This document shows positions 1 through 64,000 of a stretch of 64,000 nucleotides of DNA, in pieces (the stretch's first letter is position 1; the number at the start of each line of letters is the position of its first letter). The notes below the pieces were generated by a model. That model did no database searches, was not told where the DNA came from, and worked only from the letters and a program-made list of their open reading frames with translations. The position numbers and the translations under genes are program-made. The stretch lies in assembly GCA_028714855.1 (NCBI GenBank), contig JAQTLP010000003.1, forward strand, positions 62,001 through 126,000, written 5' to 3'. The stretch is from Phycisphaerae bacterium (GTDB taxonomy: Bacteria > Planctomycetota > Phycisphaerae > Sedimentisphaerales > Anaerobacaceae).

Positions 1-1
1 G

Positions 2-571
2 TATGCGAAACTTATTCTGCTAACTAAAAGCGCCAATGTAGACAACCTTCTTGACATTGACCATCAAGGCCAGACCATCCTTTCGTGGAGTTTAAATCCC
101 TCTGAAATTTCCGCCGTTTTTGAGTCGAATGTACCATCTCCCAGCGAAAGAATTGCTGCAATGCGAAGATGTGCAGATGCAGGCTATCCTTTGCGGGCCG
201 TGATAATGCCAATAATTCCTATTGATGGGTGGCAAAATATATACACCCGCTTTTTAGAGAATCTTTTGGAGTCGGTACCACTTACTCGTATAACCCTGGG
301 GCAAATCTGCAGCTATTCAGGGGCTTTACAACTTACCGAACGTAAATTGGGCAGGAATAATCCTATCTCAAGTATGCTCGAAAAAAACAAATCCAAAGAT
401 GGCCGAATTCGCTTCCCAATAGAATTAAGGATTGAAGTCTACAGATACCTGGTTGATACGACAAGAAAACTGCAGCCCCATTTGCAGATCGGTTTATGCA
501 TGGAAGAGGCTGACACCTTCAAGGCGTTGGATATGCAGAACTCTATCGGCTGCTGCAACTGCGTGCTCTGA
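2..571 (+). CDS. Spore photoproduct lyase-like radical SAM protein, C-terminal part (5' end outside window)
   Basis: The reading frame is open from the window edge to a stop at 569-571, so only about 189 C-terminal residues are visible. The segment with LTKSANVDNLLDIDHQGQT, then a Trp-Ser-Leu-Asn-Pro stretch, then AGYPLRAVIMPIIPIDGW, matches the later beta-strands of SplB-type radical SAM enzymes, as does the late IGLCMEEADTF segment. The radical SAM CxxxCxxC motif would lie upstream of the window, so catalytic competence cannot be judged. The protein ends in a Cys-rich tail, CCNCVL. Known SPL enzymes repair thymine dimers using SAM. A role in DNA repair or modification here is inference, supported by the methylase gene 89 bases downstream on the same strand. 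Confidence 0.72.
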   Translation, partial: YAKLILLTKSANVDNLLDIDHQGQTILSWSLNPSEISAVFESNVPSPSERIAAMRRCADAGYPLRAVIMPIIPIDGWQNIYTRFLENLLESVPLTRITLGQICSYSGALQLTERKLGRNNPISSMLEKNKSKDGRIRFPIELRIEVYRYLVDTTRKLQPHLQIGLCMEEADTFKALDMQNSIGCCNCVL

Positions 572-660
572 TGTTAAATAATCATCTGCATGAACACATC
601 TAAAATTAGCTAAGAACATAAGGTCAATTCATTTTTGAACCAGTTTAGAAAGGGAGAAAA

Positions 661-2973
661 GTGGCTAACTCTTTATTGGAATTTGGGGCTATTCTACCGC
701 CTTTACTTGAACAACAGATTTCTCCACCATATAGAATTGTTGCACGCCACCTTGCTTATCTTCAAAAGTGGCGAGAGTATTTGTTGTGGATGTGGACAGG
801 TGATACAGATAAGAACACAGATAAGACAAATGTCCAACGGTCGGTCGACGAGTTTCTCTCCACAATTCTGCTCATAGACTTTGTTGGGCGTTCATATCCT
901 ACGATGATTCCAACTGTTGAGGAAGTTCTAAAAATTATTAAAAAACCCACCGCTTTTGACCTCTGTGAGGCGGTTTACAATCAAGTATCTTGCAAACTAC
1001 TCAAAGCAGTATTTAGTCCCAATAGTTTGATAGGCCCGATGATAGAGCCTCTAAAAAATGTGGAATTATCATCTTTAAATAATATCTCAGAAGTTGTCGA
1101 AACCTTATATGGTTCTCGAATACTAATTACTCTCTTGGGCGACTTTCACCAATTATGCTTAGAGTATCCAGTTGCAGACAAAACGGTTTGCAAAAAAAGC
1201 TCAGGCCGCCATGGAAAAGGCATATATTACACTCCGGCTGCCCTAGTAGATTACATTGCGTTCCATACCCTTAGGAAGGTTTTTCATAAATTAGCACCAG
1301 AGCAGATTAAATACTTGCGAATTTTTGACCCTTCCTGTGGTTATGGAGTTTTTTTAATAGCATCTTTTCGCTTTATACTTGAGTGGTTCAGAACATCATC
1401 TCGCCTTTCATTACAGGAAAGCCTTGAACTTCTTGAATCTATGATTCATGGCATAGACATAGATGAATGCGCAGTTCACTGGACACATAAATTACTTCTA
1501 CTAACGGTTTTGGATTTTTATATCCACAAAGGTATAAGCAATGATGATATTCGAAACCTAAAGATACCAAACCTCGTGGAGAATATCATTTGCAGGGACT
1601 TCCTTGAGGAGCAGCCTTTAAAAAACGAGGCCTACCACATAATCATCGGCGGCCCTCCCTTTGTCCGGGTGCAGGAACTTTATAAATCGGACGCTGTAAA
1701 GGTAAACAGTTATAAGCGGAGTTATGAAACGGCAAAAGAGGGACAGTTTGACCTGTATATGCTTTTTATCGAAAGAGCGATTAAACTATTAGTCGATCAG
1801 GGCCATTTAAGCATGAGTGTGTCTAACACATTTTTGCGATCTGGAAGTGGTCGCGCACTTCGCAAATTAATCACAGACAAATGTGCTATCCGTGAAATTA
1901 TCGAATTCGAGGACAATAAATTATATCCCAATGCCTCAGCTCAGATTGCTGCAATTATGCTCCAGAAAACCACCAAGAGGAATACTACAAGGCACGTTTT
2001 TGTTAAAGGAAGAGGGGGCTTGCGCAGAAAATTAAGCGGAATTGGTAAGCAGGATGGCAATGCATTTTTGCAGATTCGGGAACTGTCTGCTACAGCGTGT
2101 GCTTCAGAAGATTGGAGTTTGAAGTCTGAAAGTGAGGCGAATCTGTTGGGTAAAATTGAGTCGGTAGGTATTCAACTCGGTAAGTTGCCAATCTCGATCC
2201 GTTTTGGTACGGCAACAGGAGCAGACAAAGTATTCCTGTTAAAAAATGTTGATCATTTAGATTCAAAAAAGGTATTAGCGGAGAGTCGTTTTCTGGATGA
2301 TATATTTGTGTTGGAATCGTCGATTTTAAGGCCAGTATTACGCGGCCGCCATATTAGGGAATATACCACTCCGAAACCTAAAACGCTGTGCATATTCCCA
2401 TACGACGAAGCCGGAAACCTAATAGCTGAAGACGAGCTACGGGTAAAATTTCCTTGTACATATAGGTACTTAAAATGCTGTCAATCTTATCTCCGTTCAA
2501 GAAAGTTGAAACATAATCAACCTTGGTATGCATTCCGCAGTGAACACGTTTCTGATGTGACACGAAGCCCAAAGATTATTGCAAGTGCAGTTAACTCCGG
2601 CGGCGGTTTTGCCTTAGATCAGGGGCAACATCTTTTCTGTAACAATAGCGTCATACTCATACGGCCGGATGAAAAAATCGTTAACCCTTATTTTTTACTT
2701 GCTGTTCTCAACAGCAAAGTATTCTGGACTTGGGCTCAACATCGAATGCCAACCTTAGGTTCAGGTTGGCGATCCTATCGAGTCAGTACGCTTCGCAATT
2801 TTCCTATACCTACTTTATTACATAGTCAGTATAACCAGTTGTTTAAGGATGTAGTTGATCTTGCTGCCAAATTGTTAAATGAAAAACTCAATGAAAGGGA
2901 TCGGATAAGCACACTATCCTCAATTGACAATATAGTCAGTTATCTATATGGCATCAAAACCAAAAACTATTAG
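661..2973 (+). CDS. Eco57I/TaqI-like N6-adenine DNA methyltransferase with C-terminal specificity domain
   Basis: This 770-residue protein starts at GTG, with AAAGGGAG just upstream and an in-frame stop at 646 that limits the start. An N-terminal helical part leads to motif X (GIYYTPAALV, about residue 186), motif I (FDPSCGYGVF, about 222) and motif II (HGIDIDECAV). The motif IV position reads IIIGGPPF near residue 330, where NPPY/F is expected, so the leading Asn is Gly. The C-terminal half has ILRPVLRGRHIREY and a late LNSKVFWTW...YRVSTLRNFPIP region, as in TaqI-type target-recognition domains. It could be an orphan methylase, a methylase-nuclease fusion of type IIG kind, or a defence component; no nuclease motif was recognised. 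Codon use is AT-richer than in the neighbouring housekeeping genes, suggesting transfer. Its stop overlaps the murG stop by three bases. Confidence 0.8.
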   Translation: MANSLLEFGAILPPLLEQQISPPYRIVARHLAYLQKWREYLLWMWTGDTDKNTDKTNVQRSVDEFLSTILLIDFVGRSYPTMIPTVEEVLKIIKKPTAFDLCEAVYNQVSCKLLKAVFSPNSLIGPMIEPLKNVELSSLNNISEVVETLYGSRILITLLGDFHQLCLEYPVADKTVCKKSSGRHGKGIYYTPAALVDYIAFHTLRKVFHKLAPEQIKYLRIFDPSCGYGVFLIASFRFILEWFRTSSRLSLQESLELLESMIHGIDIDECAVHWTHKLLLLTVLDFYIHKGISNDDIRNLKIPNLVENIICRDFLEEQPLKNEAYHIIIGGPPFVRVQELYKSDAVKVNSYKRSYETAKEGQFDLYMLFIERAIKLLVDQGHLSMSVSNTFLRSGSGRALRKLITDKCAIREIIEFEDNKLYPNASAQIAAIMLQKTTKRNTTRHVFVKGRGGLRRKLSGIGKQDGNAFLQIRELSATACASEDWSLKSESEANLLGKIESVGIQLGKLPISIRFGTATGADKVFLLKNVDHLDSKKVLAESRFLDDIFVLESSILRPVLRGRHIREYTTPKPKTLCIFPYDEAGNLIAEDELRVKFPCTYRYLKCCQSYLRSRKLKHNQPWYAFRSEHVSDVTRSPKIIASAVNSGGGFALDQGQHLFCNNSVILIRPDEKIVNPYFLLAVLNSKVFWTWAQHRMPTLGSGWRSYRVSTLRNFPIPTLLHSQYNQLFKDVVDLAAKLLNEKLNERDRISTLSSIDNIVSYLYGIKTKNY

Positions 2974-4085
2974 CCGACATTTGTTTGCAGCAGTTTTTCT
3001 GCGATTTGGGAAGCGGCGTGTTTGTTCGCGACGGCCTTGCAGCGCTCCGCCATTTGTTTTCGCTTTTCCCCGTCTTTCATCAGTTCTTCCAACTCCGCCC
3101 ACAGCCGCCTGGTCATATCTTCACGCTGGGGCACATCATCCACTATAACCGCGGCGCCGACATCGACGAGCTTGCCCGCGTTCAAGTACTGGTGCCTGTC
3201 TTTATGATACGGGTAAGGTATACAAATACTCGGCACGCCGGCCGCTGCGTATTCAGCCACACTGACCGCCCCGCTTCTGCCGACCACCAAATCCGCAGCC
3301 GACAACAGGTCCGGCATATCATCGAAATAATCCACAACCTTAGCCGCTGTTTTCGCGCCGACATATCTTTCCTGCACCTTTTTGAAATTGGCGCGTCCGG
3401 CCAAATGAACGATTTGCCAATCGCCCGCGAAGCCTGCCAAATTCCCCAGAAGCGAACTAACGGCCTGGTTAATATTCTCCGAGCCGCTCGATGCCCCGGT
3501 TATAAGCAAAATCTTTTTGCCTTTTTCGAGACCAAGTTGTTCTATTGTCTTTTCCGGCTGCGGATTATCGAAGCCGCTTCGCAGCGGACAACCCACAACA
3601 TCCACCTTAGCCGCATTCTTGCCGAAGCATCGCTTAGTATCTTCGAACTGCACGAAAATTTTATCTGCCCAGCGGGCTATTGCTTTATTCGACCTTCCCG
3701 GCGTGATATCGACATTCACAAGCACAACTGGAATTTTGAGTCTATGTGCGGCAAGACAGACCGGCGCCGACACAAAGCCGCCGATGCCGATTACAACAGT
3801 ATTTTCATTTTCAATAAATGCCCGTTTGGCAATTTTGAAACTATCCAGAAACGAAGTGCAAAAGCTGACCAGTTTACTTGGCCTGATGGAAAAGCCGCAG
3901 GCCGGCAAGGCAGTAAATTCGAAGCTGGTTTCAGAAAGGATTTGCGAATCGATATCACGGCTGCTGCAGAAAAAATGTATCTTCGCTTTCGGTTCGAGAG
4001 CGATTATTCTTTCCGCTATCGCAAGAGCGGGATAAATATGCCCCCCTGTCCCCCCGCCGGCAAAGAAAAAACATCTTTCTCCCAT
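2970..4085 (-). CDS. murG: UDP-GlcNAc:lipid I N-acetylglucosaminyltransferase MurG
   Basis: This enzyme adds GlcNAc to lipid I to make lipid II on the inner face of the membrane in peptidoglycan synthesis. The N-terminal GGGTGGHIYPALAIAERI loop and the C-terminal SAADLVVGRSGAVSVAEYAA and PYPYHKDRHQYLNA segments are typical of the family. Starting at 4085 gives 371 residues, the usual length. That ATG overlaps the ftsW stop as TAATG and has AGGAAG upstream, so translation is probably coupled to ftsW. A start at 4109 is possible but would run further into ftsW. Confidence 0.95.
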   Translation of the reverse strand: MGERCFFFAGGGTGGHIYPALAIAERIIALEPKAKIHFFCSSRDIDSQILSETSFEFTALPACGFSIRPSKLVSFCTSFLDSFKIAKRAFIENENTVVIGIGGFVSAPVCLAAHRLKIPVVLVNVDITPGRSNKAIARWADKIFVQFEDTKRCFGKNAAKVDVVGCPLRSGFDNPQPEKTIEQLGLEKGKKILLITGASSGSENINQAVSSLLGNLAGFAGDWQIVHLAGRANFKKVQERYVGAKTAAKVVDYFDDMPDLLSAADLVVGRSGAVSVAEYAAAGVPSICIPYPYHKDRHQYLNAGKLVDVGAAVIVDDVPQREDMTRRLWAELEELMKDGEKRKQMAERCKAVANKHAASQIAEKLLQTNVG

Positions 4086-5293
4086 TATTCTTCCTCGCTC
4101 CTTTGCCATAACTGTTTGCCTAACTTTGGAGCGTCGGCGACTTTAGCGGGCTCTTCGGCGGATTGTTTAGCGATATTGAGCAGCACTCCAACGGCAACTG
4201 CCGACAGCAGCATACTTGTTCCGCCTGCGCTTACAAACGGCAGCGGTATGCCCTTTGTCGGCAGCACAACCGTTACCACGCCGATGTTCAGAGCCGCCTG
4301 GATGCCTACCGCCAAAACAATACCGGCAGCTAATAATTGGCCGAAGCGGTCACGGCACCGCACAACCACCAGAATTCCCAGCCAAATAAAAATAATGAAT
4401 AACAAAATTATCACCGCGGTCCCAATGAAGCCGAGCTCTTCGCCTATGATAGCAAAGATAAAATCAGTCGTATCTTCCGGCAAATGGCCGTATTTGCAAA
4501 TACCTTTGCCCAGTCCTTTGCCCCACAATCCGCCAGAGCCGAGCGCAATCAGCGACTGGTTGGCCTGATAACCAGCCGAGTCAGCCAATCCCTCCGGCCT
4601 CAGAAAAGCGATGATTCGCTGCAGCTTGGCAGGTGAGCGGAGCAAAGCGGCGATAAAAGCAATAACAGCGAATGGTATGGGGGTAAGAATATGCCACCAT
4701 TTTACCCCGGCGATTATCAATATCAGAAAACTCAAAAGCGATACGAATACCGCTGTGCCGAAATCTTCGATGATTATTAATCCGGCTACTACGGCTATGA
4801 CAAGGCAAATCGGAACAAAAACTTGCCGGTATAACTGCATACTATCGCTGAACTTGTCGCAAAACGCAGCAATGAAAAAGATAAGCACCCATTTTGCCAG
4901 CTCTGAAGGCTGAAAACTTATAGTAATCGGCCCGGCTGGGATTCTGAGCCAGCGGCGGGCCTGATTTATCTCTGTGCCGAACTGCGGAAACAAAACGAGT
5001 ATAAGCAGCGCTATACTAATGACTAACAGATAGGGAAGCGGAGATTCAAGCCAGCCGGCGGTTAAAGCGAGCCTGCGGTAATTGAAGAAAGAGACGGCAT
5101 AAAGAATCACGCAGGCAATGGGGAAAAACAGGATTTGTCTTAAGGCTGGAAAATCATAAAATCTTCGTAAGTCGAGGTCCTGACCGACATTAACGCCGGC
5201 GGAGAAGACAAATACCGTGCCGAGGGCCATTAAGATAACGACGACCGCTGCGATATACTCGTGGAGCGAATTAGTTTTTGTTGTTGTAAGCAC
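4085..5293 (-). CDS. ftsW: FtsW/RodA/SpoVE-family lipid II polymerase (SEDS protein)
   Basis: This 402-residue multi-pass membrane protein is of the SEDS family, which polymerises glycan strands during division or elongation. About ten hydrophobic segments are visible. The C-terminal signature runs through PTKGIPLPFVSAGGTSML, and the EELGFIGT segment is also present. Position next to murG is typical of the dcw cell-wall cluster and favours FtsW over RodA. The rest of the cluster is not seen upstream, where an intergenic region of about 480 bases follows. Confidence 0.92.
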   Translation of the reverse strand: MLTTTKTNSLHEYIAAVVVILMALGTVFVFSAGVNVGQDLDLRRFYDFPALRQILFFPIACVILYAVSFFNYRRLALTAGWLESPLPYLLVISIALLILVLFPQFGTEINQARRWLRIPAGPITISFQPSELAKWVLIFFIAAFCDKFSDSMQLYRQVFVPICLVIAVVAGLIIIEDFGTAVFVSLLSFLILIIAGVKWWHILTPIPFAVIAFIAALLRSPAKLQRIIAFLRPEGLADSAGYQANQSLIALGSGGLWGKGLGKGICKYGHLPEDTTDFIFAIIGEELGFIGTAVIILLFIIFIWLGILVVVRCRDRFGQLLAAGIVLAVGIQAALNIGVVTVVLPTKGIPLPFVSAGGTSMLLSAVAVGVLLNIAKQSAEEPAKVADAPKLGKQLWQRSEEE

Positions 5294-5460
5294 TTAATTA
5301 TAAAGTAGTTAGATAAAACCGGTTATACAAACTGAGCGGGTTTCTCAGAGTTTATCTTCGGCTTGCAAGGGCTGATTACAGCAAAAATTGTCGTATTGGG
5401 GAGTGTTAAGATGCGGTGATTGGGAAAGATGGGATAGCACCAAACGCGCATGTTCGTGTT

Positions 5461-5585
5461 TTAAAATGGTAGAAAATGGTAAAAAGTTGTAAAAGATTGC
5501 TAAAAATGTACGCAAAAGTGAGACAAAATGCGCAGAAATGGTCGAAAATTGCAGGGAATTTTTTACCCCCCTGCGCAAATTGTTC
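5461..5585. repeat. Phased A-tract intergenic element, copy 1
   Basis: This lies in the 480-base gap between ftsW and the PEP-CTERM pair. Runs of three to five A recur roughly every 9-12 bases from 5464 to 5550, which should give intrinsically curved DNA. The element ends in AATTTTTTACC, five bases, then TGCGCAAAT. The same ending occurs at about 42216-42239 downstream of a similar A-tract ladder. Open frames here look like low-complexity artefacts. The function is unknown. Confidence 0.5.
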
Positions 5586-5703
5586 GAAACGAACAGTTGA
5601 TTAAATTAATAAAGATTTTCTGCCGGTGAACGATTGGAAATATTAACTCTCTCGAACTAAGATTTTCAAGTTAGCTTACCGAAAGCGTTCTGGCGAGACA
5701 CTC

Positions 5704-5734
5704 GCAATTGACAACTAAGACTCTTGTCAATTGC
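5704..5734. terminator. Perfect 11-bp hairpin downstream of the PEP-CTERM pair
   Basis: GCAATTGACAA (5704-5714) pairs exactly with TTGTCAATTGC (5724-5734) around a nine-base loop. It lies about 40 bases past the stop of the minus-strand PEP-CTERM gene. No T-run follows it on that strand, so it may be an RNA 3' end stabiliser rather than a classical intrinsic terminator. Confidence 0.45.
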
Positions 5735-5772
5735 TTCGATTTTTTCAAGTTTGGGAAAAAATGAATCAGATT

Positions 5773-6396
5773 TTAGTTTCTGGTTTTTCTAATAAAGAAC
5801 AGGCCAACCGCCAGCAGGGCGATTGTAGTTGGCTCCGGGGTCATATAGGTTCTGAAACACGCGTCTGCGTTGTCGGTTGAAAGATTGAACAGCCGCCATC
5901 CGCCGGGGTCCTGCAACAGCCATAATCCGCCCGATGGGTAAGGATTAGTAGTATTTTGAAAATACCATGAAATATTCGGGCTGTGATAATCCGGGTCATC
6001 CGCTTCGACGTATAATCCGTAAAGTGTGCCCTGTGTCAGGGAAATGCTCTGCGATGCGAAATCGAATGTTGTCCAGCCGCCATACATCCCTATGTCCGGA
6101 ATAGTAACCGAGCCAAGGGAATTAATGACGGGGTCACCCTCTATCGTCACCTCAACTATAGAGACGGTAGCCGGAATAACAGTCGGATAGGCGGAACCCA
6201 GTCTCAAATCAACGTGGTCAAGATTACCGCTTATGCCCGGCGTGAAGGTCTGCATGGGAATATTCGTCGCATATACGCCTGTGGCGCCGGCATACGTTTC
6301 CTGCGACTGGTCCAGGACAACCACCGGTGAACCATACGAGACAGTACAAGCCAAGAAAGATATAACAACAATAACAGCTGCAACATACTTATTCAT
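5773..6396 (-). CDS. PEP-CTERM sorting-domain protein
   Basis: This secreted protein of 207 residues has an N-terminal signal peptide (MNKYVAAVIVVISFLACTVS) and a C-terminal PEP-CTERM tail: PEPTTIAL, a hydrophobic stretch, then the basic end RKTRN. By family knowledge, such proteins are exported, sorted by an exosortase and released or anchored at the surface. The start at 6396 is fixed by a strong AGGAGGAG site; the longer frame to 6537 would run back into the upstream gene. The start overlaps the upstream stop as ATGA, so the two genes are co-translated. The middle domain resembles extracellular beta-sandwich modules but is not assigned. Confidence 0.82.
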   Translation of the reverse strand: MNKYVAAVIVVISFLACTVSYGSPVVVLDQSQETYAGATGVYATNIPMQTFTPGISGNLDHVDLRLGSAYPTVIPATVSIVEVTIEGDPVINSLGSVTIPDIGMYGGWTTFDFASQSISLTQGTLYGLYVEADDPDYHSPNISWYFQNTTNPYPSGGLWLLQDPGGWRLFNLSTDNADACFRTYMTPEPTTIALLAVGLFFIRKTRN

Positions 6397-7025
6397 ATTT
6401 TCTCCTCCTGGAGTCCATGGTTTTTTCTTCGAAATATACCAATCGCCCCAAAACCAAGCAGAAGTAACGTCGCCGGCTCGGGGACACCATTGATGCGGAA
6501 AGCGGGCATATCGCTGTATCCACCTGACGTTTGCCAATTGTTATTGCTGAAGCGACAGTTGCCAGTAAGAGCAGGCGCTGCATATTTCCACAATACCTGA
6601 CCGTTCGACTGCGCCGAAACACAAACCCAATAACTGCTGCCTACAGTTAAAACCAAGCTATTTGCAAAGTCGGCGGTTACTATGGCGGCGTCATTAGGCG
6701 CCGTCAACTGGGCGGTCTGAAGGACTGTTCCAGGTCTTTCCAAATTATCCGTCATAATTGTCACATCAACAACGGCTGATACGGAGTATGAGTCTAATGC
6801 CACGTCGATTGTGTCAACGTAAAGGTCAGTTACATTCGGGACAGTGAATCTCGCTCCGATATCTATCTCGCCCCACGGGCTGGATGGGCCGCCTATAGCA
6901 TAGGCATAGGTCGGGTTGAAAGTATTACTGACCGGGATGGTCGAGTAAATTACCGCCGCGTGCCCCGGAACGGCAGCGGATAAAATCAGGCCAACACCAA
7001 ATATTACGACGATTCTTTTAAGCAT
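6393..7025 (-). CDS. PEP-CTERM sorting-domain protein
   Basis: This 210-residue protein has a signal peptide (MLKRIVVIFGVGLILSAAVP, then an Ala-rich cleavage region). Its tail, VPEPATLLLLGFGAIGIFRR, is followed by an unusually long hydrophilic end (KNHGLQEEKI). That extension probably exists because the 3' end of this gene doubles as the ribosome-binding region of the next one. The body shows beta-rich repeats with many Thr and Val and no enzymatic motif. It is the first gene of a two-gene unit. Confidence 0.8.
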   Translation of the reverse strand: MLKRIVVIFGVGLILSAAVPGHAAVIYSTIPVSNTFNPTYAYAIGGPSSPWGEIDIGARFTVPNVTDLYVDTIDVALDSYSVSAVVDVTIMTDNLERPGTVLQTAQLTAPNDAAIVTADFANSLVLTVGSSYWVCVSAQSNGQVLWKYAAPALTGNCRFSNNNWQTSGGYSDMPAFRINGVPEPATLLLLGFGAIGIFRRKNHGLQEEKI

Positions 7026-7174
7026 GTTTATTTTCCTTTCTGAAGAGTGTAATTATGTTTTTTTATCCTTCGGCTGTGAAGCAACTGACGAATGTGTAAA
7101 CATTTTATTCGCGGTTGTTGCGTATTTGGAAACGTAAGGAACGTTCCACGATGTGATAACGCCGCAGGAACAGA

Positions 7175-7196
7175 TGGGCGGAAACAATACCGCCCA
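7175..7196. other. 7-bp hairpin in the divergent intergenic region
   Basis: TGGGCGG (7175-7181) pairs with CCGCCCA (7190-7196) around an eight-base loop. The 7026-7356 stretch otherwise holds no convincing gene and separates divergently transcribed secreted-protein genes. The role is unknown. Confidence 0.3.
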
Positions 7197-7356
7197 CAAA
7201 GCAGACACCACCTTTTTGAGCACCTACTCCTCCTCTACTTCACAACGCAGCCATCTAACAATGCCGCAGCAGTATTTTGCGACAAACTGCTGCTTATCGA
7301 TATACTAAGATTATCATTTTGCTTCTCAGATGTCAATCAAAAACGCGACTGCCCGT

Positions 7357-7440
7357 TTAGATTTGAGCCATTCCGCCATCGACGAAGAATTCTGTGCCGG
7401 TGATGAGTGCGATTTTCCCTGTCAGTTTTCTCGAGATAAT
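7357..7440 (-). pseudogene. Relic of the SDR gene with a large internal deletion
   Basis: On the minus strand this 84-base stretch reads as the first 14 or so codons of the SDR at 9451-10203 (SRKLTGKIALITG) joined directly to its last 11 codons ([10 protein letters not shown] and stop). The start codon has become ATC. The junction falls at GCCGGTGAT. That word occurs near the 5' end of the intact gene and near the 3' end of the second relic (7962-8105). Loss by recombination between short direct repeats would therefore explain the deletion. Confidence 0.75.
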
Positions 7441-7576
7441 GCCCTGTTGAGGTATTGTCGTGAAGCGGTCCTAAAGTGAACCGGCGAGGTAATGCGGGCA
7501 GGAGATATTTTGCTTGACTTTTGGGGTTTATTTTGGGACAATAAATATCACTAAACTAATTTCAGGAGGAGATAAA

Positions 7577-7900
7577 ATGAGACGAAAAACAAATCTTTAT
7601 ATTTTTGCGGTGATTTGGTGTTTGCCGGTATGTGTGATCGCGGCGGAGGCGTGGATGCCGGAATGGGCGAAATGGGTCGCCTCGGACGGCATAGCCGGTG
7701 ATGCTTTCGGCAGCTCGGTTTCAATCAGCGGAGATTATGCCATTGCCGGGGCGGCCAACGATGACGACAATGGAAACGAATCCGGCTCGGCGTATGTGTT
7801 CAGCAGGGTACGGTGCCCGGCTTCAGACTTAAATGGTGATTGCTTTATTGATTTTAAAGATCTTGCCATATTGAGCGGAGAGTGGCTGGAAGGTTTTTGA
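7577..7900 (+). CDS. Tiny secreted protein with one FG-GAP-like repeat and a dockerin-like end
   Basis: This 107-residue protein starts at the ATG preceded by AGGAGGAG. A signal peptide is followed by a single FG-GAP repeat (DAFGSSVSISGDYAIAGAAN, then SGSAYVF) and a C-terminal Ca-binding dockerin-like segment (DLNGDCFIDFKDLAIL, then GEWLEGF). Related proteins, such as the one at 19317-21206, carry seven repeats, so this looks like a minimal form produced by internal deletion. A reduced but expressed secreted protein and a decaying remnant are both possible. It lies between two SDR relics, in a clearly rearranged region. Confidence 0.65.
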   Translation: MRRKTNLYIFAVIWCLPVCVIAAEAWMPEWAKWVASDGIAGDAFGSSVSISGDYAIAGAANDDDNGNESGSAYVFSRVRCPASDLNGDCFIDFKDLAILSGEWLEGF

Positions 7901-7961
7901 CGAACCGTAATATAAGGAAATACTGCTCTGGTTCGCTAAAGCTACGGGGGATAAAATATAG

Positions 7962-8105
7962 TTAGATTTGTGCCATTCCGCCATCGACGAAGAGTTCGAT
8001 GCCGGTGATGAAACTACTGTCGCCGGAGGCGAGAAATAGGACAGCGGAGGCAAACTCATCGGGCTCGCCGATCCGGCCAAGGGGAATAGAGGCGGCAATA
8101 CCATC
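7962..8105 (-). pseudogene. 3' fragment of an SDR gene (second relic)
   Basis: On the minus strand about 47 codons align without frameshift to the end of the SDR at 9451-10203. They include [20 protein letters not shown], then GDSSF and [13 protein letters not shown] before the stop. Most base differences are silent or conservative, so truncation appears fairly recent. Homology stops abruptly near 8105, and no 5' part is present. Confidence 0.8.
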
Positions 8106-8193
8106 TATTGCGGACAGACAACGTTGGGACAGAAAATAAAAAGGGCCGGGAGCAGAAACTCACGACCCATTATCCAACAACACAAGTTGGAGT

Positions 8194-9078
8194 TTATTTT
8201 CTTCGTTTTCGCAGCAGAACCAAAAGGCCCAAACCTAACAGAGCAATTGTCGCCGGCTCAGGAATTACCATGAAACCGTTAATAGGCAGGTGCATAGAAC
8301 CTGACCAATCCCGAGGGTCAATCCAGCCGTAGACTGTAACAGCGCCGAATTCATCAGTTGTAGCCTTGAAACCGGACCTGCAAATGTTTTCACCAAGATG
8401 GCAGCCGTCATCTTCAGCTATCAAAGTGGCAGGTGGTTTGGTCAATAACTCTTTGTATAGCCCACAAGGCATATAGGAGCCCCCTGTGCCGGGTGTAGTC
8501 AGACCATAGCCACCATAAGGAGGTTCTTCGGGAATGCTGCCATCGTAACCATGGCTGAGAAGCCATTCCATCGGATTGGTTTGGCTCCAAGCTATGAATT
8601 TGGAATCCGGGTTGTCCGAGTTACAAGACCAAACTTTTCTTTCTTCCATGGCCCAAATAGAAAAACCATACGTCGTATCAGGGTCCAAGTTGCTGAATGT
8701 GAACCTCACGTAGTTCATCCCAAAGCCCAAGCCGGTCGGCGAATACTCACCCGTTCCGGTAATGCCAGCCCAACCGCCGCTGCGGTTACGTGCCATACCA
8801 GCATGAATAGGCGGAGCCCCTACCTGATATTTATACACGTCAAATTCCACTACCGGATTCTCCCATGACAACCCTCCCATATCGAAAGTCTTAGTTACCG
8901 GTCCAGTCCAGTCCCTACTAAATAACCAAGGCTCCCACCCGTACTTCTCCGTAGGTGCATCATAACAATCAATGTCAACCTTCAAAGGATTATCCGCTCT
9001 TATTGGTGATGCCGGTGCCGGTGTGCTCAACAAAACTATAATTAACGCAATGCTTAGAACAATTAACCTGTTATACAT
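8194..9078 (-). CDS. PEP-CTERM sorting-domain protein
   Basis: This 294-residue secreted protein has a signal peptide (MYNRLIVLSIALIIVLLSTP) and a C-terminal tail PEPATIALLGLGLLVLLRK ending in basic residues. The start at 9078 has AAAGGAGAGG upstream; the frame extension to 9177 has no such site and lacks a signal-like beginning. The body is rich in Trp, Gly and Pro and suggests an extracellular beta domain. No enzymatic motif was recognised. Confidence 0.82.
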   Translation of the reverse strand: MYNRLIVLSIALIIVLLSTPAPASPIRADNPLKVDIDCYDAPTEKYGWEPWLFSRDWTGPVTKTFDMGGLSWENPVVEFDVYKYQVGAPPIHAGMARNRSGGWAGITGTGEYSPTGLGFGMNYVRFTFSNLDPDTTYGFSIWAMEERKVWSCNSDNPDSKFIAWSQTNPMEWLLSHGYDGSIPEEPPYGGYGLTTPGTGGSYMPCGLYKELLTKPPATLIAEDDGCHLGENICRSGFKATTDEFGAVTVYGWIDPRDWSGSMHLPINGFMVIPEPATIALLGLGLLVLLRKRRK

Positions 9079-9198
9079 AATCCACCTCTCCTTTCCCACT
9101 TTTAAAAAGTTGGAAAACATTTCTTTTCTTGGCCACAAAGCCAAAAAATTTCCTCCCGTGATTAGACACGCATCCATAATTCAGCAGCGGGTGTGGAT

Positions 9199-9221
9199 TC
9201 GGCCGGTTACACACCGGCCGA
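9199..9221. other. Perfect 9-bp hairpin in the leader of the 8194-9078 gene
   Basis: TCGGCCGGT (9199-9207) and ACCGGCCGA (9213-9221) form a perfect stem around a five-base loop. No T-run follows on either strand. It lies about 120 bases upstream of the PEP-CTERM start and may be an mRNA leader structure or an operator. The rest of 9222-9450 shows no gene. Confidence 0.35.
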
Positions 9222-9450
9222 CCGTCGCCATATTACGTAAGCCCGTCTAACACGATTTTTTTTGGAGATGTAGTTAGTCCTCTTCTTTGTGGAATATATA
9301 TTAAAGAATCCGCAAATTCGCTTAATTCACCGGTAATTCTACCAGAAGCACCCATCTCCCTGTCAAGGGAAATTTTTATTGGATTTCAAAAAGACAGTCC
9401 TGCAACAACAACAGCAAATCGAAAGTCATTTTAACGGTGCGTGACGCTGT

Positions 9451-10203
9451 TTAGATTTGAGCCATTCCGCCATCGACGAAGAGTTCGATGCCATTGACGA
9501 AGCTGCTGTCGCCGGAAGCGAGAAAGAGGACGGCGGAGGCAAACTCATCAGGCTCGCCGATTCGGCCGAGTGGAATAGAGGCGGCGATGTCGGCTTTGAA
9601 CTGAGGGATTTGTTCTTCCGTCGGCGCGAGTGCGCGCAGGCCAGCCGTATCGGTCGGTCCGGGGCTGACGACGTTGACGCGAATATTGCGAGACTTGAGG
9701 TCAAGCGCCCAACATCGGGCAAAGGAACGGACGGCGGCCTTGCTTGCGCTATAGACGCTGAAGGCGGGTGTACCCGTCGATGCAGCGATAGAGGCGTTGA
9801 GAACAATCGAAGAGCCATCGCGAAGCAGAGGAAGGGCTTTTTGAACGGTGAAGAGAAGACCTTTGACGTTCATGTCGAAGGTCTTGTCGAAATGCTCCTC
9901 GGTGATTTCGCCGAGGGGGACGAATTCGCCCCAGCCGACGTTGGCGAAGAGGATGTCGAGGCGGCCTTTCTGCTTTTTGATGGTTTCAAAGAGGCGGTCG
10001 AGGTCGGCGAGTTTGGAGACGTCACCCTGTATGCCAACGGCATTTGAGCCGATATCCTTTACGGCGGCGTCGAGTTCGGCCTGACGGCGGCCAGTGATAA
10101 AGACGAATGCGCCTTCGGCGACGAATCGCTTGGCGGTCGCGAGGCCGAGGCCGCTGCTGCCGCCGGTGATTAGTGCGATTTTTCCTGCCAATTTCTGCGA
10201 CAT
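9451..10203 (-). CDS. Short-chain dehydrogenase/reductase (SDR)
   Basis: This 250-residue classical SDR has an NAD(P)-binding glycine motif TGGSSGLG (13-20), Ser138, and the catalytic pair Tyr151 and Lys155 (YSASK). The C-terminal [13 protein letters not shown] is typical. The substrate cannot be told from sequence. It is divergent from the MarR-type gene at 10405, a layout common for SDRs controlled by MarR repressors (inference). Two decayed copies of its ends lie at 7357 and 7962. Confidence 0.9.
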   Translation of the reverse strand: MSQKLAGKIALITGGSSGLGLATAKRFVAEGAFVFITGRRQAELDAAVKDIGSNAVGIQGDVSKLADLDRLFETIKKQKGRLDILFANVGWGEFVPLGEITEEHFDKTFDMNVKGLLFTVQKALPLLRDGSSIVLNASIAASTGTPAFSVYSASKAAVRSFARCWALDLKSRNIRVNVVSPGPTDTAGLRALAPTEEQIPQFKADIAASIPLGRIGEPDEFASAVLFLASGDSSFVNGIELFVDGGMAQI

Positions 10204-10404
10204 AATAATGCTCCAAAGAATTCTGCAAATCCTATCCGTGTATTTTCCTTAAATAGCGGTCAGATGTCAAGACGCAGGCGGAAACTGCGATTTTGAGGAT
10301 TTTTGGCACCAGAAAGATTCTTTGAAAATTGAGAGATTTCTATTGCCCATCAGTTGCGACGTATATAGTTTATATATTAACAGTTTAGCCGAAGAGAATT
10401 TAAT

Positions 10405-10878
10405 ATGCCGCTAAAAGAAGAATTGAAGTTAAAAAAGGGATTCGAGACAGCCGAACACGAAGCTTTGCTGAACATCTACTATACGGCAAACCTGCTCAAG
10501 AAACACGCTGATGTGTTTTTTAAGACTTTCGGCCTAACGGATATCCAGTTTAATGTTATGATGCTCATTGCCTACCAAGCCGGCGAAGAAGGCGGTCTGA
10601 GCCAGGCGCAATTAAGTAATATGATGCTTGTCAACCGCGCCAATATCACGACGCTTATAGACAGAATGGAAAAGGCATCGCTTGTTATACGTACCAGCGC
10701 TTGCGATGACAGGCGCACCAATATAATCAAACTGACCGCACAAGGGGAAAAACTATTCGCAAAGGCAGAACCATTCTATCTGGAGCAGGTAAAGCAGATA
10801 ATGTCCAAGGCCAGCCAAGCTGAACAGAAAAAGCTAATGGCACTGCTTGAAAAGGTAAGAGGCAATTTAAGGCAGTAA
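10405..10878 (+). CDS. MarR-family transcriptional regulator
   Basis: This 157-residue winged-helix regulator contains the helix-turn-helix and wing region SQAQLSNMMLVNRANITTLI, DRMEKASLV and RTSACDDRRTN, flanked by dimerisation helices. MarR proteins usually repress neighbouring genes and respond to small ligands. The divergent SDR, with an AT-rich spacer at 10204-10404 containing TATATA repeats, is its most likely target (inference). Confidence 0.88.
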   Translation: MPLKEELKLKKGFETAEHEALLNIYYTANLLKKHADVFFKTFGLTDIQFNVMMLIAYQAGEEGGLSQAQLSNMMLVNRANITTLIDRMEKASLVIRTSACDDRRTNIIKLTAQGEKLFAKAEPFYLEQVKQIMSKASQAEQKKLMALLEKVRGNLRQ

Positions 10879-10935
10879 ATCTCCGGAGGGAAAACGAACC
10901 AGCATTATTAGGCAGGCGGTGGTTTAGTAACAATT

Positions 10936-11967
10936 GTGGACAAGGACCTGAAAAACAAGACGCTCGGCGAGCTCGAGAGTATAGTCGAAAATTCCGGCCA
11001 GAAGAAATATCTGGCCAAATACATTTTCACGTTTATTCACCGCAAGGGAGCCGCTGAAATATCGGATATAAGCCCACTAAGCAAGGCCTTTCGAGCTGAG
11101 CTGGCGAAGCAGGGCTACTATATTTCTCATCTGAAAACGGAACAGATGCTGGCCGATACGGAGGGGACCAAAAAATATCTTTTCGAGCTAAGCGACGGCG
11201 AACGAATCGAAACGGTGCTTTTAGCCGACGGCAATCGCAAGACGCTGTGCGTCTCAACGCAGGCGGGGTGTTCGATGGACTGCGCATTCTGCGCGACCGC
11301 GAAGCTGAAATTCCGAAGAAACCTTACGGCGGCGGAGATAGTCGACCAGGTGAATGTCATCGAAGGAGAAAATGGAAGGATAAGCAACGTTGTCTATATG
11401 GGGATGGGTGAGCCGCTGCAGAATTACGAGGCGGTTTTGAAATCGGTGCGGATACTGAATCATCCGGAGGGAAAAAATATCGGCATCCGGCATTTAACAG
11501 TCAGCACGTGCGGAGACGCTGAGGGCATCCGGAAACTTGCGAGAGAGGACATTCGTCCGCGACTGGCGATATCCTTGAACGCGCCGGTCGATGCGCTGCG
11601 AAACAAGATTATGGCAATCAATAAAAAATATTCAATCGCAGAGCTGTTTGCTGCGGTGAAGGATTACCAGGCGAAGACGAGAGAGCGAGTTACATTCGAA
11701 TACGTGCTGATAAAGAAGTTAAATGACTCCAAGCTGCACGGTCAAATGCTGGCTAAATTGGCTCGGCAGGTGAAATGCAATGTGAACCTGATCGAGTACA
11801 ATCCTCATCCGCACTGTCTTTTTGAAGCGAGCGACAGGGAGACAATAAAACGGTTTACGCAAGTGCTGGAAGAAGCCGGTATTGAAACAACCATCCGTTT
11901 TAAAAAGGGGCGGAAGATAAAGGCGGCGTGCGGGCAATTGGGGGCGGATATGATAGGAAAAATTTAG
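10936..11967 (+). CDS. rlmN: Dual-specificity 23S rRNA/tRNA adenine-C2 methyltransferase RlmN
   Basis: This radical SAM enzyme methylates A2503 of 23S rRNA and A37 of some tRNAs. The 343-residue protein starts at GTG. It carries the cluster motif CSMDCAFC (Cys112, Cys116, Cys119). The two mechanistic cysteines are also visible: one in LCVSTQAGC (Cys105) and one near the C terminus in AACGQL (Cys332). The MGMGEPLQNY segment is diagnostic. Length and order match the family. Confidence 0.95.
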   Translation: MDKDLKNKTLGELESIVENSGQKKYLAKYIFTFIHRKGAAEISDISPLSKAFRAELAKQGYYISHLKTEQMLADTEGTKKYLFELSDGERIETVLLADGNRKTLCVSTQAGCSMDCAFCATAKLKFRRNLTAAEIVDQVNVIEGENGRISNVVYMGMGEPLQNYEAVLKSVRILNHPEGKNIGIRHLTVSTCGDAEGIRKLAREDIRPRLAISLNAPVDALRNKIMAINKKYSIAELFAAVKDYQAKTRERVTFEYVLIKKLNDSKLHGQMLAKLARQVKCNVNLIEYNPHPHCLFEASDRETIKRFTQVLEEAGIETTIRFKKGRKIKAACGQLGADMIGKI

Positions 11968-12095
11968 AATTGAGAATTTAGAATTTCCGAAGATAAACTT
12001 CGCAGAAATGGCAAAGAAATTACCACTTGACTATTAAGACTTGCATTCATAAACTCGCCAGTTTGTTTGATCGGGATTTAAGGAAGGTTGGTTAG

Positions 12096-12974
12096 ATGAA
12101 AGAAGCAATTACAAAAGCTGACGCCCTGATAGAGGCGATGGAATATATCGGGCGGTTTCGCGGCAAAATCGTGGTCGTGAAACTGGGCGGGAGCATCCTC
12201 GACGAGACGTGTCTGCAGAAGAAGCTCCTGACAGACATAGCGTTTATGGCGACGGTCGGGATTCGGCCGATTATCGTGCACGGCGGCGGAAAAGCGATTA
12301 CAAAGGCGATGGACGAGGTCGGCATCGAGGCGACGTGGGTGCAGGGACGACGATATACCGACGAGCGGACGCTGACAATCGTGGAGCATACGCTTGTGCA
12401 TAAAGTCAACACGCCGATATGCAATATGCTCGGAGAGCTGAACTGCAAAGTGATGGCACTGCATACGCTGAGCAGCTGCGTGTTGTTTGCAGAGGTGCTG
12501 CGACTGGCCGGCGAGAACGGACGTAAAATTGACCTCGGACTGGTCGGCGATGTCACGGATGTAAATTCGGAACTGTTGAAGACGCTGTGTGCCGATGGGA
12601 TAATACCGGTCATTGCGTCGGCAGCGAAAGACAGAGCAGGCGGGCGATTAAATGTCAACGCTGACAGCGCGGCGGGCAAGGTCGCCGGCGGGGTCGGGGC
12701 CGAGAAGCTCGTCGTTGTGAGCGATACTCACGGGGTACGAAAGGACATCAATGACCCTGAAAGCACGATATCGAGTCTTAATGAGGCACAAATTAAGGAG
12801 ATGATTGACGCAGGCATTATCGGCGACGCGATGCTGCCGAAGGTCGAGGCGTGCCTGATGGCACTGGGCGCCGGAGTAAAGAAGGCGCATATTATTGACG
12901 GCCGAATTGAACATTCGCTGCTGTTGGAAATTTATACAGACAAGGGTGTTGGAACGGAGATAATAAAGAATTGA
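12096..12974 (+). CDS. argB: Acetylglutamate kinase
   Basis: This kinase phosphorylates N-acetylglutamate, the second step of arginine synthesis. The 292-residue protein shows VVKLGGSIL (about 26-34), the phosphate-binding IIVHGGGKAI, and the RLNVNADSAAGKVAG substrate loop. It is the first gene of argB-argD-argF. Its stop is eight bases before the preferred argD start. Confidence 0.95.
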   Translation: MKEAITKADALIEAMEYIGRFRGKIVVVKLGGSILDETCLQKKLLTDIAFMATVGIRPIIVHGGGKAITKAMDEVGIEATWVQGRRYTDERTLTIVEHTLVHKVNTPICNMLGELNCKVMALHTLSSCVLFAEVLRLAGENGRKIDLGLVGDVTDVNSELLKTLCADGIIPVIASAAKDRAGGRLNVNADSAAGKVAGGVGAEKLVVVSDTHGVRKDINDPESTISSLNEAQIKEMIDAGIIGDAMLPKVEACLMALGAGVKKAHIIDGRIEHSLLLEIYTDKGVGTEIIKN

Positions 12975-12982
12975 GAGCAATT

Positions 12983-14167
12983 ATGACAACGGAAGAAACA
13001 ATTAGTTTGTTTGATAAATATGTTATCGGCAATTACAGCCGGCTGCGCCGTGTTATTGTCCGCGGCGAAGGGTGTTACTTTTTTGACGCGGACGGGAACA
13101 AAATACTGGATATGTTTCCAGGATGGGCGGTCAGTGGGATAGGTCACTGCCATCCGAAGGTGGTTGAGGCGATTCGCAAGCAGGCGGGGGAATTGCTGCA
13201 CATGGATAATACCTTTTACACCGAACAGCAGGGGCAGCTTGCACAAATGCTGAGCGAGCGGGCGTTCGGGGGCAAGAGTTTTTTCTGCAACAGCGGCGCT
13301 GAAGCAAACGAAGCTGCGCTGAAACTGGCCCGGCTATACGCGGGCGGCGGGAAATATAAATTTATTACGGCTGAAGGGAGCTTCCACGGGCGGACATTCG
13401 CGACCGTGACGGCGACGGCCCAGCCGAAATATCACGAGGGTTTTCTGCCGCTACTGCCGGGGTTTGCTTATGTGCCGTTCAATGACATCAAGGCACTGGA
13501 GTCGGTGTTCAGTGATGAGGTCGCGGCGGTTATGGTCGAGCCGATTCAGGGCGAAGGCGGAATAAACGTCGCCACGAAAGAGTATCTGCAGGCGATTCGG
13601 CAGCTGTGCGATGAAAAAGGCGCGGTGATGATACTCGATGAGGTGCAAACTGGAATGGGACGGACGGGGAAATGGTTCGCATATCAGCATTTTGATGTTG
13701 AGCCGGACATAATGACGCTGGCGAAGGCGCTTGGCGGCGGCGTGGCGATAGGGGCGATGATGGCCAAAGAAGAGCTGGCGGCGAAGCTGGTTCCGGGCAA
13801 ACACGCATCGACGTTCGGCGGCAACTGCCTGGCGTGCGCGGCGGGGATTGCGGTGATTGAGGCGATAGAAGAAGACAATCTCCTGGAAAACGCGGCCAAT
13901 ATGGGGCGGTATGCACAGGAGAAACTCAACGAGCTGAAACAAAAACATTTCATCATCGACCACGTTCGCGGAATCGGTTTGATGATTGGGATTCAATTGA
14001 AAGGCCCCGGAAAAGAAATAGTCGAAAAATGCCTGGAGAAAGGGCTGCGGATAAACTGTACCCACGAGAGCGTCCTGCGGATGATGCCGGCAATGATTGT
14101 TACGAAGGAAGAAATCGACCAGACGGTCGATATTATCGACGGGGTTTTAAGCGAGAGCGGAAAATGA
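12983..14167 (+). CDS. argD: Acetylornithine/N-succinyldiaminopimelate aminotransferase-type enzyme
   Basis: This PLP-dependent class III aminotransferase makes N-acetylornithine. FCNSGAEANEAALKLARLYA, the FHGRTFATVTAT segment, ILDEVQTGMGRTGKWFAYQH and the Lys-bearing LAKALGGGVAIGAM are all present. The ATG at 12983 gives 394 residues and is preferred to the TTG at 12971, which would overlap argB. The arg neighbours support ArgD over other class III enzymes. Confidence 0.93.
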   Translation: MTTEETISLFDKYVIGNYSRLRRVIVRGEGCYFFDADGNKILDMFPGWAVSGIGHCHPKVVEAIRKQAGELLHMDNTFYTEQQGQLAQMLSERAFGGKSFFCNSGAEANEAALKLARLYAGGGKYKFITAEGSFHGRTFATVTATAQPKYHEGFLPLLPGFAYVPFNDIKALESVFSDEVAAVMVEPIQGEGGINVATKEYLQAIRQLCDEKGAVMILDEVQTGMGRTGKWFAYQHFDVEPDIMTLAKALGGGVAIGAMMAKEELAAKLVPGKHASTFGGNCLACAAGIAVIEAIEEDNLLENAANMGRYAQEKLNELKQKHFIIDHVRGIGLMIGIQLKGPGKEIVEKCLEKGLRINCTHESVLRMMPAMIVTKEEIDQTVDIIDGVLSESGK

Positions 14168-15075
14168 AAAACTTTATCTCGATAAGTAAATGTTCTGCTG
14201 AGGAATTGCGAGAGCTGTTAGATGAAAGTGCGGAGCTGAAGAAATTGTACAAAGGCGGCGGGCGGGACGCCTGCCTAACGGGCAAGGTGCTGGCGATGCT
14301 TTTCGAGAAGCCGAGCCTGCGGACGCGAATCAGCTTTAGTGTCGCGATGACGGACCTCGGCGGCAGCGCGATTTATGTCAAGCCGGAAGATATCGGCGGT
14401 ATCGGCAAGCGCGAGCCGGTGAAAGATATGGCGCGGGTGCTGAGCCGATATGTGGATGGGATAATGGCGCGGACGTTCGAGCACAGCGTTGTCATCGAGC
14501 TGGCAGAATTCGCGACGGTGCCGGTGATAAATGCGCTAACGGACTGGTCACATCCGTGCCAAGCGATGGCGGACGTGCTGACGATAAAAGAGCATCTGGG
14601 GCGACTCGAAGGCGTCAAGGTCGCATACATCGGGGACGGCAATAACGTGGCGCGGTCGCTGGCGTTTGCGTGCGCTAAGCTCGAAATGAAAATAGTTATC
14701 GCGGCACCGAAAGGATATGAGCTTGAGGCTGAGACAATCAAAACAACCAATCAGATATCGGCAGGCAGCGTCGAGCAGGTAAATGACCCGAAGCAGGCCG
14801 TTAGCGGGGCTGATATAATTTACACCGATACGTGGGTGAGCATGGGGCAGGAGAAAGAAAAGAAAAAACGCATCAAGGATTTCAAGGGTTTTCAGGTCGA
14901 TGCCAAACTGGTCAAATTAGCAGGCAGCGGCGTTAAGGTTATGCACTGTCTGCCAGCGTATCGCGGGCTTGAGATTACCGATGAGGTTGTCGAGTCGAAA
15001 AATTCGATTGTTTTCGACCAGTCTGAAAACCGCCTGCATTTTCAGCGTGCACTGCTCAAAAAACTAATAAGCTGA
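14164..15075 (+). CDS. argF: Ornithine carbamoyltransferase
   Basis: This enzyme converts ornithine and carbamoyl phosphate to citrulline. The 303-residue protein has the carbamoyl-phosphate motif FEKPSLRTRISF (S-L-R-T-R) and the HPCQAMAD motif. The late motif HCLPAYRG appears where many members read HCLPA. Its ATG overlaps the argD stop as ATGA, indicating translational coupling. Confidence 0.94.
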   Translation: MKNFISISKCSAEELRELLDESAELKKLYKGGGRDACLTGKVLAMLFEKPSLRTRISFSVAMTDLGGSAIYVKPEDIGGIGKREPVKDMARVLSRYVDGIMARTFEHSVVIELAEFATVPVINALTDWSHPCQAMADVLTIKEHLGRLEGVKVAYIGDGNNVARSLAFACAKLEMKIVIAAPKGYELEAETIKTTNQISAGSVEQVNDPKQAVSGADIIYTDTWVSMGQEKEKKKRIKDFKGFQVDAKLVKLAGSGVKVMHCLPAYRGLEITDEVVESKNSIVFDQSENRLHFQRALLKKLIS

Positions 15076-15090
15076 CGAAACACTGATTCG

Positions 15091-15699
15091 ATGAAACAAA
15101 AAATTCTCGTTGCGACTACGAATCCTGGGAAGATTGCGGAACTGAGGGCGATGCTGGATTTGGATGTCGAGTGGGCGGGGCTGGCGGATTTTCCAAACAT
15201 AAATGAATTAAAAGAGGACGGCGAAACGTTCGCAGAGAATGCACGCAAGAAGGCTGCCGGATACGCAAAGCAAACAGGGCTGTGGACGATAGCGGATGAT
15301 TCGGGGCTGGTGGTCGATGCACTGGGGGGACAGCCGGGGGTGAGGAGCGCGAGGTTTTCAGGTGCGAAAGATAAAGAGAGGACGCTTCTCGACCATAAGA
15401 ATATGGCTAAAGCGCTGAAGCTGCTTGAGGGAACACCAAAAGAAAAAAGGACGGCGAGATTTGTGTGCTGTCTGTGTCTTGCGAGCCCAGAAAAAATTCT
15501 GATTGAGACGGAGGGAAAACTCGAAGGCAGTATAGCTGAAAAGGAAACAGGAACCAACGGCTTCGGGTATGACCCGATTTTTTTCGTGCCGAGATTGGGA
15601 AAAAGTGTTGCACAACTTACCCGCGAAGAGAAAAATGCGATAAGTCATCGCGGCAACGCCATTCGAAAATTAAAACCCTTATTAGCAAAATTGATATAA
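15091..15699 (+). CDS. rdgB: XTP/dITP diphosphatase (RdgB/HAM1 family)
   Basis: This enzyme hydrolyses non-canonical purine triphosphates such as dITP and XTP to keep them out of DNA. Key segments are TTNPGKIAELRAML at the N terminus, TFAENARKKA, the metal-binding ADDSGLVVDALGG, GVRSARF, and the late GTNGFGYDPIFF and SHRGNA. The 202-residue length is normal. It follows argF by 15 bases and may be in the same transcript. Confidence 0.94.
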   Translation: MKQKILVATTNPGKIAELRAMLDLDVEWAGLADFPNINELKEDGETFAENARKKAAGYAKQTGLWTIADDSGLVVDALGGQPGVRSARFSGAKDKERTLLDHKNMAKALKLLEGTPKEKRTARFVCCLCLASPEKILIETEGKLEGSIAEKETGTNGFGYDPIFFVPRLGKSVAQLTREEKNAISHRGNAIRKLKPLLAKLI

Positions 15700-15757
15700 A
15701 AGAGAACGATACTCAAAAAGCAAATACTTTAAAAACCAATTACGAAAGGGACTGAGA

Positions 15758-16189
15758 ATGAAAAATGCAAAAACAGTGATGGTTATCGTAATGGCTGCCG
15801 TGCTGAGCTTAGTGCTTTGCGGCGCAGCTTTTCCCAAAAAGCCAGATTGCAAGAAAACAGTGGAGACATTTCTGGCAGGCGTACTCAAAGGGGAAATCGA
15901 TAAATCCTATGACGAAATTATTCCTGAATCTCTGAAGGAAGCCAAGCCGCAGGAGGTTCAGGCTTTAAAATCACAAACAAAAACAACTCTTGATGCGCGC
16001 GGCAAGTTATTGGGTTATGAGTTTGTAAAACAGCAACAATACGGAGATTGCATCGTTCGGCTGGTCTATATACTTAAGACCGAGCATATGCCTATTACAT
16101 GGGAGTTTTACTTTTATAAGGCATCCTCGGACTGGATCCTTGTAAACATCAAATACAGTGATGAGTATGACTTGTTAGTGGATAAATGA
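15758..16189 (+). CDS. Small secreted hypothetical protein
   Basis: This 143-residue protein has a clear signal peptide (MKNAKTVMVIVMAAVLSLVL with a Cys shortly after, so a lipoprotein is possible). A compact alpha/beta domain follows that resembles NTF2-like or DUF4878-type secreted domains, with a late WEFYFYKASSDWILVNIKY pattern. No catalytic residues are evident. The start has GAAAGGGACTGAG upstream. The function is not assigned. Confidence 0.65.
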   Translation: MKNAKTVMVIVMAAVLSLVLCGAAFPKKPDCKKTVETFLAGVLKGEIDKSYDEIIPESLKEAKPQEVQALKSQTKTTLDARGKLLGYEFVKQQQYGDCIVRLVYILKTEHMPITWEFYFYKASSDWILVNIKYSDEYDLLVDK

Positions 16190-16386
16190 GAGAAAATAAT
16201 TAATAGACCATAAAGTAAAACTGACCTTAACCATATTTACTCAAAGAGAGTATCCTGAAAAAGGGGGAAAGTTGATTTTTCTTGACAGTTCTGCAATCTG
16301 TTTGTATTTGTCCATTTCTAAATTTTGTTAAGGAATCATCGATTAATACACGATAAAGGATATTTAGCGGCTTAAACGTTTTGCTT

Positions 16387-18756
16387 ATGGCGAAAACGAA
16401 CAACAAAAAAGCATTAGTGATTGTGGAATCGCCTGCGAAGGCGAAGACGATAAATAAATATCTCGGCTCCGGCTTCGAGGTAAAGGCGTCGATGGGGCAC
16501 GTAAGAGACCTGCCTTCGAAGGGTCTAAACGTTGATATAGAGAACAATTTTGAGCCGACCTACGAGATAACACCTAACAGGAAAAAGACAGTAGCATCGT
16601 TAAAGGCAGCGGCAAAAGGGTGCGGAGACCTTTATCTGGCGACCGACCTTGACCGCGAGGGAGAAGCAATCGCCTGGCATCTTGCGCAGGTTCTGAAGTT
16701 GCCTGAGGAGAGGACCTACCGCGTAATTTTCAATGCCATAACACAATCGGCGATAAAACAGGCCTTTGCTGAGCCGGGCAGGATAGATATGGACAAGGTC
16801 ATGGCTCAGCAGACACGGCGAATTCTCGACCGGATAGTCGGCTATCAGATAAGCCCCCTGCTGTGGAAAAAAGTCGCCCGTGGTTTATCGGCGGGACGGG
16901 TGCAATCGGTCGCGGTCAAAATTATCGTCGAAAGAGAGAGGGAAATCCGAGCTTTCAAACCAAAAGAATACTGGCTTATACCGGCGGTTTTTACCACCGA
17001 TTTACAAGGGGACTACCGGCAGGAATGGGCAAATTTTGTAACGCCAAAAACCGAGGACGATAAACCTCCCACGATTGCGGAACAAAACGAATGGTTAATA
17101 AAGCATAATGCTTTTAAAGCAGACCTTATTAAGGTCGGCGATGAGAAATTCACGGCATCGACACAAGCAGAGGCGGAGAAAATATTCAGCGCGTTAAAGG
17201 ACGCGAAGTTCAAGGTAGCCTCCGTAGAGAAGAAGGAATCGGTATCGCATCCGCCAGCTCCATTTATAACTTCGACACTGCAGCAAACGGCTGCGAATCA
17301 ATTAGGTTTTGCAACGAAGAGAACGATGCGGGTGGCACAGCAGTTATACGAAGGAATCGATTTGGGGTCGATGGGGCATCTGGGGCTTATCACATATATG
17401 CGAACAGACAGCACGCATTTGTCAGGTGAAGCTGTACAAGAGGTACGCAATTATATCGACAAGAATATCGGCGATAAGTATCTGCCTGAGAAGGCGAATT
17501 TTTACGCTTCGAAGAAAGGCGCGCAGCAGGCACATGAAGCAATCCGTCCGACGGACGTTGATTTTACACCGTCTGACATAAAGCAGTTTTTAACAGAGGA
17601 ACAATATAAGCTCTATGACATTGTTTGGCGGCGATTCGTAGCGTGCCAGATGGCCTCGGCGAAGTGGGAACAGACAACTCTCGACATTACAGCAGAGACA
17701 TCGGCCGGCCGGTGCGGGTACAGGGCAACGGGCAGGGTCATGATATTCGACGGTTTCAGCAGGATGTGGGGAACGCCGTCGAACCTGCAGCATCTGCCTG
17801 CCCTGAAGCAAAACCAGGATTTGGCTGCGGTGGACATAAAGGCCGAGCAGCATTTCACCAAACCGCCCGCCCGATATACAGAGGCATCGCTGGTAAAGGC
17901 GCTTGAGAAGGAAGGCATCGGCAGGCCAAGCACCTACGCTTCTATTATCAGTACCATCCAAGAACGAGAGTACGTCGAGCAAACAGATAAAAAGTTTTTC
18001 GCGACCGACCTCGGTGAAGTAGTCACCGACAAGCTAAACGAATATTTCCCGAAGATAATGGACATTGCCTTTACGCGTTATATGGAAGAGGAATTGGACA
18101 AAATTGAAGAACAGCACTTAGACTGGCTCGGTGTCCTGAAGGAGTTTTACGGCCCATTCAAGGAGACCCTCAAAACAGCAACAGCGGAGATGAAACATGC
18201 CAAAGCGGAGGTCACGCCCAGCGAATATAAATGCCCCGATTGCGGGAAGGAGCTTGTTTACCGGTTCGGCAAAAACGGCAAATTCCTGAGCTGTTCAAGC
18301 TACCCGGAATGCAAATTCGCGTGCCCGTGCGGCAAAGACGGCAAGATGCTGGAACAAAAGGAAAGCGAACATAAATGCCCGAAGTGCGGCAAGGCGATGA
18401 TAGAAAGGCGAGGCCGGTTCGGCCCATTTTTGGGCTGCAGCGATTACCCGGAGTGCAAAACGACCCTACGGCTGGACAAGGAGGGCAATATCCTTCCGCC
18501 GAAGAAACCGGCTGTGCCGACGGGAATAAAATGCTACAAGTGCAAGGAAGGCGAGCTTGTAGTACGTGAAAGCAAAAAAGGGCCTTTTCTTGGATGTAAC
18601 AGGTTTCCGAGGTGCAGAACCATTGTCAGCATTAAGCAGATGGAGAACCTGCAAAAACTGCAGGCGGAAGGATTGTGGCCGCCGGACACACCAGAAAAGA
18701 CCGACCAAATCCTGGGGCGGAAAAAAACAAAAGTTAAAGTATCAGACAGCGATTAA
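16387..18756 (+). CDS. topA: DNA topoisomerase I
   Basis: This type IA topoisomerase relaxes negative supercoils. The Toprim domain opens with ALVIVESPAKAKTINKYL and has the acidic ATDLDREGEAIAWHL. The active-site Tyr is in GLITYMRTDSTHLS, near residue 337. The C-terminal region (about 615-745) carries Cys4-type zinc ribbons, each with a CP.CG or CYKC start and a C....YPEC or C...FPRC end. The ATG at 16387 is chosen over the TTG at 16381. The length of about 789 residues is normal. Confidence 0.96.
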   Translation: MAKTNNKKALVIVESPAKAKTINKYLGSGFEVKASMGHVRDLPSKGLNVDIENNFEPTYEITPNRKKTVASLKAAAKGCGDLYLATDLDREGEAIAWHLAQVLKLPEERTYRVIFNAITQSAIKQAFAEPGRIDMDKVMAQQTRRILDRIVGYQISPLLWKKVARGLSAGRVQSVAVKIIVEREREIRAFKPKEYWLIPAVFTTDLQGDYRQEWANFVTPKTEDDKPPTIAEQNEWLIKHNAFKADLIKVGDEKFTASTQAEAEKIFSALKDAKFKVASVEKKESVSHPPAPFITSTLQQTAANQLGFATKRTMRVAQQLYEGIDLGSMGHLGLITYMRTDSTHLSGEAVQEVRNYIDKNIGDKYLPEKANFYASKKGAQQAHEAIRPTDVDFTPSDIKQFLTEEQYKLYDIVWRRFVACQMASAKWEQTTLDITAETSAGRCGYRATGRVMIFDGFSRMWGTPSNLQHLPALKQNQDLAAVDIKAEQHFTKPPARYTEASLVKALEKEGIGRPSTYASIISTIQEREYVEQTDKKFFATDLGEVVTDKLNEYFPKIMDIAFTRYMEEELDKIEEQHLDWLGVLKEFYGPFKETLKTATAEMKHAKAEVTPSEYKCPDCGKELVYRFGKNGKFLSCSSYPECKFACPCGKDGKMLEQKESEHKCPKCGKAMIERRGRFGPFLGCSDYPECKTTLRLDKEGNILPPKKPAVPTGIKCYKCKEGELVVRESKKGPFLGCNRFPRCRTIVSIKQMENLQKLQAEGLWPPDTPEKTDQILGRKKTKVKVSDSD

Positions 18757-18784
18757 GAGTAAAAACAGCTTGTGCAAAAATCGG

Positions 18785-18814
18785 TGAACAAAATCAGTTT
18801 TTAGTCAGTATAAT
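18785..18814 (+). promoter_or_regulatory. Possible sigma-70 promoter of groES
   Basis: A perfect TATAAT at 18809-18814 has TGAACA 18 bases upstream (18785-18790, four of six matches to TTGACA). It lies 43 bases before the groES start. No CIRCE heat-shock operator was seen nearby. Confidence 0.4.
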
Positions 18815-18856
18815 TATTGCATTCGAAACGAATTATCCTATAGAATCTACAGCAAG

Positions 18857-19177
18857 ATGGCCAAAAAAGAACAAATAAAAACAGAGACGTTCGAGACGGT
18901 TGAGCCGATAGGCAAGCGCGTGCTGATTCGCAAGGACGAGGACAAGAAAGAAACCAAAGGCGGCATCAAGCTGCCTGACAACATAGAAATCCCGACGATA
19001 ACCGGCCGAATCGTATCAATTTCCGCCGAGGTCGAAAACTCGCCGGACATACCGCTGCGCCAATATGACAAGGTGCTGTTCAATCCCAAAGGCGCCATAC
19101 CAGTCGACTTTGAAGGCGATAACCGGCTGTTCGTGGTCGAGGTCGAAAACGTCGTGGCAGTGTTCAGGAAATCGTAA
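18857..19177 (+). CDS. groES: GroES-family co-chaperonin (Cpn10)
   Basis: This 106-residue protein has the Cpn10 fold signature: PIGKRVLIRKDEDKKETKGG with the mobile loop and KGGIKLPDN, then a C-terminal FVVEVENVVAVF strand. It is somewhat divergent and carries an N-terminal Lys/Glu extension of about 15 residues. No groEL follows. A convergent gene comes next, so this copy stands alone. Confidence 0.85.
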   Translation: MAKKEQIKTETFETVEPIGKRVLIRKDEDKKETKGGIKLPDNIEIPTITGRIVSISAEVENSPDIPLRQYDKVLFNPKGAIPVDFEGDNRLFVVEVENVVAVFRKS

Positions 19178-19206
19178 CCAGTACAGCAGAACAATATAAA
19201 AAAAAT

Positions 19207-19242
19207 AAAGCCGGAAGGGGATTTTTGCCTTCCGGCTTTTTT
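19207..19242. terminator. Bidirectional intrinsic terminator between groES and the cyclophilin fusion gene
   Basis: AAAGCCGGAAGG (19207-19218) pairs with CCTTCCGGCTTT (19228-19239) around a nine-base loop, followed by a T-run. The A-rich left flank gives a T-rich tail on the other strand. It sits 30 bases after groES and downstream of the convergent gene ending at 19317, so it can serve both. Confidence 0.9.
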
Positions 19243-19316
19243 CTTCTTCAGCGTTGTTTTGTCAACCGCTAAAGAAGGGGGGGATAAATTCAATAGTTGC
19301 TTTTTTACAAAGTTGG

Positions 19317-21206
19317 TCAGTGCAAAAGCCAGTTATCCGTAAGGATAGCCAAGTCATACAATGTTACAATGCAATCTCCGTCGAGGTCAGCATCAGGACA
19401 CAATTTAAGTATATAAGCCGAGCCTGAGTTGCTGCCGTTGTCATCATTACCATACGCTCCGATAATGGTCTGCCGGCCCATTCCGAGTGCAACGGAGAAG
19501 CCAAAATAATCGCCGGCATTGGCATCAGAAGCGGTCAGCTTTGCCGACTGGACCCAATTGTCCGGATTAATTTCGTTAGGTTCAAATATATAAGCGGAGC
19601 CGGTGTTGCTGCCGCTGTCATCGTTGCCGTAGGAGCCAACGAGAGCGTGACCGTCGCCAATAGCAACCGAACAGCCAAAATAATCGTTGGCTGCGGCATC
19701 GGAGGCAGTCAGCTTTGTCTTCTGGTCCCAGTTATTGGGGTCGAGTGCGTTAGGTGCAAATATATATGCTGCACCAGTATCTTCGCCCTTTTCATCATTC
19801 AAACGGGCTCCAACAATCGCATAATACCCATCGGTAGAAACAGAAGTGCCAAACTTGTCTGATTGATAACCATCATCAGCGGTCAGCTTTGCCTGCTGTG
19901 TCCAGGCAGAATTTTTATATCTGAATATATAGGCCGAGCCCTTGAAGAGGTCATCTCCAATCGCTCCTACGATGATATATTCTCCATTGATGGCAACAGA
20001 ATAGCCGAACCTATCCTGATTTACGGCATCGGCTGCTTCCAGCCTGGCCTGCTGGCCCCACTGGTCTGTGCCATCCTGGTTACGATAGAACACGTAAGCA
20101 GAGCCGGTATTTACTCCTGCTGCATCATTGAGCCAGGCCCCGACGACGGCACAATCTCCGCTGATAGCAACGGACTGGCCGAACCGGTCGTCGATATCGT
20201 CATCGTATGGCAATAGTTTCGCATAGACCGTCCAGTTACCACCGTTATTTTTAAAGAGATACGCAGCACCCATGTAGTCATCATCACCCACAGCGCCGAC
20301 AATTGCGTAATTGGCACTGATAGAAACAGAGATGCCGAAGTAATCACCGACTTCGCCGCCATCAAAGGCGGTGAGTTTGGTCTTCTGGGTCCAGATACCA
20401 TCATTCCGTTCGAAAATATATGCAGCGCCTATGTTGCCGCCATCCCCCGGTGCGCCGATGATGGCATGGTTTGCATCGACAGCGACAGAGTAACCAAACC
20501 AGTCGTTTGCATTGCCATCGGTAATTTTGAACGGGTCGGAGCAGCCGCTATCCAGCCACTGGTTGGCAAAGATGCCGTAGTCTCTAAAATCCACATCAGA
20601 ATCTTTGTCGAAATCGCCAAGGATTTTAGCATTATATATAATAACCGGCCCAGGCGGACGCGGGACATTATTCATGGTTCCACCGGCAGGCACTGCTACG
20701 CCGTTCTCGGTGGGCAAATGACCGATTCTATCCACGATATTCATATCGCTTATGACCCGGCCAAAGACACAGTATCCCACATCAGTGATATCGTTATAAT
20801 CCAGGAAATTGTTGTCCACAACGTTTATATAAAATTGTGAAGTAGCAGAATTTGGGTCATCAGTTCTTGCCATTGCGATGGTTCCGCGGAGATTGCTCAG
20901 ACCATTATTACTTTCATTGATTATAGGGTCTAAGACAGCCGGTCTGTTCAAGCTCGTATCAAAACCGCCGCCCTGTATCATAAAGTTATCTATAACGCGG
21001 TGAAAAATCAGGCCGTCATAGAAGCCCGATTTTACATACGTCAGGAAGTTTTCCACTGTCACCGGTGCGTCGGCATCATAAAGTTCGATTACGACATTGC
21101 CAAAGTTGGTTTCCAATTCAACAACCGGTCCTTCGCCATAGACGGGCACGACCAAAACCAACCACATAAAAACCAAAACCAGCTTTTTCATTCTAATATT
21201 ATTCAT
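19317..21206 (-). CDS. Secreted cyclophilin-type peptidyl-prolyl isomerase fused to dockerin-like segments and seven FG-GAP repeats
   Basis: The protein has 629 residues. After a signal peptide, residues about 25-190 form a cyclophilin domain (FYDGLIFHRVIDNFMIQGGG, then the ATSQFYINVVDN segment). A first dockerin-like half follows (DFDKDSDVDFRDYGIFANQW), then seven repeats of the form DxFGxSVxI....VGA...GSAYIF. A final dockerin-like half (DADLDGDCIVTLYDLAILTD) closes the protein. The cyclophilin part would catalyse proline isomerisation outside the cell, the repeats are likely a Ca-binding propeller, and the dockerin-like halves probably bind Ca (inference). The start at 21206 has GAGGAAGG upstream. 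The fusion is unusual for a folding catalyst. Confidence 0.85.
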   Translation of the reverse strand: MNNIRMKKLVLVFMWLVLVVPVYGEGPVVELETNFGNVVIELYDADAPVTVENFLTYVKSGFYDGLIFHRVIDNFMIQGGGFDTSLNRPAVLDPIINESNNGLSNLRGTIAMARTDDPNSATSQFYINVVDNNFLDYNDITDVGYCVFGRVISDMNIVDRIGHLPTENGVAVPAGGTMNNVPRPPGPVIIYNAKILGDFDKDSDVDFRDYGIFANQWLDSGCSDPFKITDGNANDWFGYSVAVDANHAIIGAPGDGGNIGAAYIFERNDGIWTQKTKLTAFDGGEVGDYFGISVSISANYAIVGAVGDDDYMGAAYLFKNNGGNWTVYAKLLPYDDDIDDRFGQSVAISGDCAVVGAWLNDAAGVNTGSAYVFYRNQDGTDQWGQQARLEAADAVNQDRFGYSVAINGEYIIVGAIGDDLFKGSAYIFRYKNSAWTQQAKLTADDGYQSDKFGTSVSTDGYYAIVGARLNDEKGEDTGAAYIFAPNALDPNNWDQKTKLTASDAAANDYFGCSVAIGDGHALVGSYGNDDSGSNTGSAYIFEPNEINPDNWVQSAKLTASDANAGDYFGFSVALGMGRQTIIGAYGNDDNGSNSGSAYILKLCPDADLDGDCIVTLYDLAILTDNWLLH

Positions 21207-21231
21207 TCTACCTTCCTCGCAATAGATAATA

Positions 21232-21837
21232 TCAGTTCTTTGCTCTTTGTCTGACTAACAGGAGACTACCCAACCCCAACAACATCGCTGTTGCCGGCTC
21301 CGGTGTCGGGACCGGAAAATCATCCGGCGGCGGTGGCGGCGGCGGTGGAGGCGGCGGCGGTGGAGGCGGCGGTGGAGGCGGTATATTCGAACCACCACCT
21401 GAATAAACTGTATTCCTATAATCGGCGGCGCTTGGATACATGCCGCCGATGTTGCCAAGCGTCAGCGTTTCATCAATCGAAAACTCAAAGTCAGTCCGTG
21501 CAAAGACCGCAACAACGATTTTGGGTGCATCCATATATATAAGGGTGCTGATCTCAGTCGGGTCACTGACATCGCCTATCCAGTAAACGAAGTAATACCC
21601 CGGTTTCGGAACAGCGGTCAAAAGAACCTCTGAATCGAGGTCAACGCGATGAACTCCCACATCCGGAGTTACTGCGCCAGCACGAACATCCGGCTGCTGC
21701 ATCAAAAGTACAGTACCCTCAGTCCCTGTCGAAGCAATGTCCTGACAATAAGCCTGTCCAAACAAACCACACAAGAGACATACAAGGGCCACCAATACGC
21801 CCTGCCGTCCAATAAATATAAAATGATTTCTCATCAT
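21232..21837 (-). CDS. PEP-CTERM protein with a 19-proline linker
   Basis: This secreted 201-residue protein has a signal peptide and an InlB B-repeat-like domain, judged from the pattern LTAVPKPGYYFVYWIGDVSD. A run of 19 consecutive prolines follows, then DDFPVPTPEPATAMLLGLGS and a basic end. The proline run probably acts as a rigid spacer between the domain and the sorting tail. The start is either of two adjacent ATGs after GGGGGGATGA. Confidence 0.82.
   Translation of the reverse strand: MMRNHFIFIGRQGVLVALVCLLCGLFGQAYCQDIASTGTEGTVLLMQQPDVRAGAVTPDVGVHRVDLDSEVLLTAVPKPGYYFVYWIGDVSDPTEISTLIYMDAPKIVVAVFARTDFEFSIDETLTLGNIGGMYPSAADYRNTVYSGGGSNIPPPPPPPPPPPPPPPPPPPDDFPVPTPEPATAMLLGLGSLLLVRQRAKN
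21325..21381 (-). repeat. Proline-codon microsatellite inside the PEP-CTERM gene
   Basis: Nineteen successive CCN codons (CCG, CCT and CCA mixed) form a GC-rich, replication-slippage-prone tract. Codons are mixed rather than identical, so the tract has been kept at the protein level or is old. Its length may vary among strains (inference). Confidence 0.85.
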
Positions 21838-21865
21838 TCATCCCCCCTACGCTTTCGTTATGAAT

Positions 21866-22516
21866 TTAATTGTTCGAATGAACCCTGTACGATTTTTTTC
21901 GTTTTGCAAAAAGTATTGTGCTGCCGAGACCAAGCAGAGCTAATGTGCAGGGTTCCGGGTTCGGAAACGGAACATCGTCGTTGACAGGCTCCATCGAATA
22001 GTTACCTGCGACCCAGTTGTGAGCGCTGCTGAATATCAAGAACCAAGAATCCTCACCGGCGACTAAAAGACCGCCATCGAATTCCCACCATGCCTGGTCC
22101 CCGGTATTATTAAGACCGGAGTCGGTTGGCTCTATAAAATCGAGTCCGAAGAGATAGTCAGCCTCCTGAGGATCCTGCGCACCCTGACCGTCGACAGTCA
22201 TCACATGGTAGTCATCAGCCCACATCTTAAAATACTCGATTGGGACGCTGCCGACATCGTTGAAAATCTGATAAGCATAAATGTATCGGCCTGCCCCCGG
22301 TACTGCAAAGCCGGTAGGGCCTGACCATTCGTTTCCATACGGCCCCGCTGTGTCATAAACGGCAAATTCTACACGTCCGTTTATTCCGCTGGAATAGCTG
22401 AAATATGAGGTGCCCTGATAGTGTGAGCTGTACGGAAGGTACGTCAACGCTGCATCTGCATTCTGCACAAGTAATGCCGCAACAAACAACAAACTTAGTA
22501 TCTTGATTCTTTTCAT
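21866..22516 (-). CDS. PEP-CTERM sorting-domain protein
   Basis: This 216-residue secreted protein begins with a signal peptide (MKRIKILSLLFVAALLVQNA). The tail PEPCTLALLGLGSTILFAKR is slightly atypical, with Cys where Ala is usual. The ATG at 22516 is preferred because AAGGAG lies eight bases upstream; the ATG at 22522 is only two bases from that site. The body is rich in Tyr, Trp and Gly. No catalytic motif was recognised. Confidence 0.8.
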   Translation of the reverse strand: MKRIKILSLLFVAALLVQNADAALTYLPYSSHYQGTSYFSYSSGINGRVEFAVYDTAGPYGNEWSGPTGFAVPGAGRYIYAYQIFNDVGSVPIEYFKMWADDYHVMTVDGQGAQDPQEADYLFGLDFIEPTDSGLNNTGDQAWWEFDGGLLVAGEDSWFLIFSSAHNWVAGNYSMEPVNDDVPFPNPEPCTLALLGLGSTILFAKRKKSYRVHSNN

Positions 22517-22651
22517 CTCCATAGCTCCTTTATTTCCTCGCACAAAAATGTTTTATTACCCATGCTTAATTTACCCATTTCCCCGATTTTGCCCATTTTA
22601 ACTTCGAATAAAAAACGGTATTCCCTGCTTCCACAGCTTCTCCAAAACTGG

Positions 22652-23290
22652 TTAAGCAGACTTCTTTTTTCGTGTAAAAACCCAGATACCCGCCGTGCCA
22701 AGCAATATGATTGTTGCCGGATCTGGGGCTTCTGCTGACGATGTAAACGACGCCGTTGCCGTGTAACCATTGGTCCAACTCCCGTTCAACGGCGATAGGT
22801 TACTGAAGCTGAACGCAAAAGTTTCGTTCGTCAAGGAACCAGTAATTTCCGAACCGGTGATGGTCACACCATCTATGAAAAACATATCCATCGCCCCAAA
22901 ACTGAATGGCGTCACGTGCCCCAAACCAAAAACGATCCGGAGTAACGGGGCCGTGCTTGTACTTTGACCGTTTGCGAAGAACTTAATCGTTCCGCCTTCC
23001 GCCGTGTCACCGCCGTTGATACCGCCAAAGTAGTTAACGTCGGTCATCGTGAAGAAAGCATTGGTGTAAATATTCCCGGAATAGGGAATCTGCAGAGTCA
23101 GCCCTGTTTTACTGTCATCCCAGCCGCCGGTAATGAGGTCATTAACCAAATCGACCGTGAACAACGGCGTATTCTTGTTAACCGCAGGGTCGGCGAAGGT
23201 AGCAATTGTCACAACGACTGCCTGTGCTGAACCGCACAACAGCAGGACAATAAACGCAACCAGCAAATTTTTAAAAGTTTCCTTTAACAT
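22652..23290 (-). CDS. PEP-CTERM-like protein, paralogue of the 36075 gene
   Basis: This 212-residue protein has a signal peptide and a domain opening TIATFADPAVNKNTPLFTVD, then GGWDDSKTGLTLQIPYS. That opening closely parallels the protein at 36075-36776. The tail reads APDPATIILLGTAGIWVF and then TRKKKS, so the usual Glu of PEP is Asp and recognition by an exosortase is less certain. The start at 23290 is chosen because AAGGA is nine bases upstream, whereas the ATG at 23299 abuts it. Confidence 0.78.
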   Translation of the reverse strand: MLKETFKNLLVAFIVLLLCGSAQAVVVTIATFADPAVNKNTPLFTVDLVNDLITGGWDDSKTGLTLQIPYSGNIYTNAFFTMTDVNYFGGINGGDTAEGGTIKFFANGQSTSTAPLLRIVFGLGHVTPFSFGAMDMFFIDGVTITGSEITGSLTNETFAFSFSNLSPLNGSWTNGYTATASFTSSAEAPDPATIILLGTAGIWVFTRKKKSA

Positions 23291-23693
23291 ATTTACCATT
23301 CCTTATCTTTTGTCAGGACCTGAAATGCGAAGCAGATATTGCCCCGTACTTCAAAACATTCGATTGCGTCACGCTTTGCATCTGCTGCATAAACTGCAAC
23401 TAAATACTACAAAACTAAACGCTTACATCTGTGAGTTTTCCCTGCCCCCGTTTAAAGGTGTGTATCCTTACACAATACAAAAGTTGGTACAAAATAATAC
23501 GTTAATACTTTTACTCGTGAGTTCTCTCGCCACCCCCTAAGCTGGCATTGATTGATGTTATTTAACCAGATTAGCAACCAAAAGTCAAGGGTTTTTTTGG
23601 GAAATTTTTGACGACGGGTGATAAGCCGTCGCTGATCGGCTTGAAATGCCGCTTAAAAGGGGCAAAAAGGGTGATTTTGGGACGGTATAGAAC
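23291..23693. other. Intergenic region without a recognised gene
   Basis: About 400 bases separate the aminotransferase terminator from the 23290 gene, both on the minus strand. Only short, low-complexity frames are present. The segment should hold the promoter and leader of the 22652-23290 gene, but no sigma-70 or sigma-54 match stood out. Confidence 0.4.
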
Positions 23694-23722
23694 AAAAAAA
23701 ATTCTGCTCCTCCTGCAGAAAT
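23694..23722 (-). terminator. Intrinsic terminator of the aminotransferase gene
   Basis: On the minus strand TTCTGC pairs with GCAGAA around a seven-base loop and is followed directly by eight T. It lies about 70 bases past the aminotransferase stop. Confidence 0.6.
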
Positions 23723-23788
23723 TTACCTTCGCGCCTATATGTCACTTGCTTCCGGCTGTAATTATACACCTTGCGGGAGACTTACCGC

Positions 23789-25009
23789 TTAGCTTTCACT
23801 GCCTGCTTTTCCTACAGGTTTTTCTCGGACGAATCTACTGATATTGCGAACCGCCTGGCGGAGGCGCTGCTCGTTTTCGACAAGAGCTATTCGCATATAA
23901 TTTTCGCCGTTTTCTCCGAAAGCCCTGCCTGGTGCGATTACAACCTCAGCATGCTCCATAAGGTCCATTGCATAATCGATGCTGCCCCTGCCTTTTAAAT
24001 GTTCCTGCGGCACTTTTGCCCAAACAAACATCGAAGCCCGCGGTTTTTCGACTTCCCAGCCGATCCTGCTTAACCCATCACAGACGACGTCCCGCCGGGA
24101 CTGATACTTCTGATTTTGAGCGATAATATCGTTGGTGCATTCCCGCAGTGCGATGATTCCGGCAATCTGGATGGCCTGAAATATGCCATAATCATAGTAG
24201 CCTTTTATCGTCGCAAGGTAGTTAATCATATCTTTATTCCCTGCAACGAAGCCGATTCGAAAGCCAGCCATATTATAGGGCTTACTCAGTGTAATAAACT
24301 CGACTCCAACATCTTTTGCCCCTTTGACAGAAAGAAAACTCGGCGCTTTATAGCCATCGAAACAGGTTTCACCGTAGGCAAAATCGTGAATGATGGCTAT
24401 TCCGAACCGTTTTGCCAAATCGACAACCGGCTCGAAAAAGCCCTCGTCAACGGTCATTGCAGTAGGGTTGTGAGGGTAATTGAGAATCAGCAGCTTCGGC
24501 CTCGGATACAGGCGCTCAAGAACATCGGCAATATTCTTAAGAAACTTTTCGTCATTGCCCAGAGGAACAGATACGACGTTTGCTCCTGCCAAAGCCACAG
24601 CGTAATTGTGTATTGGGAAAGCCGGGTCAGGAACAATAGCTGTGTCGCCGGGCCCGAGCATCGCCAAGCACATATGACTGAAACCTTCTTTTGAGCCGAT
24701 GCAAGCCAGCACTTCCGTCTCTGGGTCAAGCTCCACATTCCAGAGCCGGGCGTACTTTTTGGCAACCTCGCCGCGCAGGTTTTTAATGCCTTTCGAAGCG
24801 CTGTATCGGTGGTTGCGTGGGTCGCGGGCCGCTTCGCATAATTTGTCAATGACGATCTGCGGCGCAGGGTCGGTTGGATTACCCATTCCAAGGTCGATAA
24901 TGTCCGCACCCTGCTGGCGTTTGGCCAATTTCAAGGCGTTTAACCGCCCAAAAAGGTATAGCGGCAAACGTGTTATTCTCTGTGCCGGGGTAATCTTAAA
25001 TTCTGTCAT
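23789..25009 (-). CDS. alaC: Class I PLP-dependent aminotransferase, AlaC-like
   Basis: This fold-type I aminotransferase of 406 residues has IIDLGMGNPTDPAP near the N terminus, YPHNPTAMTV, HDFAYGETCFDGYKAPSFLS, and the PLP Lys in LSKPYNMAGFRIGFVAGN. The overall pattern is that of AlaC, the glutamate-pyruvate aminotransferase, and related LL-diaminopimelate aminotransferases. Substrate specificity cannot be settled by eye. The ATG at 25009 follows AGGTGA and is preferred to the GTG at 25018. Confidence 0.85.
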   Translation of the reverse strand: MTEFKITPAQRITRLPLYLFGRLNALKLAKRQQGADIIDLGMGNPTDPAPQIVIDKLCEAARDPRNHRYSASKGIKNLRGEVAKKYARLWNVELDPETEVLACIGSKEGFSHMCLAMLGPGDTAIVPDPAFPIHNYAVALAGANVVSVPLGNDEKFLKNIADVLERLYPRPKLLILNYPHNPTAMTVDEGFFEPVVDLAKRFGIAIIHDFAYGETCFDGYKAPSFLSVKGAKDVGVEFITLSKPYNMAGFRIGFVAGNKDMINYLATIKGYYDYGIFQAIQIAGIIALRECTNDIIAQNQKYQSRRDVVCDGLSRIGWEVEKPRASMFVWAKVPQEHLKGRGSIDYAMDLMEHAEVVIAPGRAFGENGENYMRIALVENEQRLRQAVRNISRFVREKPVGKAGSES

Positions 25010-25233
25010 AATCTTCACCTGCTAAATCAACAAGCGCATTCTTAATACAATCGGATAGTCTACACGAAAATAATGAATTTTCAAATCATATTTGTTCAGT
25101 TCAGCCGACAGAAGGAAACTAAAAGCAACGGCAGACGGTCGGGAGGAACGAATAGTCAAATAAAAACCAAAAAACAGGATTGAAAACAGCAGCCAGCATC
25201 TAAGCAACGGTAAACGAGCTTGCGGCGTGCCCG

Positions 25234-26775
25234 CTATTCCCATTCAATCGTTGCCGGCGGTTTACTCGATATATCATACACAACACGATTGACCCCGCGG
25301 ACCTCGTTAATAATCCTGTTGGATATTATACCCAGCACGTCATAAGGGATATGGGAAAAATCAGCGGTCATAAAATCAGGGGTCTCAACCGCCCTGACAG
25401 CAATGACGTTCTCATAGCTTCGCTCATCACCCATCACGCCGACGGTCGAGACAGGCAGAAGCACTGTTAACGCCTGTGATATTTTTCTGTACAGTCCTGC
25501 CGATTTTATTTCATCTATTAAGATTTCATCGGCAGAGCGCAGAATCTGCAGTCTTTGGGGGGTTACTTCACCTACAATTCTCACCGCAAGGCCCGGTCCC
25601 GGGAAAGGATGCCGCCAAACTAAATCAGCGGGCAAACCGAGATATTCGCCGACGGTGCGAACTTCATCCTTAAACAAATCCCGCAACGGCTCAATAAGCT
25701 CAAAGCCGAGCTGCTTGGGCAGCGCGCCCACATTATGGTGGAGCTTTATGTTGGCAGCGGGATTGCCGTCTTTAGCACCGGACTCGATAACGTCAGGATA
25801 AAGAGTTCCCTGAGCCAAGAACCTTACGTTTTTAATCTTCGACGCCTCGGATTTGAAGGCCTCGATGAATTCTGAGCCGATTACGCGGCGTTTTTGCTGA
25901 GGGTCAGTCACGCCAGCCAAGCCCTTCAGAAATTGCTTGGACCAGTCTAGTACCCGCAAGTCGATATGAAAGTGGTCTCTGAAGGTTGCGACAACATTTT
26001 CGAGTTCATTGTTTCGAAGCATGCCGTTATCGACAAAAATGCAGACAAGCTGGTCACCTATCGCTTTATGTACGAGCGAAGCAGTAACGGATGAATCCAC
26101 ACCGCCGCTGAGGCCGCAGATGACCATCGCGTCGCCGACTTTCCGGCGAATTTCCTCGGTTGTTTTGTCGACAAAGTCGCTCATTTTCCAGTCGCCGCTG
26201 CATCGGCAGATATTATATAGGAAATTTTCCAAAATCGACTGCCCCTGCGGCGTGTGCGCAACTTCAGGATGAAACTGAACGCCGAAGAAATTTTTATTTT
26301 TATGTCTTACAGCAGCATAGGGACAAGTTTCTGTGGTGGCCAATACGGTGAAGTCATCGCCTAATTCGCCCACCTGGTCGCCGTGACTGGCCCAGACTGA
26401 GATTGAATCAGGTAGATTTGCAAACAAATCACTTTTGTCAATTATCGACAGAGTTGTTCTTCCGAACTCTCGTTTCTGTGCGGGAATAATTTGTCCGCCG
26501 AGGAATTTACATCCGAGCTGCATTCCGTAACAGATGCCCAAAATAGGCAGGCCAAGCTCGAAGATTTTGCGGTCGCATTCAATAGCATCTTTGCTATAAA
26601 CGCTTGCTGGACCACCGGAGAGTATCAGGCCTTTGAGGGGAAGCTGCTGTAATTTTTTTGCCGGTATGTCCGCCCGAAAAATCTCCGAGTAAACATTAAG
26701 CTCCCGAACCCGCCTTGCTATCAACTGGCCGTACTGACTGCCAAAGTCAAGAATTGCTATCATCTCGTGGGTCAT
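25234..26775 (-). CDS. guaA: GMP synthase (glutamine-hydrolysing)
   Basis: This enzyme converts XMP to GMP using glutamine and ATP. The N-terminal class I glutamine amidotransferase has the nucleophile in GICYGMQLG and the His-Glu pair in FHPEVAHT. The ATP-pyrophosphatase domain has [10 protein letters not shown], and the C-terminal dimerisation part ends [13 protein letters not shown]. The 513-residue length is normal. It lies 27 bases after guaB in the same direction, so the two form a guaB-guaA operon. Confidence 0.97.
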
Positions 26776-26802
26776 AATTTATTAATCGCGTCTGGCAAAC
26801 CG

Positions 26803-28275
26803 TTAGTCCTCAAAAGGCACGGTTGCCGAATAGTTCGGCGCTTCTTTAGTTATCTGTATATCATGCGGATGCGATTCACTGACGGAAGCGTGAGTTACAC
26901 GGACAAAGCGGCTGTTTTTTCTAAGCTCTTCGATATTTTTCGCCCCGCAATATCCCATCCCCGCCTTGAGGCCGCCGACGAGCTGATAAACAAAATCGTC
27001 AAGTGTTCCGCGATACGGCACTCGACCCTCGACGCCTTCGGGGACAAGTTTGTCTCTTTCGGTCGTTCTCTTTTGGCCGTATCTATCCGCAGAACCTTTT
27101 ACCATCGCTCCTAAAGAGCCCATACCCCTGTATTCTTTGAATTGCCTGCCCTTATAGATAACCAATTGTCCCGGGCTTTCCTTCAGACCTGCAAACAGCG
27201 ACCCTACCATCACGCTCGAAGCACCAGCGGCAATCGCCTTTGTTATATCGCCGGATAATCTTATTCCTCCATCAGCAATGATGGGGATATTATATTTGTC
27301 AGCCACCTTAGTACAGTTGATTATCGCAGTTACTTGCGGAACACCGGCTCCGGAAATTACCCTAGTAGTACAAATAGCTCCTGGGCCGATACCGACCTTG
27401 AGAGCGTTTGCACCGGCAGCTATCAAGTCCTCGGCCGCCTCTGCTGTTGCGATATTTCCCGCAATCACATCGATATCATATTTACTTTTGATTGTCTCAA
27501 GTGTGCTGATAACATTTTGCGAATGACCGTGGGCGGTATCGACAACGATAACATCGGCCTCTGCTTCTATCAAAGCTGCTATTCGCTCATAATCCTGCAC
27601 GCCGACCGCCGCTCCTACGAGCAGTCTGCCGCGTTTGTCCCTTGCTGCTGTCGGATATTGCTGAACACGGTCGATGTCCCTCATCGTAATCAGGCCTGCC
27701 AGTTCGCCTTTCGAGTTGACTAAAAGCAGCTTCTCAACCTTGTTCTTCTGCAGGATTTCCTTGGCCTGCTCAAGCGTCGTATCAGCCGGCCCGATAACCA
27801 GATTATCTTTCGACATCACAGAGCTTATCTCGACATCATAGTCCTTCAGGAATTTCAGGTCCCGCCGCGTCAAAATGCCGACTGGTTTCTTGCCTTTGAC
27901 AATGGGAATACCTGAGACGTTATGTTCGTTCATCAAATCCCACGCCCTTTTGACGGGCTCATCGGGTGTCAGTGTTACGGGATTGAGAATCACACCGTTC
28001 TCGGAGCGTTTGACCTTGGCGACCTCCAGCTTTTGTGATTCAATCGACAAATTCTTGTGAATGATGCCTATGCCGCCTTCCTGTGCCAGCGCTATCGCCA
28101 ACTGCGATTCTGTAACGGTATCCATAGCAGCAGAGACAATCGGGATATTTATTGCGATATTGTTGGTAAGCCGCGTGCTGGTCTTGGCCTGGCCCGGCAC
28201 AAAATTGCTTTTGGCCGGTATAAGCAGCACATCATCGAAAGTTATACCTTCAGCGACGATTTTACTCTTGTCCAT
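26803..28275 (-). CDS. guaB: Inosine-5'-monophosphate dehydrogenase
   Basis: This enzyme oxidises IMP to XMP, the first committed step to GMP. The 490-residue protein has TFDDVLLIPAKS at the start, two CBS domains (about 95-210), and the catalytic Cys loop GIGPGAICTTR. The flap region contains KEYRGMGSLGAM. The ATG at 28275 follows GGAGAG; the TTG at 28287 is rejected. Transcription probably starts at the promoter at 28320-28348. Confidence 0.97.
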   Translation of the reverse strand: MDKSKIVAEGITFDDVLLIPAKSNFVPGQAKTSTRLTNNIAINIPIVSAAMDTVTESQLAIALAQEGGIGIIHKNLSIESQKLEVAKVKRSENGVILNPVTLTPDEPVKRAWDLMNEHNVSGIPIVKGKKPVGILTRRDLKFLKDYDVEISSVMSKDNLVIGPADTTLEQAKEILQKNKVEKLLLVNSKGELAGLITMRDIDRVQQYPTAARDKRGRLLVGAAVGVQDYERIAALIEAEADVIVVDTAHGHSQNVISTLETIKSKYDIDVIAGNIATAEAAEDLIAAGANALKVGIGPGAICTTRVISGAGVPQVTAIINCTKVADKYNIPIIADGGIRLSGDITKAIAAGASSVMVGSLFAGLKESPGQLVIYKGRQFKEYRGMGSLGAMVKGSADRYGQKRTTERDKLVPEGVEGRVPYRGTLDDFVYQLVGGLKAGMGYCGAKNIEELRKNSRFVRVTHASVSESHPHDIQITKEAPNYSATVPFED

Positions 28276-28319
28276 TGTTCTCTCCAAATTACGCTGCTTT
28301 GTTTTATATTAAACTAAAC

Positions 28320-28348
28320 AATATAATAATGCTATAATCAGTCGTCAA
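28320..28348 (-). promoter_or_regulatory. Sigma-70 promoter for guaB-guaA
   Basis: On the minus strand TTGACG (28343-28348) and TATATT (28320-28325) are separated by 17 bases, each five of six to consensus. The guaB start is about 45 bases downstream of the -10 box. Confidence 0.65.
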
Positions 28349-28413
28349 ACCTATTTTTAGCCTTGCCCGGTCTTTTGTGCCCTGCTGCGGCCGAATAACC
28401 AGCAAAAAATAGT

Positions 28414-28442
28414 TTGACATGCATCGCACCGATGGTTACAAT
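28414..28442 (+). promoter_or_regulatory. Sigma-70 promoter for pckG
   Basis: TTGACA (28414-28419, perfect) and TACAAT (28437-28442, five of six) are spaced by 17 bases, 48 bases upstream of the pckG ATG. It is divergent from the guaB promoter, with about 65 bases between the two -35 boxes. Confidence 0.75.
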
Positions 28443-28489
28443 CCCTCGGCTTTTCTGAGCTTGATTCTGTTGTAAGGAAGCGATTACGT

Positions 28490-30370
28490 ATGCCTGATAC
28501 CGAAAAACTATTAAAAGAAAAATTAACGGCTGAAAATTATGAAAAGCTCGTCGCTCTTGCTAATCCGAAGCTGAACGAATTTGTGGCCGACGCAATCGAG
28601 CTTTGCAGCCCAGCCTCGGTCTTTGTTTGCACGGATGAGCCCGAAGATTTGGAAGATAGCCGCAGGCACGCGGTTGAACTCGGTGAAGAAAAACCCTTAA
28701 AGATGAAAGGGCACACTGTCCACTTCGACGGAATGGAGGACCAAGGGCGCGACAGAGAGGTAACTAAATACCTTGTTCCGAAGACCGACACACTTAGCAA
28801 AGCACTTAATCAGGTCGAACGGGAAAAAGGACTAGCGGAAATTCGCGGTCTGCTCAAGGGAGCGATGAAGAATCGGACAATGATTGTCCGCTTTATGACG
28901 CTCGGCCCCAACAATTCCAAGTTCAGTATTCCCTGCGTCGAGTGCACCGATTCATACTATGTTTCTCACAGCCTGAACCTGTTATATCGGCCGGGCTACA
29001 ATGAATTCAAGCGACTGGGACCTAAGGCGCATTTTTTTGCCACGCTGCACTCATGCGGAAAGATGGATGAGCGTATGGTGAGCGTTGAGTCTGACAAGAA
29101 GCGCATCTACATTGACTACATTACAGACACCGTCTACAGCGTCAACACACAATACGGCGGCAACACGATAGGGCTGAAGAAACTCGCATTGCGACTGACT
29201 ATACGCAAGGCCGACCGTGAGGGCTGGCTTGTCGAACATATGTTCCTGACGGGCGTTCACGGGCCGGGCGGACGCAAAACTTATCTCGCGGGTGCGTTTC
29301 CAAGCGGATGCGGCAAGACCTCTACGGCGATGTTGCCGGGAGAAACTATACTCGGCGACGACATTGCTTACTTCCGCGCAGTCGATGGCCGTTGTATGGC
29401 TGCCAACGCAGAGGCTGGCATCTTCGGCATCATCCAAAATGTTACCGCCAAGAGCGACCCCGAGATTTGGGAAGTGCTTACAAAACCGGGTGAGGTGATA
29501 TTCTCAAACTTGATGGTAAAGGATGGAATTCCTTACTGGCTCGGTATGGGTGAGGAAGTTCCCGCTGATGGTGAAAACTTCTCGGGCGCCTGGTACAAAG
29601 GTAAAAAGGACGCAAAGGGTAATGAAATCCCATTGGCACACAAGAACGCCCGCTATACCGTAGCGTTGAATGTTCTGAAAAACTGTGACCCTGAGCTGGA
29701 CAATCCCGAAGGAGTAGAGCTGGCCGGTGTCATGTACGGCGGACGCGACGCCAGCGCATGCGTGCCCTGCCAGCAGAGCTTCGATTGGGAGCACGGGATT
29801 ATTACATACGGCGCTTCGCTTGAGACAGAGACCACTTTTACAATTATCGGTAAAGAAGGCGTGCCCGAAATCAACCTGATGAGCATCCAGGATTTTGTAG
29901 CTATTCCGCTGGGCAAGTATATCCGGAATAATCTTGAATTCGGAAAGAAGCTAAAAAAGCCTCCGCTCGTGTTCGGCGCAAATTATTTCCTGCGAGATAA
30001 AAACGGCAAATTTGTCAACGGCGTAAGCGACAAACACGTATGGGTGAAGTGGATGGAGCTTCGGGTGCACGGCGAGGCAGGCGGCATACAAGCACCAACA
30101 GGATTCTTGCCATGCTACGAAGACCTCAAAAAACTATTCAAGGAAGTTCTCGGAAAAGACTACACGCAGCGGGATTATATCAATCAGTTTACAATCCGCG
30201 TTGCAGAGAATCTTGCCAGACTGGAGCGAGTGGAAAAGTTCCATCACCAAAACGTCACCGATGCGCCAGCGGAACTGTTTAAGGTTCTGGCCCAACAGCA
30301 GCAGCGTCTTGAAACGGCAAGGGAAAAACACGGTGATTACATCTCGCCGCTCGATTTGAAGGCTAAATAG
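28490..30370 (+). CDS. pckG: Phosphoenolpyruvate carboxykinase (GTP)
   Basis: This enzyme interconverts oxaloacetate and PEP with GTP. The 626-residue length fits the GTP-dependent class, longer than the ATP class. The P-loop FPSGCGKTSTAML lies near residue 269. The active-site region HSCGKMDERM and FGANYFLRDKNGKF are also family-like. With ppdK at 39.2-41.9 kb, the organism has two ways of handling the PEP node. The start follows GTAAGGAAG. Confidence 0.95.
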   Translation: MPDTEKLLKEKLTAENYEKLVALANPKLNEFVADAIELCSPASVFVCTDEPEDLEDSRRHAVELGEEKPLKMKGHTVHFDGMEDQGRDREVTKYLVPKTDTLSKALNQVEREKGLAEIRGLLKGAMKNRTMIVRFMTLGPNNSKFSIPCVECTDSYYVSHSLNLLYRPGYNEFKRLGPKAHFFATLHSCGKMDERMVSVESDKKRIYIDYITDTVYSVNTQYGGNTIGLKKLALRLTIRKADREGWLVEHMFLTGVHGPGGRKTYLAGAFPSGCGKTSTAMLPGETILGDDIAYFRAVDGRCMAANAEAGIFGIIQNVTAKSDPEIWEVLTKPGEVIFSNLMVKDGIPYWLGMGEEVPADGENFSGAWYKGKKDAKGNEIPLAHKNARYTVALNVLKNCDPELDNPEGVELAGVMYGGRDASACVPCQQSFDWEHGIITYGASLETETTFTIIGKEGVPEINLMSIQDFVAIPLGKYIRNNLEFGKKLKKPPLVFGANYFLRDKNGKFVNGVSDKHVWVKWMELRVHGEAGGIQAPTGFLPCYEDLKKLFKEVLGKDYTQRDYINQFTIRVAENLARLERVEKFHHQNVTDAPAELFKVLAQQQQRLETAREKHGDYISPLDLKAK

Positions 30371-30377
30371 AAAATAT

Positions 30378-30408
30378 CTTCACAAATTCCTAACAGGTTT
30401 TTGTGAAG
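30378..30408 (+). terminator. Perfect 9-bp hairpin just after pckG
   Basis: CTTCACAAA (30378-30386) pairs with TTTGTGAAG (30400-30408). It begins seven bases after the stop and probably ends or protects the pckG transcript. There is no T-run, so Rho dependence or simple stabilisation is possible. Confidence 0.5.
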
Positions 30409-30600
30409 TGAGCCGGGGAACGCAGGAATTTCAAATGAGGTTTATAGATAGCTCCAAAAAAACTGAATCAGCACGATTTTCTGGAATTCATAACTATATA
30501 GGTATCAAGCACTTACGGTTCTAAGCCGATTAACACTGCTACATTAAACCTTCGTTTTCGGCATAAAAAGGGTGTTTTTTGCTTTACTGTGACTAAGACT

Positions 30601-30675
30601 TTAAGGCGGGAAAAATCCAAAATATAGAGAAAAACTTAAGGCAGTCCGATAATTTTCTTGATTTTTCCGCCTTAA
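30601..30675. repeat. Long inverted repeat between pckG and the sigma-54 activator
   Basis: TTAAGGCGGGAAAAATC (30601-30617) and GATTTTTCCGCCTTAA (30660-30675) are inverted repeats differing by one extra G, around a 42-base loop that contains a third partial copy (ACTTAAGGCAG). A second shorter hairpin (GTGAGA/TCTCAC) follows at 30701-30745. These may be regulator binding sites for the activator gene. No gene is seen in 30409-30813. Confidence 0.5.
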
Positions 30676-30813
30676 TACGTTAAAATCCCCGTCTGGAGAA
30701 GTGAGAGAGAATGCCCCTGATACGCACTTCGGGAGTATATCTCACTCTAAACAGTTATTTTTACTGTGACGGTGATACTTTACCCTCACACAGAAAAGTT
30801 TTGTAAGATTAAA

Positions 30814-31881
30814 ATGATACAAAACAACAAGGGTGATACATCGCACGGAATGGCATCAAACTCGAACGAGCCTTTGAAAAACAGGGGCTCACGGTTTTCC
30901 ATATCCGGCAAGAACCGAAGTGCTGAGATTGAGTTCGTTGGTAGCTCCGCCGCTCTCACTTCGATTCTCGAAACAATCGAAGCAATTGCTGCACGAAAGT
31001 GTCCTGTGATAATAACCGGCGAGACCGGCGTAGGCAAGGAGCTGGTAGCGCGGCAAATCCACAATGCCAGCGACCGCTCCGGGAAAGTTTTTGTCCCAGT
31101 TGACTGCACTACACTGACCGGCCAGTTGTTCGAGAGTCAGTTGTTCGGCCACGCAAGAGGCGCATTCACCGGTGCTGTTGACTCTACGCTGGGTTTCTTC
31201 AGGGCTGCTGATGGCGGCACAGTCTTTCTCGATGAAATAAGCGAAATCCCGCTCGAATTGCAGGCCAAGTTGTTGCGCGTTCTCCAGGAGGGAGCCGTAA
31301 CACCGCTTGGCTCAACAAAATCTTATCCCATTGACGTTCGCATTTTATGTGCCAGCAACGTTAACCTGTGTGAAATGCTCAAGGAAGGCACATTCCGCGC
31401 CGACCTGTACTATCGGCTGAACGTGGTCAGTCTCGAAGTCCCGCCGCTCCGCCAGCGTAAAGAAGATATCCTGCCGCTGGCTGAATACTTTCTGGCAAAT
31501 CAGTCGACCTTTTACGGTGAACCCCCCAAAGTCCTGAGCCAAACGGCCAAAAAACTTCTGCTGAATTACGCCTGGCCCGGCAATGTCCGTGAGATTGCCA
31601 ACGCTATGGAACGTGCCTATGTTCTGACTACGGGTGAGGAAATTCAGCCGGCCGTGCTGCCGTTCGAAGTTATAATAGCCGATTCAGCCGCTTATCCAAA
31701 TCGCGACTTGCCAACCCTTGATGAGGTAAAACGCAAGATTATTACACAGACGCTCGAATTTACCAAGGGCCGCAAAATTGCTGCTGCAGAAATTCTCGGC
31801 ATCGAGCGCCGCTGTCTGAATCGCTTAATCGATAAGTTAGACATCTCTCTCCCGCAGACAAAGCAAAAGCCTGGCAGCTGA
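30814..31881 (+). CDS. Sigma-54-dependent transcriptional activator (AAA+), no receiver domain
   Basis: The AAA+ core has Walker A GETGVGKE, the sigma-54 contact loop GHARGAFTGA, and Walker B DGGTVFLDEI. WPGNVREIANAMERAYVL and a Fis-type helix-turn-helix near the C terminus (KIAAAEILGIERRCLNRLID) complete it. Only about 35-50 variable residues precede the AAA+ domain, so there is no receiver, PAS or GAF sensor. The exact start is unclear (ATG 30814, ATG 30850 or GTG 30766; none has a strong ribosome site). A -24/-12 promoter about 300 bases downstream and the stand-alone receiver-like gene at 32869 suggest local control of the PEP-CTERM array (inference). Confidence 0.88.
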   Translation: MIQNNKGDTSHGMASNSNEPLKNRGSRFSISGKNRSAEIEFVGSSAALTSILETIEAIAARKCPVIITGETGVGKELVARQIHNASDRSGKVFVPVDCTTLTGQLFESQLFGHARGAFTGAVDSTLGFFRAADGGTVFLDEISEIPLELQAKLLRVLQEGAVTPLGSTKSYPIDVRILCASNVNLCEMLKEGTFRADLYYRLNVVSLEVPPLRQRKEDILPLAEYFLANQSTFYGEPPKVLSQTAKKLLLNYAWPGNVREIANAMERAYVLTTGEEIQPAVLPFEVIIADSAAYPNRDLPTLDEVKRKIITQTLEFTKGRKIAAAEILGIERRCLNRLIDKLDISLPQTKQKPGS

Positions 31882-32186
31882 ACCGGGGCTTTGCCGTCAT
31901 CTCCGTACAGAAAAACTCAAAAATAAAAGCTGCTCTTTTATTCACTCAAAACGAGACCGATGCTGCAACTTTAACCATACCGACCAATATGGTCACCACC
32001 GACCAGATCTGTCGATTATCCGCCAACTAACCCGCACATAAAAACTTGCAGCAGAAACTATCGCCGCTTGCCGACCATAACGGTTGATTCACTTCCAAAA
32101 ACACTTTTAAAGCCGGAAAAAATTCGCAGTACATAGCTGCCGTTATAACAAGCACTTAAGAAATTTTTTCTCATCACACAAAACTC

Positions 32187-32202
32187 TGGCACGCGGCTCG
32201 CT
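32187..32202 (+). promoter_or_regulatory. Sigma-54 (-24/-12) promoter
   Basis: The sequence TGGCACGCGGCTCGCT matches the sigma-54 consensus TGGCACG-N4-TTGCW in all but one defined position, with GG and GC exactly ten bases apart. Transcription would begin near 32213. It would then run through the hairpin-rich leader, the pseudo-receiver gene and, if uninterrupted, the PEP-CTERM array. It lies 300 bases downstream of the sigma-54 activator gene. Confidence 0.75.
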
Positions 32203-32277
32203 CTAATGAAGTTCAGTGCTACAGAGCAAAGCAGCTGAAGATGCAAAAGAGATAAGCTCTTTGAAAAAATTAGAAAG

Positions 32278-32452
32278 TTGAGAGCAGACACCCCTTAGCG
32301 GCAAGGCCAGTCCGCAAGTTGGGTGATAAGTATAATCCGCCCGGGGACGGATTGATGCTCACGAGGAGTTTTCTCCCCCCAAGCTGGACCTTGATAATCC
32401 GTAAGGTTACCGGGTCCGGCAGAAATTGACACCCTTGTCTGGGTGATAATTA
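32278..32452 (+). ncRNA. Structured leader module, copy 1 (upstream of the pseudo-receiver gene)
   Basis: Several blocks recur in nearly the same order at 33336-33530: TTGAGAGCA.ACACCCCTTAG, a GGCAAGGCCAG hairpin ending GGGTGATAAGTATAA, a CGAGGAGTTTTCTCCCCCC hairpin followed by AAGCTGGACCTTGATAA, then GGGTCCGGCAGAAA. A final hairpin ends GGGTGATAA. Base changes between copies keep the stems. It is not a reading frame and is probably an RNA element in the sigma-54 transcript. The family is not recognised. Confidence 0.55.
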
Positions 32453-32454
32453 TA

Positions 32455-32522
32455 AACTCTCTCTCCTCCTCTTTTGCTGGGTTTGAGGAACCTAACAATA
32501 AACCCAGCACGATGACAAACAC
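32455..32522 (+). repeat. 68-base direct repeat, copy 1
   Basis: This copy differs from 32752-32819 at six or so of 68 positions, with no gaps. It contains the 9-bp stem GCTGGGTTT (32476-32484) with AAACCCAGC (32500-32508); differences fall in the loop and flanks. It is followed by a small hairpin CACCC-TTTAG-GGGTG and ATAATGATA. On the minus strand the repeat could encode a short peptide with SNPAKEEERE, which is noted as an alternative. Confidence 0.8.
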
Positions 32523-32751
32523 CCTTTAGGGGTGATAATGATAGATGAGTGTGTTTTTTACAAGTGAATAAAAAGAAAACAAAAGAAGCCGATGTGATTC
32601 TTCATCATCTCCTCATTCAAGCTGGATTTGATGATACGGGCTGGTGAGAAATTTACGGAAGGTGAAAACTCTAAGGCAGGAGAAAACTTTAGGGCTGGAG
32701 AAAGCTTTATGGCAGGAGAAAACTTTAACGATAGATAACTTTTGGGTTACG

Positions 32752-32819
32752 AACTCTCTCTCCTCCTCCTTTGCTGGGTTTGACGTATCTAACAACAAAC
32801 CCAGCACGATGATAAACAC
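32752..32819 (+). repeat. 68-base direct repeat, copy 2
   Basis: This is the second copy of the repeat at 32455-32522, with the same 9-bp stem and a changed loop. The small hairpin that follows uses a different stem, CACGGC with GCCGTG, but keeps the same 3' flank GTGATAACGATA. Changed stem bases with preserved pairing support an RNA-level function. It lies 50 bases before the pseudo-receiver start. Confidence 0.8.
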
Positions 32820-32868
32820 GGCCCAATACAAGCCGTGATAACGATACAGATAAGTTTAGGAAACGCAC

Positions 32869-33300
32869 ATGATTATTCTCGTACAAGCAAACGTGTTAAC
32901 GGTTGGCCTCGACGGCAAGAACGAAGTACTGCGAGAGCTGCCGATCCGATTGGTAACAATGCAGTCTGGAATAAAGGCTGCTCGCTCTTTAAAAACTGAA
33001 AAAGTTGACAGTGTTATCAGCAAGTGGGACCTGGATGATATGGAGGACGGCCAATTTCTCAAGAATCTGCGAGCCGTAAAGCCTGAGATTCCAACGATAG
33101 CTTTCGTAAAGGCCGGCGACCAAACACAGGAAATCACGGCTCGAAGTCTCGGTGTCTCGGCGGTTTTGACCGATGATACAGATGATGAGCTCTTCCGTGA
33201 AACCGTCGCCAATATCCTCGGACTCAAAGACATTGCCTCCATAAAAGCAATATCCACTGCTGAAAACCGCCGTCACAAAAAAGAGAAAATTACAAAGTAG
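32869..33300 (+). CDS. Stand-alone receiver-like (pseudo-receiver) protein
   Basis: This 143-residue protein has the alternating pattern of a response-regulator receiver domain, ending in a basic tail (ENRRHKKEKITK). After the third strand, VDSVISKWDLDDMEDGQFL, the position expected to hold the phospho-acceptor Asp appears to be Lys. The usual acidic pair near the N terminus is also missing (MIILVQANVLTVGLDG). It probably works without phosphorylation, perhaps as a partner of the receiver-less sigma-54 activator encoded upstream (inference). It is flanked on both sides by the structured leader modules. Confidence 0.7.
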   Translation: MIILVQANVLTVGLDGKNEVLRELPIRLVTMQSGIKAARSLKTEKVDSVISKWDLDDMEDGQFLKNLRAVKPEIPTIAFVKAGDQTQEITARSLGVSAVLTDDTDDELFRETVANILGLKDIASIKAISTAENRRHKKEKITK

Positions 33301-33335
33301 CCCCCGGTCAGACGCTAAGATACTGCCGGGTGCGA

Positions 33336-33530
33336 TTGAGAGCATACACCCCTTAGAGGCAAGGCCAGGCCACAGGCTGGGTGATAAGTATAAATGCTCG
33401 CGAGGAGTTTTCTCCCCCCAAGCTGGACCTTGATAAACCTTAATAGTCTAAAACCAAAACTGGCCTAAAGAGAGGTTACTGGGTCCGGCAGAAAATTAAC
33501 ATCCCTGTCGGGGTGATAACAATAACTGCT
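33336..33530 (+). ncRNA. Structured leader module, copy 2 (upstream of the PEP-CTERM array)
   Basis: This copy matches the module at 32278-32452 block by block, with an insertion of about 30 bases before the GGTTACTGGGTCCGGCAG block. The first hairpin here pairs CCAG with CTGG perfectly. The last hairpin is ATCCC-TGTC-GGGGT followed by GATAACAATAA. It ends about 55 bases before the first PEP-CTERM start, as expected for a 5' leader. Confidence 0.55.
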
Positions 33531-33584
33531 ACGGGCAGTCCGCAATAAAACAAGGAAGGCAAATGAGGGACGAGGAAAACTAAA

Positions 33585-34334
33585 ATGAAAATGATAATCG
33601 CAATCTGTGTCGCAGCAGGATTGATGATTTTTACGGCCCCTGCGGTCTATGCATTACCATCGGATAATTTCGATGACAATTCAAGGGACATATCTCTATG
33701 GAATCTCTATGGCGAGAATGATTTCGTATGGCTGGAAGAAATCAACCAGCGACTGGAGCTGCGCTCAATAGCATCGTATCCGGACCCTGATTATTTCGCC
33801 AATGGCTGGGGGCTTCTGCCAACGGACGACTTTTCCTTAAAGATAGATTTCAGTCACATTTCCGAACTTCCGAACGCTGACTTTTCCCTTCACCTTGGTC
33901 TCGCCAAGGATGAGGATAACTATGTTGTAATAGAGGCCGGCTATGGAGATGCCGAAGGGAGCGGCACTCACTCATTTTTTTACTGTGGTGTAACTATAGA
34001 CGGCACCGAAATCAGCAAAGGCGAGAAGGATAAGACCGAAGATTTCGGAACTCTGCATATATCTTACGATGCGAGCAAAGACGAATTATACCTGAGCGAT
34101 GCCGGCTACTGGACAGATGATGCCTGGGTCACCATCCCGGATTTGCTGCAGGATACGTGGGGCGGCAGCGCTGTCTCACCATATATAGGCGGCTGGGCCT
34201 ATGGCACACCCCTGGCTTCCGGCGACGCCTACCTCGACAACTTCGTGGTCGATAGCGGCGAGTTAGTTCCCGAGCCGGCAACGGTTGCCCTGCTGGGCCT
34301 TGGTGCGTTGAGTCTGATTCGCAGAAAAAAATAA
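33585..34334 (+). CDS. PEP-CTERM sorting-domain protein, first of the seven-gene array
   Basis: This 249-residue protein has a signal peptide (MKMIIAICVAAGLMIFTAPA) and a beta-rich laminin-G/concanavalin-like body (FDDNSRDISLWNLY, then FSLKIDFSHIS). Its tail is VPEPATVALLGLGALSLIRR with a basic end. The start follows GAGGAAAAC. It directly follows leader module copy 2, so it is a likely target of the sigma-54 system. Confidence 0.85.
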   Translation: MKMIIAICVAAGLMIFTAPAVYALPSDNFDDNSRDISLWNLYGENDFVWLEEINQRLELRSIASYPDPDYFANGWGLLPTDDFSLKIDFSHISELPNADFSLHLGLAKDEDNYVVIEAGYGDAEGSGTHSFFYCGVTIDGTEISKGEKDKTEDFGTLHISYDASKDELYLSDAGYWTDDAWVTIPDLLQDTWGGSAVSPYIGGWAYGTPLASGDAYLDNFVVDSGELVPEPATVALLGLGALSLIRRKK

Positions 34335-34387
34335 ACAAAAAGAATGTAATAAAAGAAACTGAAAATTTAATGGAAATAAGGAGAAAA

Positions 34388-35173
34388 ATGATGAAGAAAT
34401 TAAATGCAACCTGGTTAGTAGTTGCGTGTGCCATAGCAGCATTATTGGTCTCGGCCATGCCGGTTCAGGCCGGTCTGGTCACTTTCGATGGTCCCGGCTA
34501 TGTTGCTGGCGCGACGCCGCCGGCGCCATGGACGGACCGTTATACCGCAACAGGTGACCCCAAATCCGACCTCGTGTACCAAGTCGTGGCCGGCGCCGGT
34601 GTCGACGGTTCGCAGGCCCTGACAGTCTTTCAGAACGGCTACTTGGAAGGTGCTGCCGTCTATATGCTGCCCACGCCGCTGACCTCGGCCGATGGTGCTC
34701 AGCGCATCTCGGTGATGCTGGACCCGTCGCAGAACGACCCTTATAACTTCACTTCTTTCGGTGGTGTCTCTATGGGACGCGGCGGTTGGATACAAGACAG
34801 TACGGCTGTCTTTCGCAGCGTCAATTTCTTAAAGAATGGAGCCACGAACTTCCAGATTGTTGGCCCCGGTGGTTTATTTGGACCCTTCGTAGCGTCAGCA
34901 GCACAGAACTATTACGAGATTGCATTCGATATCAATGCTGATTTCTCCTTGATTTTAATCACCGTGACCGCACCGGGCGGCGCCACGATGACTCAAACCA
35001 CAAGCTGGGACGGCGGGGATATCAACAAGGTCTGGCTGTGGGACGGCGACAGTGAGTATAGCGGCCAGCCCGTCTATTACGATAACCTGTACGCAGGCGT
35101 CCCCGAACCGGCAACGGTTGCCCTGCTGGGACTTGGTGCTTTGAGTCTGATTCGCAGGAAACGAAGCGTGTAA
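34388..35173 (+). CDS. PEP-CTERM sorting-domain protein
   Basis: The protein has 261 residues. The start at 34388 follows AAGGAGAAAA and gives a signal peptide (KKLNATWLVVACAIAALLVS). The body resembles a sugar-binding or concanavalin-like beta sandwich, ending in WLWDGDSEYSGQPVYYDNL. The tail is VPEPATVALLGLGALSLIRR and then KRSV. The tail and the bases just after the stop closely resemble those of the 37598 gene. Confidence 0.84.
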   Translation: MMKKLNATWLVVACAIAALLVSAMPVQAGLVTFDGPGYVAGATPPAPWTDRYTATGDPKSDLVYQVVAGAGVDGSQALTVFQNGYLEGAAVYMLPTPLTSADGAQRISVMLDPSQNDPYNFTSFGGVSMGRGGWIQDSTAVFRSVNFLKNGATNFQIVGPGGLFGPFVASAAQNYYEIAFDINADFSLILITVTAPGGATMTQTTSWDGGDINKVWLWDGDSEYSGQPVYYDNLYAGVPEPATVALLGLGALSLIRRKRSV

Positions 35174-35195
35174 GTTCGAAAAGGAATAATTGTCG

Positions 35196-35214
35196 GCTGC
35201 GGTCGATCCGCAGC
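35196..35214 (+). terminator. Hairpin followed by an A-run after the 34388 gene
   Basis: GCTGCGG (35196-35202) pairs with CCGCAGC (35208-35214), followed by A6. The preceding AAAAGGAATAATTGT and the hairpin recur after the 37598 gene at 38302-38334. With A rather than T after the stem, it is probably an mRNA-processing or attenuation element, not a full terminator. Confidence 0.4.
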
Positions 35215-35255
35215 AAAAAATAACAATATCAACTAATGCGGAAAGGAGAATTAAA

Positions 35256-35993
35256 ATGAAAAAGTTAATTTTAACAAGCTTGTGTGTGCTGTTTTTCGCA
35301 GGCACGGCCTTGGCAGATTGGAATCCGGGCGACTCATATAAGATGCATTATCCACAACTGCCAGACCCCACCGGATGGGATGTGCAAGCTAATGACCCTG
35401 AGTTGGCTGACGACTGGCTGTGCACGGGAACCGGTCCGGTCTCAGACATACACATCTGGTATTCTGTGTTCGGCGATGAATATAGCGCTATTCTTCAGGG
35501 TGGGGTTGTGAGAATCTACTCGGACAGCCCCGACCCGGACGATGATGGTCCGCTTTTCAGTCATCCGGATAAGAAGCTGTGGGAATGGGTATTTAGCATC
35601 GATGATCCGCGTGTAAGTTCGCGTTTGTACGGTACGGGTGACCAGGGCTGGTACAATCCCAGAAACGAAGAGGTGTATGCCAATAACCACGACAACATCT
35701 ACCAACTCAACATCGTCGATATCCCTGACCCATTCGAGCAGAAGGAAGGCGAAGTCTACTGGCTGGCCCTGCAGTTAAATGCGACCTTCGCTATGGGATG
35801 GAAAACCTCGTTGGACCACTGGAATGACGATGCCGTCTGGTCGAACGGGACGATCGGAGGTCCATGGAACGAGTTATGTGACCCCTACACCGGACAATCG
35901 CTGGATATGGCATTCGTCATTACGCCAGAGCCAGCAACGGTTGCGTTGCTCGGTCTTGGCGCTTTAAGTCTTATCAGGAAGAAACGTGCATAA
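35256..35993 (+). CDS. PEP-CTERM sorting-domain protein
   Basis: This 245-residue protein starts after AAAGGAGAATTAAA. The signal peptide ends in ALA, and the mature domain opens DWNPGDSYKMHYPQLPDPTG with GWDVQA. That opening belongs, as far as I recall, to a domain type common in secreted Phycisphaerae proteins (from memory, not verified). The tail is TPEPATVALLGLGALSLIRK. Acidic and Trp residues are frequent, suggesting an extracellular beta fold. No active site was recognised. Confidence 0.84.
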   Translation: MKKLILTSLCVLFFAGTALADWNPGDSYKMHYPQLPDPTGWDVQANDPELADDWLCTGTGPVSDIHIWYSVFGDEYSAILQGGVVRIYSDSPDPDDDGPLFSHPDKKLWEWVFSIDDPRVSSRLYGTGDQGWYNPRNEEVYANNHDNIYQLNIVDIPDPFEQKEGEVYWLALQLNATFAMGWKTSLDHWNDDAVWSNGTIGGPWNELCDPYTGQSLDMAFVITPEPATVALLGLGALSLIRKKRA

Positions 35994-36014
35994 ATAAAAA
36001 AGAAAGGTCCAAAA

Positions 36015-36040
36015 TGCGGAGCACTTTATAGTGCTCCGCA
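36015..36040 (+). terminator. Perfect 10-bp hairpin between PEP-CTERM genes
   Basis: TGCGGAGCAC (36015-36024) pairs exactly with GTGCTCCGCA (36031-36040) around TTTATA. There is no T-run. It may set relative expression by stabilising the upstream message. Confidence 0.5.
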
Positions 36041-36074
36041 GAATGGCCTTGAAACTAAAAAAAGAGGAAAAGGT

Positions 36075-36776
36075 ATGAAAAATCATTGTTTAATACTCAT
36101 CTTACTAACGTTTCTTTCTGTCGAATTCATACCGGCCAATGCCAAGGCCAGTCTTACGATAGCAACGTTTGCCGACCCATCAAGAAACAGCAACAATCCG
36201 CTGTTTACCGTGGATTTTACGCAAATGAAATTCACTGGCGGATGGGATGATGAAAAAACAGGTCTGACCCTCGAAATCCCTTATAGCGATTACACCATTG
36301 AAAACGGTACTGCTTTTGAAAATGTGTGGTTTGAAATGACTGACGTGAACATAACAGACATAGATGTTATATGGGGTCAGAAATTTGGTCAGACTGGTTC
36401 CGGCGTGATTAGCTTTTACGAAGACGACACTAACACAGACCCATTGGTGGTTATTGAATTTGATAGTGGTCTTGTATGGCAGCAGAGCTTTGGAGGGGAC
36501 GAAATATTTGTTGCTGAAAACGTAACAATTACAGGTTCCAAAATCACCGGCACACTTTCAGAGGAACAATTTACTTTCGGTTTTGCTAATCAGGCGAAAC
36601 TGCCAGGCCCTACTGACTGGAACGATGGATTTACCGCCACGGCGGCATTTACTTCATCAGCAGTTTCCACTTCCGCACCGGCCCCCGAGCCGGCAACGAT
36701 TTGTCTGCTCGGCCTCGGCGCTTTAAGTCTGCTTCGCAGCAGGAAAAAGAAAACACAAGACAAGGACAATGAATGA
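36075..36776 (+). CDS. PEP-CTERM protein, paralogue of the 22652 gene
   Basis: This 233-residue protein has a signal peptide and the domain opening TIATFADPSRNSNNPLFTVD and GGWDDEKTGLTLEIPYSD. These match the protein at 22652-23290 in order and spacing. The tail is APEPATICLLGLGALSLLRS followed by a longer basic-acidic end (KKKTQDKDNE). Ribosome site AGAGGAAAAGG precedes the ATG. Confidence 0.84.
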   Translation: MKNHCLILILLTFLSVEFIPANAKASLTIATFADPSRNSNNPLFTVDFTQMKFTGGWDDEKTGLTLEIPYSDYTIENGTAFENVWFEMTDVNITDIDVIWGQKFGQTGSGVISFYEDDTNTDPLVVIEFDSGLVWQQSFGGDEIFVAENVTITGSKITGTLSEEQFTFGFANQAKLPGPTDWNDGFTATAAFTSSAVSTSAPAPEPATICLLGLGALSLLRSRKKKTQDKDNE

Positions 36777-36805
36777 TTGTTAATTAAATTTTGACTGGAA
36801 AAACC

Positions 36806-37585
36806 ATGAAAAAAACTGAAATTTTAGCGATAACAATTATCTGCCTGACTCTGACCGTCAGCGCAGCTAACGCCGATATCGGACCGCTCTCAACATCAAC
36901 AAGCCAGGCATCAATAGATTGGACATCGTTGACTGTAACCGGAGACATTACGTGGCTTGATAAAGGCAGTGAGTCACACACCCGGGCAGAAGATGATACA
37001 GCGTGGGATGAGGATTACGACGCAGCATCGGGATGGGTTGACACAGACGCTTTCGCTTCGATAACAGGTTCGGTTTACCATGCATACGGTGATGCTTATA
37101 CCGATGCTGATAGATTATTCGAAGAGGTGTATGCGATTGTAAATGAAACTACCACAACGTGGGCATATGCTGATGCATATGCGTATCGCTGGGGCGACTT
37201 CATTGCAAACTCGTCCGGCTCGGTAACATTTTCAGCAGATTACGGGCTTTCGCAGGACTTAGGGTCGGAGAATCCAGGTAACTGGACGTATGGTTTTGCA
37301 GAAGCAGGGTTATGGCTGAAGAAAGAAAACACGAATGATGAAGTCGAAGACATAGCAGAACTCGAAAACTTTAACTTTTGGGCGGATGGCCAAGTTATTA
37401 ACTATTCGGACAACGGCACATTGACAATAACACTATGGTTTGAGGCAGGAGAGATAGGGCTTTTTGACGCCTGGGTATATAACGAAGCAGTGGCGGCAAT
37501 CCCCGAACCGGCAACGATTTGTCTGCTCGGCCTCGGCGTTTTGAGTCTCGTTATCAAAAAGAAGCAGCAACTAAAAATAAAATAA
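36806..37585 (+). CDS. PEP-CTERM sorting-domain protein rich in Asp, Ala, Tyr and Trp
   Basis: This 259-residue protein uses the ATG at 36806; an upstream TTG at 36791 is less likely. A signal peptide ends near ANA. The body has many D, W, Y and A residues (AYADAYAYRWGDF) and no recognised domain. The tail is IPEPATICLLGLGVLSLVIK. Twelve bases separate its stop from the next start, so the pair is probably co-transcribed. Confidence 0.82.
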   Translation: MKKTEILAITIICLTLTVSAANADIGPLSTSTSQASIDWTSLTVTGDITWLDKGSESHTRAEDDTAWDEDYDAASGWVDTDAFASITGSVYHAYGDAYTDADRLFEEVYAIVNETTTTWAYADAYAYRWGDFIANSSGSVTFSADYGLSQDLGSENPGNWTYGFAEAGLWLKKENTNDEVEDIAELENFNFWADGQVINYSDNGTLTITLWFEAGEIGLFDAWVYNEAVAAIPEPATICLLGLGVLSLVIKKKQQLKIK

Positions 37586-37597
37586 GGAGAACTTCAG

Positions 37598-38290
37598 ATG
37601 AAAAAATTGACCGCTATCTGTGCAATTTTCTTAATTTCGTCGGTCTCGCCCAACACCGTCTCGGCCTTAACCAATGGCGGATTCGAATCCGGAAACTTTA
37701 CCGGCTGGACCACGATCGGCGTCGCTTCCATCGAGACTGCAGCTTATGGAGCCGGCCCTACCAAAGGTTCATATCAAGCGTTGGTGGTCAGCGAGGGTGG
37801 TTCTTTAGTTTCGGATTCCGCCATAGAGACATTTCTTGGCCTTCCGGTTGGAACACTGGATGGCTTCTTATTCGACGACGATGCGACCGCAGGTTCAGCA
37901 ATCAAACAAACTATCACGGTCAGCGAGGGTGATGTGCTGACGTTCGATTGGAATTTCCTGACGGACGAGGTGGAAGAGGGAGACAATGTCCGTGATTTTG
38001 CGTTCGTCTCGCTCTCCACCGGATACGCAGATATCCTGGCGGACGCGGTTTTTTCGGTGTTCGTTCCGTCCAGTACCCCGTTTAACGACGAAACCGGCTT
38101 TGCTATGTTTTCATACGGCTTCACAACCAGCGGAACTTTTACCCTGGGTTTTGGGGTGATGCATGTGGAAGATAATGATGTCGATTCCGGCCTGCTGCTC
38201 GACAATGTTATTGTCACTCCCGAGCCGGCAACGGTTGCTCTGCTCGGCCTCGGTGGTTTGAGTCTGCTTCGCAGAAAACGGAGCGTGTAA
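37598..38290 (+). CDS. PEP-CTERM sorting-domain protein
   Basis: This 230-residue protein follows AAGGAGAACTTCAG. After the signal peptide it opens LTNGGFESGNFTGWTTIGVA, the typical start of a galactose-binding-like (jelly-roll) domain, so carbohydrate binding is possible (inference). The tail is TPEPATVALLGLGGLSLLRR and then KRSV. Confidence 0.85.
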   Translation: MKKLTAICAIFLISSVSPNTVSALTNGGFESGNFTGWTTIGVASIETAAYGAGPTKGSYQALVVSEGGSLVSDSAIETFLGLPVGTLDGFLFDDDATAGSAIKQTITVSEGDVLTFDWNFLTDEVEEGDNVRDFAFVSLSTGYADILADAVFSVFVPSSTPFNDETGFAMFSYGFTTSGTFTLGFGVMHVEDNDVDSGLLLDNVIVTPEPATVALLGLGGLSLLRRKRSV

Positions 38291-38317
38291 GTTTGATTTA
38301 AAAGGAATAATTGTTGA

Positions 38318-38334
38318 CTGCGGGCGGTCCGCAG
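38318..38334 (+). terminator. Hairpin with A-run after the 37598 gene, second copy
   Basis: CTGCGG (38318-38323) pairs with CCGCAG (38329-38334) and is followed by CAAAAA. Together with the preceding AAAAGGAATAATTGT it is a copy of the element at 35181-35216. Confidence 0.4.
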
Positions 38335-38375
38335 CAAAAACGGGAATATTACCAGAATAAAAAGAAGGATTAAAA

Positions 38376-38924
38376 ATGAAACTATTGATTCTGATTTGCC
38401 TGCTGGTTGCGACGGTAGCTGTGCCTGCCTCGACGGCAAGAGCCGCAGGCGCAGGCATAAATCCGGCAGTATGGAATTTCGCATTAGAGAGTCCCGCAGG
38501 AGATGCGTCCTGGACCTCAGCCACAAATGTTGTCACAGGTTGGCCACAGTACGATTATAGCTGGGCGTTAAGCTATGCGGATGCGCAGGTGGGCGGCGGC
38601 TGGTACGACGTACTGGGCTACATACCTGAAAGTGACAAAAGCGGCTCCGGTACCGAATATGCACTTCCCTTTGTCGTATTAGACATCAATTTAGGAGAAC
38701 CAGGGATATTTACCGCCCACGTCCTGGCCGGCGTAGACGCCGGCGGTTATGGCTACGCAAATATTACTGACGTAACTCTCGGTCAAGTCGGGGGCTACGA
38801 TGTAACAGGCTTCCGATGCGGCGGAACAGCGACGGTCACAGCTGTCCCCGAGCCAGCAACGATGGCTATCCTCGGCCTCGGCGGTTTGCTGATTGGTCGA
38901 AACAGGAAATTTAACAAGAAATAA
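38376..38924 (+). CDS. PEP-CTERM sorting-domain protein, last of the array
   Basis: This 182-residue protein has a signal peptide (MKLLILICLLVATVAVPAST) and a compact Gly/Tyr/Ala-rich body. Its tail, VPEPATMAILGLGGLLIGRN, is followed by a basic end. The start follows GAAGGATTAAAA. It closes the plus-strand array. Confidence 0.82.
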   Translation: MKLLILICLLVATVAVPASTARAAGAGINPAVWNFALESPAGDASWTSATNVVTGWPQYDYSWALSYADAQVGGGWYDVLGYIPESDKSGSGTEYALPFVVLDINLGEPGIFTAHVLAGVDAGGYGYANITDVTLGQVGGYDVTGFRCGGTATVTAVPEPATMAILGLGGLLIGRNRKFNKK

Positions 38925-38977
38925 AAATAGCCACGGCTAATTAATAAGCAGTCGTGTTTGATATATATTGGTAGCCG

Positions 38978-39009
38978 AGCCGACCGGGCTGATTCAAGCC
39001 CTGTCGGCT
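38978..39009. terminator. Strong hairpin between the PEP-CTERM array and tRNA-His
   Basis: AGCCGACCGGGC pairs with GCCCTGTCGGCT (one mismatch) around an eight-base loop. It can end the array on the plus strand and lies 20 bases downstream of tRNA-His on the minus strand. T-runs are weak on both sides. Confidence 0.55.
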
Positions 39010-39029
39010 TTCGGTATTTGAAGGGAAAG

Positions 39030-39104
39030 GGTGAAAGACGGGATTCGAACCCGCGACCCCTGGATCCACAATCCAGTGCTCTAACCAGCTGAGCTACTTT
39101 CACC
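39030..39104 (-). tRNA. tRNA-His (anticodon GTG)
   Basis: The minus strand folds as a cloverleaf. The acceptor stem is GTGAAAG with CTTTCAC, plus the extra 5' G facing the discriminator C that is typical of tRNA-His. The D arm is AGCTCAGCTGGTTAGAGC, the anticodon loop holds GTG between GGATT and ATCC, and the T arm has GGTTCGAATCC. No CCA was judged to be encoded. Confidence 0.95.
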
Positions 39105-39153
39105 AAATCAACCACCTATTGTCCACTGATTACTGATGATTGTCAATAGTCAC

Positions 39154-39180
39154 AAAAAGGGCGCCCATACAGGCGCCCTA
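39154..39180 (-). terminator. Intrinsic terminator of ppdK
   Basis: On the minus strand AGGGCGCC pairs with GGCGCCCT around a short loop and is followed by T5. It starts about 25 bases after the ppdK stop. Confidence 0.85.
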
Positions 39181-39203
39181 AGGTGTTTTCGCAAATTTAC
39201 GGT

Positions 39204-41924
39204 TTAACCGTTCGTAACCATCGCCTGCGCAGAAGCTAATCTCGCAATAGGCACCCTGAACGGTGAACACGAAACATAATTCATCCCGACCCGGTGACAG
39301 AAATCGATGCTGCTCGGCTCACCACCGTGCTCGCCACAGATACCGACTTCAAGGGTTTTTCGCGTCTTGCGGCCTCGCTGAATGCCTATTTTTATCAGCT
39401 CGCCGATGCCCTTCTGGTCGAGGGCCTGGAACGGGTCCTGCGGAAGTATGCCCTTTTCGAGATAAGCCGGCACAAATCCGCCTATATCGTCGCGAGAAAA
39501 CCCGAAGCCCATCTGGGTCATATCATTCGTTCCGAAGGAGAAAAATTCCACAGACTCGGCTATCTCGTCGGCCACAATCGCCGCCCGCGGTATTTCTATC
39601 ATCGTGCCAATCATATGCTTGATTTTCTTAAGGCCGAATTTAGCCAAAACTTCCTGATAAACTTCTTTCACAATCACCATCTGGTCGTTGATTTCTTTCA
39701 CATCGCAGACCACCGGTATCATCATTTCCGGATACGGCTTCTTTCCTGCTTTAAGAAGCTCAGCCGCCGCCTCGAAGACCGCCTTAATCTGCATTCGGCT
39801 TACTTCAGGATAAGTAACGCCCAAACGCACACCTCTGTGTCCCATCATCGGGTTCGATTCGTGCAGAGCATTGGCACGTTTGGACAGTTCCTCCAGACTT
39901 ATATTCAAATCGCCGGCCAATTGCTGCAATTTGGCGGGGTCCCGCGGCACAAACTCATGCAGCGGCGGGTCAAGCAACCGAATCACTACCGGCAAACCAT
40001 CCATCGCCTCTAATGTTCCCTTGATGTCTTTTTTAACATACGGGAATAATTCGTCTAACGCTTTTATTCTTTCCTCTACGGTTTTGGAAACAATCATCTT
40101 GCGAAGGATAAACAACGGCTGGTCGGAACTTTTGCCGTAGAACATATGCTCGGTCCTGAATAGGCCGATGCCCTCGGCCCCGAACGCTCTTGCCCTTTGT
40201 GCGTCTTCCGGCGTGTCGGCGTTAGTGCGTATCCCAAGCTTCCTTACGGAATCACAGACCTTCAGGAAGCTGTTGAGGACCTTGTTCTCTTCTCCAACGT
40301 CCATCATCGGCAGTTGCCCTTCGTAAACATTGCCTTTGGTGCCGTTGAGCGTAATCCAGTCGCCTTCCTTCAATATCTTTTCGTCGGCCTTGATTTCCTT
40401 TTTGGCGTGATCGACGTGCAAAGCCCCGCACCCCACGATACAGCACTTGCCCCAGCCGCGGGCAACCAGTGCGGCGTGCGAAGTCATTCCGCCGCGGGCC
40501 GTCAAAATCGCCTCTGCCGCCCGCATACCCTCAACGTCTTCTGGATTGGTTTCTTCACGAACAAGTATTACCTTCTTGCCTTGCTTTTTCCATTCGACCG
40601 CATCGGCGGCGGAAAATACGATTTGCCCCGTCGCCCCGCCCGGCCCCGCAGGCAAACCCTTGGCCAACGGCTTATGTTCCTTCTCCGTTTTTGGGTCAAT
40701 TATCGGGTGCAGCAGTTCATCAAGCTGCGATGGTGTCACACGCATTACCGCTTCTTCTTTCTTTATCAGCTTTTCTCTGAGCATATCAACAGCCATTTGA
40801 ACCGCTGCTGGCCCGTTGCGCTTGCCGACTCGGCACTGCAACATAAACAACCGCCCCCTCTCGATGGTAAACTCAATGTCCTGCATATCGTGGTAGTGCC
40901 TTTCGAGCTTGTTCTGAATTGCGTCAAGCTGCTTGTAAATCTTAGGCATTGCCTTTTCCAGCGAAACCAGCTCCCTGTTCTGCTCGCTCTTGGTGGCCTC
41001 GTTAAGCGGGTTGGGAGTGCGGGTGCCTGCCACTACGTCCTCACCCTGTGCATTGACTAACCATTCGCCGTAGAACTTGTTCTCGCCTGTTGCGGGATTG
41101 CGGGTGAACGCAACGCCCGTCGCCGAATCCGTCCCCATATTGCCGAACACCATCGTTTGAACATTGACCGCCGTCCCCCATTCGTCCGGTATGCCTTCTA
41201 TCTTCCGGTAGCTTACCGCTCGTTTGCCGTTCCATGAAGCAAATACCGCGTGAATGCCTCCCCATAATTGCTCGTTCGGCTCGTCAGGGAAATCCTTGCC
41301 TAAAACTTCTTTGATTTTCTTTTTAAATTGATTGCAGAGCTGTTTCAAATCATCGGCCGTCATGTCAGTATCGCCTTTATAGCCCTTGCGTTTTTTCAAA
41401 TCCGCCATAATCTTTTCCATCTGTTTGCGGATGCCTTCTTCGTCCTTAGGCTCGATACCTGCCGCCTTTTCCATTACCACATCGGCATACATCATAATCA
41501 GCCGACGGTATGCATCGTAAACAAAGCGGGTATTCCCGCCGCTCTGCTCTATCAAACCAGGGATGGTTTTTTCGGTTAAGCCGACATTCAATACCGTCTC
41601 CATCATTCCCGGCATCGACTTACGTGCCCCCGAGCGAACCGATACCAAAAGCGGATTCTGGATATCGCCGAATTTCTTGCCCATCAGTTTCTCTACTCTC
41701 TTCAGCGATTCTTCCACTTTCTCTTTAAGCCCCTTCGGGTCTTTCTTTTTATTTTTATAGTAATAAGTGCAGACTTCCGTAGTAATCGTAAACCCCGGAG
41801 GGACCGGCACGCCAAGCTTGGCCATCTCTGCAAGGTTTGCACCTTTGCCGCCCAGAAGCTCTTTCATTTTTGCGTTGCCGTCCGCTTTGCCGCCGCCGAA
41901 GAAATAAACCTGTTTCGCTGCCAT
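39204..41924 (-). CDS. ppdK: Pyruvate, phosphate dikinase
   Basis: This enzyme interconverts pyruvate, ATP and phosphate with PEP, AMP and pyrophosphate. The 906-residue protein has an N-terminal ATP-grasp domain (GGKGANLAEMAKLGVPVPPG), the phosphohistidine swivel domain (GGMTSHAALVARGWGK, His near residue 482), and the C-terminal PEP/pyruvate barrel (GTNDMTQMGFGFSRDD, then GICGEHGG). The start follows AAAGGAGATTTTCAGAA and a near-consensus promoter lies upstream. Confidence 0.97.
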   Translation of the reverse strand: MAAKQVYFFGGGKADGNAKMKELLGGKGANLAEMAKLGVPVPPGFTITTEVCTYYYKNKKKDPKGLKEKVEESLKRVEKLMGKKFGDIQNPLLVSVRSGARKSMPGMMETVLNVGLTEKTIPGLIEQSGGNTRFVYDAYRRLIMMYADVVMEKAAGIEPKDEEGIRKQMEKIMADLKKRKGYKGDTDMTADDLKQLCNQFKKKIKEVLGKDFPDEPNEQLWGGIHAVFASWNGKRAVSYRKIEGIPDEWGTAVNVQTMVFGNMGTDSATGVAFTRNPATGENKFYGEWLVNAQGEDVVAGTRTPNPLNEATKSEQNRELVSLEKAMPKIYKQLDAIQNKLERHYHDMQDIEFTIERGRLFMLQCRVGKRNGPAAVQMAVDMLREKLIKKEEAVMRVTPSQLDELLHPIIDPKTEKEHKPLAKGLPAGPGGATGQIVFSAADAVEWKKQGKKVILVREETNPEDVEGMRAAEAILTARGGMTSHAALVARGWGKCCIVGCGALHVDHAKKEIKADEKILKEGDWITLNGTKGNVYEGQLPMMDVGEENKVLNSFLKVCDSVRKLGIRTNADTPEDAQRARAFGAEGIGLFRTEHMFYGKSSDQPLFILRKMIVSKTVEERIKALDELFPYVKKDIKGTLEAMDGLPVVIRLLDPPLHEFVPRDPAKLQQLAGDLNISLEELSKRANALHESNPMMGHRGVRLGVTYPEVSRMQIKAVFEAAAELLKAGKKPYPEMMIPVVCDVKEINDQMVIVKEVYQEVLAKFGLKKIKHMIGTMIEIPRAAIVADEIAESVEFFSFGTNDMTQMGFGFSRDDIGGFVPAYLEKGILPQDPFQALDQKGIGELIKIGIQRGRKTRKTLEVGICGEHGGEPSSIDFCHRVGMNYVSCSPFRVPIARLASAQAMVTNG

Positions 41925-41975
41925 TTCTGAAAATCTCCTTTCATTATGTCTAATGCACTGCTGTAAAAACCAAGT

Positions 41976-42004
41976 AGTATATTACTCCGAACCCGATATG
42001 TCAA
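41976..42004 (-). promoter_or_regulatory. Sigma-70 promoter for ppdK
   Basis: On the minus strand TTGACA (41999-42004, perfect) and TATACT (41976-41981, five of six) are separated by 17 bases, about 50 bases before the ppdK ATG. Confidence 0.75.
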
Positions 42005-42104
42005 CACTTTACTGCGTTTAGCCCTGCCATCTTTTATCCGCCGTGGCCAAGGATTCCGCTGGACAAGAATTTATTCGCAAAAGCGTAAGAATTTCAATCA
42101 AAAG

Positions 42105-42240
42105 TGCAGATTTTCGAACCAAACGCGCAAGTTTATGTAAGAAACGTTCGAAAACGTTCAAAAACCATACAGAAATATTCAAAAACAGTACCAAAACTAT
42201 ACGGAAATATTCGACAATTTTTTACCTATATGCGCAAATG
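42105..42240. repeat. Phased A-tract intergenic element, copy 2
   Basis: This resembles the element at 5461-5585: A-tracts of three to five bases spaced about 8-13 bases apart, ending with AATTTTTTACC, five bases, and TGCGCAAAT. It lies in the 750-base gap between ppdK and the protease gene. The open frame across it (42043-42291) looks low-complexity and is not called as a gene. Confidence 0.5.
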
Positions 42241-42365
42241 ATTGAAATCTCCTCCACAAGTCATCGGGGTGTCCTTGGGAGGACAAATTGACTAAGGTTG
42301 GTGAGCTCCCTCGACAAGGCTCGGGACCTGCGCTCCGGCCTGCGCATTTGATTGAAATTTCCTCC
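42231..42365. repeat. Pair of 25-base direct repeats 110 bases apart
   Basis: Copies at 42231-42255 and 42341-42365 share TGCGCA..TGATTGAAAT.TCCTCC with three differences in 25. A shorter relative (TGCGCTTTTGATTGATTTC) occurs near 60150. Together with the A-tract element they suggest a family of non-coding repeats in this genome. Confidence 0.55.
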
Positions 42366-42675
42366 GTGAGGCTTTTTAGGTGGTGCGAATTTCCTGCCGA
42401 CAGGTATACGATGTTCCTCGGATAGCTCAAGAACAGGCAAGATTTTGTTTGACAAACGGCATAAAATATGCTAATCCGCCGATAAGTTCATAAATTCTTT
42501 GGAAGCGGCGGATGCAGGCCGTATCGCACCCACCTACGACGTCCAGTTATGGAGTAGGATGATGTTTATCAACTCGCAAGGGCTGATTCGTATGCCGTCC
42601 TCAGGTACTCCCTGCGATGGTATGCGGTTTAGCCCCATTCTCAAGGATCACACATATATAAAGAGGACACACCAA

Positions 42676-45411
42676 ATGGAATCGCCAATGTTTGGGGAAA
42701 TTGCGAATCTTTCCCAAAGAGGGCAAAGAAATCAAGTTAACACCTTTGGTATCGCCAAATGCGCGCTTTTACTGCTATGTCTATCAGCAAATATTTCACT
42801 GGCGGCAGGTAATTCCTCTGCTTTACTTTCACTTGCTCCTATCAACCCGGAGTTTACTGGGTGGCAAAGCAAGGCGGCTACTTTTAACCTCGAATTGCGT
42901 GATACACTCGGCTTGATTCCTTCACCAATTGACAGGTCTCATCTTCTAACTCAGACACGTGTACTTGCACAACTTGAAGGTTTACCGCCCAGCTACGACC
43001 TCAGGGATTATGGGTGGGTTACTCCCGTCAAAAATCAAGGAGATTGTGGCTCCTGTTGGGCTTTTGGCTCGTATGGGTCGTTTGAAAGTTGTCTCCTGAA
43101 GAACGCGGCAGAGACTTGGGACTTCTCTGAAAACCACCTGAAGAACTACCACGGTTTCGACTGGGGTCCTTGTGATGGTGGTAATGCCGATATGAGCACT
43201 GCTTATTTAGCTCGCTGGTCAGGACCGATTAGTGAAGCCGACGACCCTTACCACGACTATGATGACCGTCCCTCGCCGGGAGGCCCGTGTCGGAAATACC
43301 TGGAAGGGGTATTGTGGTTTTTCACGGCCAGTGACATCAAAAACGCTCTTATGACATACGGTGGTATGTATGTAACGATGTACATGAGTTCTGCATATTA
43401 CAACTCATCCGAGCACACATATTATTATAACGGCAGCAACAGTGCTAACCACGCCGTGACCCTTGTCGGCTGGGATGATAACAAAGCTGTAACCGGTGCG
43501 CCAAGTAGCGGCGCCTGGCTCGTGAAGAATAGCTGGGGCACTGGCTGGGGTAACAGCGGGTACTTCTGGATTTCTTACTATGACAGCGTCGCTGTCAAAT
43601 ACTCGGCAGCTTTCTACGATGCCGTATCTACCGAGTCATACACGACTAACCACCAATATGACCCGCTGGGATGGACAACATCTGCGGGGTATGGCACTAC
43701 CACCGCCTGGGCCGCCAACATTTTTATCGCTACTGCGAACGAGCAGCTAACGGCAGTCGGCCTGTATGCCGGTGCCGATGCCACTTCATACATAATCTAC
43801 ATTTACGACGACTTCAACGGCAGCACATTTTCTGACCTTTTGGGTTCTGTTTCCGGCACACTTACTAATTCGGGCTACCATACAATCCCTCTGGCTCCGC
43901 CAATCAACCTGACGACAGGCAATGATTTTTCGACAGTCGTAAAGTTCACCACTCCCGACTATAACTATCCTATTCCGGTAGAAATGGACTTTGCGGACTA
44001 TTCCTCGAGCGCCACTGCCAGTCCTGGGCAGAGTTACGTAAGTCCCAATGGTGCGATGTTCACTGACTTAACGACCTATGACGGATTTGAGAATGCTAAC
44101 GTATGCATCAAAGGACTGGCAATCATCATTCCGAGCCCGCCCATTGCTGAAGATGTTAACGTTTCAACTTTATTGGATACTCCGGTAACAATTACACTCC
44201 GGGCCATCGATGACGGTCTGCCCAATCCGCCGGGCGTCTTAAGTTATATTATTACATCACTGCCGACTAACGGCAGCCTGATTGACCCAGGTGCAGGCGG
44301 CATAATCGCTGTCCCCTGCACACTCACCAGCAACGGCAACCAGGTCATTTATACACCTGCAACCGATTATACCGGCCCGGACAATTTTACATTCAAAGCA
44401 AATGACGGGGGAACGCCCCCTGACGGCGGCGATTCGAATATTGCTACTGTTTCGATCACGGTTAATCCGGGAAGATTTACTATTTTCTCCGAAGATTTCG
44501 AAAGTGGCCTAGGCAGTTTTACCATAGACAATAGCTTCGGCGATGGTTCAGGATTGTGGCATCTGACTGCCATTTGTAATTCCGTCCTGTCCGGCCACTC
44601 TACGCCGACTTCGCTCTATTATGGCCAGAATAGCACATGCAACTACGACGCTGGACAAACTGAAGGGATAGTAATTTCTCCCGTAATCAGTCTGGCCGGA
44701 GCCTCGGCTATCCTGTTAGAATTTAACTATATGCTCGAAACAGAGCAGCTTTCAGAATTTGACATAGCTTCAGTGGAGGTCTCGGAGAACGGTGGTGACT
44801 TCGTAGAATATCTCAGTAATACTGCGGGAACTCTTCAGGACTCTTCCGGTGGCTGGGTTCCAAAAACATTAGATCTTTCGTCAATGGCAGGGTCTAATAT
44901 TCAGATTCGCTTTCGGTTCCGGACGATTGACGATGTATACAATACTTACCCCGGTTTTTATGTCGATGATGTAAACGTGACTGGGGCAAAGTACACTATT
45001 TCCGGCCACATCCGGAATGAATGTAACGTTCCTGTGGAAGGTGTGCTGGTCGATGCCAATAATGGTGGCGGCCAGGACACGACCGATGTCAATGGTTTCT
45101 ATGAGGTCCAGGTGAATTACAACTGGTCTGGGACGGTGACGCCGACCAAGAACTATTATACGTTTGACCCGAATTGGAGGAGCTATGCCGATGTTCTTGC
45201 CAACCAGACGGAACAGAACTACCAGGCCGCTAATATCTACGACCTTGATTGTAACGGCTCAATCGGTTTTGGTGATATTGGGATAATAAGTGAAAACTGG
45301 CTTGATGGTCCAGATCTTCCAGGTGATTTCTACAAGGATGAGGATGATATTGTTAACTTCCTGGATTTCGCTGAATTTGCACAACACTGGCTTGAAGGCA
45401 ACATCCCGTAA
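42676..45411 (+). CDS. Secreted papain-family (C1A) cysteine protease with Ig-like, MAM-like and dockerin domains
   Basis: This 911-residue protein starts after AGAGGACAC. A signal peptide precedes the protease domain with PPSYDLRDYGWVTPVKNQGD. Cys127 lies in CGSCWAF, His259 in SANHAVTLVGWDD and Asn285 in VKNSWGTGWG. A lectin-like region follows (about 320-490), then a cadherin/Big-type Ig-like domain (PIAEDVNVSTLLDTPVTITL), a MAM- or jelly-roll-like domain (FSEDFESGLGSFTID), a carboxypeptidase regulatory-like fold (YTISGHIRNECNVPVEGVLV) and a two-part dockerin (DLDCNGSIGFGDIGII, then DIVNFLDFAEFAQHW). It probably degrades protein outside the cell and is held by dockerin-like contacts (inference). 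Confidence 0.88.
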   Translation: MESPMFGEIANLSQRGQRNQVNTFGIAKCALLLLCLSANISLAAGNSSALLSLAPINPEFTGWQSKAATFNLELRDTLGLIPSPIDRSHLLTQTRVLAQLEGLPPSYDLRDYGWVTPVKNQGDCGSCWAFGSYGSFESCLLKNAAETWDFSENHLKNYHGFDWGPCDGGNADMSTAYLARWSGPISEADDPYHDYDDRPSPGGPCRKYLEGVLWFFTASDIKNALMTYGGMYVTMYMSSAYYNSSEHTYYYNGSNSANHAVTLVGWDDNKAVTGAPSSGAWLVKNSWGTGWGNSGYFWISYYDSVAVKYSAAFYDAVSTESYTTNHQYDPLGWTTSAGYGTTTAWAANIFIATANEQLTAVGLYAGADATSYIIYIYDDFNGSTFSDLLGSVSGTLTNSGYHTIPLAPPINLTTGNDFSTVVKFTTPDYNYPIPVEMDFADYSSSATASPGQSYVSPNGAMFTDLTTYDGFENANVCIKGLAIIIPSPPIAEDVNVSTLLDTPVTITLRAIDDGLPNPPGVLSYIITSLPTNGSLIDPGAGGIIAVPCTLTSNGNQVIYTPATDYTGPDNFTFKANDGGTPPDGGDSNIATVSITVNPGRFTIFSEDFESGLGSFTIDNSFGDGSGLWHLTAICNSVLSGHSTPTSLYYGQNSTCNYDAGQTEGIVISPVISLAGASAILLEFNYMLETEQLSEFDIASVEVSENGGDFVEYLSNTAGTLQDSSGGWVPKTLDLSSMAGSNIQIRFRFRTIDDVYNTYPGFYVDDVNVTGAKYTISGHIRNECNVPVEGVLVDANNGGGQDTTDVNGFYEVQVNYNWSGTVTPTKNYYTFDPNWRSYADVLANQTEQNYQAANIYDLDCNGSIGFGDIGIISENWLDGPDLPGDFYKDEDDIVNFLDFAEFAQHWLEGNIP

Positions 45412-45967
45412 GCTGGTTAAAGCTTGATAATCATTCAAGGGCAAAAATTTAGGGGAGGGATTTTTGTTTCTCCCAATTACATAGGCATAAACCTGCCGGC
45501 ATCGCCCCTGCCGGCAAAGGGTAAAAATCACGTGAAATACGGAGGGTAAATCTTACCTGCAAACCTATCTTGAGAGGGGTTTTGACAGTTTAAGGACGGT
45601 TTTGGACTGTTAGTTGCGATTTTTTGGGACCAAAATCGGGCAAAAATTGTGCGAATTTGGTGAAAAAACTATTGCCTGCAGGACGTTTGACGATTATCAT
45701 ATGGTGTTTGATTGTAAGGATTAACGGCTACCAGAGCCAAATTAAAACCGCCGCAGGCGGGTAAAGGTGTGAGAAAATGGTTTTGACAGGAATGAGTGAA
45801 CAGTGCTGCACAGGGAACTAAACAACCTGTACGGCTGTGCCTTTGCGCAAATGGTGGCCTGGAAATCGGCGTTTCTACTTCAGGAGACGAGTGAGGTTTG
45901 CTGTTACTGGAGGCAGTTGATGTAATAAGGTAAGCTACAACCTCTGTTTGTTTCGGGTTTGTTTTTG
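45412..45967. other. Long region upstream of nusA, no gene recognised, possible leader
   Basis: About 550 bases without a convincing reading frame. It includes a direct repeat CCTGCCGGCA near 45493 and 45508. Around 45808-45840 two mutually exclusive pairings are possible: GCACAG with CTGTGC, or ACAGG with CCTGT. With the terminator-like hairpin at 45968 this may be an attenuating leader for nusA-infB-rbfA. No known riboswitch was recognised. Confidence 0.35.
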
Positions 45968-46000
45968 AAGTGGAAGCTGTTGAGGTTTCCACTTTTTTTT
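45968..46000 (+). terminator. Intrinsic terminator just upstream of nusA (attenuator candidate)
   Basis: AAGTGGAA (45968-45975) pairs with TTCCACTT (45987-45994) and runs straight into T8. It is 70 bases before the nusA ATG and more than 550 bases after the previous gene, so it is better placed as a leader attenuator than as the terminator of the protease gene. Confidence 0.75.
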
Positions 46001-46070
46001 GGCAAGGACCGCCCTGCTTTCCGCCTTCGGCAGGAAGACGCGTAGGGCGAACAATATTAGGAAACTAACT

Positions 46071-47342
46071 ATGAGTCAGGAAATAACAAGAATAGTCGAC
46101 AATATAGCACGCGACAAGAACATCGACAGGGAATCCATTTTCGCTGATTTGGAAGAAGCTATGGTATCAGCGGTCAGGAAGCAGTTCGGCGAGCCGGAAA
46201 GCGAAATAACTGTACACATCGACCGCACCACAGGCGAAATAACGGCTTTCAAGGACAAAGTCCAAATTGATATGACACACCTTGGTCGAATCCCCGCCCA
46301 GACAGCCAAGCAGGTGATGATTCAGAAAATAAAGGCCAATGAAAGAGACAGCATCTACACCGAGTTCAGCAAGCGAAAAGGAACTATTGTCAGCGGCTCT
46401 GTTGTCCGGTACGAAAGCGGAACATTAATTGTTAATTTAGACCACCGCGCCGAAGGCTTTATGCCCAAGAACGAGCAAATAATGGGGCAGAGCCATCACC
46501 CGGGCGAGAGGATTCGATGTCTGATTCTTGATGTGAAAGAAACTTCAGGCCAGGTCAAGATTATCCTGTCACGCACGCACCCGGATTTTATCCGAAAATT
46601 GTTCGAGCTGGAGGTGCCGGAAATTTCAGAAAACATCATCGAAATACGTGCGCTGGTGCGGGAAGCAGGCTATCGAAGCAAAGTTGCAGTTGCCTCGTCC
46701 GATGAAAAGGTTGACCCGGTTGGAGCGTGCGTTGGCGTTCGTGGCAGCAGAATAAAAAATATAGTCGACGAGCTTGGCGGTGAGAAAATAGATATTGTCC
46801 GCTGGAACGAGTCGTCACAGGTGCTTATCTCCAATGGCTTGATGCCGGCAAAGGTCAGCGAAATTGCTTTGTGTTTTGAGCTGGGAAGAGCAACGGTAGT
46901 GGTGGATGAGGACCAGCTTAGCCTGGCTATCGGAAAGCACGGGCAGAACGTCCGGCTGGCGGCAAGATTGACGGGATGGGATATCGATATACTAACACCT
47001 GACGAGTACAATCAGGGCATCGAACGTTTGACAAATTGCGTCAAAACTGCGGCAGGTGATGATACGCTAGTCGATAAGCTGATAGCGCTCGGAGTTATAT
47101 CGGTTCTGGATTTGGAAGATGTCGGGGCAGAACCCCTCGTTAGCGAACTGGGTATTGATGCCGGTTTAGCTGAGAAATTGATTGCAACAGCAACTGAAGA
47201 AGCTAGGCGTTTGGCGGCTGAGCCGAAAAAACAAGCGGAAAGCCTGCTGGAAAAGCAAAGTGACCACCAGCATGATGAATCTGCCTTAGGCAAAGAGCTG
47301 GAAGCGACAGATAATGAACAAACGGTAACAAACAACGAATAG
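46071..47342 (+). CDS. nusA: Transcription elongation/termination factor NusA
   Basis: This protein binds RNA polymerase and nascent RNA, affecting pausing, termination and antitermination. The 423-residue protein has the N-terminal domain (about 1-105), an S1 domain around KGTIVSGSVVRYESGTLIVN, and KH domains with VGVRGSRIKNIVDELGGEKI and LAIGKHGQNVRLAARLTGWD. An acidic helical tail follows. The ATG at 46071 follows TAGGAAAC; a longer frame from 45999 would overlap the terminator T-run. rimP is not upstream as it often is. Confidence 0.96.
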   Translation: MSQEITRIVDNIARDKNIDRESIFADLEEAMVSAVRKQFGEPESEITVHIDRTTGEITAFKDKVQIDMTHLGRIPAQTAKQVMIQKIKANERDSIYTEFSKRKGTIVSGSVVRYESGTLIVNLDHRAEGFMPKNEQIMGQSHHPGERIRCLILDVKETSGQVKIILSRTHPDFIRKLFELEVPEISENIIEIRALVREAGYRSKVAVASSDEKVDPVGACVGVRGSRIKNIVDELGGEKIDIVRWNESSQVLISNGLMPAKVSEIALCFELGRATVVVDEDQLSLAIGKHGQNVRLAARLTGWDIDILTPDEYNQGIERLTNCVKTAAGDDTLVDKLIALGVISVLDLEDVGAEPLVSELGIDAGLAEKLIATATEEARRLAAEPKKQAESLLEKQSDHQHDESALGKELEATDNEQTVTNNE

Positions 47343-47389
47343 CCGGTTGAAAAAGAACCTGAATTCACTGTTCAGGAATTGGAGTTTTT

Positions 47390-49957
47390 TTGGCTGCCAC
47401 GAGAGTTTACATTCTGGCTAAGGAGCTTGGAGTAAAAAGCACTGCTATTGTGAAGAAGTGCCAGGATGAGGGGCTGGACGTTAAGAACCACATGTCCTGG
47501 ATTTCGGCAGGTCTGACGGCGACTGTTCGCGAGTGGTTCAGCGAAGGAGAACACGCCACAACGGTTGAGACGACCGAGAAGGTAGACCTGAAAAAGGTCC
47601 GGCTCAAGAAAAAACGGGTAACAAAGAAAGGAAAGAAGCCCGAACTAGTCGAGGCCCAGGCAGAACCTGAAGCAACTGAGCAAAAACCTGCGGAAACAGC
47701 AGTTATCGAAGAAGTAAAACCGGAAGAAGTAAAACCAGTCGAGCCCCCCAAGGAACAAGAGCCGGAGGTCATACTGCCTGCCGGCCCGCTTTTAGAAAAG
47801 CCCGAGCCAGCCAAACTGAGCGGCCCGCAGGTAGTTCGGGTCGAAGCGCCGGAACCATTAGGACCGCCGAGACCAAGACAAAAATCAAGACCAAGATACG
47901 ATGCACCTGTTACTGAGCCGTTGATGTACACCAAAGGGAAACTGGAAGAGCCAATTGTGGCTTCACCGAAGGAAAAGGGACGAGGGCCAAAACGACACAA
48001 GGAGAGAACGCAGGGACGTCGACACAGTGATGACGATGTAAAAGTCATAAAACCGCTCAAAGTCAGCAAATGGCGACAGAGGGACATTGAAGAAAGACAA
48101 GCTCGGCTTGATGCGGCCGGCGGCGAAAGTCTGCGATTAAGGCCGACACGCAAAATCCTTACCAAGGCCCACGCAAAAGCTGTTGAAATCAGCAGACCGA
48201 AAAAAGCGACAATAAGCGAGCCGATTACAGTAAGGGATTTGTCTTCTGTACTGGCGGTAAAATCGGCAGACATTATCACTAAATTGATGCAGCAAGGTGT
48301 AATGGCCACTGCCAATCAGGTAATAAGCTCCGAAGTTGCGGAACTGGTTGCTCTGGAGCTCGGCACAGAATTGGTTGTAGAGCACAAAAAAACTCTGGAA
48401 GAGCAGATACGGGCCGAATTTGACGGTAGGCAAAAAAATAATCTCGAAAAACGTTCGGTGGTGGCAGCTATGCTGGGCCATGTTGACCACGGCAAGACCA
48501 GCCTGCTGGACAAAATCAGGACGACTAAGATAGCGGCCGGCGAGGCCGGCGGTATTACACAGCATATCGGCGCCTCTCAGGTCAGCTGGGACGATAAGAA
48601 GGTGACATTCCTTGACACGCCAGGTCATGAGGCGTTCACCGCGATGCGGGCACGCGGTGCAAATATGACCGATGTCGTGGTTCTGACGGTTGCCGCCGGG
48701 GACGGAGTGATGCCCCAAACCATCGAGGCAATACATCATGCCAAGGCAGCGGGCGTTCCGATTATTGTAGCATTAAATAAAATAGATTTGCCCGGCATCG
48801 ATTTTAATCGCGTTTACGCGCAGCTGTCTGAGCAGGGTTTGACACCGGTGGAATGGGGCGGAGATACGGAAGTTGTAAAAACCAGTGCCGTTACCGGCAC
48901 CGGCATTAACGATTTGCTCGAACACCTCGATTATACAGCCGAATTACTCGACCTCAAGGCTGATAACACGGTACCTGCGACCGGATGGGTAGTGGAGGCG
49001 AAGATGTCACCGCAGCTTGGTCCTGTGGCAACTCTTTTAATTAAAGAAGGCCGACTAAACAAAGGCGATGTGGTGCTTGCCGGCTGCGCCTTCGGCAGAG
49101 TGAAGAGCCTGAAAGACGGCTACGGCAAGAAGATAAAGTCAGCTGCAAGCTCTATGCCGGTGGAGATAGCAGGTCTGAGCGATGTACCGCAGGCAGGCGA
49201 CAGATTTTACGTCACGGATGATATCAACAGGGCCAAAGCTGCCGCTGAGGAAAACCAAATGCTCTCGCGGGAAAACTCGCTGGCCAAACGAACACAGGTA
49301 ACGCTGGATAATTTATTCAGCCACATAGAGTCCGGCAAGATAGCCGAGTTGAATCTTATCATTCGTGCCGATGTCCAAGGTTCGGTGGATGTTTTGACGA
49401 AATATTTATCTGAGCTGAGCACCGACGAGGTAAAGGTTAAGATTTTACATGCGGCGCCGGGCGGTATCACAGAAGGCGATTGTCTGCTTGCCGAGGCGTC
49501 GAACGCCATAATAATCGGCTTCAATGTTGTGCCTGAAGAACGCGTGGCCAAGATTGCAGAAACCAGAGGCATTGAGATAAGACTCTACGATATAATCTAC
49601 CGCATAACCGAAGATTTACAAAAATCCATGGCCGGCCTGCTTAAACCCGAGGAAAAAGAGGAGCCCGTTGGCAGGGCCGTGGTAAGAACTGTTTTCAAAA
49701 TTTCGAAGCTCGGCGCGGTGGCAGGTTGTTTAGTCAGCGATGGTATCGTGACCAGAAGTGCCAAAGTTCGCCTGATACGTGATAATATCGTAATCAGAAG
49801 CGACCTGACCATAGAGTCCTTAAAGCATTTCAAAGATGATGCCCGCGAGGTCAAGGCAGGCCTGGAGTGCGGCATTAAGATAGCTAAATTCGACGATATT
49901 AAGGTCGATGATGTTTTTGCCCTTTATGAAATCGTTAAAGTGGCAAGAACCCTTTAA
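47390..49957 (+). CDS. infB: Translation initiation factor IF-2
   Basis: This GTPase positions initiator tRNA on the 30S subunit. The start is TTG at 47390 after TTGGAG. The 855-residue protein begins with an IF2 N-terminal domain ([20 protein letters not shown]), then a Pro/Glu/Lys-rich linker (about 65-220) and the G domain with [15 protein letters not shown] near residue 363, DTPGHEAF and NKIDLPG. Domains II-IV follow. It lies 47 bases after nusA in the classic nusA-infB-rbfA order. Confidence 0.97.
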
Positions 49958-49992
49958 ATTGGTAATTAGTAATTATACCATTTGACCAAACA

Positions 49993-50385
49993 ATGGCGAC
50001 AAGAAGGCAGGAAAAGGCGGCACGAGCGATAAAAGAAGCGGTCAGCGACGCTATTGCCAACCATCTTAACGACCCGCGTATCGAGGGCTTTGTGAGCGTT
50101 ACGAGAGTTGATGTAGCTGTCGACTTGCGCAGTGCGGAAGTGTATCTGAGCATCTTCGGCAAAAATGATACCGCCCAGGACAAAACTTATGAGGCGATAA
50201 CGCACGCCAGGAGTCGAATACAATCGCTGCTGGCAGGTTCGCTGCAGTGCAAATTCTGTCCTGTTTTGCGGTTTCATAAGGACGAGAATTTCAAGAAGAC
50301 GCTTGAAACCATAAAATTGATAGAACAGGCCGCAAGTGAGCGGAAAAAGAGGGATTCGGTTGACGAAAAACAAGAGCCGTTGTAA
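49993..50385 (+). CDS. rbfA: 30S ribosome-binding factor A
   Basis: This 130-residue KH-fold protein acts in late 16S rRNA processing and 30S maturation. NDPRIEGFVSVTRVDVAVDL and the RSAEVYLSIFG segment are typical. It is 35 bases downstream of infB. Confidence 0.93.
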   Translation: MATRRQEKAARAIKEAVSDAIANHLNDPRIEGFVSVTRVDVAVDLRSAEVYLSIFGKNDTAQDKTYEAITHARSRIQSLLAGSLQCKFCPVLRFHKDENFKKTLETIKLIEQAASERKKRDSVDEKQEPL

Positions 50386-50430
50386 ACTCGTGCTGCGTAA
50401 CGCGAGCTGCCGAAACCGACAGGGAATTTT

Positions 50431-51057
50431 ATGAAAAACGGTAAAAACTATTCGAAAAAGGTACAGAAACTGTACCGTTCATTGAAACATAAACATCCGG
50501 CAGTCCGTAAAGTCACATACGAAGAGCCGGTGGACGCCCTTGTTTATGCCATCGTTAGCTCGGAATTGAGCGAGCCGGCGGCGCAATCCGCGATTAATAA
50601 GCTTACGGAGCATTTCGTTGACTGGAACGACCTGCGTATTTCGCGGGTAGAAGAAATCGCCGAAGCAATTGGGGTGGAAGTGTCTGCTGCAAAAAACATA
50701 GCTTCGGCGCTTACTGCAGCTTTAAAGGCCGTATTCAGCAAATATAATATGGTCAGCTTAAAAGCATTGAGCAAGATGAGTAAACGTCCGGCTAAAGCGT
50801 TCCTCGAGAAAATAGAAGGTGTCAACCGCTTTGTGGTCGATTATTGTATGCTTACGTCTCTGCATGGACACGCAATCCCGCTCACAAAAAAGATGGCAGA
50901 ATATCTGAAAAGCAACGAGTTGGCACACGCGGAAGCCGACGAGGAAGAAATAGAAGGCTTCTTGGCCAGGCAGGTCTCGGCTGAAAACGCCTACGAGTTT
51001 TATTCTCTTTTACGGAGAGAGAGCGAAGCACGCAAGGCGGGTAAGAAGAAAAAATAA
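50431..51057 (+). CDS. HhH-GPD-superfamily protein lacking the endonuclease III catalytic residues
   Basis: This 208-residue protein resembles the helical core of endonuclease III. The segment DALVYAIVSSELSEPAAQSA matches the first helices. FLEKIEGVNRFVVDYCMLTS sits where the family has LPGVGRKTA, and the catalytic Lys position is Phe. The catalytic Asp region reads HAIPLTKKM, and the C-terminal iron-sulfur cysteines are missing. It may bind DNA without cutting or act as a structural partner (inference). The position after rbfA suggests co-expression with translation genes. Confidence 0.65.
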   Translation: MKNGKNYSKKVQKLYRSLKHKHPAVRKVTYEEPVDALVYAIVSSELSEPAAQSAINKLTEHFVDWNDLRISRVEEIAEAIGVEVSAAKNIASALTAALKAVFSKYNMVSLKALSKMSKRPAKAFLEKIEGVNRFVVDYCMLTSLHGHAIPLTKKMAEYLKSNELAHAEADEEEIEGFLARQVSAENAYEFYSLLRRESEARKAGKKKK

Positions 51058-51082
51058 AACAAAAGCTAAAAGGAAGGAACCG

Positions 51083-51967
51083 TTGTTTGAGATGTCAGAA
51101 AAGATATTAAAATTAGGTATACCCTCGGGCAGTTTGCAAAAGGCGACGGTTGAACTTTTCGGCAAGGCCGGTTTCAACATCGTCGAATCCGAAAGAAATC
51201 TCCGGCCTCGCATAGATGATGAGCAAATCGGGCTAACTATGCTGCGGGCACAGGAGATGAGCAGATATGTCGCCGGGGGCGAGCTCGACGCCGGAATTAC
51301 TGGCTTCGACTGGATAGCAGAAAACAAATCAGATGTAGTAGCGGTCGCTGAGCTTGCATACAGCAAAGCTACAAGCGAACCGGCTAGATGGGTATTGGCC
51401 GTGCCGGACGAGTCAAAGGTGAAAAAACCGGCCGATTTGCGCGGAGGCATAGTCGCAACCGAGCTGGTCAAGGTAACAGAGAAGTATTTCGCAGATAAAA
51501 ATATCGACGTAAAAGTCGAATTCAGCTGGGGTTCTACGGAGGTAAAGGCACGCCTTGTTGATGCGATAGTGGAGCTTACCGAAACAGGGACCTCACTTGT
51601 GGCGAATAATCTGCGGGTGATAGATACCGTCATATCTTCTACGACAAGATTGATAGCAAATAAAAAAGCCTGGCAGGATAAATTCAAGCGGGAAAAAATA
51701 GAAAATATCGCCATTTTGCTCAATGCTGCTGTCGAAGCCCGCACCAAAGTCGGCTTGAAAATGAACATAAAGAAAAGCGCCCTCGACAAAGTCTTAAAGA
51801 TTCTTCCTGCCGAGAAAAGCCCGACAATTTCAAGTTTGGCCGACAAGGATTATATTGCGATAGAAGTCGTCATCGACGACAAGGTCGAGAGGACACTGGT
51901 CCCGGCTTTGAAACGCGCCGGAGCATCCGGGATAATCACCTATCCGCTAAATAAGGTCATCCACTAA
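51083..51967 (+). CDS. hisG: ATP phosphoribosyltransferase, long form
   Basis: This enzyme joins ATP and PRPP in the first step of histidine synthesis. The 294-residue protein has KLGIPSGSLQKATVELF at the start, GELDAGITGFDWIAE, the PRPP loop DAIVELTETGTSLVANNLRV, and a C-terminal ACT-like regulatory domain for histidine feedback. The TTG at 51083 is placed five bases after GGAAGG and is preferred to the ATG at 51092. No other his genes are nearby. Confidence 0.94.
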   Translation: MFEMSEKILKLGIPSGSLQKATVELFGKAGFNIVESERNLRPRIDDEQIGLTMLRAQEMSRYVAGGELDAGITGFDWIAENKSDVVAVAELAYSKATSEPARWVLAVPDESKVKKPADLRGGIVATELVKVTEKYFADKNIDVKVEFSWGSTEVKARLVDAIVELTETGTSLVANNLRVIDTVISSTTRLIANKKAWQDKFKREKIENIAILLNAAVEARTKVGLKMNIKKSALDKVLKILPAEKSPTISSLADKDYIAIEVVIDDKVERTLVPALKRAGASGIITYPLNKVIH

Positions 51968-52003
51968 AAAAGCTGAAAATATAGCACAAAATTAAAATTT
52001 TAA

Positions 52004-52032
52004 TTGACAAAGATATTAGAATGTCTTATATT
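52004..52032 (+). promoter_or_regulatory. Sigma-70 promoter of the DUF134/NifX-like pair
   Basis: TTGACA (52004-52009, perfect) and TATATT (52027-52032, five of six) are 17 bases apart. The -10 box forms the left end of the 28-bp palindrome at 52027-52054. Confidence 0.78.
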
Positions 52033-52054
52033 ATTGGCATATGCTAATAATATA
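52027..52054. promoter_or_regulatory. 28-bp palindromic operator overlapping the -10 box
   Basis: TATATTATTGGCAT is followed directly by ATGCTAATAATATA, a 14+14 palindrome with one mismatched pair. It covers the -10 element and start region of the promoter for the helix-turn-helix gene 10 bases downstream. Negative autoregulation by that protein is the simplest reading (inference). Confidence 0.75.
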
Positions 52055-52064
52055 GGAAAGTTAT

Positions 52065-52541
52065 ATGTCTCGGCCTTTTAAATGCAGAAGAATTTGTTGC
52101 GACCCAAAATCGGATTATTTTAAACCTCGCGGCATACCTGTAACTCGATTGGAAGAGATAAACCTTACTATGGACGAACTCGAGACTATTCGCCTTGCAG
52201 ATTTAGAAGGAATTTATCAAGAGAGCGCGGCTTCGAAGATGAATATTTCACGCCAGACATTCGGCAATATTGTTAATTCAGCCCACAAAAAGATAGCTGA
52301 TGCGTTGTTAAATGGAAAGGCATTGAAAATAAAAGGAGGTGTATACGCTATGGCAGAAATGAGAAAATTTAAGTGCTACGTTTGTAACAACACATGGGAA
52401 GTTCCTTATGGAACAGGCAGACCAAAAGAGTGTACTCAGTGCAAAAGCACCAATATCCACAGAGCTGCAGAAGACAGGGGTTATGCCAGAAGAGGCGGTG
52501 CTGGTTATGGCAGAAGACGATGCGGGAGGTTATCAGTATGA
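52065..52541 (+). CDS. DUF134-family helix-turn-helix protein with C-terminal zinc-ribbon-like segment
   Basis: This 158-residue protein opens MSRPFKCRRICCDPKSDYFK, the DUF134 signature. A helix-turn-helix follows (ESAASKMNISRQTFGNIVNS). The extra C-terminal part has CYVCNNTW and CTQCKSTN, a possible metal-binding Cys4 ribbon. DUF134 genes commonly sit beside NifX/NifB-like FeMo-cofactor-domain genes, as here. It probably represses its own promoter through the palindrome at 52027-52054. Confidence 0.85.
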   Translation: MSRPFKCRRICCDPKSDYFKPRGIPVTRLEEINLTMDELETIRLADLEGIYQESAASKMNISRQTFGNIVNSAHKKIADALLNGKALKIKGGVYAMAEMRKFKCYVCNNTWEVPYGTGRPKECTQCKSTNIHRAAEDRGYARRGGAGYGRRRCGRLSV

Positions 52542-52903
52542 GAATATGTATCCCGACAGAAACAAATGCAGGCAAAGATGCGAAAGTATACAGCCATTTC
52601 GGAAGTGCTCCCTATTTTACTGTCTATGATACGGAAAAAGATGATAGCCAATCGATTGAAAATTCAAATCAACATCATGTACATGGCGCCTGTCATCCTA
52701 TAAGTGTTTTAACCGACAAACAGATAGATGTGGTAGTTTGTGCTGGTATGGGAATGCGCGCTATACAAAAGCTTAACGGGGCGGGTATCAAAGCATATAA
52801 AGCATCTGGAGCAACAGTCTTGGAGATAATCGGAAAATACAAAGCAAATGAATTAAAAGAGATTACCTTAGAAGATGCTTGCAGTCACAACGGATGCCAT
52901 TAA
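52538..52903 (+). CDS. NifX/NifB-associated (dinitrogenase Fe-Mo cofactor biosynthesis-like) protein
   Basis: This 121-residue protein begins MRICIPTETNAGKDAKVYSH and has FGSAPYFTVYD, typical of the Nitro_FeMo-Co domain, and the pattern VVVCAGMGMRAIQKLNGAGI. His/Cys pairs (HHVHGACH, CSHNGCH) suggest metal or cluster binding. Its ATG overlaps the upstream stop as ATGA after GGGAGG. No nif structural genes are in the window, so a general iron-sulfur or metal role is more likely than nitrogen fixation (inference). Confidence 0.85.
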   Translation: MRICIPTETNAGKDAKVYSHFGSAPYFTVYDTEKDDSQSIENSNQHHVHGACHPISVLTDKQIDVVVCAGMGMRAIQKLNGAGIKAYKASGATVLEIIGKYKANELKEITLEDACSHNGCH

Positions 52904-53008
52904 AAGGAACTGTTACAATAAAAGCTACCCCAACAGGGACAACATCCGTCCCGACATTTCAGGGACCTTGTATTTCAAGATTAAAGTTTGCCCGTCATTT
53001 TTTGCGGG

Positions 53009-53566
53009 TTATTTCGCTCTTGCAAGGTAGGAGGCGTCATCTGTGCTGATACGAACAACGTCGCCGACATTGATAAATGGGGGAACGCGGACTTTCAGGC
53101 CTGTCTCAAGAACAGCTTCTTTCATTTGATTCGTTGCCGTGGCGCCTTTTAGCATCGGCGCTGTTTCTGTAACGGCCAATTCGACCGCCTTGGGCAGCTC
53201 GATGGTAACAACTTTACCATCGCACGCCAATGTTACTACAGGTGTATTAGGTTTGAAGAATTTTATCGATTCGCCGATTAAATCATCTGGGACGGTGGTC
53301 TGGTCGTAGGTCTGTGTATCCATAAGGATATGACCGGAGCTGTCGGAATAGAGATATTCCATCTCGCGCCGGTCGAGAAAGGCCTGCTCCAGCTCCTCGG
53401 TGGAGCGGAGACGTTTTTCGATTATGATGCCGTCTGCGATGCATTTTAACTTGGCCTGCACGAACGCTCGCAGGTTACCCGGCGTTACGTGCTTTGCCTG
53501 GACGCATACATAAAGCTTTCCGTCTAAAATGGCGGCCATACCAACTCGTAAGTCATTTGCCTTCAT
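53009..53566 (-). CDS. efp: Elongation factor P
   Basis: This factor rescues ribosomes stalled at consecutive prolines. The 185-residue protein has the three-domain EF-P length and the C-terminal GLKVRVPPFINVGDVVRIST. In the KOW-domain tip loop it reads HVTPGNLRAF, so Asn31 replaces the Lys or Arg that many EF-Ps have modified. The proline-rich PEP-CTERM protein at 21232 would be an obvious client. The gene stands alone on the minus strand. Confidence 0.94.
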   Translation of the reverse strand: MKANDLRVGMAAILDGKLYVCVQAKHVTPGNLRAFVQAKLKCIADGIIIEKRLRSTEELEQAFLDRREMEYLYSDSSGHILMDTQTYDQTTVPDDLIGESIKFFKPNTPVVTLACDGKVVTIELPKAVELAVTETAPMLKGATATNQMKEAVLETGLKVRVPPFINVGDVVRISTDDASYLARAK

Positions 53567-53658
53567 ATCAAGTTTCCCATTTGGTTCTCAATTAGCCGTT
53601 AATAAACGCTGAAAAATACCCGAAAAACGAAAAAAAATCAACCCTTAATAATCAATCA

Positions 53659-55497
53659 TTACTCGGTCGGGCTGATATCTTTGAATTCGAAAAAGAAACC
53701 TTCCGGCGTGCTGATGCCGTAAAAAGCGGATTGTCCCAGATATTTACGCACTGCATCCAACGATGGTAATAGGTCGAAATTAACCAATTCGCTGACTCCC
53801 GCCGGGCAAAATTTAGCTGAAGTCTGGTCAGCTTTGTTTTGCTTTATCATCCACCAGAAAAGTTCGCCCGACGCTGCGTTATCCTCCAAAGTCGCTATTC
53901 CAACAGCCGAAGGAATGGCTTGTTTGGCGGAAGCAAACCACTTTGCCTGGCCGACTGATAAAGTCTCGGTGCTGCTCAAAGCGCGGATGGCCCGCTCAAC
54001 AGCAGCTTCGCTTGCGAAAATCAGATGAGTATCACTAACTGTAAAAGCCAATGTGGGCGTTTGCGGAGCGCCTGGTCCGGAGCCGGTCTGCATCGGTGTC
54101 CTCCCGGGTGTGAGAAAAGGCATGGCCGACTGGCCTAACAGATAAATGGTGTGGCCGAGAAGCTCACGCCTTGCATCGGGATTATTCGCAGCTAAAACTT
54201 TGCTGTGAAGAAGAGAAAGAGATTTTTCGATTGCCTCGCGGTCATCTATGGCCAAAGCTACAAGAGGTTCCGTCGGCAGCGTTGTATTTGAGAATGGCTT
54301 GTTGACGCTCCGGGCTATTACTATCTGCGAGCCGAGGTGGTTGATAACATCGGTTTTCAATTTCAATCCCGGCTCACCGTCGGGACTGTCCGGCAAATCC
54401 AGCATCTGCATCATCATTCCGTACTGGGGATTAAAATTGTAGACAATGTTGTACAGCTCATCATATGCCTTTTTGATATTCAAATTGAAAAATGTTACCG
54501 AATAGGCCGATGCGGGAATAAACCGAGGCAGGTTGTAACCGGCCGATTCTGCCTCGAGCATCTTGCAAATTCCCTTTTTGGCGCCGTTAATTTTGAGAAA
54601 TACTTTGGTGGTAGCTGAATTACCCGGATTCCTGCCGACGCCTGCTGAACAGGCCAGGGCGGCAACGTTATCTATGCCCAGATCGGCCGTCCATTTACGC
54701 GCTTCGCCGGCCGGGTCTTCGGCGAGCATTGTCTTTATGACTTGTTTTATGTTTATGTAGAAATCGATGTCGTAATAAGGACCGACGGTTTTCATGGCAG
54801 CTTTGTAGTCGCCATCATCGGCCAGCGTCGGGCTGCCGGAACCTTTGATATGTGCGATGACAAATTTAAGAATGTCAATGTCCGTAGCGGCTATGAAAGA
54901 ATCGCCGATAAAGCAGTGATTTAGCGTCGCAGAGGCTTCGTCAATTGTTATTTCAATACGGACACCGCGGTATTTCTCGCTTTTTTTCTGGTGTCCGCCG
55001 GCTTCGATATTCTTTTTGAGCATTTTGTCTACAGATTCTTTTATCTTATCGATTCCTTCGCCCCACTGCGTTATTATCACAATAGGCGGCTCATTAAAAT
55101 CTTTGCTCTGTTCATTAAGCACTAAAGCGGCGGCAACTCTGCCCTCCGGCCATATATCCGTACTTAAAAGCGCCTTAAAGATGTCGTTGTCATCTAATTT
55201 CTGGATTTTTTCGTGCCATTTCACCTTGGCGTCTTCGACAAAAGCTGCCATTGCCGGATCTGCGTAAAACTTATAAAAGCTGGTTTTTTCAAATTGGGTT
55301 TTTAACTGTTGAAAGTCGTCTATATCCATTAGCAGCATAGTTTCTGGAGGAAGCAGCTTGGCTGTCTTTGGCAGTACCTTGGCTTTGGACTTGGCAGAAG
55401 CAGGAATATTCAAAAATCCGAGGACAAAACAGCAAAAAACCATTAGGGCACAATTGAATTTCCGCCTTATGCGACTATTATCTGTTCCTGGGGACAT
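53659..55497 (-). CDS. Large secreted hypothetical protein (DUF3352-like)
   Basis: This 612-residue protein has an N-terminal membrane segment or signal (about 16-35, ALMVFCCFVLGFLNIPASA), then a long soluble part beginning KLLPPETMLLMDIDDFQQLK. That pattern resembles DUF3352-type secreted proteins of planctomycetes. No enzymatic motif is recognised. It is followed about 90 bases later by efp on the same strand and preceded by the HtrA-like gene, also on the minus strand. Confidence 0.7.
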   Translation of the reverse strand: MSPGTDNSRIRRKFNCALMVFCCFVLGFLNIPASAKSKAKVLPKTAKLLPPETMLLMDIDDFQQLKTQFEKTSFYKFYADPAMAAFVEDAKVKWHEKIQKLDDNDIFKALLSTDIWPEGRVAAALVLNEQSKDFNEPPIVIITQWGEGIDKIKESVDKMLKKNIEAGGHQKKSEKYRGVRIEITIDEASATLNHCFIGDSFIAATDIDILKFVIAHIKGSGSPTLADDGDYKAAMKTVGPYYDIDFYINIKQVIKTMLAEDPAGEARKWTADLGIDNVAALACSAGVGRNPGNSATTKVFLKINGAKKGICKMLEAESAGYNLPRFIPASAYSVTFFNLNIKKAYDELYNIVYNFNPQYGMMMQMLDLPDSPDGEPGLKLKTDVINHLGSQIVIARSVNKPFSNTTLPTEPLVALAIDDREAIEKSLSLLHSKVLAANNPDARRELLGHTIYLLGQSAMPFLTPGRTPMQTGSGPGAPQTPTLAFTVSDTHLIFASEAAVERAIRALSSTETLSVGQAKWFASAKQAIPSAVGIATLEDNAASGELFWWMIKQNKADQTSAKFCPAGVSELVNFDLLPSLDAVRKYLGQSAFYGISTPEGFFFEFKDISPTE

Positions 55498-55550
55498 ATT
55501 TCACCTTTAGACCTTTCGATAATCTCAAGTTTCATTCGAGATGCGCTTCA

Positions 55551-56615
55551 TTATTGATGAGAGTCAGCTTTGCCTTCGACTGTATTGGGGGACTGTTGTT
55601 TTTCAGAATTTTGTCCGGGCTGGTCGAAAAATCTCGGCTCGGCTTTATTGCGTCTTCGGTCCGGCTGAATGTATTTGAAGCCGGTGTTGGGATTGTCCTT
55701 GTCATATACGAAGGCGTCGCGGTTATCTATGAAATGCTTTACGTAATCGACCGGTATGGCAAAACCCAATCCGCCAAAGAATATATATCCCATATTGGTG
55801 ACACCGATGACCTCGCCCGCGAGATTAAATAACGGCCCACCGGAATTACCCGGATTAATATCAGCATTAGTCTGGATATAAACAAGGCCCTCGAACGGTC
55901 TGTTTACTGTACTGATGACGCCGTCGGTGACGGTTCGCTCCAGACCGAGCGGATTACCGATCGTGAAGACCCTTTCGCCAACCTTGACTTTATCGATATC
56001 ACCAAGATATGCGTATCTGACCTTTATGTCCCCAAGGTCTTCGACTTTTAATAACGCGAGATCAACAAAGGGATTAATTGCTTCTATTTTGATATTCTTG
56101 AAAGGCTTTTTCTCGAAGCCGCCCTTTATTTTTCGGAACATAGCAACTTCGATTTTTGTCTCTTTTTCTATTACGTGATAATTGGTTATCAGGTATCCGT
56201 CTTCATTGATAAAGAAACCTGAGCCCATCCCAACCGGGCTTGAGACCGTTACGACGGCTTCAGAGAACGCTTCCACGCATTTTTCGATGGTTGTTTTTTT
56301 CAGATTTGCGGTGTGATACAATCGGCTGCTCCCATCGCCCCGGGGCTGCGGTTCACCGGCATTAACATCCAAACCGCTGACATCGATATCCCCTGCCTTG
56401 AGTGCATTCGAGTATTGGTATTCGAGTATTTTTTCCTTCGGGATAGCAAGGACGGCCGCTCCGACATCTATTATCAGCTGGTTTTCTTTTTCCGCAAGGA
56501 TATCACCGGTTAGGCTTTGGCCTTCTTTTAGGACGACTGTATCAGCCCGGGAAACTGCACAAATGCATAACAGCACAATAGCACATAAGCATTTATGGCT
56601 TATATTCTTGAGCAT
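55551..56615 (-). CDS. HtrA/DegP-like trypsin-fold serine protease without PDZ domain
   Basis: This 354-residue exported protein has a signal peptide to about residue 24. A small N-terminal beta domain (residues 26-70, VVLKEGQSLTGDILAEKENQ) precedes the protease domain, which has His147 (TNYHVI), Asp185 (VDLALL) and Ser258 (NPGNSGGPLF). After the protease domain only a charged, disordered tail remains, with no PDZ domain. It probably acts in envelope protein quality control. Confidence 0.88.
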   Translation of the reverse strand: MLKNISHKCLCAIVLLCICAVSRADTVVLKEGQSLTGDILAEKENQLIIDVGAAVLAIPKEKILEYQYSNALKAGDIDVSGLDVNAGEPQPRGDGSSRLYHTANLKKTTIEKCVEAFSEAVVTVSSPVGMGSGFFINEDGYLITNYHVIEKETKIEVAMFRKIKGGFEKKPFKNIKIEAINPFVDLALLKVEDLGDIKVRYAYLGDIDKVKVGERVFTIGNPLGLERTVTDGVISTVNRPFEGLVYIQTNADINPGNSGGPLFNLAGEVIGVTNMGYIFFGGLGFAIPVDYVKHFIDNRDAFVYDKDNPNTGFKYIQPDRRRNKAEPRFFDQPGQNSEKQQSPNTVEGKADSHQ

Positions 56616-56849
56616 TTACCACTCCTGAATTAATACTTTTAGGCTGATTTCGCGAGCGCAAACTGTTATTATAGGGCTCATCTGCTTTTAACGCAAACAG
56701 AAAATCAATCGGCCTTTTCTCGAAACGGATTTAGCGGAAAAAGCTTTACTGACCGGCGGTTAGAGAATTTTGTTGCAAAGTGCTCTTTATTATTGAGAAT
56801 GAGGAACTGGATGACAAAATACCGGCGAATAAGTAATGATTGCTAAAAG

Positions 56850-58493
56850 ATGGTTTTTACACTGCACAGGTATATATTTCGTGAGCTTCTGAAGGTTTTT
56901 GTTCCGTCGGCGGTGGCCCTAACGCTGATGCTTAGCCTCGGCAGTGTCCTGCGGCCGATTCAGGAATACGGCGTGGGACCTCGGCAGGTGGTCCACCTTA
57001 TGGGCTACTTTCTCCCCGTTACTCTGACCTTCGTATTGCCGATGGCTGCTCTATTTGCGGCGACTCTGGTTTACGGACGGTTTGCCAGTGACAATGAACT
57101 CGATGCCTGCAAAGCTGGCGGAGTAAGCCTGTTGACTCTGGTTTATCCAGGCCTGGTTCTCGCGATTATTGTGTCGATTGCAAATCTGGTTTTAAGTTTC
57201 TACGTGATGCCGGCATTTGTGCAACGCGCGGAAAAATCTCTCAAGGCCGACGCCAAACAGATACTCTTCCGAAACCTCCAGCGCAGCGGTTACTATAAAC
57301 TGCCGCCGGACGGACGCTACCGAATCTACGCCGACCTGGCCAACTCGTGGAACAATACGCTTTCAGGCGTGATTGTTGTCGGGGCGAAAGATTCCAGAAT
57401 AGAAAAAATCATCGCCGCCGAAAGGGCTGAACTCAGCTTCGACCCGCATGAGAGGTTTAATGAAGTACGGATAACGGCTTATAACACATACCAAATGGGT
57501 CTTGAAGGCGAGTCGCCCTTCTCTGCCGAACGGGTGCCGCTGACGATGCCGTTTCCTCCACTGATGGGCGACGACATAAAGTTTAAAAAGATTGACGAGA
57601 TGAAGAAGATTCGCCTTGACCTGATGAGCTTTGACCCCATTGCGAAATTGGCCATCGATACTTACGCACAACTTACCGTAGAGCTGCTGGCTGACGACAT
57701 TACCAAAAAGATATCCGTCGCTTCCGAAGGCAATTCCCCGTCTTTAGAGACTGCTGAAGATACCAACAGTTTCTATAAGCTGCATAGCGGCGAGAAATTA
57801 GTCGAGTTCACCGCAGACCAATGCAAAGTCATTGGCGAAGAACAAGTGCAGTTGTCCGGCAAAGTCGTGGTCATTGAACACGATGCGTTCAGCAAAAAAG
57901 TTTTGCGGACCCTTCGATGTGCGACGGCTTCACTGCATATCGAAGGCGATAAACTTGCACCGACCCTGACAATGGACATCCGCAGCCCGACGTGGCAGCT
58001 GGTGGATGGTTCCGAAGGTTTGGCTCAGCGTGTTATCATTCGCGGTCTGGTTCTCCCAAAAACCGTAACAGACAAATTCGTATCCGCCGATGTCCTGAAA
58101 ACCGTCAGTCGCGATTCGATTAAAGCAGCGCTGCCGAATGGACCGAGCAGCGAACTGGATGCCCTGCAAAACAGGCTTCAAAGAAAAATACAGGGGACAT
58201 TGGCCGATATAAGGGCTGAGCTGCATTCCAGGCTGGTATTCGGAATTGGCTGTGTGGCGCTGATGATGATTGGTATCGGCTTGGGTATCATCCTCAAAGG
58301 CGGACACCTCCTCAGCGCCTTTGGGGCAAGCTCACTGCCTGCTGTGGTGCTGATAGTTTGCATAATGATGGGCAAAAATATTACCAAGAACCCCTATACA
58401 CAGGTAAGCTCCGGCATAGTGCTGATGTGGGCTTCAGTGATTTTTTTGTCCGTGGTCGCCGTGATAATGTACCGAAAGCTGTTGAGAAATTAA
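56850..58493 (+). CDS. lptF: LptF/LptG-family permease (first copy)
   Basis: This inner-membrane subunit belongs to the ABC exporter that moves lipopolysaccharide to the outer membrane. The 547-residue protein is longer than usual. It has transmembrane helices at the N terminus (about 15-125) and C terminus (about 455-545). Between them lies an enlarged periplasmic beta-jellyroll domain. It is paired with a second permease 23 bases downstream, as in lptF-lptG. The assignment of F versus G is by order only. Confidence 0.85.
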   Translation: MVFTLHRYIFRELLKVFVPSAVALTLMLSLGSVLRPIQEYGVGPRQVVHLMGYFLPVTLTFVLPMAALFAATLVYGRFASDNELDACKAGGVSLLTLVYPGLVLAIIVSIANLVLSFYVMPAFVQRAEKSLKADAKQILFRNLQRSGYYKLPPDGRYRIYADLANSWNNTLSGVIVVGAKDSRIEKIIAAERAELSFDPHERFNEVRITAYNTYQMGLEGESPFSAERVPLTMPFPPLMGDDIKFKKIDEMKKIRLDLMSFDPIAKLAIDTYAQLTVELLADDITKKISVASEGNSPSLETAEDTNSFYKLHSGEKLVEFTADQCKVIGEEQVQLSGKVVVIEHDAFSKKVLRTLRCATASLHIEGDKLAPTLTMDIRSPTWQLVDGSEGLAQRVIIRGLVLPKTVTDKFVSADVLKTVSRDSIKAALPNGPSSELDALQNRLQRKIQGTLADIRAELHSRLVFGIGCVALMMIGIGLGIILKGGHLLSAFGASSLPAVVLIVCIMMGKNITKNPYTQVSSGIVLMWASVIFLSVVAVIMYRKLLRN

Positions 58494-58516
58494 ACAATAC
58501 AGTATTCGAGATTAAT

Positions 58517-59614
58517 ATGAAACTGTTGGATAAATACGTCGCTAAGAACTTTCTGATTGGCTACATAATTGCCTTTTGCGTGCTGATGGGCCTGCGAATA
58601 ATTATCGATTTGTTCGTGAACCTGGATGAATTTACCGAGCACGCCAACCTCGGCTTCTTTGCGGTAGTCGGAAATGTACTCAGCTTTTACGCCCTGCACA
58701 GTCTGCTTTACTTTCGTGATTTTGCCGGGATGATAACCGTTGTCGCAGCCGCGTTTTCGCTGGGCAAAATGATACGCTTTAACGAGTTAGTGGCCGTGAT
58801 GGCTTCGGGAGTCAGTTTGAAGCGCGTGATTATGCCGATAGTGATTCTCTCGTTCCTGCTGACCGGCCTGCTCGTAATAGACCAGGAACTTTTAATCCCG
58901 CCCCTCAGCGACAAGCTCGTTCGCGGCCAGGACGCCCTGCCGGGCCGGGAAAAATACGATGTATGGTTTATCGACGACGACAACGGCTCACTAATTTGCA
59001 CCGAAGAATTCTATGTAAAAACGTCAACGATGAACAGGCCGACTATCATCCTGCGCAGCAAGAAGGCCGACTCCGCCGTTTGGGAGGTGACCGGCCGGAT
59101 ATCCGCAGACAAGGCGGTTTACAATCCCCAAACCGAAAAGTGGGATTTCATTAACGGCCTGATTATCGAAAAAGGCTCCGAAATCGGCGCCAAGCCAATC
59201 GCCTCTTACGCCAGCAGCATCACTCCGAAAGATATCCCCGTAATGCGCAGGTCCCGGCATATAACCCTGCTTAGCTCGCATCAGCTGTCCCTTCTCGCGG
59301 CCCAAAGGACAAAAGTCAAAGACCTCGCCCAGCTTTACAGTCAGAAGCACTTTCGTATTACCGACCCGATTATTAGTCTTGTGATGCTTATGATAAGCCT
59401 GCCGATTCTGGTCTGCCGAGACCCGAAGGCGATGAAGTCAGCCATTATGATTAGCTTTGCTACAACATCAGCGTGTTTCGTCACGGTCTTTATCTGCAAG
59501 ATGCTTGCCGTCGAGGCCATTTTCGATAGGGTAATCCCCGAGTTCTGGGCCTGGCTGCCCGTCTTTATCTTCGCACCCGTCGCCATCCTCGAACTCGACT
59601 CTATGAAAACTTGA
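58517..59614 (+). CDS. lptG: LptF/LptG-family permease (second copy)
   Basis: This 365-residue permease has the family arrangement of three N-terminal helices (VAKNFLIGYIIAFCVLMGLR first), a periplasmic domain, and three C-terminal helices near ITDPIISLVMLMISLPILVC. RNELVA is replaced here by RFNELVAVMASGVSLKRV, the cytoplasmic coupling helix expected to contact LptB. It shares a transcript with the upstream permease. Presence of the pair supports a lipopolysaccharide-type outer membrane. Confidence 0.86.
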   Translation: MKLLDKYVAKNFLIGYIIAFCVLMGLRIIIDLFVNLDEFTEHANLGFFAVVGNVLSFYALHSLLYFRDFAGMITVVAAAFSLGKMIRFNELVAVMASGVSLKRVIMPIVILSFLLTGLLVIDQELLIPPLSDKLVRGQDALPGREKYDVWFIDDDNGSLICTEEFYVKTSTMNRPTIILRSKKADSAVWEVTGRISADKAVYNPQTEKWDFINGLIIEKGSEIGAKPIASYASSITPKDIPVMRRSRHITLLSSHQLSLLAAQRTKVKDLAQLYSQKHFRITDPIISLVMLMISLPILVCRDPKAMKSAIMISFATTSACFVTVFICKMLAVEAIFDRVIPEFWAWLPVFIFAPVAILELDSMKT

Positions 59615-59618
59615 TTAG

Positions 59619-59807
59619 TCATAACAGGCCCTTCGACAAGCTCAGGGCAATTTTACCCGCCATAAGGCTGAGTAAAATTGGCTTTGTTTGGGTTTGTTTT
59701 TTCGAGTTGGTAGTTCGTGGTTCGTAGTTGTTAGTCACGGTATTTACTAAAGTTACAAGCATTTCAGGCATTTCAAAAATTGGGTTCGTTTTGCATAATT
59801 TATTCAT
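59619..59807 (-). repeat. Degenerate intergenic repeat with 'KTNPI'-like translation
   Basis: On the minus strand the segment reads as low-complexity peptide pieces such as KTNPIFEMPEM and KQTQTKPI, ending ALSLSKGL. From memory, such pieces recur in intergenic regions of some planctomycete genomes; not verified here. It has no ribosome site and is not called as a gene. The surrounding 59808-60260 also lacks a gene. Confidence 0.4.
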
Positions 59808-59961
59808 TTTGATTGATTTTTCCGCTATAAATAGAAAATCTCCGTGTCCGCAGTTTTAGCCACAGAGAACACAGAGAAGTAAATTGTAAATAGTATTAAT
59901 TGGTTATTGGTAACCGCTCATTGGTAATTCCTTTAAGGGTTTTTGTTTCGACAAAGACTTT

Positions 59962-60003
59962 CCCCCCCCGCTACTTCGCTTTTGCGAAGTAAAACGACGG
60001 GGG
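59962..60003. other. Large GC-rich hairpin
   Basis: An inner perfect stem TACTTCGC/GCGAAGTA around TTTT is enclosed by a C-run and a G-run. It is about 350 bases after lptG and may be a transposable-repeat remnant rather than a terminator. Confidence 0.4.
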
Positions 60004-60280
60004 CGACGAAGCGTCTGCCTCTATAATTGGTGGAACTTGCGCGATTGATGCGAAAATTATAGCCGTCGCTCGTGTCTCGGCCCTCGTAACTCGATGTAGG
60101 AAAAGGAGTAAAAATTTTTAAGATTTTCCGATTTTACTGTTTACCTACCTGCGCTTTTGATTGATTTCTTTGCAATGCCCGTAAAAACTCCAGCACTATC
60201 CACAAATTCTCCAGATTGCTACCTTTAGGTAGTCGATTTATAAGTAGCACCTCTTAACATAATCAATGAAAGGATTTCGA

Positions 60281-60526
60281 ATGAAAAATATTAGTACAAA
60301 ATTGATTCGGGCTGAATACCAATATTATGTTGAAAAGGCGACCGGTACAAATAATGAAATTGATTGGAATAAACTCGTAGATTTGCTTTGCGTAGACGGA
60401 GATTGGACAATACAGGGCGCTGAAACATTGGTCGCAATTGTTCAAAATTATGGAAGTTTTGTACTAAAGAATGCTCTTGCCCTTGCGATTGCTACAAATA
60501 TTGAAGATGGCGAACTTGGATTATAA
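60281..60526 (+). CDS. Small hypothetical protein
   Basis: This 81-residue protein is preceded by AAAGGATTTCGA at proper spacing; the ATG at 60266 lies within that site. It is largely helical with an acidic bias and has no signal peptide. The late ALALAIATNIEDGELGL has no recognised family. It is AT-rich relative to lptG and rho. It forms a tight pair with the next gene (five bases apart). Confidence 0.5.
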   Translation: MKNISTKLIRAEYQYYVEKATGTNNEIDWNKLVDLLCVDGDWTIQGAETLVAIVQNYGSFVLKNALALAIATNIEDGELGL

Positions 60527-60531
60527 AATTT

Positions 60532-60780
60532 ATGAGAATCAAAAAGGATAGGATAGTTACGTTAAAATTGCCAAGGTTGATGGTTGGGCAAATTATTGAC
60601 GGTCTGCGGGAAAGACAAAAAATTTGGTTATACACAGCAGAGTATATGGAAACTGGTCACACTGAAGAATATTGTATTATCGAAGAATGTTCGGATGCCG
60701 AAGAAGCAAAAAATATTGCCACATATTACGAGGAAATTATAAAGGAGATAAACACACAACTTACCCTACAAGAACAGTAA
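60532..60780 (+). CDS. Small hypothetical protein
   Basis: This 82-residue protein, rich in Glu, Lys and Ile, shows the pattern LKLPRLMVGQIIDGLRERQK followed by a helical acidic end (AEEAKNIATYYEEIIKEINT). This looks like a small helical protein and could be antitoxin-like, but there is no firm motif. Its 3' end overlaps the convergent HNH gene by 20 bases. Confidence 0.5.
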   Translation: MRIKKDRIVTLKLPRLMVGQIIDGLRERQKIWLYTAEYMETGHTEEYCIIEECSDAEEAKNIATYYEEIIKEINTQLTLQEQ

Positions 60781-61471
60781 TCCAAGGAGCGAAAGACATG
60801 ATCTTATTAGATTTCGCTAAATTGTGTCTTGCGCAAAGTAGTCTAACATTTTTAGCAGTTATGCTACTTCCGCCTTTTGAATAAGGTAATTCGTGATCGA
60901 AATGAAGATTATCTTTACAACCACAAATAACACACTTTCCTTGGTCGCGTTTCCAAACCTCGACTTTAACCTGTGTCGGAATAGCACGAGTTACTTTAAG
61001 AAACGGTTCGCTTTTAGAAGGAGCTTTTGCAGGTCTTAGGAAAAATCTGCAAACTTTTCGGCCGCCATCGGATAAAACTTTAGCATCAATCAGTTCATAT
61101 CCTCCTCTATCACACCATACGCCCACTGAGATTTTTTCATACACTTGGACTAATTCTGGTTTTCGTTTCCCATCTTTATAGCCAGTAACTGCTTGGAAAA
61201 ATTTTCCATTTTCTGTTAAATTACCAGAAGATGTTTTAAGTGGTTGGTCTTTCTTCTTAGGGTCGGTGCCTGTCTGTTTTGGTTCATCGTGTCCTTCATA
61301 TTCGAGAAGGCCAGTGTCAGGATGCCAGCGGTCTTTATATGGAGCACCACGTCTTACACTCATTAGGATTATTGAGTATCCGTGTTTGATTCGGAAGTTC
61401 ATTCCTCGTTGGAGCATAATATCTTCTCGCTTTACGATATCGGAATAAGAAATTATGCTTTTATATGCCAT
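60761..61471 (-). CDS. SRA/YDG-like plus HNH endonuclease (candidate modification-dependent nuclease)
   Basis: The protein has 236 residues. The N-terminal part (about 35-160) reads ILMSVRRGAPYKDRW, GLLEYEGHDEPKQ, then SGNLTENGKFFQAVTGYKDG and VQVYEKISVGVW. This resembles the SRA/YDG-type modules found in HNH nucleases of type IV restriction. The C-terminal HNH motif has CVICGC, LHFDHELPYSKGG and NVRLLCARHNLAKS. The likely role is cleavage of DNA with modified cytosine (inference). A promoter with TTGTCT-16-TACAAT lies just upstream. Codon use is AT-rich, suggesting acquisition. Confidence 0.8.
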   Translation of the reverse strand: MAYKSIISYSDIVKREDIMLQRGMNFRIKHGYSIILMSVRRGAPYKDRWHPDTGLLEYEGHDEPKQTGTDPKKKDQPLKTSSGNLTENGKFFQAVTGYKDGKRKPELVQVYEKISVGVWCDRGGYELIDAKVLSDGGRKVCRFFLRPAKAPSKSEPFLKVTRAIPTQVKVEVWKRDQGKCVICGCKDNLHFDHELPYSKGGSSITAKNVRLLCARHNLAKSNKIMSFAPWITVLVG

Positions 61472-61495
61472 TTATAAAATCCTTTTACCTGCAAT

Positions 61496-61523
61496 ATTGT
61501 AGCAGGAAACAGGCAATAGACAA
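61496..61523 (-). promoter_or_regulatory. Sigma-70-like promoter for the HNH gene
   Basis: On the minus strand TTGTCT (61518-61523) and TACAAT (61496-61501) are 16 bases apart, 25 bases before the start codon. Confidence 0.5.
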
Positions 61524-61671
61524 CCGAAATATCAAACGACTCGGCTGGAAAGTTTTGGTTGTCTGGGAATGTCAAATCAAAAAACATGAAAAGCTGATTA
61601 ACAAAATTTCAAAATTTCTCAAAGGATAATTCGCAGGGAATTTACCGCTTACTTACGTGCGCGGCTCTGTA

Positions 61672-61896
61672 ACCCGCGCAATAAATTGCGGGGCTAAATA
61701 TTTTGAGATTGCTGCACCCCGCTGCTGTCTTGCGACAGCAAGACGCGGGGTTCGCAATGACCGACCCCCGACAATAAACCCTGCCATAGTGATGGCAGGG
61801 CTAACCGAACCCCGTCATCATCCGCCTTTGCCAATGCTACGGCGAGATAAAAGATGACGGGGCTAACCACCGTCGCCGTGCCGGCGACGGCTAAAC
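61672..61896 (+). repeat. Tandem hairpin family, each ending in (G)GGCTAA
   Basis: Four or five stem-loops follow each other with unrelated stems but the same 3' flank. They include CCCTGCCAT/ATGGCAGGG, CCCCGTCATC/GATGACGGGG (long loop), CCGTCGCCG/CGGCGACGG and an imperfect GCAAT/ATTGC stem. All are followed by GCTAA. One further hairpin (CTGTC/GACAG, flanked by CCCCGC/GCGGGG) lacks the tail. They fill most of the 520-base gap before rho. Confidence 0.7.
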
Positions 61897-61992
61897 GAAA
61901 ATCATTCGATGCTGTTCAATTGCTTCGATAGCTGTTATGATGCGGGTGTCTTGTGAATTACCATTATTAAAGTTTAAATTCAGAGGTGGATT

Positions 61993-63111
61993 TTGTCTGT
62001 CGATGTTATCAGCGGGGTAGCTAAACGAATCAATGGAAACCAGTATGCTGTCAGGACGCTGGAGCGGCCCTATCAGCGCAGTGCGGCTGAGGTCATTGTC
62101 GCGGCTGAACTGGTCCGGCGTTTTCGCCTAATCGAAGGGGCTGAAGTCGTCGGCGAGGTCGAGCGGAAGAAAGACAAGGTAACGCTGGTATCGATAGAAT
62201 CGATAGGCGGGATGAAGCCGGAGGATTTCGCGGGCAGGCCGCGATTCGGCGACCTTGTAGCTATCAATCCGGAGGAGCGATTCGACCTCGGCGGATGCGG
62301 TCAGGAGAGCATGCGAATTGTGGACCTTATATCTCCGATAGGCAAGGGGACGCGCCAGTTGATAGTATCTCCGCCGAAGGCAGGAAAGACGGTCCTTTTG
62401 GAACAACTGGTGCAGGCAATCAGGCAGTGCAGTCCGCAGACGAAAACAATCGTATTGCTGGTGGATGAGCGGCCGGAGGAAGTGACTGTTTTTCGCAGGG
62501 CGGTACCGGGTGCGCAGGTGGCAGCGAGCACGATTGATAACAAGACGGCCCAACATATCGAATTAATCGAGTTTATCCTTGCGCATGTGCAAATAGAACT
62601 GGAGTGCGGCAGAGAGGTTGTTTTGCTGATAGACAGCCTGACGCGCGTGGCGAGGGCGTTCAATAATCAGGTCGGCCGAAAGGGACCGCGTGGTCATACG
62701 ATGAGCGGCGGGCTGGAGTCCGGGGTTATGGAAGTGCCGAGGCGATTGTTCGGGCTGGCGCGCAATATTGAAAACGGAGGCTCGCTTACGGTCATAGCTA
62801 CCTGTCTGATAGATACGGGTTCGCGGATGGACCAGCTTATCTTCGAAGAGTTCAAAGGAACGGGCAACAGTGAGATTATTTTGAACAGAGAACTGGCGGA
62901 GGCGAGGATATTTCCGGCGATTGACATAGCTGCGAGCGGAACACGGAAGGAAGCGGTGCTCTACGATGAGGACGATATGCGGGGGCTGGTGACGCTGCGG
63001 CGGGTGCTGTCGGGTTACAGCAACCGTGACGGTATCGATGCGATGTTAAAACTGCTTAAGAAGTATCCGGATAATAAGGTGTTTTTGGAAAGTATGGCGA
63101 CCGGAAGGTGA
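61993..63111 (+). CDS. rho: Transcription termination factor Rho, lacking the N-terminal helix bundle
   Basis: This hexameric RNA helicase ends transcription. The 372-residue protein starts at TTG after GAGGTGGA. It begins almost directly with the RNA-binding cold-shock domain and has Walker A SPPKAGKTVLLEQ (about 125-137), Walker B VVLLIDSLTRVARAFN, and the R-loop region GPRGHTMSGGLESGVMEVPR. The C-terminal VIATCLIDTGSRMDQLIFEE is diagnostic. It is about 45 residues shorter than the E. coli protein at the N terminus. Confidence 0.95.
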   Translation: MSVDVISGVAKRINGNQYAVRTLERPYQRSAAEVIVAAELVRRFRLIEGAEVVGEVERKKDKVTLVSIESIGGMKPEDFAGRPRFGDLVAINPEERFDLGGCGQESMRIVDLISPIGKGTRQLIVSPPKAGKTVLLEQLVQAIRQCSPQTKTIVLLVDERPEEVTVFRRAVPGAQVAASTIDNKTAQHIELIEFILAHVQIELECGREVVLLIDSLTRVARAFNNQVGRKGPRGHTMSGGLESGVMEVPRRLFGLARNIENGGSLTVIATCLIDTGSRMDQLIFEEFKGTGNSEIILNRELAEARIFPAIDIAASGTRKEAVLYDEDDMRGLVTLRRVLSGYSNRDGIDAMLKLLKKYPDNKVFLESMATGR

Positions 63112-63116
63112 TTTAT

Positions 63117-63195
63117 CAGGCCGGGTAACCCATCGGCAAACCGAGAGGCTAAATATTATAGAGAACCCAGTCATCAAGATGACGGGGCTAACCTT
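63117..63195 (+). repeat. Further GGCTAA hairpins downstream of rho
   Basis: CCCAGTCATC-AA-GATGACGGGG followed by CTAACC belongs to the same family as the repeats at 61672-61896. A weaker one precedes it (CGG-CAAA-CCG then AGAGGCTAAA). They may also mark the end of the rho and thiC transcripts. Confidence 0.5.
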
Positions 63196-64000
63196 TTATT
63201 GAGTCTCGGATTTCCTTATTTATTCTGACGCTGCACCACTGCCTTCCGCACATCGAGCAGTAATCGGCGGACGGCAGTTTACCTTCGCCGGTTTCCTTGC
63301 AGGCCTGGTCGTGCATTCGGCCGGCTGTCTGGGGGTCGATGGATTCGGCAATATGAGTTTCCCAGTCGAGGTTAAATCTGGCAGCGCTCAAATTCTTGTC
63401 GCGCTCGGCAGCGCCTTTTAGGCCTCTGGCGATGTCGGCGGCGTGGGCGGCGATTTTCGAGGCGATGACGCCTGCGCGAACATCATCGACATTAGGCAGG
63501 CCGAGGTGCTCTCTGGGAGTGACATAGCAAAGAAACGATGCGCCATAAAAGGCGGCGGCGGTCCCGCCGATTGCGGAAGTGATGTGGTCATAGCCGGGGG
63601 CGATATCGGTTACAAGCGGGCCGAGGACATAGAATGGAGCGTCATTGCAAAGCTTGCGCTCGAGTTCCATATTGTATTGAATCTGGTCAAAGGGGACATG
63701 GCCTGGGCCTTCGACCATAACCTGACAGCCGGCTTTCTGCGCCCTTGCGGTAAGCTCGCCGATGGTTTTTAATTCTGCGATTTGGGCCTTGTCGGTGGCG
63801 TCTGCGATGCAGCCGGGGCGAAGGCCGTCGCCGAGGGAAAAGCAGATATCGTATTGGGCCATTATTGCGCACAATTCATCAAACATTTCATAAAGAGGAT
63901 TTTGTTTATTGTGATAGAGCATCCACTTGGCCAACAGGGCACCGCCGCGGCTTACGATGCCGCCGATACGGGTTTCAAGCAGCGGCAGGTGCTCTTTCAG
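63188..64000 (-). CDS. thiC: Phosphomethylpyrimidine synthase ThiC, C-terminal part (5' end outside window)
   Basis: This radical SAM enzyme converts aminoimidazole ribotide to the thiamine pyrimidine. The open frame runs to the window edge, giving about 270 C-terminal residues. [49 protein letters not shown] and [17 protein letters not shown] are all family-typical. The C-terminal cluster motif is CSMCGRQWC (CX2CX4C), unique to ThiC among radical SAM enzymes. Confidence 0.95.

Follow-up and report, generated by a model that had tools for sequence, protein, structure and literature searches.

We propose that the hairpin modules repeated at one locus of this contig represent, on balance, a new family of structured small regulatory RNAs, going beyond a mere switch before surface-protein genes. 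Judged by comparison across genomes, the module is a previously undescribed structured RNA, spread over one Planctomycetota order. It was met in the window, that is, the whole stretch of 64,000 nucleotides that was analysed. In aligned relatives it spans about 90-120 nt: a single-stranded CU-rich stretch leads into hairpin 1 (GCUGGGUUUG...CAAACCCAGC), which an A-rich linker, mostly 10-12 nt long, joins to hairpin 2 (CACGGC...GCCGUG); a AUAANNAUAA tail follows.

The structure is carried by covariation. In the seed alignment (n=33), 97.2% of cells are paired and two-sided changes occur in 10 of 16 pairs; with 150 instances fitted to the model, 97.5% of cells are paired and all 16 pairs show two-sided changes. 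The covariation score of these 150 instances is 0.478, whereas shuffled alignments reach 0.222 and slid structures no more than 0.105. G-U pairs are frequent in both hairpins, which points to RNA rather than to a palindromic DNA element. Because the z-scores of folding vary between stretches (-2.05, -3.45 and -2.74 in three, but +0.66 and -0.87 in two from the second copy), it is covariation, and not energy, that supports the structural claim.

The original prediction of a structured RNA had named further copies, covariation and the lack of a known Rfam family as its test; other copies exist, covariation is strong, and Rfam holds no match. At the gathering score, Rfam 15 returned tRNAs only and no family that fits the module. 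Below threshold, the top matches (E 0.034 and 0.3) were to snoRNA models and stayed far under the cut-off, and four relatives gave no match at 0.1. Of 148 genomes of the order, 61 carry the module according to our first covariance model (R1; R2 is a second, broader one). A class-wide search matched 44 of 397 genomes, all within the same order except G156, whose GC-rich, coding-like sequence looks like a false match. Phylum-wide, matches were again confined to genomes of that order, with none convincing beyond it. The named records of the relatives are metagenome-assembled genomes of Phycisphaerae and other Planctomycetota.

Within the window, the predicted two-copy block with conserved pieces is indeed present, at 32278-32456 and 33336-33526, with 82-95% identity. 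Its segments align as 32278-32335 with 33336-33393 (90% over 58 nt), 32355-32404 with 33394-33443 (94% over 50 nt), 32404-32425 with 33473-33494 (95% over 22 nt) and 32423-32455 with 33493-33525 (82%). A further unit is duplicated inside the leader (32450-32522 and 32747-32819, 89% over 73 nt). The repeat is larger than had been described: it comprises four module copies, not two blocks (Table 1). Of the six occurrences of the word GGGTGATAA in the window, where 0.39 would be expected, five fall at the locus. All module and BLAST matches in the source genome are confined to this one locus, which led us to reject a dispersed repeat element. The pseudo-receiver gene has modules on either side; since the second copy follows that gene, it is the 3' part of its transcript as much as a PEP-CTERM leader. 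Downstream of the second copy, PEP-CTERM genes form a run on the + strand (33585-38924).

Table 1. Features of the window locus in 5' to 3' order, and loci with an anti-loop hairpin.
Feature	Position	Strand	Evidence
Sigma-54 activator gene, without receiver domain	30766..31881	+	Pfam Sigma54_activat 1.8e-64, HTH_8 1.4e-6 (AAA+ and Fis-type HTH domains); no Pfam match to a receiver domain
Putative enhancer-like inverted repeats GACCAATATGGTC, GACCAGATCTGTC, GACCATAACGG	31982..32087	.	read from sequence
Probable sigma-54 promoter TGGCACGCGGCTCGC	32187..32201	+	read from sequence
First hairpin CACCC..GGGTG, tail ATAAGTATAA, possibly closed by GAGCA/TGCTC	32280..32360	+	sequence, fold
RNA module 1, first type, strand AGTTTTCTCCCCCC	32367..32456	+	R1 8.8e-6; R2 2.3e-9 (L005:1590-1679)
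RNA module 2	32459..32545	+	R1 3e-16
Four SD-like repeats GGAGAAAACTTTA, complementary to AGTTTTCTCC of first-type modules	32661..32727	+	sequence
RNA module 3	32757..32848	+	R1 3.8e-18
Pseudo-receiver gene, CheY-like, 143 aa, Lys at phospho-Asp position	32869..33300	+	Pfam Response_reg 4.4e-7; alignments
Second copy of first hairpin CACCC..GGGTG with tail	33340..33393	+	90% identical to 32278-32335
RNA module 4, first type	33406..33526	+	R1 7.6e-6; R2 1.3e-9 (L005:2629-2749)
First PEP-CTERM gene 3' of second copy	33585..34334	+	Pfam PEP-CTERM 4.7e-6
Anti-loop hairpin loci	L037, L052, L057, L059, L060, L101, L102, L105, L108-L110, L116, L119, L129-L134		

The protein linked to the modules belongs to the receiver sequence family (Response_reg 30.5 bits, cut-off 30.2), and profile matching places it with CheY/NtrC1 chains. 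Its phospho-acceptor aspartate is replaced by K, R, S, H or N in all 26 aligned pseudo-receivers. Pfam recognises the receiver only: no ANTAR, no known RNA-binding domain and no DUF1127 were matched. No relative of the protein was found in viral contigs, and 62 of the 148 genomes of the order encode one. RNA and pseudo-receiver occur together in 53 of these genomes, the RNA alone in 8, the protein alone in 9 and neither in 78 (Fisher p 4.6e-22, a statistic that ignores shared ancestry). Several of the protein-only genomes hold modules under R2 (L119, L120, L121 and L124). The small CheY-like protein of the window (32869-33300), with lysine at the phospho-Asp position, is conserved across the order.

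Across relatives, the usual plan runs from a sigma-54-like promoter through the pseudo-receiver gene to a row of modules. The pattern TGGCAC-N5-T(T/C)GC lies 5' of the pseudo-receiver gene there as in the window, similar inverted repeats recur upstream, and 20 of 21 genomes encode RpoN. Modules upstream of the pseudo-receiver gene, as in the window, occur in 9 loci. Terminators and promoters were called approximately, with simple scripts of our own, and the arrays of distant genomes were missed, so that such counts are lower bounds. Outside this plan, four loci (L127, L128, L173 and L174) have a single module followed by a strong GC-rich, terminator-like hairpin; its loop carries GGAGGG, and in L127, L128 and L173 a T-run comes next. 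The module of L127 lies 3' of sensor-kinase-like and regulator-like genes. Of all the observations, such free-standing copies speak most strongly for a small RNA.

If the modules act as small RNAs, the transcript would be cut in the AU-rich tails to give single modules, and their CU-rich strand, rich in UCUCC, would pair with target mRNAs at ribosome-binding sites of the GGAG type. TCTCC is found in 90 of 150 CU strands (32 expected from composition), CTCC in 121 (63 expected) and CCTCC in 55. GGAG is rare within the modules, at 0.08 per module versus 0.32, as expected if the CU strand must stay free. Against the small-RNA reading, the CU strands are on average just 53% unpaired in local folds, and L056 carries UUCUUC-type strands without UCUCC. 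Nor could a specific target be assigned to the CU strand, for start regions pair with it better than coding regions do, but equally well with shuffled CU strands; target specificity was rejected on that ground. PEP-CTERM starts pair slightly better (p 0.024 in the window, 0.038 pooled), with p 0.38 for the specificity term. Also counting against this reading, a search for Hfq gave no match in 21 genomes (G000 and 20 relatives).

At 20 loci there is an extra hairpin, usually the terminator, whose 7-nt apical loop (ACUGGCC or ACUGUUC) is complementary to the module loops. Pairing sites number 79 for the locus' own loop type and 9 for the other type, with about 7 expected in shuffled arrays; the matching is lineage-specific. 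In the window lineage no anti-loop hairpin was found. The GGAGAAAACTTTA repeats, complementary to AGTTTTCTCC of first-type modules, also occur in G002 (L035). As small RNAs, the modules would be docked by the anti-loop hairpin through their loops and so held, protected or titrated, and the pseudo-receiver may aid processing or feed back on the adjacent sigma-54 activator. Any effect of either the anti-loop or the GGAGAAAACTTTA-AGTTTTCTCC pairing is inferred, and the kissing pairs could alternatively have a structural role for the whole array. Put together, these steps would make a self-regulating array, in which one sigma-54-like transcript yields a phosphorylation-dead receiver, several anti-Shine-Dalgarno small RNAs and a 7-nt kissing-loop hairpin that sets the number of free modules; we offer this fuller scheme tentatively, as possible but doubtful.

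The modules could instead act in cis, as leader or intercistronic elements that control the gene behind them (mostly a PEP-CTERM gene) at the level of translation, stability or termination, either by pairing of the CU strand with that gene's ribosome-binding site or by way of a bound factor. This is the simpler account where modules directly precede coding genes, and a leader before co-regulated genes, perhaps sensing a signal, was what the original prediction had in mind. A PEP-CTERM gene lies within 900 nt in 16 of the 41 loci with modules 3' of the pseudo-receiver gene. The leader role fits L054, with modules just 5' of PEP-CTERM start codons; L061, and similarly L098 and L099, where a sigma-54-like promoter is followed by modules and then by hemerythrin/DUF438-type (hemerythrin-domain) genes; and L097 (4834-5375), where two modules follow a LuxR-type response regulator gene and lie just 5' of a csrA copy. 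It does not extend to the family at large: the rows are mostly found behind the pseudo-receiver gene, a terminator-like hairpin precedes any PEP-CTERM gene in 26 of the 41 loci, the window modules flank the same gene on both sides, and free-standing modules exist. We consider a purely cis-acting role unlikely.

Tandem arrays of fixed geometry that strongly co-occur with the pseudo-receiver would also suit a protein sponge, in which the modules titrate an RNA-binding protein (the pseudo-receiver, CsrA or another) in the manner of CsrB/RsmZ. Like those RNAs, the modules form arrays of repeated hairpins; CsrA is encoded in 18 of the 21 genomes, some single modules follow sensor-kinase/LuxR-type regulator genes, and the terminator loops of these carry GGAGGG. 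GGA is the core of the CsrA site. CsrB/RsmZ repeat it in their loops, whereas it is depleted in the modules (0.67 versus 1.43 per module) and present in just 17 of 150 first loops. CsrA as the titrated protein was rejected because of this depletion, and the lack of a known RNA-binding domain argues against the pseudo-receiver. We consider a protein sponge quite improbable. The position of modules at the 3' end of transcripts and their pyrimidine-rich, unstructured strands (86% pyrimidine) are what one would expect of passive structures whose only function is to shield the mRNA or to provide Rho with a loading region. We rate this as highly improbable, given that UCUCC is conserved beyond composition, that the two-hairpin geometry is fixed and covaries, and that free-standing copies have terminators of their own.

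The best reading by analogy is that the small-RNA locus is organised, and may work, like ccaF1-CcsR1-4 while being unrelated to it. In that system, an alternative-sigma promoter drives the gene of a small RNA-binding protein together with tandem small RNAs, and a terminator closes the unit (PMC10253847); related rhizobial RNAs carry CCUCCUCCC in their loops (PMC3927594). Both ccaF1-CcsR1-4/CIN1, the cuckoo RNAs of alphaproteobacteria, and the present locus thus join a small protein gene to tandem homologous RNAs with anti-Shine-Dalgarno-like CU motifs, between an alternative-sigma promoter and a terminator. They differ in the protein (DUF1127 there, a pseudo-receiver here), in the promoter (RpoH there, sigma-54-like here) and in phylum; in addition, a two-hairpin module and an anti-loop hairpin are particular to the family described here. 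Whereas CIN1/cuckoo RNAs bear CCUCCUCCC in each hairpin loop, the CU motif here lies ahead of hairpin 1, in the CU-rich strand. The defining features of CIN1/cuckoo RNAs are lacking, making ccaF1-CcsR1-4 a parallel and not a sign of family membership.

ANTAR RNA targets resemble the module in their two hairpins, short linker and nearby receiver-type regulator; however, the module loops vary in length and sequence, and by Pfam the pseudo-receiver lacks an ANTAR domain. RpoN-dependent PEP-CTERM genes have been described elsewhere (PMC9850573), combining sigma-54 control with PEP-CTERM genes as here; the passages concerned describe promoter control and mention no structured RNA array.

An order-wide, covarying RNA family, both tandem and free-standing and linked to an inactive receiver, provides an entry to post-transcriptional control in Planctomycetota. 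To our knowledge, the small RNAs of this phylum have apparently been little studied. The design of a small protein plus tandem anti-SD RNAs would apparently be an independent case.

Finally, five loci (L100:4700-4870, L104:5000-5130, L127, L128 and L173) share an upstream word, GTAGTTTCCAC or GTAGTTACCAC, which is perhaps a candidate regulator site 5' of single modules.
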